Part shown: piece by piece, positions 1 through 44,341 of the stretch
Position numbering within the stretch: position 1 is the stretch's first letter
Layout of the letters: each line of letters opens with the position of its first letter
Source of the DNA: Mycoplasmataceae bacterium
GTDB lineage: Bacteria; Bacillota_I; Bacilli_A; Mycoplasmatales; Mycoplasmoidaceae
Length of the DNA stretch: 44,341 bases
NCBI GenBank assembly: GCA_031289475.1
Contig: JAITPK010000061.1
Coordinates: 1-44,341 of the forward strand
Direction of reading: 5' to 3'
Program-made: the position numbers and the translations under genes
The notes under the pieces: generated by a model
What the model was told of the DNA's origin: nothing
Database searches by the model: none
Seen by the model: only the letters and a program-made list of their open reading frames with translations

Positions 1-1443
1 CAAACTAGTAACAAAACAACTCCTTTTATTGCTTGTTCGGAAAGTGGTGATTTAATAACAGGAGCAACAATTAGAGTTACACTAATTAATAATGCTGACT
101 GAGGCAATGTTTCTATAACAACGGGAGAGGGGTGAACCAAAACCACTTCTCATACATTCACGAAAACAAACGAAGACGCTATTACTGATGAAAATGTCAT
201 TATTACTTTAGATGGTGGCAATGCAATTAATTTGACTATTTCAAGTGGATATACGCCCGATCCGACTAACAAGGTCTACACAATGAAAACTGATGGAACT
301 GATGAGTATTTTAATGTTGATGGTTCTCAAGCGTTGACTGGTTGAAAAGATGGTGTTCAAATGGGCAATTGTGATAGAGCATTTTATAATGAAGATTATG
401 ATGAGCTTATTATTCCGTCAGGTATAACCTCCATCAGCTCAAGCGCTTTCTTTGGATGCGCATCTTTTCGTGACAGTACCCAACCTATAAAAATTGACTT
501 TAATTTGCAATCATCATTCACTTCCATCGGTTCAGATGCCTTTAATGATTGTGTTGGAATCACTACTGTAGATTTTTCTGGAAGCAACATTCATGCAATA
601 ACATCCATTGGCATGTTTGCATTTCGCGGGTGCGCATTGACTAACATAGTCGCAGGTGGAACTATTGATGAGATAACTCTTAATGATGATTGAGGTACTG
701 GTTTGCACGTTTTTGCACGCGGGGATTATCTTCCTGATTTCACTGACGGTGGTAAGAAATTGGGTGGCGAAAATTGTGGTTGTTTAGCTTATGGCACCTT
801 CGCACCAAATGGTGATGCAACAACCGTTGGCTATGGCGCCTTCGCCGGATGTGCAGGGATTACTGCTGCAGATTTTTCTCAAAATAAGCAATCTTTCACT
901 TCCATCGGTGGTAGTGCTTTTTTTGACTGTGCATTGCGAACCATTATTCCCGGTCATGGTGTTGAATTAGTGCCTCTAACAGGATGAGGTAATATGAATG
1001 TTTTTCGTGTAGTGGATTCGGCGTACATGCCCAATTATGCAACTAATCAGCTTGGCAATTCAGGTTGTGGTTGTTTAGCTTATGGTACTTTCACACCAAC
1101 AAGTGATGGGACAACGCCCATCGGTAATAGTGCTTTTCAAGGTTGTGGTGGGATTACTGCTATAGATTTTTCTAACTTTCTTTTGCCAATTCAATCTTCT
1201 TCCATTGGTTCTAATGCTTTTCGCAGTTGTATGGGGATTTCCTCGTACACTTTTAAAAACACCCAAGAATACACCTCTAATTTTACAATCGGTGATGATG
1301 CTTTTCGTAGTTGTGCATTACTAGGCAAAGTTATTTCTAACACTATTGATGTTGCTAAAGGATTATTGCCACTAATGATTAATGCTTCTGGAAATCCTGC
1401 ATGAATGAGTGATGATTATTGATCGGCTACCATTAGTCAATAG
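1..1443 (+). CDS. BspA-like leucine-rich repeat surface protein (3' part)
   Basis: The frame is open from base 1 to TAG at 1441-1443 when TGA is read as Trp, so the N-terminus lies outside the window; 480 residues are visible. From about residue 130 the protein holds repeated LRR_5 (BspA/TpLRR) units of the form TSIGxxAFxxCxxIT, for example FTSIGSDAFNDCVGIT and SIGSNAFRSCMGIS, with regularly spaced Cys residues. Residues 1-120 are Thr/Asn/Asp-rich and look like a beta-sandwich linker. BspA-type repeats in other bacteria and in Trichomonas mediate binding to extracellular matrix or host cells, so I infer a secreted or surface-anchored adhesin. No C-terminal anchor is visible, and any signal peptide or lipobox would be upstream. 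The assignment to the LRR_5 fold is firm; the ligand is unknown. Confidence 0.85.
703..1284 (+). repeat. Two tandem 97-codon LRR modules inside the BspA-like gene
   Basis: Two consecutive modules with a 291-nt period (703-993 and 994-1284) share the core GCLAYGTF, then an AF-GC-GIT-DFS stretch and an SIG-AF-C unit. The stretch GGTTGTTTAGCTTATGG occurs at 778 and again at 1069, which points to a fairly recent internal duplication. Such repeats can change copy number by recombination or slippage. Confidence 0.75.
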
Positions 1444-1593
1444 TAAAAACAAATGTTGAAAAAATAAAAGTCATAATTAATCTATTGTTTTTGATGAAGT
1501 AAAGTAAAAATAGTCAAAAAGCATTACATTTTAAGTGCATTTGTCTTGTTGTCGTTAGTTTAGTATTAAGAATTGAGATAAAAATTTCTACAA

Positions 1594-2241
1594 TTATATT
1601 TTAAAGCTCTTTTTACCTTGATACATATCTAAATATATTAAGTGAATTGTATTTGCCATTTCTGCATTAGTAGCTACATTCTTAAAATGTTCTAGCCGCT
1701 TGTTGGGAGAAGTGATTGTTTTATTAACGGTTTTTCGATATTGTTTAGATGATGTAATACGGTCATCAACAATGTTGGGATGTTCTACAGCAAGCTCATC
1801 CAATATTTTAGATAGGTTGATTTGGTGTTCGCGACTATTCTTTAAATCTAACTCAGATTGGATTCCTAATGCTTTTAATTGTTGTTTTTCTCTCTTTTGT
1901 TTTTGATAAGCACGGTACCATTCTGCCTCGCTCATGTGTTGCTTTTTAGCTTGATTTAGATTACTCAGTTTTATGATCAATATATAAAGTGCCAAGATCA
2001 TACTAATTCCCTCTGCAACAGCAATTCCAACTACTTCAGCAACATCTGCGCCACCGCTACTAATCAATAATGCTGAATAAACAATTCATATTACACTGCA
2101 GATTGGATATAAGACATACATCCACTTAGAAATGCCTACCGTATTGCGTGTCTTGACAACCACCCAGACTCCTGGTATTAAAAGTACAAATGAAAGCACT
2201 ACGGCTACCCACATGGATACTTGAATTAATATTTGATACAT
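1594..2241 (-). CDS. PQ-loop / SemiSWEET-like membrane protein with cytosolic tail
   Basis: 215 aa starting at ATG 2239-2241, 8 nt after a GAGG ribosome-binding site. One in-frame TGA is read as Trp. Residues 1-85 contain three hydrophobic helices. The first runs into a PQ-loop-like motif (PGVWVVVKTRNTVGIS, about residues 23-38) followed by the helix and turn typical of SemiSWEET and PQ-loop transporters. A charged, Lys/Gln-rich tail of about 115 residues follows (from LSNLNQAKKQ onward) and is predicted cytosolic and helical. Known bacterial SemiSWEETs are about 90-residue dimeric sugar carriers without such a tail. I infer a small-solute (possibly sugar) transporter; the substrate cannot be read from sequence. 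It converges on the BspA-like gene and diverges from the PHP gene. Confidence 0.6.
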
Positions 2242-2261
2242 AAACAACCTCGTTGTATCAA

Positions 2262-2291
2262 ATTATAGGACAGATAAAATCGTTCTATAAT
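2262..2291. promoter_or_regulatory. Divergent -10 boxes for PQ-loop gene and PHP gene
   Basis: The 63-bp divergent spacer has a TATAAT at 2262-2267 on the minus strand, 20 nt before the PQ-loop start. A second TATAAT lies at 2286-2291 on the plus strand, 13 nt before the PHP gene start. Neither has a convincing -35 box, which is common in mycoplasma promoters. The plus-strand transcript would have a leader of only about six bases. Confidence 0.5.
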
Positions 2292-2304
2292 TACGAATGT
2301 TTTT

Positions 2305-3087
2305 ATGAAAGTAATATATCACATTCACGATCAATGTTGCGGTCATGCTGGTAACACACTAGAATCCATTATTCAAACATCGTTGGCGCAAGGATATAAA
2401 GAATTGTTTATGACCGAGCATTGTCCTTTGGACAATAATAATGTTATTTTTCGTCCATCACGAGCAGACATTGATGATTTAAGAAATCGAATTAACATAG
2501 CTAATAAAAAGTATGCTGGGAAATTGTTAATTCACTTTGGGTTTGAAGCAGAATATTCCAAATGGAACACGAGTTACTTTGATAATTTTGTGAATGATCC
2601 TCAATGTGATTATTTAATTTTCGGCAATCATTATCTAGGCGATATGTGAAAGAATCCTCGATTGGTTATGGACTTTGCTAAAACTGAAGCAGACTTAGAT
2701 GAATATTACGAGAGTTCCAAATTAGCAATTGAAAAAGGTATTTTTTCTTTATTTGCTCATCCAGATATTTTTCTCCAGTCTTATAAGAAATGGGATAAGA
2801 AGGCACAATGATTAACTCGCCAAATTATTACACTTTGTGAAAAACATAATATGCCATTAGGATTCAATGCGAATGGGATGCATTTTCTGCGTAATGGCTT
2901 TAATTATCCGTCTGAATATTTCTGAAAAGAAGTTAGCAAGAGTAAAATAAAAGTAGTCATCGAGGCAGATTCACACTTTAATGACACTTTAAATAAAGAG
3001 TGATTACAAAAGACTCATACCGAAGCCATAAAGTACGGGTTAGAGAAGAATTTGGTTCAAACAATTAAAATTATTTATTTTCGATAA
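2305..3087 (+). CDS. PHP-family phosphoesterase (histidinol-phosphatase-like)
   Basis: 260 aa with several TGA-encoded Trp residues. It begins MKVIYHIHDQCCGH, the first PHP metal motif HxHxxxxxH, followed by TEH near residue 38, a Glu in GFEAEY, GNHY, AHPDIF and DSHF, all placed like the metal-binding His/Asp/Glu set of HisJ/HisK-type PHP phosphatases. No histidine pathway is visible, and mycoplasmas generally lack one, so a real histidinol phosphatase is unlikely. A broad phosphomonoesterase is my inference. No Shine-Dalgarno precedes the ATG, and the -10 lies 13 nt upstream. Confidence 0.8.
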
Positions 3088-3162
3088 TTGTTTTCATAAT
3101 AGCATGTATATTGCGAGAAATATTATGGAACAAGCATTAATTCTAAAAAACATAAGAATTAA

Positions 3163-3168
3163 TATAAT
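3163..3168 (+). promoter_or_regulatory. -10 box of proS (leaderless)
   Basis: TATAAT ends 8 nt before the proS ATG at 3177, so transcription should start almost on the start codon. There is no Shine-Dalgarno sequence between them. Confidence 0.5.
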
Positions 3169-3176
3169 TAAGCACA

Positions 3177-4592
3177 ATGAAATTAGAAAAGATTGTAACA
3201 CGAGCCGAAAATTTTGCGGATTGGTACACTAGCGTTATCCAAGCCGCTAAATTGATTGATTATGCTTCAATCAAAGGAACAATGATTTTTCAACCAAATG
3301 GATGAGCAATTTGGCAAAACATTGTGCATGAATTAGATCGTCGTTTTGCCAATCACGGCATCTTAAATGTACAACTTCCACTATTTATTAAATATTCTGA
3401 ATTCACTAGAGAAAAAGAACATGTTGCTGGTTTTGCGCCTGAGTTGTTTTTGGTTACTCAACAAGGTGATAAAAAATTAGAAGAGCCATATGTTGTAAGA
3501 CCGACAAGCGAAATAGCTTTTTGTAATTACTATAAAAAAATTGTTAATTCTTATAACGACTTACCATTAAAATACAACCAATGGTGTAATGTGTTTAGAG
3601 TTGAAAAGAATACAAGACCATTTCTTCGAAATTGCGAATTCTTTTGGCAAGAACTACACACAGTTCACGCGACGAGCGAAGAAGCAATTGAAACTACTAA
3701 GCAAATGATTCAACTCTATAAGGACTTTGTTAATTACTATTTATGTATTCCAGTGTTGATGGGAGAGAAAACGGAAGGAGAACGATTCGCTGGCGCTGAG
3801 AATACCTTTACTATTGAGGCATTAATGCAAGATGGTCAGGCATTACAATGTGGCACATCACATTATTTAGGACAAAACTTCTCTAAAACTTTTGATATTA
3901 AATTTCAGTCCAAAGATAATAAATATGAATATGTGTGTCAGACTTCAGCTGGTATCTCCACAAGAATTATCGGTGCCATCATTATGTCGCACGCCGATGA
4001 CAAAGGATTGGTGCTACCGATTGGTGTCGCTCCAATCCAAGTTGCTATTCTTTCACTTTTCGCTGATAAAGACCCTAAGGTTTCCGAAACAGCAATGGAA
4101 CTATATAAGCAGTTACATAACAAGTATCGAGTCTTGGTAGATAACACTAATAATGGTTTTGGTTACAAGATTGCTAATCAAGAAGTTAGCGGCACGCCAA
4201 TTGTGTTGGTGTTGGGACCAAAAGATGTGCAAAACAATACCGTTACATTAATTAGACGTGACAATGGAGCAAAGATTGATGTTGAATTAAACAATATTGT
4301 TAAAACAATTGATGAACAAGTGCGTGAATATCAAATTTCTATTTACAAGAAAGCCGAATTACGATTGAATTCATCAATTGTTGAGGTCAATAATATTGAT
4401 GATTTCAATGAAGCAATTAAAAACCGCAAAATTGTTAAAGCGGCCTGAGGTGGCTCACAGGATGATGAAAAATTATTAAAAGAAAAAACCGGAGCTTCAC
4501 CTAGATGCATTGTAGAAAAAGCTATAAATCAAGTATGTTTTTTCACTAAGAAAACAGCGCGTGATATTGTATACTTTGCGAGGGCATACTAA
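3177..4592 (+). CDS. proS: Prolyl-tRNA synthetase (archaeal/eukaryotic type)
   Basis: 471 aa, a class II synthetase that charges tRNA-Pro. The N-terminus has the KGTMIFQPNGWAIW block, GFAPE and RPTSE (motif 2 region), and RPFLRNCEFFWQELHTVHAT is diagnostic of the archaeal/eukaryotic ProRS clade, which is the usual mycoplasma form; there is no INS editing insertion. An anticodon-binding domain follows (PIQVAILSLFADKD, about residues 285-375) and a C-terminal zinc-domain-like region ends at FARAY. TGA codons encode Trp at the WAIW block and at AAWGGSQ. The stop overlaps the ATG of the next gene (TAATG), so the two are translationally coupled. Confidence 0.97.
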
Positions 4593-5077
4593 TGGCTAAT
4601 AAATTTCATAATTGAATTACTCGTAGAGCACAAAATGCACAATGAATCCACAAAGATAAAAAAAATCGTGTGAAGTTCAGAAATATTTATGCATGTGTGA
4701 TGTTCGGTTGTTTTATTGTGTACCTTGGGTCTGTTGTGTTATTTTTTCTTTGAGGCTTAAGATTTGATCAAGACAAACCTAGTCCATATGATGGTGGTAC
4801 TGGTTCTATTTATTTTCTAATTTTTGGCATACTATTATTCATACTAATGACAATAATTACATGCATATTTGGTGGTATTTATTTTCCGATGATTTATAAA
4901 ATTTCAAGAGAAATGTATATGCAAACTGATGAATACAAACAACAAGTTCTCAAATATGGTAATGAAGACTTAATGCAATACAAATTAAAAGATTTAATAT
5001 GACTTAAAAAATTGGGATGAATTAGCAAAACCGATTTTGATCTTGCTAAAACCAAAAAAATTAAGGAGAAAAAATAA
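4592..5077 (+). CDS. Small two-helix membrane protein, unknown function
   Basis: 161 aa beginning at an ATG that overlaps the proS stop. It has a basic N-terminus (ITRRAQNAQWIHKDKKNRVK), one hydrophobic helix at about 36-55, a short Gly/Asp-rich loop, a second helix at about 75-100, and a charged C-terminal half ending KTKKIKEKK. Both ends should be cytosolic by the positive-inside rule. It sits between proS and the dCMP deaminase in one operon. I do not recognise the family. Two TGA-Trp codons fall in the C-terminal half (DLIWLKKLGW). Confidence 0.75.
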
Positions 5078-5079
5078 TT

Positions 5080-5559
5080 ATGAAACGTGCAAATTACATC
5101 AGTTGAGATGAATATTTTATGGGAGTAGCAAAGCTATCAGCATTACGTTCCAAAGATCCAGGAACACAGGTTGGTTGTTGCATTGCGACCGCCGATAATC
5201 GTATTGCTTCATTGGGATACAATGGGTTACCACGAGGATGCAATGATGATGAATTTCCTTGAGACCGTGAAGGGACTCCATTAGAGACCAAATATTTATA
5301 TGTAGTGCACTCTGAGTTGAATGCTATTTTAAATTTTGCTGGAGATGATTTGAGTGGTTGCAAAATATATGTGACACTTTTTCCGTGCAACGAGTGTGCA
5401 AAAGCCATAATTCAATCCGGCATTAAAGAAATCGTTTATGGTGAAGATAGATATGCGGATACAGATTCTGTAAAGGCTTCCAAGAAAATGCTAGATGCTG
5501 CTGGTGTTATTCATCGAAAATATACACCAACTAATAAAAAATTAATTATTGAAGTGTAG
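5080..5559 (+). CDS. dCMP deaminase
   Basis: 159 aa. It converts dCMP to dUMP for thymidylate supply. The zinc site is intact: His77 and catalytic Glu79 in HSELNA, and Cys103/Cys106 in PCNEC. The N-terminal [24 protein letters not shown] block and [12 protein letters not shown] match the ComEB/DCTD family. AAGGAG lies upstream of the ATG at the end of the preceding gene. It is convergent with gpsA, with only two bases between stops. The usual HAE is HSE here, a tolerated variant. Confidence 0.92.
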
Positions 5560-5579
5560 AATTATTCAATAATTCTTTT
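5558..5579. terminator. Possible bidirectional terminator between dCMP deaminase and gpsA
   Basis: A perfect inverted repeat AGAATTATT-C-AATAATTCT (5558-5576) followed by TTT spans both stop codons of the convergent genes. The stem is entirely A/T-rich and weak, so it may be chance composition. Confidence 0.35.
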
Positions 5580-6551
5580 CATAATGTTTTTTACAAAGTT
5601 ATTGGGGTCTTTGGAACCAAATAACACTTGATAAATTTCATCAAATACTGGTGAATTTATTTTTTTTGATGCAATTGTTTTATGAATAATTTGTGTGGCG
5701 AGATAACCCTCTATAGTTTTGTTATTGATGATTAATGCTTTTTTGACGCCGACTTTAGCAATTGATCTACCAAAAGAGAAATTACGCGATTTTTCATCAG
5801 TGCATGTTAAATAAATGTCACCAATACCGCAAAATTGTGTAATCGTAGTTGGCTGTCCACCATATACTGTGACCAATTTGCTAATTTCTTTTGTTGCTTG
5901 GGCTAGCATAGCTGCTCTTGTATTAATAGAAGTGTGCAATTCATAAGCGACACCCATAGCAATGGCCATAACATTTTTTAGAGCGCCAATGATTTCTGCA
6001 CCAACTTCATCTTTGATTTCGATACAACGGAAATGTGAATTGTTAAATAGCAAACTCACCATTCTAGCCAATGGGAGACTAGATGAAACACTATTGATCA
6101 TAGTTGGTTGTTTATTAAAGACTTCAATTGCAAATGAAGGACCAATAAGTGTGACAAGTCCTTTTAATTTATTGCCAACAATTTTCTTAATAGTTTTTGA
6201 CCAGATGTCATTAGTTTGTGGGTCTAATCCTTTTGACACATTAATGAAATAACATTTATATGTCAGCTTATTTACAAATAATTTAAGAGTGTGAACGATA
6301 TGAACAGATGGAACTGCAATTAAAATAAAAGTAGGTTTAGTATTTAATATTTCATCAATATTGGAAGAAGCAATAACCGGCTTGCTGATTGTTTTCTTGT
6401 TACCGTAATACTTACTATTTAGTTGATGATTTAAGTCATTAATCTCTTTAGGATCTATACCCCACATCGCTACAGAATGACCATTTTCCATCAAAATGTT
6501 AGCTAGTGCTGTTCCTCATGCCCCAGTACCAAAAATTGCGATTTTAGCCAT
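5562..6551 (-). CDS. gpsA: Glycerol-3-phosphate dehydrogenase [NAD(P)+]
   Basis: 329 aa starting MAKIAIFGTGAWGTA, where the Rossmann GxGxxG and a TGA-encoded Trp confirm the start and the genetic code. Conserved blocks include VSKGLDP, IGPSFAIEV, the catalytic-Lys region GALKNVMAIAMG, and GIGDIYLTCTDEKSRNFSFG. It interconverts DHAP and sn-glycerol-3-phosphate, supplying phospholipid backbone or reoxidising NADH. It is the last gene of the cmk-der-gpsA operon, with one base between the der stop and its ATG. Confidence 0.96.
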
Positions 6552-6552
6552 A

Positions 6553-7884
6553 TTAACGATCCTTCCTTGCACCACGTGTTCTTGCGTTCTTGTCTTTGAA
6601 GTAAACAGTGATCGGTACCATTGTTATACCAAATGATTCACGAATTTGATTTTCTATATAACGCGCATATGAGATGTGGATATGCTTAGGGTCATTGCCA
6701 AAAACTACAAATGTCGGAATTTGGCTCTTAACTTGGGTGGCATATGATAAATTGGCACGTCCGCCTTTAAACGCTGGTGGTGGATTAGAAATCTGTGCTT
6801 TAGCAATAACATCGTTCAATAATGATGTCGATACATTGAGAGTTAGCTGTTTTCGAATTTCATCAATAGTTTCAAAGATAGTGTGAACTCTTTTATTTTC
6901 TTGGGCACTAATAAAAATAATTGGGGCTCAAGATAAATATTTGAAGCGCTGACGTATTAGTTTAGTCATTTCTACCATGGTGCGTTCGTTCTTTTGAACC
7001 TTGTCCCATTTATTGACACAAATGATGGTAGGGATGTTAGCTTTATATGCCAACCCGCCAATTACTTCATCTTGTTCGTTAAATTCTTCACTACCATCAA
7101 TCATGAATAATACCAAGTTACTACGATCGATTGCTTGTTCGGTTCGCATAACGGCATATTTTTCAATATTATCAGTAATTTTTCCTTTACGTCTAATACC
7201 GGCTGTATCAATAATGGTGTATGGTTTGCTGTTGTAGTTGAAATCAACATCAATGCTATCCCTTGTGGTGTGAGCAATTGGTGAAACCAACACACGATCC
7301 TCACGCAAAATAGTATTCACTAGTGTTGATTTGCCAACGTTAGTTCTACCAACAATACTAAAAGCGAAGCCTTCATTATTATTTGAGCTTATATCAGAAG
7401 CTGTTGCTTTAATAATTTGGTCTAACAAATCGCCGACACCAATACCGTGTTCTGAGGAAATAAAATGGGGCTTACCAAAACCTAATGAATAATATTGTTT
7501 AATATTTTGCCCATTATCATTTTCTGATTTATTGACAACTAAGATAACTTGTTTGCTTTTGTATTTTTTTAAAACTTTAGTTACATAGTAATCTTCTGTA
7601 TTTATGCCTTCTTTACACGAAACTAAAAAAACAATAATATTAGCTTCATCTATTGCAAATTTAACTTGTCTTTCAATATTTTGTTGGAAAGAAACTTTCT
7701 TGTTGGTTAAACCGCCTGTATCAATCACAATAAAATGTCGATTTAACCAATTGGCAGGAGCATAAATACGATCACGAGTTACACCAGGTTGATCATCGAC
7801 AATCGATTTCTTTTTGTTGATAATCCTGTTGAATAGAGTAGATTTGCCAACATTCGGTTTGCCGACTAGTGCTACCTTAATCAT
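6553..7884 (-). CDS. der: Ribosome biogenesis GTPase Der (EngA)
   Basis: 443 aa with the double G-domain architecture unique to Der: GKPNVGKST at about residue 8 and GRTNVGKST in the middle, each with DTGG/DTAG (G3) and NKSE/NKWD (G4), then a C-terminal KH-like domain ending in a basic tail. It acts in 50S subunit assembly. The start ATG overlaps the cmk stop by 8 nt. One TGA-Trp lies in the C-terminal part of the second G domain. Confidence 0.97.
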
Positions 7885-8536
7885 TGATTGCCTCTTTTAA
7901 TTTAAATGCGCTTATGACTTGTTGAACATTTTCATCAAAAGATTTTCCACCAGTGTCTATAGTAATAGCATCAGAAGCTTTAATTAATGGAGCAATTGCA
8001 CGGTGTGAATCTTGATAATCACGAGCAATCAAGTCTTTTTTGATGTCTTCCAATGCTTCACGTTTATTATTTTGTAATCAACGTCTTTTTGCTCTGGTGT
8101 CGAGCGAAGCAATTAAGAAGATTTTTAAAGTTGCATTTGGTAGTACAACTGTTGTTGTGTCGCGGCCTTCCATAACACAACTTTGACCAGATGCTATTGC
8201 TTGTTGATCTTTGACACATTTTTCACGAACGGCACCGATTGTACCGATTTTACTAGCGAGCATCGCAATCGGTGCTGTATAGCATTCAGCTGTAACGTCC
8301 TTATCGTTTAAATATAATTTGTCGGGAGTTAATTTAACTTTATTTTCGTTTAGGACTTTTTTGACTTCTTCTATATTGGTTAGGTCGGTGTTTTTAAGTG
8401 CAATTCCATAACAACGGTACATACCACCAGTATTAATGAATAAAAATCCAAGTTGTTTAGCAACGGCTTGCGCAATTGTACTTTTGCCAGCTCCACCTGG
8501 TCCGTCAATGGCTATTTGATAAATATTCTTGCTCAT
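7877..8536 (-). CDS. cmk: Cytidylate kinase
   Basis: 219 aa. It phosphorylates CMP/dCMP. The P-loop GPGGAGKST is at residues 12-20, followed by NTGGMYRC, EGRDTTTVVLP (typical is EGRDIGT; here DTTT), DTRAKRRW and the C-terminal SAITID-like DAITIDTGG. I chose ATG at 8534-8536 over an upstream in-frame GTG (8545) because AGGTG is spaced 7 nt before the ATG. The gene begins one base after the preceding stop and overlaps der by 8 nt, so translation is coupled. Confidence 0.95.
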
Positions 8537-8537
8537 A

Positions 8538-9182
8538 TTATGCACCTCATCCAGAAATGATGAAGATCAATAAGACAATAATTGCTAATAAAGATATCAA
8601 ACTTAGTAGAGAAGGAACGATGTAGATGACCTTGTTATAATTTTTCTTGCTATCTGAATAAACTGAGATTGATTTAATGTTTTCGATAGCATTAGAGTTA
8701 TCGGCAATGTTTGATAGTTCATTGATTTGAGTAATTTGATTTTTACTATTGGCTTGGAAATTAGCTCAACTTGTATTTTGAAGATCTAAGTTTTTCTCGT
8801 TGTTAGAAAATTTTACATATGAATTATCTTCGGCTAGTCACTTACGGTTAATATTCCCTTTTTGATCCATAATGGGTTGCGGTTGATATTTATTGCTTCA
8901 TTCAACAATCTCACCATTCATATTGGCGATGCGTTTTTCGTCTATTAAACCAATGAAGTGAGTCATTTTATTTGCTTCTTTCATTTCGTTTGTGTTGACT
9001 GAAATTAACTTCGCTATAGAATTGTTGATGTTTAAATTAGCGAGTATGTTTGGATCAAGTGCATCAATCTTTTGCTTATATCGTATAGAAATATTAGATT
9101 CATCAACAAGTCTATCAATCAGCATACCTTCGTTAATAATCTCATTGCGATAAACTCGATAACGTTCTATTCGTGTTTCCAT
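8538..9182 (-). CDS. Tail-anchored membrane protein upstream of cmk
   Basis: 214 aa. The first about 185 residues are hydrophilic, Asn/Glu/Lys-rich and probably helical; one hydrophobic segment of about 24 residues (IYIVPSLLSLISLLAIIVLL and on) lies at the extreme C-terminus, ending ISGWGA. This is a type of tail-anchored topology with the bulk of the protein in the cytosol. Position directly before cmk-der resembles the hypothetical gene next to cmk in M. genitalium (MG_331 from memory), so it may be the orthologue. An AGG at -8 supports ATG 9182 over the in-frame TTG at 9188. Function is unknown. Confidence 0.7.
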
Positions 9183-9202
9183 AAGCAACCTAAAAGTATT
9201 TT

Positions 9203-9214
9203 AATTATATAATT
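9203..9214. promoter_or_regulatory. Palindromic shared -10 of divergent genes
   Basis: AATTATATAATT is a perfect 12-bp palindrome giving TATAAT on both strands (plus 9208-9213, minus 9204-9209). It lies between the cmk-operon gene starting at 9182 and the NagB-like gene starting at 9227, so RNA polymerase can use it in only one direction at a time. Confidence 0.45.
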
Positions 9215-9226
9215 GTGTTGCTATTT

Positions 9227-9970
9227 ATGGCTTTAATAAGAAAGAAAACAGTAATTAAGTTCATTCCATGTGTTGACAAGCATGAAATCGTTGTTAGAAT
9301 TTCTAATATTATTTTTAATCAAATTAGAAAGAAAAATAATTCGGTAATTTGTTTTGGTGCTAGTCTTGCACTGTCGGACTTATACGATCAAATTGCAGTT
9401 GACTTTAAAAACAATAATGTTAGTTTCAAGAATGTGGTCATCATCAATAGCGATGAATATGTTGATTTAGAACATCGTTATATGAAATATTCAAAAGTTG
9501 AATCTATGAAGAATCTTTTATTCAAACGAACTGACATTAATTTAGATAATACATTTTTCCCTACAAAGGACAATTACAAAATATTTGATAAAATAATCCG
9601 TAAGTTTGGTGGTATCGATTTGCTTATTCTTTTACCTGGCTCCAATGGGTACATTGCTTTTAACGAGCCTAATACAAAATTAAATACAAAAACGCATATT
9701 ACTAAATTAGAAAACAATACACGGTTGTCACTAGCGGGAATTTTTGATGAAAAAATTAATGTTCCATACTATGCGGTCACTATAGGAATAAAAACAATTT
9801 TGGAGTCAAAAAAAATTATCTTGATGGCAAGTGGGAATTCTCTTAGCGTACCGGTGAGCAAATTATTTGAAAATCAATATTCGCCAATCTGGCCAATTAC
9901 TTCTTTGATTTATGCAAAAGATGTTACCGCATTTGTAGAATTAGAAGCCACTAAGTTAATGACTGATTAA
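9227..9970 (+). CDS. NagB-like protein (glucosamine-6-phosphate isomerase fold) with altered active site
   Basis: 247 aa matching NagB/6-phosphogluconolactonase along its length: VVIINSDEYVDL (the NMDEYVGL block), NGYIAFNEPNT (the DGHIAFNEP block), YYAVTIGIKTILESKKIILMASG and the PIWPITSL block. Catalytic positions differ from E. coli NagB: the GNDGHIAFNEP loop reads GSNGYIAFNEP, replacing Asp141 with Asn and the ring-opening His143 with Tyr while keeping Glu148. The Lys of the GSQKA phosphate site and the N-terminal GGTP loop are also lost. I infer it is no longer a normal deaminase and may be a sugar-phosphate-binding or otherwise changed enzyme. It has no Shine-Dalgarno and ends overlapping the next, convergent gene by 4 nt. 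Confidence 0.7.
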   Translation: MALIRKKTVIKFIPCVDKHEIVVRISNIIFNQIRKKNNSVICFGASLALSDLYDQIAVDFKNNNVSFKNVVIINSDEYVDLEHRYMKYSKVESMKNLLFKRTDINLDNTFFPTKDNYKIFDKIIRKFGGIDLLILLPGSNGYIAFNEPNTKLNTKTHITKLENNTRLSLAGIFDEKINVPYYAVTIGIKTILESKKIILMASGNSLSVPVSKLFENQYSPIWPITSLIYAKDVTAFVELEATKLMTD

Positions 9971-10605
9971 ACAAATAACGGTTTCAACAATTGATTGACA
10001 AGAACGGCTAGCATATTCATATTATGTGGACAAATAACTTTTAATAATTCTTGGATTTCGTTGATATATTCGCATTGTATCAATGCAAATTCAATTTTCG
10101 TATTGTAGTTGCTTGACAAATTATCATTTGCTGAAACTAGCAATTGTTCAGAATGATAATTAATTAAAAATAATTTTATTATGTAGTTGAATAATTTACT
10201 CACTTGCTTGGTTGGGAAGATTAGACTATGTTCTTTTGCATATTTTTCAATAAGCAGAGCAAAAGTGTTGGCGAAATAAGCTGATGACAATATTTCTTGC
10301 TTCATGGTTTTATTAATTCCTGTTAGTTTTTCTAATAATGTATCTTTTTCAATATGCTTCACATCACCCTTGAGCATTTCCATATATGTTTCTATTATTT
10401 TATATTCATTCATGGCTTCAACCGTTGAATTGATATTTTGAGATCCAACATAATGATTGGCAAAGTGAGTAATGAAAATCATTATTTTCAATTCAGGGTC
10501 TTGTTTATTGTCAGACTCAAAATTTGCATTGATGCTACATAGCAAATGTAGCAATTGGCGTTGTATTTTTTTTATAGGTAATTGTTCTTTTTTTCAAGAG
10601 TCCAT
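9967..10605 (-). CDS. Helical protein of unknown function downstream of hrcA
   Basis: 212 aa starting MDSWKKEQLPIKK, with ATG two bases after the hrcA stop. The sequence is predicted almost all-helical and soluble (many Leu/Ile heptads such as LLKVICPHNMNMLAVLVNQL near the C-terminus). It shows no metal, nucleotide or membrane signature. Its place after hrcA, where many Firmicutes have grpE, invites a chaperone guess, but I see no GrpE motifs and do not assign one. It is probably co-transcribed with hrcA and therefore heat-inducible. Confidence 0.65.
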
Positions 10606-10607
10606 AT

Positions 10608-11618
10608 TTATTTAGAACCTAATTTTTCAATTTCCAATTTAATGAAGTCTAATAATCCTTTAACTTCTGAGTAATTCATTCTGGTTGGACCGACCACTGA
10701 TAATTGGTGGCTTCCACCGTTTGAGGAGATAGTGGTTGAGGCAATCGCCAATTCGCTCGCCCCAAATTCCTTACCAAAAGTAATTAAAGTTTTACCGGTT
10801 TTTTGTTGAACATACGCAATATGTTTTCAAACATTAGTATCCTCTAACATTGAAAGCGCTTTATTAAGATTTTCGATATTTTGAAATTCTGGTTGAGAAG
10901 TGAGCCATTTTGTACCGTGTATTGTTGTTGAACTTGGCATCTTATTAAAATCAAATATTTTTTCAATGATTTGTCTGATGCAAAATTCATATTCATGGAC
11001 GGCAGACCGTATGATTTCCTTAATCGAGCCCAGCTTACTTGGTATATCTTTAATAGCAGTGTCCACTAAACGATCATTAAAAATTCTAATGCAAACACTG
11101 ATGTCGTCCAATTGTTTTGCATTATGTAAATGGATTGTATTCTTGTTAACAGTACCACTTGATGTTACTAGAAGTATAAGGGCAGTATTTTGATCAATTT
11201 GAATTAAGTCAAAACGCTTTAGTAGTTCGTTGGTTTGTTCAGTCGTAACAACTGAAGGGAGCTTGAGTGATTCGTTTACAATTGATACTGATTGATCAAT
11301 AACGCTATCAATTGACAAATCTCGTTGCGCAAATATTTTTTCCAATTTTGATTTAATGTTTTTAGAAAGCTTTGGCTTCAAAATGTTAGATTCATAAAAT
11401 TTATATCCATTAATTGATGGAATTCGTCCAGATGAAGTGTGGGTTTTCTCTAATAACCCAGATCTTTCTAAAGAAGCCATATCGTTTCGTATTGTGGCAC
11501 TAGACATATCAGGCATATATTTTTTAATTATTTCCTTAGAAGAAATAGGTGATGCGGTATAGGCATACTCTTCAACGATAATTCCGAGCACTTCTTGTTG
11601 TCTTTGTGTTATTTTCAT
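10608..11618 (-). CDS. hrcA: Heat-inducible transcription repressor HrcA
   Basis: 336 aa. It represses class I heat-shock genes by binding CIRCE operators. The N-terminal winged helix is clear: TQRQQEVLGIIVEEY, PISSKEI, MSSATIRNDMASLERSGLLEKTHTSSGRIPS, followed by a GAF-like domain and the C-terminal IASTTISSNGGSHQLSVVGPTRMNY block. One TGA-Trp occurs near residue 265. A CIRCE-like repeat sits 12 nt before the start codon, so autoregulation is likely. Confidence 0.96.
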
Positions 11619-11630
11619 AGCTCAATTATT

Positions 11631-11662
11631 TTAACACACTATTTAATAGAGTGCTAATTATA
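11631..11662 (-). promoter_or_regulatory. CIRCE-like operator and -10 box of hrcA
   Basis: On the minus strand TTAGCACTC-N9-GTGTGTTAA (11631-11657) matches the CIRCE consensus TTAGCACTC-N9-GAGTGCTAA perfectly in the left arm and at 7 of 9 bases in the right arm, with the exact 9-nt spacer. A TATAAT at 11657-11662 lies directly upstream, so the operator covers the transcription start. This predicts HrcA repression of its own operon. Confidence 0.9.
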
Positions 11663-11666
11663 AAAA

Positions 11667-12515
11667 TTAATGAGTATTTATTTTTTTACCAGGAAGATAA
11701 GCATTATTTCTTCTGTTATTTAAATATGTGAATGATAGTAGTTCTACTGAATAAAAGATTAAAACTACAGGAACTATAAGCAACCTTCAATAGCTACCGG
11801 CCATATTTGTAGTATTATCGTAGATTCAATGACCGTTACTTCATTGAGGGACAATACATTGAGGATTGTAATTGGTTAAGATAGTGTAAACACTAACGTA
11901 TCCGGAGGGATTGGCAGCATTGAAGGCGTCATCAGGCAACTTAATAAAGTTAATGATAATTACATATGTGAAGTAAAGTAATGGATAAATAAAGGCAAGA
12001 CATCATGTCCTACTGAATTTCATAATATTTTTTACATTAGCCTTTGGATATTTTGAAGCGAAGCTAAAGAAGATCACAAATAACCCGGGTGTTACTAGAT
12101 GAATAAAGACATTATCTATAACGATGTTCATGCTGACATCAATAGCGCCTTGTAATACATATACAGGAGACATCATAAATCATGCCACCGCAAAAACTAG
12201 CACGATTCACGATGTTACAAATACTAAAAATTTGTTGGAATTAAATATTTTTGTTTTGAAGGCAAACAACCACAAGGCATAAAAAATTATTAATAAAAAA
12301 TTGTTTTGAATTGTGAATTGCTCAAGTCAATCAAACCAGATGATGTAATATCACCTACTAAATACGTCATTATCAATGTATTGAGGCAAAATACGAATGC
12401 AAATACTAAAGATCATTGTTGCAATACCAACAAGCATACCGATTCACGCTAAAATATAAGCTGCCGACTTGTGAATGTGTTTTCGTTCTGACTGTATGTA
12501 CTTTTGTTTAGACAT
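11667..12515 (-). CDS. Six-helix membrane protein, unknown function
   Basis: 282 aa with about six transmembrane segments: SAAYILAWIGMLVGIATMIF, the QNNFLLIIFYALWLFAF stretch, a Trp-rich third helix, a fourth containing IHLVTPGLFVIFF, LAFIYPLLYFTYVIIINF and LLIVPVVLIFYSVELLSF. Eight or so TGA-Trp codons interrupt it in the standard code. The IDNxxIHxxxP helix and the YPLLYFxY helix recall the Far-17a/AIG1-like (Pr6Pr) membrane family of mollicutes; that is a weak, topology-based resemblance. Its start overlaps the upstream membrane gene's stop by 8 nt, so the two are coupled. Confidence 0.7.
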
Positions 12516-13539
12516 TGTTAATAACCCTTTCCAGATTGAAAGAATAATAAGTAATATTTAAAATAAATGTTGGCAGAACTAATACGCAATTTATTAATCC
12601 AATGACTAAACATGTTTGAGATTCCTTATCAATTGAAGCTCATAATGTGATCACTGATGTTGAAAGCAAGAAGATGGTTATTAATAAAATTGAAAATATG
12701 GTAAGGGCTGTTTCAATGTTTGTCATTAATCGGACCTTTTTTAAGGTTTCTTTTTTAACTCTTAGCGAATAATAAATAACAAGAAAGAAAAAAGTGGCCA
12801 CAATAAAAATAATTACCAAATATACATTTATGTATTGAATAATTTTCATAGGGTCATCAAGGTTTTTAAACATAATGCCGACATCATCGATCAATATTTT
12901 AGGAAGCCCTCAAAAATTTAATATAAATGACAACACGATTAAAGTTATAACATTGACGATGATGCGCATTTGTATAGCAAATTTATTGTCCTTATGTGAA
13001 ACATTATGTTGAATAATATTATGATGATCTCAAATATGTTGAATGAAACCAAGAGCATTAAGAACTAATGTAGGCAACATAATCGCTAAGTCCAAACTCG
13101 GGATGATATATAGTAATAATTCGTTTCCATCGGAATTTCAATTTCATGCTGTGAACCCAACGAAAAGTAAAACTATAAAGATAAAACCAAATACTAAAAA
13201 TTGGATTAATCCCAAAATCTCAAACTTAGACAAACTAATAGAATGCTTATTTCTCACGGAAAAATAATGCATGATTATGTAAATTGTTATGAGTGCAAAT
13301 GTTGAAAATATGAAGATGAACATTAAAAATATATAAACATATGCAAAAATATCATACATATCACTTAAGTCACCTGACAGTAAATTAATGATTTCCATAA
13401 TAATGAATTCTGCTGATTTTGCCGAAATTGCAATGCAAAAAATCATTACATTAGAAATGATAATAGCAAAACGAATGTACATAAAAAATATCGCGGTGCT
13501 CCGGTTAACTTTTTTGTAAGCAGATTTTTTTGTTTGCAT
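12508..13539 (-). CDS. Eight-helix membrane protein with internal duplication
   Basis: 343 aa read through several TGA-Trp codons, with about eight transmembrane segments and little soluble sequence. The two halves resemble each other: a VYIFLMFIFIFSTFALITIY helix in the first half matches VYLVIIFIVATFFFLVIYY in the second. In each half this is followed by a long helix ending VGFTAW or VITLWA, then by IMLPTLVLNALGF or LVLPTFILNITYY. This suggests duplication of a 3-4 helix module, as in many secondary transporters. No family is recognised. There is no Shine-Dalgarno; a TAAAAT box ends 7 nt before the ATG. Confidence 0.7.
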
Positions 13540-13553
13540 TGATAATATTTTAA

Positions 13554-13581
13554 TTGAATATTTTCAATATTTCTCTATAAT
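13554..13581 (+). promoter_or_regulatory. Promoter of the HAD-potABCD-tsaD operon
   Basis: TTGAAT (13554-13559), a 16-bp spacer and TATAAT (13576-13581) form the most complete vegetative promoter seen in the window on the plus strand. Predicted start is near 13588, giving a leader of about 36 nt before the HAD gene. Confidence 0.65.
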
Positions 13582-13623
13582 AAAGCACAATTTTTGAAAT
13601 TTGATTTTTATTGTTGAAAAAGG

Positions 13624-15363
13624 ATGGAAAAAACACGCACAAAAATGACTAAATATAAGCTGCTGGCAATTGATTTGGACGGCACTTTATTATCTAAATT
13701 AAAACAAATTTCAAAATCTAATTTAGAGGCATTAAAGGAGTACATAGACGATGGAGGGCAACCAGTTATTACAACTGGGCGTTCCATTGTTTCTGTTAAT
13801 AAAATTGTTAATAAAATTGACAAAGCTCATGGTAATAGAAGCGAATATGCCATTTGTTTTAATGGTGCTTACATTAAAAATTTTCATACTGGTGAAGTTA
13901 TAGAGAAAAAAATTCCTGATGGAATTGTTCGTGAAATTTATCAATATGTTAAAAAAAATAAAATTGTTTTGTGGGCATATACAAAAGAAGCCACTGATAT
14001 GAAAGGTGTATATGTAACCGATGCTTTTGCAAATTTCATTGTTCGTTTGGGGAAAGGTATTAACCTTATTAAAATTACTAAAGATTTAACAGATTTTTCG
14101 TCTTACAAATTAAATATAATGTCGTTTTCTAAAAAGAAAATTGCTAAAGCTTGGGAAGATTTGCATGATAAATATGGTGACCAATTAAACTACTCATATT
14201 CTCATCCGAAACTACTTGAAATAAATTTGGGTGGTGTAAATAAAGGGACAAGCATTAATTACATTGCTGAGAAACTTGGAATCCAAAAAGAACAAATTGC
14301 AGCGATTGGTGATTCAAACAATGATCTTGCAGCATTTGAAAATGCATCATTGAAAATAGCGGTAAAGTCTAAAAGCAAAAGACTAATTAAAGCATCATCA
14401 GTTTATCTACCATATTCACGTAATGCGGTAGCCGATGCGATTCGCAATCACATTTTGGTTGAAGATAAACCAATTCAATTAGTGGCCAGTGATCTAGATG
14501 GCACATTATTAAGAAATGGATCAAAAACGATTGCCCCAGAAACAAAAAGTAATATTGAAAAATTAGTAAATGATTCGGGTAAGAAATTTGTAATTTGCAC
14601 CGGCAGAAATATTGACGATATTTTACTCGTTGTTGATTATTTAAACATCAAAGATAAAAGTAACTTATTTGCAATTGGAGCAAATGGTTGTTTTATTTAT
14701 GACGTTGCAAACGGAAGATTTATTTATGAGAAACTAATGTCAGAAGATTTTGCAAAAAAAGTAATGGATAAATTTAATGCCATAAGAAATGATAAAAATG
14801 TTAAAGGTCAACTTTCTTGTGAAATGTTTGTGAGCTATAAAGCTGAAGACGTTGTTGCTCACAAACCGCAAATCCATTATTGTATTAATCGTCAATTTAT
14901 TGAAGAGATGTATAAAAAATTTCACCCGGGAATGTTTGATAATTTTTGGGCTAAACGTATTTCTAAAGACATTGATAAAAAGACGCCCTTTGATAAAGTT
15001 ATGAAACTTATATTTTACTTTGAGTCGCAAGATGATCGAGCGAGAATGTTTGCAGCGTTTAATGAATTTAAAGGAGATTTAGAAATTTCTTCCAGCGGTA
15101 AACATAATGTTGAAGTGATGCCAACGAATATTACGAAAGGACATGCATTGCAAAGACTATGTGATTATTTAAAAATAGATATTAAAGATACAATGCCAAT
15201 CGGCGATGAAAGAAACGACATGTCAATGTTATCGCTTTCACCACATTCTGTGACTTTGAAAACATCTAGTATTGAAGTACAACAATCAGCAGGCAATGTT
15301 TTAGATCAACCAACAAGCGATGTTGTGGGCAAAGCCATTGAGCTGTTTGTGTTAAGGAAGTAA
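13624..15363 (+). CDS. Tandem Cof-type HAD-IIB phosphatase (two fused domains)
   Basis: 579 aa made of two complete Cof/HAD-IIB hydrolases. Domain 1 has motif I LLAIDLDGTLL at about 13-23, TTGRS and motif IV IGDSNNDLAAFENA near 229. Domain 2 repeats LVASDLDGTLL at about 290, CTGRN and IGDERNDMSMLSLS near 526, with both nucleophile Asp residues kept. Single Cof proteins of about 270-290 aa are the norm; a double one is unusual. The substrate is presumably a small sugar or nucleotide phosphate. The start is uncertain: an AAAGG abuts ATG 13624, and ATG 13645 (MTKYKLL) is an alternative. One base separates it from potA. Confidence 0.9.
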   Translation: MEKTRTKMTKYKLLAIDLDGTLLSKLKQISKSNLEALKEYIDDGGQPVITTGRSIVSVNKIVNKIDKAHGNRSEYAICFNGAYIKNFHTGEVIEKKIPDGIVREIYQYVKKNKIVLWAYTKEATDMKGVYVTDAFANFIVRLGKGINLIKITKDLTDFSSYKLNIMSFSKKKIAKAWEDLHDKYGDQLNYSYSHPKLLEINLGGVNKGTSINYIAEKLGIQKEQIAAIGDSNNDLAAFENASLKIAVKSKSKRLIKASSVYLPYSRNAVADAIRNHILVEDKPIQLVASDLDGTLLRNGSKTIAPETKSNIEKLVNDSGKKFVICTGRNIDDILLVVDYLNIKDKSNLFAIGANGCFIYDVANGRFIYEKLMSEDFAKKVMDKFNAIRNDKNVKGQLSCEMFVSYKAEDVVAHKPQIHYCINRQFIEEMYKKFHPGMFDNFWAKRISKDIDKKTPFDKVMKLIFYFESQDDRARMFAAFNEFKGDLEISSSGKHNVEVMPTNITKGHALQRLCDYLKIDIKDTMPIGDERNDMSMLSLSPHSVTLKTSSIEVQQSAGNVLDQPTSDVVGKAIELFVLRK

Positions 15364-15364
15364 C

Positions 15365-16990
15365 ATGATAACAAAAAATTACATCCAATTAATTAATATA
15401 AAGAAAGTGTATGACGATGGGTATATAGCTGTACAAGATATTAATATTTCGATCAACAAGGGAGAATTTGTTACCTTATTGGGGCCATCCGGTTGTGGCA
15501 AAACAACCATTTTAAAAATGCTCGCTGGTTTTGATATGCCCACAACCGGACAAATAATGGTTGATGGAATTGATATTAAAGAGTTGCCTATTAATCAAAG
15601 ACCAACTGCGACTGTTTTTCAAGACTATGCATTATTTCCTAATATGAATGTTTATCAAAATGTTACGTATGGTTTAAAAGTAATGCGTAAACCGTTAAGA
15701 GATGTTTCACCAAAAATTAAAGAAGAAGGTAATAACATTTATCGTATTGCAATCAAAAAAGCAGCGTTAGAAATTAAAAAGATTGAAATTCAACAAGGCA
15801 AATTGCTTCGACAATTAGTAAAACTTGATGAGGTTTATAAAACACACCCCGAAGTTACAAACATTAAAAACATGCGCCATGCTCAGTTCGTAATGAAACA
15901 AAATTATTTTTTAAAAAAGCTTAAAGAAAATTATGGTGATGAGGCAGAATTTAGAATTTCAAGAGCTAACAAACAACGTGAGTGGCGCTATTTAGTAGGT
16001 CGACGTATCTGAAAAATAAATCGTTTAATTAAATATGACATGGTCGGTCTTAATAAATGAGAACGCTTATATTTCGAACTTAAAAAATGATATTTATATA
16101 AAATGACCACTGATAGTCGTTATGATCGTTTGACTAATGAATACACACGTCTCGATAATTTATCATCGTACTGACAAAACTATCCAATGACAACATTGTC
16201 TAATTTTGAAAAGAAAAACATTAGTCGCAAGTTAACAAGAGAAGAAATTAAAAATAAGGCCAATGAATTAATTCAACTTGTTGGGTTGACAGGCAATGAG
16301 AACAAATATCCAACAGAATTATCTGGTGGTATGCAACAAAGAGTGGCATTAGCTCGTGCTTTAGTTGTGGAACCAGATATATTGTTGCTTGATGAACCAT
16401 TATCGGCATTGGACGCTAAAGTTCGCCAACAAATGCAATTGGAATTAAAGCGTTTACACAATGAATTGGGTATTACATTCATCCTTGTAACTCATGATCA
16501 AGAGGAGGCATTAACACTTTCTACTAAAGTAGTGGTTATGTCTAAAGGACGTGTTGAACAAATTGATTCACCAAAACGAATTTACGATAGTCCTAGAAAT
16601 GAATGGGTTGCAAGTTTTATTGGTAAAGCTAACCTATTTAATGGTGTATACAGCGGAGCAAATAAGATTGAATTTGCTGACGAAACATTTAACGTTGCTG
16701 ATTCTGCGGTTCGTAAATTTAAGCCTAATTCACAAGTTAAATTTATGATCCGACCCGAAGATATTTATTTTGTAGAACCAGATAAAGGGATTATTAAGGG
16801 CCGTGTGGTAGAAAGCATTTATAAAGGACAAATGTATAGTGTTCGTGTCAAGTGAAAAAATTTCATTATCATGGTTGAATCTACAAAGCAAATTAATAGT
16901 AACACTACTGTTGGTCTAGATTGAGAAACATCGCACATTCATGTGATGCTAGACAAAGCGCAAAGGAACCCTAATGAATTTAGATTCTAG
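15365..16990 (+). CDS. potA: Spermidine/putrescine ABC transporter ATP-binding protein
   Basis: 541 aa. Walker A GPSGCGKTT at 40-48, Q-loop VFQDYALFPNM near 85, signature LSGGMQQR near 319, Walker B ILLLDEP near 340 and the H-loop THDQEEA near 376, then a C-terminal TOBE-like regulatory domain. Between the Q-loop and the signature lies a highly charged, helical insertion of about 170 residues (roughly 110-290), rich in Lys/Arg/Tyr; PotA of other bacteria is about 370-380 aa. A similarly long PotA is known in mycoplasmas. It powers polyamine import with PotB, PotC and PotD. Confidence 0.95.
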
Positions 16991-17843
16991 ACTTTTTAAA
17001 ACTAAATCTTTTAGATCCAACAATGGTAATAAAACTGGTGTTTTGTTAGTCCCTTTTATTTTGTTATCTTTAATATTAGTCATTATTCCGCTAATCATGA
17101 TTTTTGTAAAAGCTTTCATACCGACAAGCGGAGCGACTGTTGCTGATAACTGATCAGTTATCGATGGATTTATTTGACAGAAAATTTTAATTTCATTATT
17201 AATTGCTGTTATTACAACCATTGTTTGTGTTTTGCTTGCTTATCCTTTTACTTATTTTTTGTCAAATAGCAAAAGCAAAGTATTTAAAACAATTATTATT
17301 TTTATAGCTACAGCACCAGTATGAACTAGTTTTTTAGTAAAACTAATCGGACTAAAAACTTTTTTTGATATTTGTGCCGGATATGATAATTCCACATATG
17401 GTAATTTATGAACTATTGTCGGATTGATTTATTTGTATTTGCCATTTATGATTATGCCCTTATATTCAGTGCTAAATGATATGCCTAAAAATTTGGTATA
17501 TGCAAGTTATGATTTGGGGTACGGACCTTTTAAAACATTTTTTAAAGTAACATTACCATATACAAAAGCAGCTTTGGCATCTGGAATTACATTGGTGTTT
17601 TTGCCTGCACTAACAACCGTTGCCGTTCCACAATTCTTAAATAATAACAATGATGGATCAATGATTGGCGACATTATTGTTGATCAAGGACAATCAGGGT
17701 TAACTAGTGACATCGCTTTAGCACGAGCATCCACTTTATCATTAGTGTTGAGTCTAATATTATTAGCAGGCTTTTTATGCTACATAGTTTTCTATAAAAT
17801 AGTTTGAAAAAAAATTAGAACTAAAAGGAGGGTTAATGAATAA
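16974..17843 (+). CDS. potB: Spermidine/putrescine ABC transporter permease PotB
   Basis: 289 aa with about six transmembrane helices. The binding-protein-dependent transport EAA loop reads YASYDLGYGPFKTFFKVTLPYTKAAL, which couples to PotA. The ATG overlaps the end of potA by 17 nt, with AAGGA 7 nt upstream. Four or more TGA-Trp codons are present (for example APVWTSF, typical of PotB). Confidence 0.95.
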
Positions 17844-18705
17844 GCAAGGCAAATTTACACGCAGCAAATTTTTATCTTTCATAAAGCATTGATATATTTT
17901 CATTGTGCTTGCCATTATTTATGTGCCTCTTATTTTTATCGTGCTATTGAGTTTTAATGAGCCGACAGCCCGTGGGAACATTAATATTAATTTTGGCACA
18001 CCTACTATGATTAATTACTTGAATCTTTGACAGGATGATGAATTTCTAAATGGTTTATTTAATTCGTTATTACTATCAGTCATTGTTGTTCCAATTTCTT
18101 TATTGTTGGCAATCGTAACTTGTTTTGGAATGTGACGAGCTAAACCGTATCAAAAGAAAGCGGTTAACTTTACCACACAATTAACGATTGTTAATCCAGA
18201 GGCCATTACTGGTATTAGTCTTGCGTTATTATTTTCATCAACTTGAGTTGCCATGGGATTTAATTTAGGTTTTTTCACGGTAGTGTTGGCACATATTTCG
18301 TTTTGTACTCCCTATGCTATCGTGGCAATATACCCTCGTATGGCAAAAATGAATCAAAATCAATTATTAGCGAGCTACGATTTAGGTCACACCAAAATGA
18401 ACACATTTTGGAAAATCACTATTCCATATTTAATGCCTGCTCTTTTGGCAGCTGTTGCTATTGTGCTGTCAATGTCGCTAGATGATTTCATTATTACTAA
18501 TCTGGTTAACGGTTCCTTTCAAACAATCGGAACATTAATTTATTCCACACGTAAAGGTATCAAAGCTTGAGTAGTTACATTCGGGGCACTAGTTGTAATT
18601 ATCACAATTGTGATAATTGTTGTTCTTGGAATTCGCAAGTATTTCAAATTAAAGAAGGAAAACAAAAAAAGTGCAATGGTTTCTGAATCTAAGGGAGAAT
18701 CATAA
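17836..18705 (+). CDS. potC: Spermidine/putrescine ABC transporter permease PotC
   Basis: 289 aa with six predicted helices, the N-terminal YVPLIFIVLLSFNEP block and the EAA loop LLASYDLGHTKMNTFWKITIPYLMPAL, then SLDDFIITNLV, which is characteristic of PotC. A strong AGGAGGG precedes the ATG, which overlaps potB by 8 nt. The stop overlaps the potD ATG (TAATG). Confidence 0.95.
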
Positions 18706-20333
18706 TGAAACATTTGTTTCTAAAATGTCTCTCTCCGATAGCTATAGTGATGTGTAGTTTGTCGCCATTGATGCTGGGCTCTTGCAGTAGTGGGGGAATT
18801 GTTTTTGCAAACTATGAAAGCTATATGTCGCCAGATTTAATCGACAAAAACCGTACAGTCGATGGGCAACAAGTAAGATATGTTAGCTATTCTACAAACG
18901 AAGATATCCAAGCAAAGTTCAAACGGTCATATGATTTGGCCGTTCCATCTACATATACGGTTTTGGAATTGGTTAAGGCTGACGAAGTAGCAGAACTCAA
19001 TTGAGCGATGTTTTCGACTGAAGGACATAAATTGAATTCGAATGAATACCGATGGCCATTAATTACTTATCCTTCGTATTTAATTGAGTATGCTAAACCA
19101 TACAATTCATATCAAGGTGCGACAACAGATGATAAAATGCTAGCAGCACGGAACGACCCACACAATGCACTAACATTATTTAGTGATACAGTTATTAACA
19201 TCATATTTTCAGTAGATGATTATGCTCATGACCATGGATATTATGGCGTTGGCAAAACATTATTAAATTATTCGTTACCATACTTTGATCAGGATTTAAT
19301 GTTTGCTTACCATGGCGATTATATCGGCAATGAAATGAATAATGATGGTGGTGCATATCAATTAACTGCACCACAATTAAATGAAGATGGACTTTGGTAT
19401 AGTGAAGGTGCTACATGAGACAAAATTACAAATGCTATTTCACCAAAGAAAAACACAACCCTAGATAGTAGATTCATTCCTAACGAGAGACAACACATGG
19501 CATTGGTTGATGATTCAAGAACATTTTATGATTTATGTCGCTTGGCATCAACTGGTGGTGCTGATGTTAATCCACCAGATGATGCTGCTGAACAGACTAT
19601 GGAGAAGATTGGTGAAACTTATGGGCATGTGTCTAATAAATTTAACCCTAATACATTCTTCATTAATAGTGATAGTCAACAAATATTGTATAGCTTTGCT
19701 GATCCTGTTGGTGACTACACGAATGCTACCGAGGCACAAGCAAATGCCATTATTTCATATAGTGGCGATGTCGCCTACGCCACAATGGGTGGCGGTAACG
19801 ATGATTGAACTGACACCTGACATTGCGAACCAAAAGGGCAAGATGCCTTAGTTGACGGCAATGTGCATATAGTTAAACCGCGCAATACAATGGTTGCTCT
19901 CGATATGCTGGTCATTAATAAAAAAGATCAAGACAAGCAATCAGTATATGATTTAGCAAAAAGTTGTGTGCTAGATGGTGCTGATGCAGCACCCACCTCC
20001 ACCGATGATCCAAATGCTTGAATAGGCAAAGGGATTACGGATGATGATGCAACAAATGATCCACTTTACAACACCATTCTTAATTTTGAATACACATACT
20101 ATGAACCAACTCTTTGAAATACGAAGGAATTTGTATCACGAAATAGCAATGAACCAGATGCGACCAATAGTTACTATGATATTAAATATAGCGATGAAAA
20201 TAAGGCCGAATTGCTAGCAGAAATTAATAATGTGAATTTTTTGCCAGGGGATCAATTATTAGAATTACCATTATCATCGCTAGCCAAATCTAACATGAGT
20301 TTTGAATATATGCAATATAAGCAGAAAATGTAA
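18705..20333 (+). CDS. potD: Polyamine-binding lipoprotein PotD
   Basis: 542 aa with a lipoprotein signal peptide: basic-hydrophobic N-terminus and lipobox LGSC with Cys27. The mature part starts with VFANYESYMSPDLI, the usual PotD opening, and contains YDLAVPSTYT and a GDVAYATMGGGNDDW region with TGA-Trp codons. It is longer than Gram-negative PotD (about 350 aa), as is normal for mycoplasmas, with Asp-rich insertions. It should be anchored on the outer face of the membrane and deliver spermidine/putrescine to PotBC. Confidence 0.9.
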
Positions 20334-20335
20334 CG

Positions 20336-21283
20336 ATGAATCAGAAAAAATATATTCTTGCCATAGAAACATCATGTGATGATACCAGCATCGCGATTTC
20401 TTGTAATAATCATATTTTGTCCAATGTTACACTTACTACTTTGAAATCTCATAAGCAATATGGTGGAATTGTTCCAGAAATCGCTGCAAGGGGTCACGAG
20501 GCTGATTTAAGTGTTTGTTATAAGCAAGCGCTCAAGCAAGCCAAAATTCGTGAAGCAGACATTGTGCATGTTGCTTATACTGCAACTCCGGGGCTACCGG
20601 GGTCGTTACATGTTGGTAAAGTGTTTGCTAAATCAATCGCATCATTATTGAATGTACAGTTAATACCTGTTGATCATATGATGGGACATATTTATTCTTT
20701 TACCATCAATGATGAGGGAATAGTTAAATATCCTTTTCTAGCACTTGTAATATCAGGAGGGCACACTGCTATCTATCTAATTAAGAGCATTCATGAATAT
20801 CAAGTTCTGAATCAAACTGCAGATGATGCGATGGGTGAAACATTGGATAAAGTAGGCCGTATTTTAAACCTTGACTATCCAGGGGGCGTTAGCATTGATA
20901 AAATTTATGATGACAAAAAAACTACTCTAAAAATGATTAATCATTTTAAACCAGACCAAAGTTTTAGTTTTTCTGGTATTAAAACTCATATTTTTAACTA
21001 TGTGAACCAATCTAAAATGAAAAATAAAAAAGTTGATAAAGTGCTAGTTGCCTCATCTTTACTTAATTGAGTAGTTGAAGAAGCGAGAATCAAATTGGAA
21101 TATTACATTACTAAATATCCACATGTGAAATTTATAGCTGTCGGCGGCGGTGTTAGCGCTAATAAATTGTTGAGAAATAAACTCTCCAAGTTAAGGTTGC
21201 CCATTAGATTACCTAAAAATAAATATACCAATGATAATGCAGCAATGATTGCCGTATATGCTCACTTAAGCAAAAACAATTAA
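20336..21283 (+). CDS. tsaD: tRNA N6-adenosine threonylcarbamoyltransferase
   Basis: 315 aa Kae1/TsaD protein making t6A37 in ANN-decoding tRNAs. The motifs are intact: ETSCDDTS at the start, HKQYGGIVPEIAARGHE, YTATPGLPGSL, the metal motif HMMGH at about 113-117, ISGGHT and DNAAMIA. One TGA-Trp is present. The ATG follows the potD stop by two bases without a Shine-Dalgarno, so it is likely translated by coupling. No visible metabolic link to polyamine import exists. Confidence 0.96.
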
Positions 21284-21288
21284 TTTCA

Positions 21289-22509
21289 CTAAGATATTTT
21301 TATTTTTGTTGTTATTTCAAATTTTTTCGCATTATTCATATAAATGTCAATTTCATTGTCACTTAACATATCGGAGCTAATTAAACCTTTAGTTTTAATC
21401 ATGTTATCAATGAATAGCTTGGTATATAAGAAACCGCTCTGCCCTGTAATGTAAGCCTCTGCTGTCATTTGTGCTTTTTTAAATGAGTCTACTAGTCCTG
21501 GCGCGAATACGTGCACTTCCACTTTAGTTTCCTTACCATTCTTTAAACCAATAGCTTCAGCGACCATACATCCAGAGTCTGAGGTTAGACCATCATCTAT
21601 AATGGTTTGAATTTCATTAGGATATTTTGGTGGTTGTGGAATTGAATGCAATGTTAATTCATATGGAGATATCATTTGTCCATCAATCATTTTCTTTTCA
21701 TGTGATAAGCGTCCTAATGCAAATAATGGTTTAGCAAAGTCGATTCCCACTCCCGCATATTTGAAATATGCATTTTTAACACCTTTATATAGTTCTTTAG
21801 CATGAACGCCATAATATGCAGGTTCATCGTGAGAATGTTCTACAAAAGTAATTGGTGTATCAATGTAGTCGTATTTGCGGGTAATTGGCAAACTAAAGGC
21901 ATCGGTTCTGACAATTTTGCTATCAATCCAAGCAATGGCAGGTTCAGACATATCTCACAAAGCAGATGCTGGCGAAAATCAAAAAGGGATGAACCTTTTA
22001 GATTTTACACCTTCTCATACTAAGTTGTAAATGGTGTCACAACTATCTAGTTCCCTTACTGCAAGTCTTGTTGCTAAACACAATAAACCTGGAGCGGAAC
22101 CAGTACCGACAATGGCCAATTTATTATTTGTTTTAAATTTAGCATCATATTCAGTTAATAAATATTTTAAACCTTCAAATCAATCTTCTTTAATACCTTC
22201 GCCGGCTGCAAAATCTTGATAATTGGTTTTAAGTTCAATAGCAGCATCTAAAACATTTTTGGCAAAATGCAGGGGCAGAGCATTAATGATTAAATCAACT
22301 GAACCAACCTTTTCGCATAGATTCATAATGTTCTCATATTTACTAGCATCGAGTTTAAACCCTTGCATTTTGTTTGAGTACTTAGTTATTTCATTAACAC
22401 TAGTGATATCTCAGTCGGCGATGTAGATTTTTTCAACATTGTTTTCTTCACTTGCTCTTCTAGCAACTGTAGTGCCTTGAACACCAGCTCCGAGGATTAG
22501 AATCTTCAT
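21289..22509 (-). CDS. Saccharopine-dehydrogenase-like oxidoreductase
   Basis: 406 aa. The N-terminus MKILILGAGVQGTTVARRAS is a Rossmann GxGxxG/A site followed by IYIADWD, an acidic residue at the end of beta-2 that favours NAD. The remainder fits the Sacchrp_dh_NADP plus C-terminal family (SAPGLLCLATRLAVREL, then a SDSGCMVAEAIGLKNGKE region). Members include saccharopine, carboxynorspermidine and homospermidine-type dehydrogenases; the substrate cannot be read. The location between the polyamine importer and an aldehyde dehydrogenase makes polyamine or lysine catabolism plausible, but this is inference. Four TGA-Trp codons occur. Confidence 0.75.
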
Positions 22510-22584
22510 AATGATTCCAATTTTACTATGTAATAGTGTTTAGTGGAAAAAAATAATTTTGATCAATAGATCGTGTCGAAACTG

Positions 22585-23958
22585 TTAAAGTATTTTTTTA
22601 ATAAATTTAGTTTTCTTATCAGTCCAAGGTGGATAAAAAATTTCTGGATTAATTTTAGTGGTTGTTTCTACTACTGATTTAGTGTGGCTGAACAAGTTAA
22701 AACCATAAACACCATGGTAGGCGCCCATACCACTACTACCTACGCCGCCGAATGGCAAGTTGTGGTTGGTGGTATGCATAATAGTATCGTTAATACAAAC
22801 ATCGCCAGATTGTACTGTAGCCAATAAATTGGCGATGCATTTTTTATCTTTGGAGAAAATATAAAGTGCTAGCGGTTTCGGCAATAAACGCATGTCGTTG
22901 ATAATATCGGCAAAATCATCGCACACTATATAAGGTAGAATCGGTCCAAAGATTTCATCTTGCATTAGTGGATCACCAAAATTATTAATTTCTAATACAG
23001 TCGGTTCGATTTGCAAATTTTGTCTATCAAATTTTCCACCACAGTACGGTTTTCGATTTTCTAAATATTTTGTGAGACGGTCGAAATGTTTTTCATTAAT
23101 GATTCTAGGTAAATTTAGTTCTGTCAAAGTATTGGTACCATAAAATTTTGTGATATATAGTTGTAATAATTTTAAAAATTCATCTTTGACATTTTTGTTA
23201 ATTAATAAATAATCAGGGGCAACACATGTCTGACCACTATTCATTCATTTGCCTCTAGCAATTCTTTGAGCTGCAACTTTTAAATTGGCTGTTTTGGCAA
23301 CAAAGCACGGACATTTACCACCTAATTCCAAACAAACTGGTGTTAAACTTTTGGCAGCTTGTTGCATGATGATTTTGCCAACATGAACGCTACCGGTGAA
23401 AAAAATAAAATCGTATTGAGGTTCCATAATTTCTGTGTATTTAACTTCTTCAACCTGGACAACTTGAACATGACCAACATCAAATACATTATTAATAATT
23501 TCTTTAATAACTTTATTAATGGTCGGAACATATGGTGATAAATAAAGAATTGCGGTATTACCAGCAGCAACAGCATCTACTAGTGGTACAAGTGATAATT
23601 GCAATGGATAATTTCATGGCGCGAAAATTAATATAGTACCTAACGGTTCTTTAATAATTTTGGCGCTAGACAAAATGTTCATTAAGTTTGAACGAGCCTT
23701 CTTGGGTTTTGCTCACTGACGAATGTGTTTAATTGCATGTTTAATTTCATTTACAACGAGTAAATATTCACTAATAAAAATTTCACATTCACCTTTATTT
23801 AAATCAGTCTTTAAGGCTTCTCGTATATTTTCATATTGTTTTTCGATTTCATTTAAAAATCGTTTTAATTTTAAAATTCTAAAAGACAATAATTTTGTTT
23901 TGTCAGTATTGAAGAATTTTTTTTGTTCCTTGAATAAATTATTAATATATTTGTTCAT
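22585..23958 (-). CDS. Class 3-type aldehyde dehydrogenase
   Basis: 457 aa, short like ALDH3 and fatty-aldehyde dehydrogenases. Catalytic residues are present: the Glu in LELGGKCP (about 210) and the nucleophile Cys in NSGQTC (about 244), at almost the same numbers as in ALDH3. APWNYPLQL, FFTGSVHVGK, the PFGGVGSSGMGAYHG block and FNLFSHTKSVV follow. It would oxidise aliphatic or aromatic aldehydes to acids with NAD(P). A TATAAT at 23972-23977 (minus) lies 13 nt before the ATG with no Shine-Dalgarno. The preserved ALDH3 motif set suggests the gene is functional. Confidence 0.93.
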
Positions 23959-24050
23959 GCTCGAGACAAGTATTATAACTATAGAATCGAGTGTTTGGGT
24001 CTAACTAAATTGATTTTAATTGTCACAGAAACTATCCAATTTGAGATTCA

Positions 24051-24755
24051 TTATTTCAAAACTAACTTGTTACTTGTAATGAAATCGATTTTATACAATT
24101 TTTGAATGATGGATGCTAATAACTTACTATCAATTGTTCAAATGCTGATTAATAAGTTTTTTTCATGAATCGATTTTATATATTTTCTAGTTATTAGATT
24201 ACCTTGGATGCTAATGTTATATCCAAGAGCTAGAGCTTCATTTCCGTTATGTTTTGTATCCGCTAATGCAAAAAGGATGGCACTTGGTTCAATTATCTTA
24301 ACTTTTTTTAGTGCTTCTCAATCAAAACTAATAAAGTGTGTTTGAGTTAACATGCCTAAATCTTTAACTTTGTTAATTAATACTATTAAAGATTCATTGC
24401 TAAGATTAGTTTGCTTTATTTCGATAACAGCTACTTTATTAAAAGATTTACAAATTTCTAAATAACGATCAAATGTGCAAATAAAGTGTGGCGTTGTGAA
24501 TTTATATTTACAAATTTTATAATTTAATGGAAGTTTAAATATTTCGCTTGATTGTATTGTATTAATTTCCAAAACATCATTAGGCTCAGCAAAAGGTTTC
24601 GGTTCGTGTGAACAAACAAAAACATTATCTTTAGTTAATCATATGTCTGTTTCAATACCAAACACTTCTTTTTTATTAGCGGCTAATAAAAAAGATTCTT
24701 CGGTATTTTCAAAGGCTAAACTGCTTAATCCACGGTGAGCTATGAGTTTACTCAT
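24051..24755 (-). CDS. Glycerophosphodiester phosphodiesterase family protein
   Basis: 234 aa. It begins MSKLIAHRGLSSLAFENTEESF and continues with GIETDIWLTKDNVFVCSHE, the GDPD catalytic HRG...ENT...E-D...H motif (the second His is followed by Glu rather than Asp). VIEIKQTN and the C-terminal NLLISIWTID match the TIM barrel. It releases glycerol-3-phosphate from deacylated phospholipids and in mycoplasmas is linked to H2O2 and virulence, although no GlpO is visible here. Seven bases separate it from the upstream gene. A TATAAT ending 6 nt before the ATG coincides with the last codons of that gene. Confidence 0.88.
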
Positions 24756-24762
24756 GGGTTAA

Positions 24763-25212
24763 TTATAATGATAAAGCGATTTCGAATTGATCATAGTATT
24801 TGTGAGGCTTATCACCAGGAAGATATCAAACCACATCGGTAGCAATCGTTTTACTATTGACGAATTGATAATTTAATTCAATTGAATAGCTATCGGCATT
24901 ACTCTCAAATTTATTTACTTTCTTTAAAGCACTACGAATAATGCTTTCAATACTGTCACGATATTTTTGTTCGTTGATGTTAAGAGTGTTATCTTTGTAG
25001 TCAATGCACTTACTTACGATAGTGTCTTTGCTAACAAGTGGTCCTATTAACTCGTGATCATAATTTTGACGACCATTAGGCTTCTTTCTGTTTGAATCGC
25101 CATTATTATCGCCATTGTGACTAATGGCTAATGCTGCCATAGCACTTGCTGCAATGATGGCAATCGCTAAGGTTGCACAACCAATGGATATAAGTTTTTG
25201 TTTGGCTTTCAT
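24763..25212 (-). CDS. Single-pass membrane or secreted protein, unknown
   Basis: 149 aa. Residues 1-31 form a signal-anchor or signal peptide (KAKQKLISIGCATLAIAIIA and on) ending in an Ala-rich stretch; there is no clear lipobox. The mature part is Asn/Lys/Asp-rich with one TGA-Trp (VVWYLPGD). The ATG overlaps the stop of the gene upstream (TAATG), so it belongs to the three-gene unit 26584-24763. Not recognised. Confidence 0.65.
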
Positions 25213-26252
25213 TAAAATACCATCCTTTTAAAATTCTTGGTTACATCGTTGATAAAGATTTGCTTGATATGAATATATTTATTTTGATAACCTTCACCAA
25301 TAAAATTGAATGACTTATGAAATACATATGTTTTGATAGTGTCCTGTTGGCTTAGTTTAACTTCGACTTCAAAATATCCAACGCTAGTTTCAGGAATCAT
25401 AAAACCAGGGTTTCCAGTTAACGATGTACTAACTTGTTTGGAAGAGGTGTCATAAGAAGTACAAGTAGTGAAATCAATATCATAACTGTTGGTTACATAT
25501 GTTGTATTAGAATTTTCATATTTGTATTCCAATATTTTAGGGTCATTACCAATTGAATAATAGAAATTTGTTTTAGTGCTAATAATCGTAGTGGGGTTGG
25601 TGGCTTGCATATTTAATAAATGGGTAATTGGTTTTCTTAGGTCTTCACAATCTTGATTCATTTGGTAATAAACGATTGATTGTTTCTCAGATGAACCAGT
25701 TTTATTATTTAAATAATAACTATTGCTATTATTGAATCATCCACTTTCGTCATGAGCTTTTAAATAATTCGTGTATTTGAAAGTAACTGTTTGATCAATT
25801 AAATTCAGCTCATTTAAAAAGTTATTAGTATTTGATGATTGTGTTGTAAAAGTATTTTTGTTAACAACATCTGCATCATAATCAAATTTGAATGAAGCAT
25901 ACATGTCATAACTTGTTAACATTTGACTAAAAAATTTGGAATCACTAACATCAATATTAAAAGATGCTTGGTATACCTGGCATCGGTCTTTTTGCTGAAT
26001 TCATAGCGGAATGTCCGTATATGAATTACGGTTGATAGAGATGTTGTCGACAGCGGCAAATGGTAGGCTAATTGAAGCATTCAACATATTCATGGGCAAT
26101 GATACGTCCATGATCATATAAAAGTTCAAGCCGAAGAATCACTTGTTATTTTTGATATCGAGATTACCATCTACACTATCAATATAAACATAGTGATTAG
26201 CATTTACTAAGTTCTGCGACAACTCATTGATGTAATAAGTTGTGGCGCTCAT
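25212..26252 (-). CDS. Large Asn/Ser/Tyr-rich protein, unknown
   Basis: 346 aa from ATG 26250-26252, joining three reading-frame fragments through TGA-Trp codons. It is rich in Asn, Ser, Thr and Tyr with alternating beta-strand patterns and has no signal peptide or membrane helix. Composition resembles extracellular or phage-structural beta proteins more than a cytosolic enzyme. It starts two bases after the stop of the upstream gene. I recognise no family. Confidence 0.6.
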
Positions 26253-26254
26253 TT

Positions 26255-26584
26255 CTATGCTGATAGATATTTTAAGAAAGTAGTTGCAGCTTTACGGTAA
26301 TGGGTATAGTAGGTCGATGCTGAATAACCTAATTCAGCTGTCGGAACCTTATGCAAACCGATATTGCGTATTAAAGCAGCATCCTCTGGATCTAAACATT
26401 TTAAAATCAATTCAATTGTGCAAACATAGTTACGGTAGTGATTAAGTTTTTCATTATCTACTTCACTGTTAAGTATTTGATTATTAAGATTGTCTAATTT
26501 AATTTTGCAAATACGGTATCGTTCGCAGATTTCATCTACACGACTACGAACTGATCGGAAACGTTTATTCTGGTCTCTTTTCAT
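26255..26584 (-). CDS. Small basic helical protein (possible DNA-binding)
   Basis: 109 aa, first gene of a three-gene unit, preceded by the strong site AAAGGAGG six bases before the ATG. The N-terminal half is very basic (RDQNKRFRSVRSRVDEICER). The C-terminal part (LDPEDAALIRNIGLHKVPTAELGYSASTYYTHYRKAATTFLKYL) has the look of a sigma-region-4 or helix-turn-helix segment in which recognition follows SASTYYTHYRKA. It may belong to the MG284/MPN403-type mollicute proteins, from memory only. Regulation of the two following genes is a reasonable guess. Confidence 0.6.
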   Translation of the reverse strand: MKRDQNKRFRSVRSRVDEICERYRICKIKLDNLNNQILNSEVDNEKLNHYRNYVCTIELILKCLDPEDAALIRNIGLHKVPTAELGYSASTYYTHYRKAATTFLKYLSA

Positions 26585-26590
26585 AACATC

Positions 26591-26633
26591 CCTCCTTTCA
26601 TAAACTAATACAACAAAAATTGTAAATTTGCAA
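26591..26633 (-). promoter_or_regulatory. Ribosome-binding site and candidate promoter of the three-gene unit
   Basis: AAAGGAGG (26591-26598, minus) is the best Shine-Dalgarno sequence in the window. Upstream, TTGCAA (26628-26633), a 17-bp spacer and TATTAG (26605-26610) form a moderate promoter. The region between here and the metK stop at 26670 is extremely A+T-rich. Confidence 0.5.
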
Positions 26634-26669
26634 ATAAATTTTTTATTCCTAAATTTTTCTTAAAATTTT

Positions 26670-27800
26670 CTAAATATTTTCCAACAATTTTCCAACTTGA
26701 TTTATTTTTTCTCAAGGAAGTTGCAAATCATCGCGTCCAAAATGGCCAAAAGTTGCTGTTTTTTGATAGATTGGTTGTTCTAGTTTTAACACTTTTACAA
26801 TTGTTGCTAAATCCATATTAAAAGTTTTATTAACAGCATTATAAATTTTATCAATACTAACTACGTTAGTATTGAATGTGTCAATTCGAAATGAAATGGG
26901 TTTTGGTTCGCCAATTGCAAATGCTAATTCAACTTCACAACGTTCTGCTAATTTTGCCGCCACAATATTTTTTGCGATTCAACGTGCAAAATATGCACCA
27001 GTTCGGTCCACTTTTGTGTAATCTTTTCCACTAAAAGCACCCCCTCCAATGTGCGCAACAGCCCCATAATTGTCGACAATAATTTTTCTTCCAGTAAGCC
27101 CTGTATCACCGATTGGACCACCAATAATGAAGTCACCAGCGGCATTAACGCGAGTTTGAAAATTAGTGTTTAAGTGGTATTTTTTGGCTAATGGAATCAT
27201 GATTTTATTAACTACAAAATTATGAAATGCCTTACGATCAATAGAGGCTTCGTGTTGTATTGACATTAGCATATTATCAATTTTTGGTGTCTTGTTGCTT
27301 CAATCAATAGTAACTTGAGATTTCATATCATACTTTGCACCTTTAAATTGATGTTTGTCGATTAAACTAGTAGCAGTTTTTACTAACTCATGTGCCAACA
27401 TAGTGGATAATGGCATGTAAGTTTTTGTTTTGTTAGTTGCATACCCATAAACAATACCTTGATCACCTGCGCCTAAAATATGTTTATCTTTTTTATCTAC
27501 TAGCTTATTAATATCTGGTGATTGTGAATGGATATTACTAAAAATTGTAAATTCATTTTCATCATAACCTAATGGTTTTAAAATACTTCAAGCTACCTTT
27601 ACAACATCAACGTATGCTTTAGTTGTAATTTCACCACCTATGACGATTAAATGGTTACTCGCTAACACTTCACAAGCCACTCGGCTTTGTTTATCTTGTC
27701 TTAAGCATTCATCTAAAACCGCATCGGCAATTTGGTCACAGATTTTATCTGGGTGTCCTTTACCTACTGATTCGCTTGTATATAGTTCAAATTTGTTCAT
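26670..27800 (-). CDS. metK: S-adenosylmethionine synthetase
   Basis: 376 aa. It makes SAM from methionine and ATP. Diagnostic blocks: [24 protein letters not shown] at the N-terminus, [64 protein letters not shown] and the C-terminal [18 protein letters not shown] encodes Trp at several points. AAGGAG precedes the ATG. Expression should fall when SAM is abundant because of the S-box riboswitch directly upstream. Confidence 0.97.
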
Positions 27801-27811
27801 ATTACTCCTTA

Positions 27812-27849
27812 TAAAAGAAAACTACTCCCATAATTTGCATGAGAGTAGT
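27812..27849 (-). terminator. Intrinsic terminator of the metK riboswitch
   Basis: On the minus strand ACTACTCTCAT / ATGGGAGTAGT form an 11-bp stem with one G-U pair, a 7-nt loop GCAAATT and the U-rich tail TTTCTTTTAT. It ends 11 nt before the metK ATG and forms the off state. A competing pairing, TTGCATGA (27868-27875) with TCATGCAA (27835-27842), would break the top of this stem. Confidence 0.88.
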
Positions 27850-27940
27850 GATAGATTATCAGTACCATCATGCAAGTTTTAGCACCTTGTATATTTACAG
27901 GTTGCTGTGTGATCATCGGGCTTGTCCCTATCACACTCTT
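27845..27940 (-). promoter_or_regulatory. SAM-I (S-box) riboswitch aptamer
   Basis: Read on the minus strand, the conserved S-box core is present in order: P1 strand GAGTGTGATA, AGGGACAAGCCCGATGA (P2 with the kink-turn and GGGAC/GCCC pairing), GCAACC, a P3 hairpin around TGTAAATATACA, AAGGTGCTAAA, a short P4, GATAAT, and the closing P1 strand TATCAC pairing with GTGATA. These match the SAM-I consensus including the bases that contact SAM. With the terminator downstream it should switch metK off at high SAM. Confidence 0.93.
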
Positions 27941-27953
27941 TATGGTTGAGAGT

Positions 27954-27959
27954 ATTATA
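27954..27959 (-). promoter_or_regulatory. -10 box of the riboswitch-metK transcript
   Basis: TATAAT lies about 16 nt upstream of the aptamer P1, giving a start near 27947 and a leader of about 147 nt that holds the whole riboswitch. The -35 region is weak and A/T-rich. Confidence 0.6.
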
Positions 27960-27974
27960 TAAGATGTTGAAAAA

Positions 27975-29042
27975 TTATTTATATATTAATGATTTTTCTT
28001 TGTTAGTTAATACTCGTAAAGCACCTTCAAACAAAGCTTGCATTTCATCTTCGCCTGGATAGATAGTGTATTTAATGTTCTTATCCAAGTGTTTTAATAA
28101 ATATTTCATGAATAATTTTGAATAAGCAATGCCACCAGTAATTATTAATTGATCAATTTTTCCATTGGCAGCAAAGTATAAACCACCAATTTCTTTGGCA
28201 ACTTGATAAGCCATAGCTCTAATATAGAAATCGCATTGTTTATTACCATTGTTGGCTTTTTCCTCAATACTTCTAATATCGGAAGTGCCTAGATAAGCCA
28301 CCATGCCGCCATGACCAACTAGGCATTTTTTAATTTCAGATTTAGACAGTTTATTGCTAAAACATAAATCTACTAAAGGAAAAACTGGTACACCACCTGC
28401 TCTTTCGGGAGAAAAAGGACCGTCGCCCCCTAAAGCATTATTCACATCAATTGCTTTACCAAGATGATGCCATGCGATAGATATGCCACCACCTAAATGA
28501 GCAACAATTAAGTTTAATGATTCATATTTTCTTTTGATATTGGCAGCATAGCGTTTGGCTACTGCTTTATGGTTTAATGCGTGAAATGCACAACGTCGTT
28601 CAAATAAATTAGTGCCTGATACTCTGGCGATATCGTTCATTTCATCAACAACCACTGGATCAACAATATATGCTGGTATTTTATATTTTTGAAAATATTG
28701 AAAAGCAATTATGGCACCGAGATTGGAAGCGTGTTCACCATATTTTGCATGTTTTAAATCGTTAACCATTGCTTGGTTAACAATAAAAGTTCCCGATTGG
28801 ACAGGTTTGATTAATCCACCACGGGCCACAACATATTGAAAATCTTGAATTTTATAATGCGTTTTCTTTAAGAATTCGTCAATCATTGCTTGACGATAGT
28901 TTTGTTGTTCTGCTACGGAGTGGAAGGCATTTATTTCCTTCGGACTATGCCTTAGTGTGGTGCTTTCTTTTAGCTGGTCGTTACGATAAATTGCTAATTT
29001 GGTGGAAGTGGAACCGGGATTGATAACTAAAATTAGGCGCAT
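27975..29042 (-). CDS. buk: Butyrate / branched-chain fatty-acid kinase
   Basis: 355 aa ASKHA-fold kinase producing ATP and butyrate, isobutyrate or isovalerate from the acyl phosphate. It begins LVINPGSTSTKLAIY. GGDGPFSPERAGGVP is the signature separating Buk from acetate kinase, and HLGGGIS and LIITGGIAYS line the nucleotide site. AGGAG is upstream of the ATG, which overlaps ptb by 10 nt. It is the last gene of the branched-chain amino acid operon and its ATP-forming step. Confidence 0.95.
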   Translation of the reverse strand: MRLILVINPGSTSTKLAIYRNDQLKESTTLRHSPKEINAFHSVAEQQNYRQAMIDEFLKKTHYKIQDFQYVVARGGLIKPVQSGTFIVNQAMVNDLKHAKYGEHASNLGAIIAFQYFQKYKIPAYIVDPVVVDEMNDIARVSGTNLFERRCAFHALNHKAVAKRYAANIKRKYESLNLIVAHLGGGISIAWHHLGKAIDVNNALGGDGPFSPERAGGVPVFPLVDLCFSNKLSKSEIKKCLVGHGGMVAYLGTSDIRSIEEKANNGNKQCDFYIRAMAYQVAKEIGGLYFAANGKIDQLIITGGIAYSKLFMKYLLKHLDKNIKYTIYPGEDEMQALFEGALRVLTNKEKSLIYK

Positions 29043-29935
29043 ACTAGTATCGCTCCTAGAATAATAGAGTTTAATTTTGTTTGTGAGGAATCAGCCCGAC
29101 TTGTAACGATAATAGGACATTTTGCACCAACAACAACTGAGGCACTATTAGCATTTGATAAGAACATCGAAGTTTTATAAAACACATTACCAGAAACCAA
29201 TTCCGGAAAAATCAAGATGTCAGCATGACCGGCGACGTCACTATTAATATTTTTATGTTTAACAGATTCAAGAGAAACTAAATTATCAATTGCAAACGGT
29301 CCATCTAAAATAAAGTCATATTTATTCTTATCGGTACGATATTTATTTACTAATATTTCTGCGTCAGTTGTGGAAACAATTTTAGGATTTATTTTTTCTA
29401 CGGCCGAAACTAATCCAATTTTTGGCATAGCTATACCGATTTTTTTAGCAACTTTTCATGCGTTCTCAATTAATAATCATTTTTCATCAACAGACGGATT
29501 AATATTCATTCCACCATCTGTCATAATTAATGTTTTATTTAATAACGGATAGGATAATATCGATACATGAGATAGCAACTTTGCATCTTTTATTCCATTG
29601 ACAGAATCAACAACCGCTTTAAGAAGAAACTTGGTGTCAATTAATCCTTTCATAATGATAGGGTTTGGTAGTTTTTTTGAAAGAGCAATAGTTTTTTTGC
29701 CAATTTCAATTAGATCTATTTCGTGAATTATGTTGGCTGTTATATTGTGCTTGATGATTAATTTTTCAATTTCTGTTTCGTTCCCGATTAAAGTTAGTTG
29801 TAACGATAGATATTGTAGAGCATGCTTGATTGCGATAATTACTTCTTCATCGTGGGCAGCAGCAACAATTAAGGAAAAACTATTATTTTTTGCTTTGCCG
29901 GCTAACCTCTCTAGCATTTCAAAATTAGTTTTCAC
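29033..29935 (-). CDS. ptb: Phosphate butyryltransferase (branched acyl-CoA active)
   Basis: 300 aa Pta/Ptb family protein converting acyl-CoA and phosphate to acyl phosphate. Recognisable blocks: SLIVAAAHDEEVIIAIKHAL, MKGLIDTKFLLKAV, LSHVSIL, TDGGMNINP, the DFILDGPFAIDN segment (typical DGPLALDNA), and ADILIFPELVSGNVFYK. One TGA-Trp follows DEK. The start is GTG at 29933-29935, supported by GAGGATA upstream at the leucine dehydrogenase stop. It pairs with Buk as in clostridia and Enterococcus. Confidence 0.94.
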
Positions 29936-29937
29936 TT

Positions 29938-31047
29938 CTATCCTCTAAAATCGCAACTGAAATTTTTATTTATTTCACCAACATCATCAATTCTATTTTG
30001 TGCATATAACATTGCCGCTTTTTGTGTACCAATATTTTTACTCTTAGCTAATTTATAAATTTCCAACAAACGATTATAAATTTTTTCTGTATCACGCGTA
30101 GCGGCATCTTTGTTGTATCCAATTATTTCATGATAAACATTAATGACACCGCCGGCATTGATAATAAAATCTGGGGCGTATAAAATGTTTTTATTTTTTA
30201 ACATGATGTCGTGTTTTACATCATCTAATAATATATTGTTGGCGCTACCAGCAACAATTTTAGCTTTCAACATTGGGATTGTGTTATTGTTTAATAATCC
30301 CCCTAAAGCGCATGGGCAAAAAGCATCAACATTTAATGAATAAATTTTTTCAGGAGGTACAAACTCTACTTCAGGGTGTTCTTTATGCATACGATCGATA
30401 TTGTGCTGGTTCATTTCGGTGAAATAAATTTTCTTCGCTTTGTTGGCAACTAAATGTTTAATTAGATAATAACCAGTTTGTCCAGCACCTTGTACGGCAA
30501 ATGTATATTGAGAAACGTTGTCATTACCAAATTTTGCTTTCAAAGTAGCTTTAACACCTAAATAGATGCCATAACCTGTCATGATGGATGGGTTGCCTGA
30601 TTTACCTTCTAAACCGCAAATGTATTTAGTTTCCATGGCCATATAAGAGCAATCGGTTGTGTTGATATTGATGTCTTCACCAGTCCAAACTCGACCACGC
30701 AAAGAGTTAATGTGGCGACCATAAGCACGCATTAAAACCTCGTTTTTCTTGCTAGGATCACCGATTATGACATTTTTACAACCACCTAAATTTAAACCAG
30801 CACCAGCATTTTTGTAGGTCATGCCTCTTGCTAAACGCATTACATCAAATAATGCATCATCAGCTGATTCATAATTTCAAAATCTTGTACCACCGGTAGA
30901 TGTTCCGAGTGTTGTATTGTGAATACAGGTTATGCCCTTTAGTTTAGTGTGCTTGTCTCTAAAGAAAATAATTTGTTCGTATCCTTGTTCTGCCATTTTT
31001 TCAAAAATAACATCTGTTGTAAATTTTATTCTTTTAGTGTTTTTCAT
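29938..31047 (-). CDS. Leucine dehydrogenase-like enzyme, copy 1
   Basis: 369 aa Glu/Leu/Phe/Val dehydrogenase of the Bcd type: [48 protein letters not shown] (the Lys of MTYKN and of GGxK are the substrate and catalytic lysines), and APDFIINAGGVINV. The dinucleotide site is VQGAGQTG and is followed by FTE, an acidic residue expected for NAD. It deaminates branched-chain amino acids to 2-oxoacids. Relative to copy 2 the WTGEDININTT region is changed, so its substrate range may differ. TAGGAGAAGAG precedes the start, 10 nt after vorC. Confidence 0.92.
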
Positions 31048-31057
31048 ATCTCTTCTC

Positions 31058-31600
31058 CTATTTTATGGAACGAATAAAGTTCCGTCCTTCATTAATTGCT
31101 TGCATATTTACAGGCACAAATTTTGCTTTACGTTCACCAAGAATATGTTTAACAATATCCTCAATAATATGGTCATCAAAAATTTTTGTGAGTTCTAAAT
31201 AAGCACCAACCATAACCATATTAGCAGCTTGTGGTAAGCCTACTTTAGTAGCAATTGTATTAATTGGCACTCCAAATGATTTCACATTTACATTAGTTTT
31301 ATTCATTAAATCAGAGTTGTATAAAATGATACCATCTGGTTTAACGGCCTTTTCAAATTTGTCTAGAGATGGTGCATTGAAAACAACCAAGTGATCAATT
31401 TTAGAAAATACTGGTGAATCAATATTAGCGTCAGACACAATCACGCTACAGTTGGCAGTACCACCACGGGTTTCTGGACCATATGATGGAAACCATAATG
31501 CATTCATTTTGGCTTCAACAGCACCGTAGGCGACAATTTTACCAAACATCATTACACCCTGGCCACCAAAACCGGCAGCTTTTAAATTAATAGTTTTCAT
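31058..31600 (-). CDS. vorC: 2-oxoacid:ferredoxin oxidoreductase, gamma subunit
   Basis: 180 aa. The N-terminus INLKAAGFGGQGVMMFGKIVAYGA and SYGPETRGGTANCSVIVSD are hallmarks of the gamma domain that helps bind CoA. The ATG overlaps the beta subunit stop by one base (TAATG), with AGGAG upstream. It forms the VOR/KOR-type complex with the three genes before it. Confidence 0.93.
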   Translation of the reverse strand: MKTINLKAAGFGGQGVMMFGKIVAYGAVEAKMNALWFPSYGPETRGGTANCSVIVSDANIDSPVFSKIDHLVVFNAPSLDKFEKAVKPDGIILYNSDLMNKTNVNVKSFGVPINTIATKVGLPQAANMVMVGAYLELTKIFDDHIIEDIVKHILGERKAKFVPVNMQAINEGRNFIRSIK

Positions 31601-32340
31601 TATTTGTTTGCTCCTGAATCTTTAAATGTACCAAGAGGATAAATCTTAGTCATCTCTTCGTCTAGTCATTTAATTGAATCTAATGGTTTCTTAGCCCAAT
31701 TGATTGGACATGTAGATAGAATTTCCACAAAAGAAAATCCTTTTTTTTCTTTTTGATATTTAAATGCTTTTTGAATGGCTAACTTTGCTTGAATAACATT
31801 TTTTGGGCTAGTCAATGTTACACGCGTTACATAAACTGCTCCGGTGATTTCCTTCATAATTTCCGACATACGAATTGGATAACCATGCATTGCAACGTTA
31901 CGACCCATCGGAGATGTCGTGGTCTTTTGACCTAACAATGTGCATGGTGACATTTGACCACCAGTCATGCCGAAGTTAGCGTTGTTGACAAAGATTACAG
32001 TAATATTTTCACCACGGTTGGCTGCATGAATTGTTTCTGCAATACCGATTGATGTCAAATCACCATCTCCTTGATATGTGAATACCATATTGTCTGGTCG
32101 AACTCGCTTAACACCAGTGGCAACAGCACATGCCCTACCGTGAGAAGCACTCTGCATATCACAATTGAAAAATTTATATGCCATGACTGCACAACCAACT
32201 GGAGCAATACCAATTGTGTTATCCACCTCATTCATTTCTTCTAATGTTTCGGCAATTAATTTATGGGCTACGCCATGTAGACATCCTGGACAATATGATA
32301 GTTTAGAGTCGGTTAATCCAACTTTTTTATTCATTTCCAT
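31600..32340 (-). CDS. vorA: 2-oxoacid:ferredoxin oxidoreductase, TPP-binding beta subunit
   Basis: 246 aa. The TPP motif is GDGDLTSIG...NNANFGMTGGQMSPC. Four Cys that would hold the catalytic 4Fe-4S cluster are visible: YCPGC, the VGC of APVGCAV and the late TCPINW. It is a short beta subunit of the VOR/KOR class rather than the fused pyruvate enzyme. GGAGGG sits 8 nt before ATG 32340; a second ATG six bases on is less well spaced. A TGA-Trp lies in IKWLDEE. Confidence 0.94.
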
Positions 32341-32342
32341 AA

Positions 32343-33410
32343 TTATTTCCCTCCAATCATTTTTTCAATAGCTTTTATTACATCTTCGACTTCTGGAATA
32401 ACGCCACCGGTTTCTCCGTAGAACTCTACTGGTATATTATTATTGCGAGTAGCGATTAGGACATCGTTGATCATTTGCCCCATACTCATTTCAGTAACTA
32501 ATATTTTTTTACATTTTGGTAAATGTTCAAAAGCTTTGTTTGGGAATGGCCATAACGTAATCGGACGAATCATACCGATTTTATGTCCATTAGCATTACA
32601 ATGCTGAATTGCGCTTTTGGCAATTCTTGCCATTGTGCCATATGCGACAACAACATATTCTGCATCTTTGATATTGTCAGAACATTCCACAAGAGTCTCC
32701 TCTTGAATAATTTTGCGATATTTTTCTTGCAAATGTTTGTTGTGGTTGTTTAAATCATTTGGATCAAGATAAAGTGAGTTAATAACATTTTTAGTGTCGT
32801 GGTACTTTGTGCCAATTGTACAATATGTTGATTTGTCAGGTAATTGACGTTTTTTATTAACATGATCAAAATCAACCGCTTCCATCATTTGACCAATTAA
32901 ACCATCAATCAAAATCAAAACTGGCAATCTTCATTGATCAGCTACATCAAAAGCTTCTTTAGTAATATTAATTGCTTCTTGAATGTTACTTGGTGCATAA
33001 ACAATTGTATGGTAATCACCATTACCACCACCACGAGTTGCCTGATTGTAATCTGATTGTGATGGTTGAATGCCACCAAGACCAGGACCACCACGCATTA
33101 CTGAAATGATCACACACGGTAATTCCGCACCACAGAGGTATGAAATACCTTCTTGCATTAAAGCGATGCCAGGAGATGAAGATGAAGTCATTGCACGAGC
33201 TCCGGCCCCAGCCGCACCATAAATCATATTGATTGATGCTATTTCTGATTCTCCTTGAACAAAGATCTTACCTTTTTCTTTCATCATGGATGATAGATAT
33301 TCAGGGATTTCATTTTGTGGAGTAATGGGATATCCAAAGAATACATCAGCACCACCGAGAATTGCAGCATAGGCAATTGCTTCGTTACCTTTTAATAATT
33401 GTTTAGCCAT
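32343..33410 (-). CDS. vorB: 3-methyl-2-oxobutanoate:ferredoxin oxidoreductase, alpha subunit
   Basis: 355 aa. It carries [73 protein letters not shown] and, in the C-terminal transketolase-like domain, [14 protein letters not shown] and RPITLWPFP, matching VorB. Together with vorA, vorC and vorD it oxidatively decarboxylates branched 2-oxoacids to acyl-CoA while reducing ferredoxin. AAGGAG lies within the end of vorD, and the genes overlap by one base. Confidence 0.95.
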
Positions 33411-33625
33411 TATTTAATCTCCTTAGTTTTAATTGCACTATCCGGGCACATCATGGTGCATAGACCACAACCGGTACACTTATTAATGTCAGTGATGTCT
33501 ATTACATTGTAACCATCATGATTAATTTTTTTATTATTGATGTACAGGAGTTTAAATGGGCAATAGTTGGTACACACTGCACATCCCTTACATCTCTCAA
33601 TATCAATATTTACTTTCTTTGTCAT
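33410..33625 (-). CDS. vorD: 2-oxoacid:ferredoxin oxidoreductase, 2[4Fe-4S] delta subunit
   Basis: 71 aa with two complete ferredoxin motifs, [12 protein letters not shown] and [12 protein letters not shown], each CxxCxxCxxxCP. This is the electron-transfer subunit passing electrons from the catalytic cluster to soluble ferredoxin or flavodoxin. AAAGGAAAT precedes the ATG. Confidence 0.94.
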
Positions 33626-33640
33626 ATTTCCTTTCGCATA

Positions 33641-34294
33641 CTATGTATGTTTAGCTAGATACTTATTTAATATTATCGCTTCTCCATCAAATTTTTGATG
33701 AGTTTTTAAATCTTTTATATATGAAGTGTAAAGCAGTGGGACTTTAGTAATTTTCACGACTTCTTGAATAATGGATTGCCCACTAATTAAGTCTGCTTCA
33801 GTAGTTTGCGACAACAAGTTGGAATTATTAATTAAACCTGTAATTTTTAACCCACTAGACTCTTCAATGTTTTGCATCTCCGTTACAATCTTTTGAACAT
33901 TGTTAGTTTCTGGTCTGAACACATTAATGATGAATAAAAGAGCGTAAGGTTGTTTTTCATATTCTTCAAATTGTTTGATCAGTTTTGCACCAGCTGTAGA
34001 TCCACCTAAATCGTATATTACTTTTCTATTGTTTTTATAAAGCTCAAAAATTTCTTCAGACAAAAGTGGCATATCTAAATAACGTGCTTCGGGTTCAATA
34101 GAGGAAACTACTTTAATTTGATGTTGCGTTAAAATATCAATCGTTTGACGCGAACGAAAATAAGGATTAATGACATCTAAGTCGCATAAATAATCGAAGT
34201 TTTTTTGTATAGCAAAATTTACACAAAATTCACTTTTACCTGAACCAAAATAACCAACAATGAAATAAATGTTAATTATTTGTTCTTTTCGCAT
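33641..34294 (-). CDS. P-loop ATPase embedded in the VOR operon
   Basis: 217 aa. Walker A is VGYFGSGKSEF at about 13-23; a Walker B-like KVIYDLGG lies near residue 90-97, followed by a switch-like GGSTAGAKL. DLDVINPYFRSR resembles the nucleotide/protein-interaction region of MinD/CooC-like SIMIBI ATPases. Its place between leucine dehydrogenase 2 and vorD suggests a role in maturation of the Fe-S oxidoreductase or its regulation, which is inference. It starts 19 nt inside the upstream gene without its own Shine-Dalgarno, implying coupled translation. Confidence 0.75.
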   Translation of the reverse strand: MRKEQIINIYFIVGYFGSGKSEFCVNFAIQKNFDYLCDLDVINPYFRSRQTIDILTQHQIKVVSSIEPEARYLDMPLLSEEIFELYKNNRKVIYDLGGSTAGAKLIKQFEEYEKQPYALLFIINVFRPETNNVQKIVTEMQNIEESSGLKITGLINNSNLLSQTTEADLISGQSIIQEVVKITKVPLLYTSYIKDLKTHQKFDGEAIILNKYLAKHT

Positions 34295-35361
34295 CGTCTA
34301 ACGTATGTTTTTCGTACTTCGCCGATGGTTTGGATACGTTGTTCAGCATAAACGATTGCTGCAAGTTGCGTGTTGATTTTTTTAGTTTTAGCGATTTGAA
34401 AGATTTCTAAAATACGATCATAGATTTTGTCAACATCACGCATTGCTCGATCGTGATTGTAACCAATTAATTCATGTCAAACATTAATTACACCACCGCC
34501 ATTTATTACGAAATCAGGCGCATATATTTTGCCAGCCTTTTTTAACATATCCCCATGCTTAACTTCGTCTTTTAAAACATTGTTTGCGCTACCAGCAACT
34601 ACTTTAGCTTTAATTTTGGGAATTGTATCATCATTTAAAACTGCTCCTAAAGCACATGGTGCAAACACATCAACATCTAAACCATAGATTTTGTCTGGTT
34701 CTACATAAGTAACTTCTGGATGTTCTTTTTTCATTCTAGCAATGTGGTTAGGATTTAATTCAGTGAAATATATTGTTTTGACACCGTGCTTAATTAAATA
34801 ATTAATTAAGAAATAACCAGTTTGTCCAGCACCTTGGATAGCATAAGAATATTTCGAAACATCATCATCTTTAAAAGCTTCTTTTAATGAAGCTTGGATA
34901 CCTCTAAACACACCTCATGCTGTTACTGGAGATGGGTTGCCTGATTTACCTTCTAATCCAGAAACATAATCAGTTTCCATATTAATATAGTCCATATCCT
35001 TTGCAGTAGTATTAACATCTTCAGCAGTAATGTAACGTCCGTTAAGACTTTGTATAAATCTACCTAGTGCTCTGAAATATCCTTCACTTTTTACCTTAGT
35101 TGGATCACCAATTAACACTGTTTTAGCTCCACCCGAATTTAATCCAGCGGCAGCATTTTTATATGTCATACCTCTAGCAAGACGCATTACATCAGTTACA
35201 GCATCCTCTTCAGATGTATAGTTTCAAAGACGTGTGCCGCCTAATCCTGGGCCTAATACTGTATTGTGAATACAAGTAATGCCTTTCAATCCTGTTGTTT
35301 TATCATGAAAATAAACTAGTTGTTCATATCCATATTTTTCCATTGTTTTAAATGCGCTCAT
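34276..35361 (-). CDS. Leucine dehydrogenase-like enzyme, copy 2
   Basis: 361 aa and closer to Bacillus Bcd than copy 1: [13 protein letters not shown], the [12 protein letters not shown] segment, [27 protein letters not shown] with both lysines, [18 protein letters not shown] and NPSPVTAWGV. It shares the unusual [10 protein letters not shown] dinucleotide fingerprint with copy 1 (Bacillus has GVGNVA), so the two probably arose by duplication. It heads the operon, with AAGAGGAG 7 nt before the ATG, and makes NADH plus branched 2-oxoacids. The C-terminus runs on to CEKNK, overlapping the P-loop gene. Confidence 0.94.
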
Positions 35362-35387
35362 TTTTTTCTCCTCTTAATAGATTATTC

Positions 35388-35426
35388 TTATCAATATGAT
35401 AATACTTTTTAACATGTTAAAAACAA
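35388..35426 (-). promoter_or_regulatory. Promoter with two palindromes controlling the branched-chain operon
   Basis: On the minus strand TTGTTT (35421-35426), a 16-bp spacer and TATTAT (35399-35404) form a promoter. A perfect 18-bp palindrome, TTTTTAACATGTTAAAAA (35406-35423), fills the spacer and overlaps the -35. A second perfect repeat, TTATCA-N3-TGATAA (35388-35402), covers the -10 and start site. Either is positioned like a repressor operator. The regulator is not in the window as far as I can tell. Confidence 0.65.
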
Positions 35427-35451
35427 CTATTTTATCAATGAGTTTTATTAT

Positions 35452-36774
35452 TTATTTTTTTGGCATTTTCGCTGCTTCAAGTTTTAAAACATTTTCTTTG
35501 AATTCAGTAATTTGCTCAGGGGTAGTAATATTGTTCATTACGTTGTAAAGCATGAAGTTTAACTCTTTAGGCTTTTTTGCATAATGTTCTTCCACAAATT
35601 TTAAAGTATCGTTTAGTTGAATCATCAAACCATCAGCTTGTTGTTTAGTAATTTTACCGCTCGCTAAAGGAATTTTAATCATTGGTGGTAAAATGGCAAC
35701 AAAGTTAAAATCATCTAGTGCATCAATACCGTTGGTATAGTAGAAGGTACGTAATGTAGAGATACTACCACCAATACCTTTGATTGCTGTCAACACAGAA
35801 TTAACCTTAGAAGACAACATATTTTTAATAAATAAACCAACGATTACAGTGATTGTACCAATTGGTAAGATAATTGAGAAGATTAAATCTAAGTTTACAC
35901 CTCATTCGCTTAGGAATACGGCTTTTACAACAGTATACACTGTTTGGAAAATCATAATAAACACCAAATAAACTATGTCAGACTTATGTTGTGCAAAGCT
36001 ATCGTCTCTTAACGACAGTGCTTTTCTAGTTTTCTTTCTAATACAAATCAATGGAAAAATGGCAATAAGGATTCAATAACCAATAACAATTAATGTGGAC
36101 AAGAAATTAAAAAAAGCAAATACAATTGCTAAATTAGTAATAAAGTCTACATACATCCTAGTTTTAAACAAACTAAAGTGAGCAGTGCTTGTTGGGAATT
36201 TGGTACTTAGACCATATTTCTTAATACGATGGTTTTCATAAATCATTTTACCGTTAGTATAAATTTGCATTGCTAAAGCGACTAAAGCGATCAAAGAAGT
36301 AATAAACATATATGAATATGCAAGATCGACTGAGTTTGATCTAGTGGTCCATGCTGTTGTTGGGTCGGTTGCAGGTTGAGCAAATGTGGAACTAACAAAT
36401 GTCATTAATGAAAAATCAATAAATGAATACTGAGCATTTTGGTACAACGCTATGTAGGCATTTATTAATGTTTTGTTAGGATCTGCTGGGAATTTTGATA
36501 ATGTTGGTGGCACAAATCCTGTAGAAGTAATTCACCCGTTATTGATACCATCTTTGATATCTTGAATTGTTCAACCAGCAAATAGCCCTGATGTTATGTC
36601 AGTGTTATTCACTTGAGCACGTTCATGAATGAAAACGGCCGTAAATGCTATTACTACAACACAAAAGATAATTCAAAAAATTAATTTAATAATTGAAGTA
36701 GTGTCAATAAACTTGAACGTTCCAAGAGTTATGTGTTTTTTCTTGTTGATTACTTGTTGTTGTACATCTGCCAT
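35452..36774 (-). CDS. Polytopic membrane protein, unknown function
   Basis: 440 aa read through several TGA-Trp codons. One helix at about 28-51 is followed by an extracytoplasmic region of about 100 residues. Four more helices come next (YSYMFITSLIALVALAMQIY; a long pair around FITNLAIVFAFFNFLSTLIV; DIVYLVFIMIFQTVYTVV; FSIILPIGTITVIVGLF), then a Lys-rich soluble tail of about 110 residues. A TATAAT at 36786-36791 lies 11 nt before the ATG with no Shine-Dalgarno. Family not recognised. Confidence 0.7.
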
Positions 36775-36799
36775 AATTAAAAATAATTATAGTATGGAG

Positions 36800-37522
36800 T
36801 TAGATTTGTTTTGCTTGAAAATAATTCGGAATATTTATATCGCCAGCATTAGGCATTTCAGGAAAAGATTTGAGAAATAAATTATTGTCTTGGGAAACAT
36901 TTATAGTAAGAATATCATTGCCAGGCACCGTAGCTTTAATAACTTCGGTAAAAAATTGTTCTGATGAAGGGTCACCTATATAACTAATATCAAACACAAA
37001 GTTTGTAAAAGTGTAAATAATTTGTATGGAATCGTTTACATTGAATATCTTCCCATTTGCAAAATCAATTTGTCGAGTTACATTCAATTGTAAATATCCT
37101 GTGTAATTGAACTTAAGGTTATTTGCATCAACGAATTCTACACTACCAATTGTTGTTCGAAATGTTGGCGTAATGCCACCATTTGAGATATGTTCATATA
37201 TGCTATCGTTTGCATTTAAAGAGATACCAGTAGTAAACTGACATCCTTCGCCTAATATAAAATGTTGGAAAAGTGAATATTCAAGGCACCAATTAATATT
37301 GGCGATACCTTCGGTGGTTTCGTTTGATTGTGCCAAACTTGTTCATAAAGAAAAATAAGCGCTTTTTTCTATTGAGATAGTAACAGGATATTCTTTGTTA
37401 TTTTTATACAAATCCATCATTACTTGTGTTTCGTTTCTTGGGCTCGCACAACTAGATAAAAAAGGAATTGCGATGACAAAACCGGTACTGATTCCAATGA
37501 AAGGCAATAAATATTTTTTCAT
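36800..37522 (-). CDS. Lipoprotein of unknown function
   Basis: 240 aa with a signal peptide MKKYLLPFIGISTGFVIAIP and lipobox LSSC with Cys25 as the acylation site. The mature protein is Asn/Thr/Ile-rich and mostly beta, with one TGA-Trp (SLWTSLAQ). Its ATG directly abuts the hemW stop, so it is in the same operon. Exposed on the membrane surface; ligand unknown. Confidence 0.8.
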
Positions 37523-38572
37523 TTATATTAATTCTATTAATATATTGTCAATTAGATTAAGATTATTTGCGATTAAATGATGATTAACAACAGAGACATC
37601 TTTTAGTTTATCTTTGAAATATTGGTATGCGTCATTATACATGTGGTTAGATAGATTCAATCCTTGTTTTAAGCGCAAACCCATAAGCATAATTTGAAAA
37701 TAGTAATCATTTAATAAATATTTAGTAGATTGCTTCTTGTAATTATTTATCGTGCCTATATACGAATAATAATTTCTATTTTCAAATCCAAATGCACTTA
37801 AGCCAATAGCCGATCAGTCTTGTGTTAATCAATATGCTTTATTGTGTTGTGATTCATATTGAGGATGCTTCGCTCAACTGCTTACTTCATAACGATCATA
37901 ATTAATATTGTGCATGTGTTTTATTATTAAGGCAAGTTGTTGTTCGATGTGTTCATCAGTTAAGTGGTAGTTTTGTTTGTTTAATATAGAACCTTCCTTC
38001 ACCTCTAGTGCGTATCACGATACATGTGTGATGGGTTGTGATTTAATAAAATTAATTGCATTCAATATATCTTTTGTGGTAAGTTCATTAAATCCATATA
38101 TCAAATCAATACTAATGTTGTCAATTCCCACTTTTTTTAAATTTGAAATGGCGTTCTGAACATCTTTTAAAGTATGCTGGCGATTAAATTTATACAAAAT
38201 GGTGTTATTGACCGTTTGAACGCCAATTGACGCTCTATTCACACCGTTTGCTTTCATAATCATTGCTTGTTCATATGTTAAGAGTTCAGGATTGCACTCA
38301 ATTGTAAACTCGTATGTTTTATCAAGATATTTAGACAGCACACGCAAGAGCATATTTAATAATTTATCGTTTAAATAATTAGGTGTACCACCACCAATGT
38401 ATATAGTAGTAAATTGTTTGGGTTTGTATTGTTGTTGGATTTGTTTGATTAAGTTCATTACATACGATTTCACACATTTTTGATCTTTAACAAATCGCAC
38501 AAAATCACAATATGTACATATTGATTTACAGAAAGGGATATGCACATATAAGTGTTTAGTTACTTTTTTCAT
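37523..38572 (-). CDS. hemW: HemW-like radical SAM protein (heme chaperone family)
   Basis: 349 aa. The radical SAM cluster motif is C15-x3-C19-x2-C22 in HIPFCKSICTYCDF; the next conserved block YIGGGTPNYL and ECNPELLT, RASIGVQTVN and ISIDLIYG follow. The C-terminal domain is divergent and contains at least four TGA-Trp. Historically called coproporphyrinogen oxidase, HemW proteins bind heme rather than make it. The start overlaps miaA by 13 nt. Confidence 0.9.
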
Positions 38573-39456
38573 TCGCGGACTTGCTTAATTACTTGTTCTA
38601 TATTATCTTGTGTGTATTCAACTACATTGTTATAGTGATGACGAATTCAAGTTAGTTGTCTTTTAGCATAGTGTCTAGTTTGCTGTTTTATTTTTTCTAT
38701 GTCAATTCCCAATGTTGGATTTAATAAACCATTAGCAATCGAAATATAACCAATTGCTTTAGCAGCATTTAAGTTTAGAAAATCAGAATGATTCTTAATT
38801 AAGTGGTTGACTTCTTCGAATCATCCATGGCGAATCATTAAATCAACACGTTTATTAATATCGTCATATAGGAGTTCACGTGGTTTCGTGCATAGTACAT
38901 ATAGAGGTTCATATAAAGATGCGTTAGTTTTATTTAAGGTTTTGCCTGATTCAGTTATTTGCAATGCTCGAACCAAACGATTATGGTTGGATCCGCCAAT
39001 CTTATCGGCTAATGATTTATCTAGTTTAGATAATTTATTAAATAATTCTTGATTAGATAAATCCGTGTACTTATTATCGCGCTCACTAGCATTAGACAAA
39101 TCGTAATTATTAATTAATGCATCTACATATAAGTGGGAACCACCAACAATGATCGGTAATTTCCCACGCATATAAATATCTTGAATGATGGTATTAGCTT
39201 CATCTTGAAAACGTTTGATATCCCATTTTTGATTAATGGAAATAGTACCGATCAAATGAAACTTAGCTGATGTCATTTCTTTTGTAGAAGGTTTGTTGAC
39301 TCCAACATTTAATTCCTTATAAACTTGAAAAGCATCAGCATTGATAATTTCGCCATCAAACTCTTTAGCCAAATTAATAGCCACTTGTGTTTTGTTGGTA
39401 GCTGTTGGGCCGACCACAACCAATATTTGATTAATGACTTTTGATTTTCTTATCAT
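38560..39456 (-). CDS. miaA: tRNA dimethylallyltransferase
   Basis: 298 aa. It adds the isopentenyl group at A37 of UNN-decoding tRNAs. The blocks are GPTATNKTQVAINLA, EIINADAFQVYKELNVGVNKPS, HLIG, PIIVGGSHLYVDAL, HNRLVRALQI and the C-terminal QQTRHYAKRQLTWIRHH. The P-loop reads GPTATNKT where the family has GPTASGKT/S; the Lys and Thr remain. The start lies 26 nt inside the upstream reductase gene. A TGA-Trp near the stop extends the protein to VREWKK. Confidence 0.93.
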
Positions 39457-40384
39457 ATGGACGTAATTTATTTAATATGTGTCTAATAGCAACGGCAGCT
39501 TCACCATGAGCACAAATGATGCTACTTGGTTTGCCATCATAGATGCAAATATTACCGATGGCATAAACATTATCAATATTAGTTAGTTGGCTAACATTTA
39601 CAGGAATACGTTTTTGTTCAGTCAGTTTTAAATTATTAAAAACACTTAGTCCGGACATATCAATGCTTTGTCCATATTGAACAATCAGGTAATCAAATGG
39701 GATTATTGTACGTTTGTGTGTCTTAGTGTTTTCAATAACTAATTGTTTTTTATTAATAGCTTGTGGTAACGAATCTAAATAAATTTTCACGCCATTCTTT
39801 TTTAAAGAATTCACATTGCTACCATTAGCTCTAAACTCATCACGGCGATGAATAATGGCAGTAGATTTAGCAACACGACTTAACTCATTTGATCAATCAA
39901 CTGCAGAATCACCACCACCTAAAATTACAACATGTTTGTTTTTATAAGATGTTAATTCGTTAACATTGTATTGAACGTTTGGTTGATTGGAACCTTTAAT
40001 GTCTAAACGATTGGGAGTAAACATTCCGGGTCCAGTGGCGATGATGATTGCTTTAGCGCTAACTGTTTGTTTATTAGAAAGCATTAGTTTAAATTCATCT
40101 TTTGTTTTTAAACACTTGAGCACTTTTGTTTTTAACAAAACCGGAGCTTTGGTGTTTTTAAATTGTTCAATTAGTTTGTCTATAAGTTGATATGCTTTAA
40201 TTTTAGTGAACCCAGGATAGTCTTCAATATCTTTTTGACTATAAACCATTAATGGTTGACCGCCTAGATAGTCATTTGCTTCAATTAATAAAGGTTTGAG
40301 TCCTTTAATGTGAGCAACACTAGTTGCAAAAATACCGGCAGGTCCACCACCAATGATGACAAGATCAAACATAAACTGTTTCAT
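39431..40384 (-). CDS. Ferredoxin/flavodoxin-NADP+ reductase (YumC type)
   Basis: 317 aa flavoprotein of the thioredoxin-reductase superfamily. FAD site LVIIGGGPAG at about 8-17, LGGQPLMVYSQKDIEDYPGF, IIATGPGMFTPNRL, and NADP site VVILGGGDSAVDW near 155 followed by IIHRRDEFRA. There is no CxxC redox pair, which excludes thioredoxin reductase. The C-terminal AIGNICIYDGKPSSIICAHGEAAVAI matches YumC-type FNRs. It can pass electrons between ferredoxin (for example from the VOR complex) and NADP. A TATAAT ends 7 nt before the ATG, suggesting a leaderless transcript heading the operon down to 36800 or further. Confidence 0.9.
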
Positions 40385-40430
40385 ATGTATGATTATAAAT
40401 AAAACTATCTAGATAATAATTGTTTCAAGA

Positions 40431-40931
40431 TTAGTCAAAGATTGGTTTATGTGGTTCTTTGATTGATAGGGAGTCATAATTGTTTTGTTTTGCATACTCA
40501 TATCCCAAGATAGCTACACAATTAGATAAATTCAGGCTTCGAACATTCTTGCTCGCAGGTATACGTATCGTACGCGTTTTATTTTCTTCAAGAATCTTCT
40601 TAGATAAACCAGAAGATTCTTTTCCGAAAATAAAGTAAACGGGTGTACGCGTACATAGTGATAATTTTTCTGGAGTCTTAACACCATGGCGAGTAATGTA
40701 GTAAAGGTGTGAACCATTTTTAATTTGCTTTATAAAATCTTCATATGAATCATGTTCAACCAATTTTAAATGTTGTCAATAATCCAAACCGCTTCGTTTA
40801 ACTTTTTTATCATTTAAAAAGAAACCATAGGGTCGGATTAAATGCAAAGTTGCATTTAAACCAACACACATTCTGGAAATATTTCCAGTGTTTTCAGGAA
40901 TTTCTGGCTCCATTAATACAATATTCAACAT
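40431..40931 (-). CDS. trmL: tRNA (cytidine/uridine-34-2'-O)-methyltransferase
   Basis: 166 aa SPOUT (trefoil knot) methyltransferase: [20 protein letters not shown] at the start, the HLIRPYGF block, [11 protein letters not shown] and a C-terminal knot [24 protein letters not shown]. It methylates the wobble ribose of tRNA-Leu isoacceptors. I chose ATG 40929-40931 because it gives the canonical family start; upstream in-frame codons read through a promoter-like region. One TGA-Trp (LDYWQHL). Confidence 0.94.
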
Positions 40932-40946
40932 ATGTATACATATGTT
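40927..40946. repeat. 20-bp perfect palindrome over the trmL start codon
   Basis: AACATATGTATACATATGTT is its own reverse complement and contains the trmL ATG. A TATAAC on the minus strand (40944-40949) overlaps its other end, so the palindrome covers the presumed transcription start and initiation codon. It could be an operator or an mRNA hairpin that hides the start codon. Confidence 0.55.
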
Positions 40947-40990
40947 ATATAAAAAAATATTTACTAATCGCATTCTTAATTACATTGATA

Positions 40991-41019
40991 TGTTGATAAT
41001 GCAAACCCACATATATAAT
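40991..41019 (+). promoter_or_regulatory. Promoter of asnS
   Basis: TGTTGATA (40991-40998; TTGATA at 40993) and TATAAT (41014-41019), with 15-17 bp between depending on the -35 chosen. The -10 ends 10 nt before the ATG and no Shine-Dalgarno exists, so the leader would be about four bases. Confidence 0.5.
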
Positions 41020-41029
41020 TAATAGACTT

Positions 41030-42385
41030 ATGGAAGTTGTAGAAATTAAAGAAATATTAGCTAACGGGACTAAATTAGAAAAAGTTACCATTAGAGGTTG
41101 AGTTAAGTCAAATCGTGATAGCGGTAAGATTGCTTTTTTGGAAATTAATGATGGGTCAACTATTGCTAACATCCAAGTAGTTTACAAAAAGCAATCTACT
41201 AAAGGATTTGACGAAGTCAAGGTAGCTCGCACTGGTAGTTCAATAATGGCAATCGGTCAAGTAAAGTTTAATGAAAAATCAGAGCAGAAATATGAAATCG
41301 TTGCAGATGAAGTTAAACTATTAAAACAAGCTAGTGAAGATTACCCATTACAAAAGAAGCAACATTCATTAGAGTTTTTACGTGACAATGCACATTTAAG
41401 AGGTAGAACAACAACTTTTGCCGCCATTATGAATGTACGTAGTAAATTAGCATTCGCCATTCATAAATTTTTTCAAGACAACGGGTTCTTATGAGTTGCT
41501 ACACCAATAATTACATCTAATGATGCCGAAGGTGCTGGAGAAAATTTTGATCTTGTGCATAATACTGAAAAACCATTTTTTGATAAAGCTGGTAAGTTAA
41601 CAGTGTCTGGGCAGTTAAATGCTGAAGCATACGCGCAAGCTTTTCGACAAGTTTACACATTTGGTCCAACTTTTAGAGCGGAACGCAGCCATACTAATCG
41701 ACATATGTCGGAATTTTGAATGATTGAACCAGAAATAGCTTTTATTGATCTAAAGCAATTAATGCTAGTGATAGAAGCATTTGTAAAAACGATTGTTAAA
41801 TATGTTTTAAAAGAATGCGACAATGAAATTGGATTTTTCAAAAAAAGTAAACCAGAATTAGGAAACAGATTAAATACATTAATCAAAAACAAATTTGAAA
41901 AATTGGAATATCGAAAAGCTATTGAACTGTTAAAGAAAGCCGTAGATAAAGGTCACAAGTTTGAGGATAACAATATTCGTTTCGGTATGGATTTAGCTAG
42001 TGAACACGAGAGATATATTTGCGAAGTCGAATTTAATGCTCCGGTATTTCTATACAACTATCCAAAACAAATTAAGGCTTTTTATATGAAAGCTAATGCT
42101 GATGGTGAAACGGTAGCTGCATGTGATTTATTAGTTCCAGGTGTTGGTGAAATCGTTGGTGGCAGCCAAAGAGAAGATGACTATGACAAACTAATGGAAC
42201 GCTGTAAAGAACTTAAAATTGATATATCAAGTATCCAATGATATTTAGATTTGAGAAAATATGGATATTTTTCTTCCGCTGGTTTTGGGTTGGGTTTTGA
42301 AAGATTGATTATGTATATTTTGGATCTTGAAAATATTAAAGATGCAATTCCTTTTCCAAGAGTCGAAGGTGTGTTAAAGTTTTAA
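41030..42385 (+). CDS. asnS: Asparaginyl-tRNA synthetase
   Basis: 451 aa class IIb synthetase. An N-terminal OB fold ([24 protein letters not shown]) is followed by [34 protein letters not shown], the AsnRS-typical [13 protein letters not shown], motif 2 [25 protein letters not shown] and motif 3 [13 protein letters not shown]. Four TGA-Trp codons. It directly precedes pgsA with a two-base gap. Confidence 0.97.
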
Positions 42386-42387
42386 TC

Positions 42388-43104
42388 ATGAGATTACAAC
42401 CAAAATATATTCCTAATATATTAACTATTTTTAGAATAGTACTTGTACCAGTCATTGTAATTTTTATGTTGGTACCATTCGGTAATATTGTATATTCAAT
42501 TTTGAATGCAGACATTGCGAACGAATCAATATTGTTACAATCCAGTTTTCGTGTTAATTTTTTAGTAGCTGGGATTCTTTTTGTAATCGCTTGCATTACT
42601 GATTGACTAGATGGATATTTGGCGAGAAAAAATAACTGAGTTAGTAATTTTGGGAAGTTGTGAGATCCTATTGCCGACAAGGTATTGATTAATTCGATTT
42701 TAATTTGTTTGCTTTTTCAACCGTATTATCCCGGTGGGGAAATAAGCCAATATGAACAATATGGACAAATGATTCCAATTTGAATACCCATCATTATGAT
42801 CGCAAGAGATGTAATTGTTGATGCAACGAGGATGTATGCTTCTAATAAACAGATTGTTGTACCGGCAAATATTTGAGGAAAATTAAAAACCGTAGCTCAA
42901 ATGTTAGCGATTCTTATTATTTTCTTTATATTTAATATGGTGGATATAGGGACAGCTAAAATAGTATATTCCAGTCACCAATTTGAAAAAAGTTATTACG
43001 GTATTCAAAATTTAATGATGTTTGTTGCTTTATTCTTTTCGATATTATCTGGTGTTATTTATTTAGTTAAATTTTACAAAATGTCTAAAAAATCAAAGAA
43101 ATAA
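42388..43104 (+). CDS. pgsA: CDP-diacylglycerol-glycerol-3-phosphate 3-phosphatidyltransferase
   Basis: 238 aa integral membrane enzyme making phosphatidylglycerophosphate. The CDP-alcohol phosphotransferase motif is complete: DWLDGYLARKNNWVSNFGKLWD followed by PIAD. It starts NILTIFRIVLVPVIV like other PgsA proteins and has about five to six helices. Several TGA-Trp, including the one in the catalytic motif. Together with gpsA it supplies anionic phospholipid. Confidence 0.95.
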
Positions 43105-43105
43105 T

Positions 43106-43585
43106 ATGAATACTTTTGTTCAAGAAATTATTGATATTCTAAAAGAAAAAAATATAACCATAGCAACTTGTGAATCGGCAACTGGTGGCATGATTGGCTC
43201 TCATTTAGTTGGTGTTTCTGGAGTGTCGAAAATATATTTAGGTGGATTAATAACTTATAGTAATGCTTCCAAAGTGAAATTAGCAAATGTAAACCAAGTA
43301 ACACTAGATAAATTTGGTGCTATTTCTAAAGAAACTGCTTTAGAAATGGCTACTGGTGCGATGAATAAATTTAAATCAGATATAGCTGTTTCAATTACTG
43401 GTAATGCAGGCCCATTGCCTAGTGAAGATAAGCCAACTGGTGTAGCTTACATATGCATATGTGTAATTGACAAATATTACAGTTATGAAATTCATTCTAA
43501 GGAAACTGAACGCAACCAAATTAGAATTGATTTTACTTTCAAGGTCTTATCTTTATTGTTGGCTTTATTAAAACAAATTGCATAG
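43106..43585 (+). CDS. CinA C-terminal domain protein (NMN amidohydrolase family)
   Basis: 159 aa, a stand-alone CinA C domain (PncC/YgaD type): TCESATGGMIGSHLVGVSGVSKIYLGGLITYSN, FGAISKETALEMATGA, the AVSITGNAGPL segment (usually GIAGP) and KPTGVAYI. The family converts NMN to NaMN for NAD recycling. It follows pgsA by one base, so it shares the asnS operon. Confidence 0.92.
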   Translation: MNTFVQEIIDILKEKNITIATCESATGGMIGSHLVGVSGVSKIYLGGLITYSNASKVKLANVNQVTLDKFGAISKETALEMATGAMNKFKSDIAVSITGNAGPLPSEDKPTGVAYICICVIDKYYSYEIHSKETERNQIRIDFTFKVLSLLLALLKQIA

Positions 43586-43630
43586 TTATTTGTTATCATT
43601 TATTTATAGATAAGTTTAAGGTCGAGCACT

Positions 43631-44065
43631 ATGTATAAATTGAAACACGGATATTTAATTGGGAGCGATTTTAAGGATATCGTTAACGAAGTTAAAAAAG
43701 ATGTTGACATTCAATGGTGTCAATCCATGAATGTCAATAAGATTTCTGACAATGGTTATTGAGAAAGTAATGCTCGCTTATTAAAAAGTGACTATATCAT
43801 CGTAGATTTATCCAATGTTAATGGAGCTAATTCATATGAATTAGGAATTGTTTGAACCATCAACTATGTGCGTAAATTGCTTGGCAGGAGCGGTCATAAA
43901 GATGCAATTAAACAATTGGATAAATTTGGTATTTGTGAAAAATCAATCATCGGCATTTCTAAAAACAAAGATAAAAGTTATTTGCTTATAGCCTTAAAAG
44001 ATCAAGGCAAGATTTTTAAATCACAAAAAGAAGTGATAACTTATATCAAGAACAAAGAAAAATAA
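43631..44065 (+). CDS. Nucleoside 2-deoxyribosyltransferase-like protein
   Basis: 144 aa. DYIIVDLSNVNGANSYELGIV resembles the nucleotide-hydrolase/deoxyribosyltransferase core, in which the Glu of the ELG motif is the nucleophile; flanking parts are too divergent for certainty. Two TGA-Trp codons occur (GYWESN, GIVWTIN). AAGG lies upstream of ATG 43631. An alternative is a different Rossmann-like domain of the same superfamily. Confidence 0.5.
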
Positions 44066-44078
44066 ACGGCTTATTCTT

Positions 44079-44084
44079 TATAAT
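44079..44084 (+). promoter_or_regulatory. -10 box of coaD
   Basis: TATAAT ends 12 nt before the coaD ATG; there is no Shine-Dalgarno and no clear -35, fitting the short-leader pattern of this genome. Confidence 0.45.
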
Positions 44085-44096
44085 AGTATCCACTTT

Positions 44097-44341
44097 ATGA
44101 AACAACTACGTAAGGCGGTATTTCCTGGATCTTTCAATCCCATTCATTCTGGTCATATTAATATCATTAGACGAGCAGCAAATCTTTTTGATTATCTTTA
44201 TGTTGTTGTTTCAAAAAATATTGATAAAAAATATGAGTACAAGCTTGAACAAAGATTGATTAATGTTCAAAAAATTGTTGACAAATTAAAACTAAAAAAT
44301 GTGAAAGTTGTAAGTAACACTGGACTGACGATTGATCTTGT
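44097..44341 (+). CDS. coaD: Phosphopantetheine adenylyltransferase (5' part)
   Basis: The first 81 residues are visible and the gene runs off the window. KAVFPGSFNPIHSGHINIIRRAANLFD contains the nucleotidyltransferase T/HxGH motif (SGHINI) and FPGSFNP typical of CoaD; VVVSKNIDKKYEYKLEQR continues the match. It makes dephospho-CoA, the precursor of CoA needed by the acyl-CoA pathway above. Confidence 0.93.
   Translation, partial: MKQLRKAVFPGSFNPIHSGHINIIRRAANLFDYLYVVVSKNIDKKYEYKLEQRLINVQKIVDKLKLKNVKVVSNTGLTIDL

Follow-up and report, generated by a model that had tools for sequence, protein, structure and literature searches.

SAM-I (S-box) riboswitches, for which a list of highly conserved residues has been published (PMC3764141), are the closest described systems to the RNA analysed here, together with three similar groups. 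SAM-IV RNAs have a P5 stem-loop with a pseudoknot PK-2, a shorter turn and no P4 (PMC6890682), SAM-I/IV RNAs have no internal loop in P2 (PMC2864571), and the spermidine variants of SAM-I are set apart by altered residues in J1/2 and in the internal loop of P3 (PMC10853860).

The RNA lies on the minus strand of a DNA stretch of 44,341 nucleotides (the window), between the genes for butyrate kinase (27975-29042) and metK (27800-26670). A reading of the bare sequence (the original prediction) had placed a SAM-I riboswitch with a terminator ahead of metK and named a score below threshold in an Infernal search with RF00162 as a result that would refute it. The search with cmscan identified 27948-27862 as RF00162 over its full length with 55.5 bits (E 3e-10), above the gathering score of 44.4; this is the sole Rfam match within the window and the single RF00162 match in the genome (853 kb searched). 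With strong covariation and a TIGR01034 match of the downstream gene, riboswitch and terminator are borne out. All S-box core motifs are present in the order that had been named, on the minus strand, which had been left unstated; GATAAT is indeed found, at 27860-27855, but belongs to the linker used by the antiterminator and not to the P1 3' strand. The upper limit given then, 27959, is the first base of the -10 box TATAAT, and the absence of stem P4 had been missed.

The host is a mollicute by its genetic code and its nearest metK relatives. Contamination or an ordinary Bacilli contig was rejected as the reading frames need TGA as Trp and metK clusters with Mycoplasmataceae MAGs from termite guts. 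Next to the leader, 27975-35361 (minus strand) holds an operon-like run with genes for butyrate kinase, a phosphate butyryltransferase-like protein, two Glu/Leu/Phe/Val dehydrogenases and a three-subunit 2-oxoacid:ferredoxin oxidoreductase, which looks like ATP-yielding amino-acid fermentation, unusual in a mycoplasma.

Table 1. Features of the metK leader and its gene, listed in the direction of transcription with positions in the window.
Feature	Position	Strand	Basis
-10 box TATAAT, metK promoter	27954-27959	-	sequence; TANNNT hexamer of relatives
SAM-I (S-box) aptamer, P4-less	27862-27948	-	RF00162 match and covariation, 19 sequences
P1 5' strand ACCAU, pairs with 27868-27864	27942-27946	-	3/5 pairs changed on both sides
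P2a/kink-turn internal loop/P2b hairpin	27907-27936	-	CM alignment; 6/8 pairs changed on both sides
P2a	27936-27932 with 27911-27907	-	
P2b	27928-27926 with 27920-27918	-	
Pseudoknot 5' strand CAAG, P2b loop	27921-27924	-	4/4 pairs with compensatory changes
P3 including SAM pocket GCAACC ... GGUGC	27881-27906	-	CM alignment and covariation
Pseudoknot 3' strand CUUG	27873-27876	-	covariation
Antiterminator 5' arm (pseudoknot 3' strand, P1 3' strand and linker), predicted	27857-27875	-	folds of the growing transcript
P1 3' strand AUGGU	27864-27868	-	covariation
Antiterminator 3' arm, overlaps terminator 5' arm, predicted	27835-27853	-	folds of the growing transcript
Intrinsic terminator hairpin, 12 bp, loop of 5	27821-27849	-	1 found, 0.1 expected in shuffles
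U-tract UUUUCUUUU	27813-27821	-	sequence
Shine-Dalgarno AAGGAG, 4 nt upstream of metK ATG	27805-27810	-	sequence
metK, methionine adenosyltransferase (code 4), regulated gene	26670-27800	-	TIGR01034, 476 bits (cut-off 309)

The secondary structure was examined by aligning 19 relatives of the aptamer, found in termite-gut MAGs and in a different family of the order. P1, P2a, P2b, P3 and the pseudoknot between the P2b loop and J3-4 were paired in 95.7% of cells across the 19 sequences, with 30-42% in slid controls, and 17 of the 26 pairs were changed on both sides; none of 500 shuffles came as high. Compensatory changes occur in every helix of this alignment, P3 exchanging G-C for C-G and C-G for U-A and the pseudoknot being found as CAAG/CUUG, CAGG/CCUG and AAAG/CUUU among the relatives. 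P1, P2, P3 and the pseudoknot are thus supported by compensatory changes across 19 relatives.

Aligning the window by hand to the RF00162 consensus and to the residue list (PMC3764141) showed that the RNA retains 21 of the 23 highly conserved SAM-I residues, among them the G11/C44/G58 triple and A45/U57, and that the pocket residues are all present (G11 in J1/2; C44, A45, C47, G56, U57 and G58 in P3; U7, A87 and U88 in P1). That the lineage still senses SAM, as the original prediction had it, can fairly be inferred from these conserved residues. In the kink-turn one tandem G.A pair is retained (equivalents of A20.G35), the other is now U-A (U at 27930), and this element drifts among the relatives. 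A SAM-I-derived aptamer might have changed its ligand, e.g. to spermidine or SAH, in the manner of the spermidine-sensing SAM-I variants, close examples of which exist, one of them preceding a metK gene of Oceanobacillus damuensis (PMC10853860); moreover, P4-less relatives in other Bacilli precede genes without evident SAM link. The altered J1/2 and P3 internal-loop residues of those variants are not found in the window, however, where J1/2 (AAGAG) and P3 (GCAACC/GGUGC) retain residues of the SAM type, and the gene downstream makes SAM, leaving a changed ligand improbable.

The four-stem junction of SAM-I is incomplete, as only 13 nt lie between the end of P3 and the P1 3' strand, too little room for a P4 in another register, which was rejected. 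P4 is likewise missing in all 19 aligned relatives, with about 12-13 nt between the same points, and due to this absence we file the RNA as a P4-less variant and not as a canonical SAM-I member. Since SAM-IV is also devoid of P4 (PMC6890682), the RNA might instead belong to SAM-IV or to SAM-I/IV. Inspection and cmscan revealed no P5 stem-loop with PK-2, the relatives sharing only terminator sequence downstream of P1 and having no conserved P5 there, so that SAM-IV on the grounds of the missing P4 was discarded; the P2 internal loop, which SAM-I/IV (RF01725) does not have, is present in the window, and clan competition in cmscan chose RF00162. Membership of either class is highly improbable, and by score, helices, pseudoknot and pocket the window RNA is nearest to SAM-I, from which it departs in P4.

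With P4 missing, the P1 3' strand is contiguous with that of the pseudoknot, and the two make up a single predicted antiterminator arm. It is this missing stem and the resulting switching arm, not the presence in a mollicute, that are unusual. Our literature search found no paper on P4-less SAM-I RNAs or mycoplasma S-boxes, subscription papers being mostly outside its reach and prior notice thus possible. The P4-less form raises the testable structural question of how small a scaffold suffices for a SAM-I pocket, and also whether the loss of P4 lets the pseudoknot strand serve directly as switching strand.

The aptamer is part of a leader in which TATAAT, aptamer, linker, terminator, U-tract, AAGGAG and the ATG at 27800 follow each other. 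A TANNNT hexamer stands at about equal spacing before P1 in all eight termite-clade leaders that have a terminator; no good -35 element was found for the metK promoter, nor did a generic promoter scan find a promoter on the minus strand. The -10 box at this position would put the start of transcription at P1 or immediately upstream of it. The order of -10 box, aptamer and terminator is kept in the eight leaders, the -10 box preceding P1 by 6-8 nt and the terminator following it at 36-47 nt. In the window the terminator hairpin has a folding energy of -14.7 kcal/mol (z -6.5) and the antiterminator hairpin 27875-27835 one of -16.5 kcal/mol (z -6.7), with no equally good structure in 200 shuffles in either case. 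Minimum-energy folding gives a clear antiterminator logic only in the window, L036 and L035 (about three of the eight leaders). Judged by these folds, the predicted antiterminator varies in form between leaders and is not fixed, and a general rule of long perfect complementarity was dropped because of this variation.

No terminator is evident in two relatives, L038 and L051. In L038 (L038:2894-2980) the P1 3' strand contains the start codon of metK (L038:2974) and is not followed by a terminator, an arrangement that suggests translational control, probably by direct occlusion of the start codon.

Given that the kink-turn has drifted and that most metK genes of the genus have no aptamer, the leader might be what is left of an ancestral S-box, in decay and without function. 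Against this stand the compensatory changes in 17 of 26 pairs, the intact pseudoknot and P3 pocket, and a terminator, antiterminator and -10 box that have held their positions; furthermore, the closest relative, L036 (92-93% metK identity), changes bases while keeping the helices. We consider decay to have very little probability, and the metK leader is a real, conserved and very probably functional SAM switch.

From the computed homology, covariation, terminator and competing fold we infer that the ligand is SAM, that switching takes place during transcription and that its direction is off, the leader most likely being a SAM-responsive transcriptional off-switch. Transcription would begin at the edge of P1, and P2 with its kink-turn and P3 would fold first. 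Binding of SAM would lock P1 and the pseudoknot and hold segment 27876-27864, allowing the downstream terminator to form and halting RNA polymerase before metK. When SAM is scarce, 27875-27857 would pair with 27853-27835, opening the pseudoknot and P1 and taking up the terminator 5' arm, while the P1 5' strand would be left free to pair with the terminator 3' arm, so that metK would be transcribed. Folding of the growing transcript gave P2 and P3 first, then P1, until the hairpin 27875-27857/27853-27835 won once position 27835 had been reached, and P1 5' strand and terminator 3' arm can pair as soon as the latter emerges. The minimum-energy fold of the unliganded leader is antiterminated (-46.2 kcal/mol), and enforcing the aptamer results in the terminated fold (-41.3 kcal/mol), both energies leaving out pseudoknot and ligand. 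The gap of about 5 kcal/mol is plausibly of a size that ligand binding could bridge. We are highly confident that the leader is a cis-acting P4-less SAM-I riboswitch that turns metK off at high SAM levels.

Mycoplasmas often serve as models of nearly unregulated life, and the original prediction had held that S-boxes are no standard feature of them. The latter view does not hold: when 320 genomes of the order were searched, RF00162 matches (E<=0.001) were obtained in 55 genomes from 13 of 50 genera, above the cut-off in 37 of the 55. A P4-less covariance model built in this analysis, R1, matched 31 of the 320 genomes at E<=0.01. Within the same genus the aptamer is found in nine genomes and metK in 29 of 36, so that the aptamer was lost or gained repeatedly; P4-less and aptamer-free leaders are interleaved in the metK tree.

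For a second lineage we built the model R2 from 14 diverged metK leaders and checked its covariation. Leaders of this type (e.g. L042, L047, L055, L063 and L219) are characterised by GCCAACC...AGGUGG and mostly have P4. R2 matched 91 of the 320 genomes (E<=0.001), nearly all from one mycoplasma family, a reach that is partly expected as the seed is from the same family; independent support comes from the position, as 51 of 55 loci examined have the leader 58-126 nt upstream of metK, some of these loci being duplicate places or seed sequences. Carriers include Mycoplasma marinum, M. todarodis, Ca. M. mahonii, M. procyoni and M. phocimorsus, among others. In a sample of 12 such leaders the Rfam scores were 37.4 at best for SAM and 28-35 for SAM-I/IV, below the cut-offs. 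The union of RF00162, R1 and R2 comprises about 141 of the 320 genomes with a SAM-I-like aptamer (lists counted by hand), and an RNA sensor in a mollicute is thus common, not exceptional. The SAM-I-type leaders of metK in this lineage and, in diverged form, in another mycoplasma family indicate that metabolite-sensing RNA has been retained in many reduced mycoplasma genomes and was overlooked because it scores below family cut-offs.

P4-less aptamers also occur beyond metK. R1 matches of 80-97 bits were found in many families of the class, and the best 29 loci, when read, were all P4-less, which, R1 itself being P4-less, indicates that the form is widespread but says nothing of its frequency. 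As many other Bacilli families gave strong matches, we rejected the P4-less form as a mollicute invention. In these other Bacilli the next gene mostly encodes an orphan of ~80-135 amino acids, sometimes a MoxR-like AAA ATPase and once metK; the small orphan proteins tested gave nothing significant in Pfam. Among the loci surveyed (L130-L158), a small orphan 'IPINR' family recurs after P4-less aptamers in L131, L132, L133, L143, L145 and L155, and another small orphan family in L144, L148, L152 and L156. The P4-less aptamers tested in the other mycoplasma family precede DUF4116-repeat proteins, as in L116 (three copies) and L118. The genome of the closest relative holds a second P4-less S-box (L112:2153-2249) before a 130-aa protein without Pfam match. 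A metK S-box at L113:1878-1974 has an altered P3 (GCAAAAUCC...GGACAGUGC), its pocket possibly being changed. On balance we favour the view that P4-less SAM-I is a coherent, widespread subclass of Bacilli and mollicutes, often without a link to methionine, and that, taken with the R2 form, SAM sensing by RNA is normal in mycoplasmas (~141/320).

Compared with the known systems, the window RNA shares with the spermidine-sensing SAM-I variants the SAM-I-like scaffold, which there, too, sometimes stands before metK, whereas J1/2 and the P3 loop are altered in those RNAs and of the SAM type in the window. With SAM-I/IV (RF01725) it has the common SAM core, but it contains a P2 internal loop and PK-1, both lacking there. 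The common core and the lack of a P4 helix are also features of SAM-IV, from which the window RNA differs in that no P5/PK-2 is seen and its kink-turn-type internal loop is SAM-I-like. SAM-I (RF00162) has P1, P2a and P2b with a kink-turn-type internal loop (one tandem G.A pair retained in the window), P3, the pseudoknot between loop and J3/4 and the SAM pocket residues in common with it, as well as metK as target and the terminator/antiterminator layout of an off-switch; in contrast to SAM-I, the window RNA has no P4 and a P1 of 5 bp only, and its pseudoknot 3' strand runs into the P1 3' strand, both together forming the arm of the predicted antiterminator.
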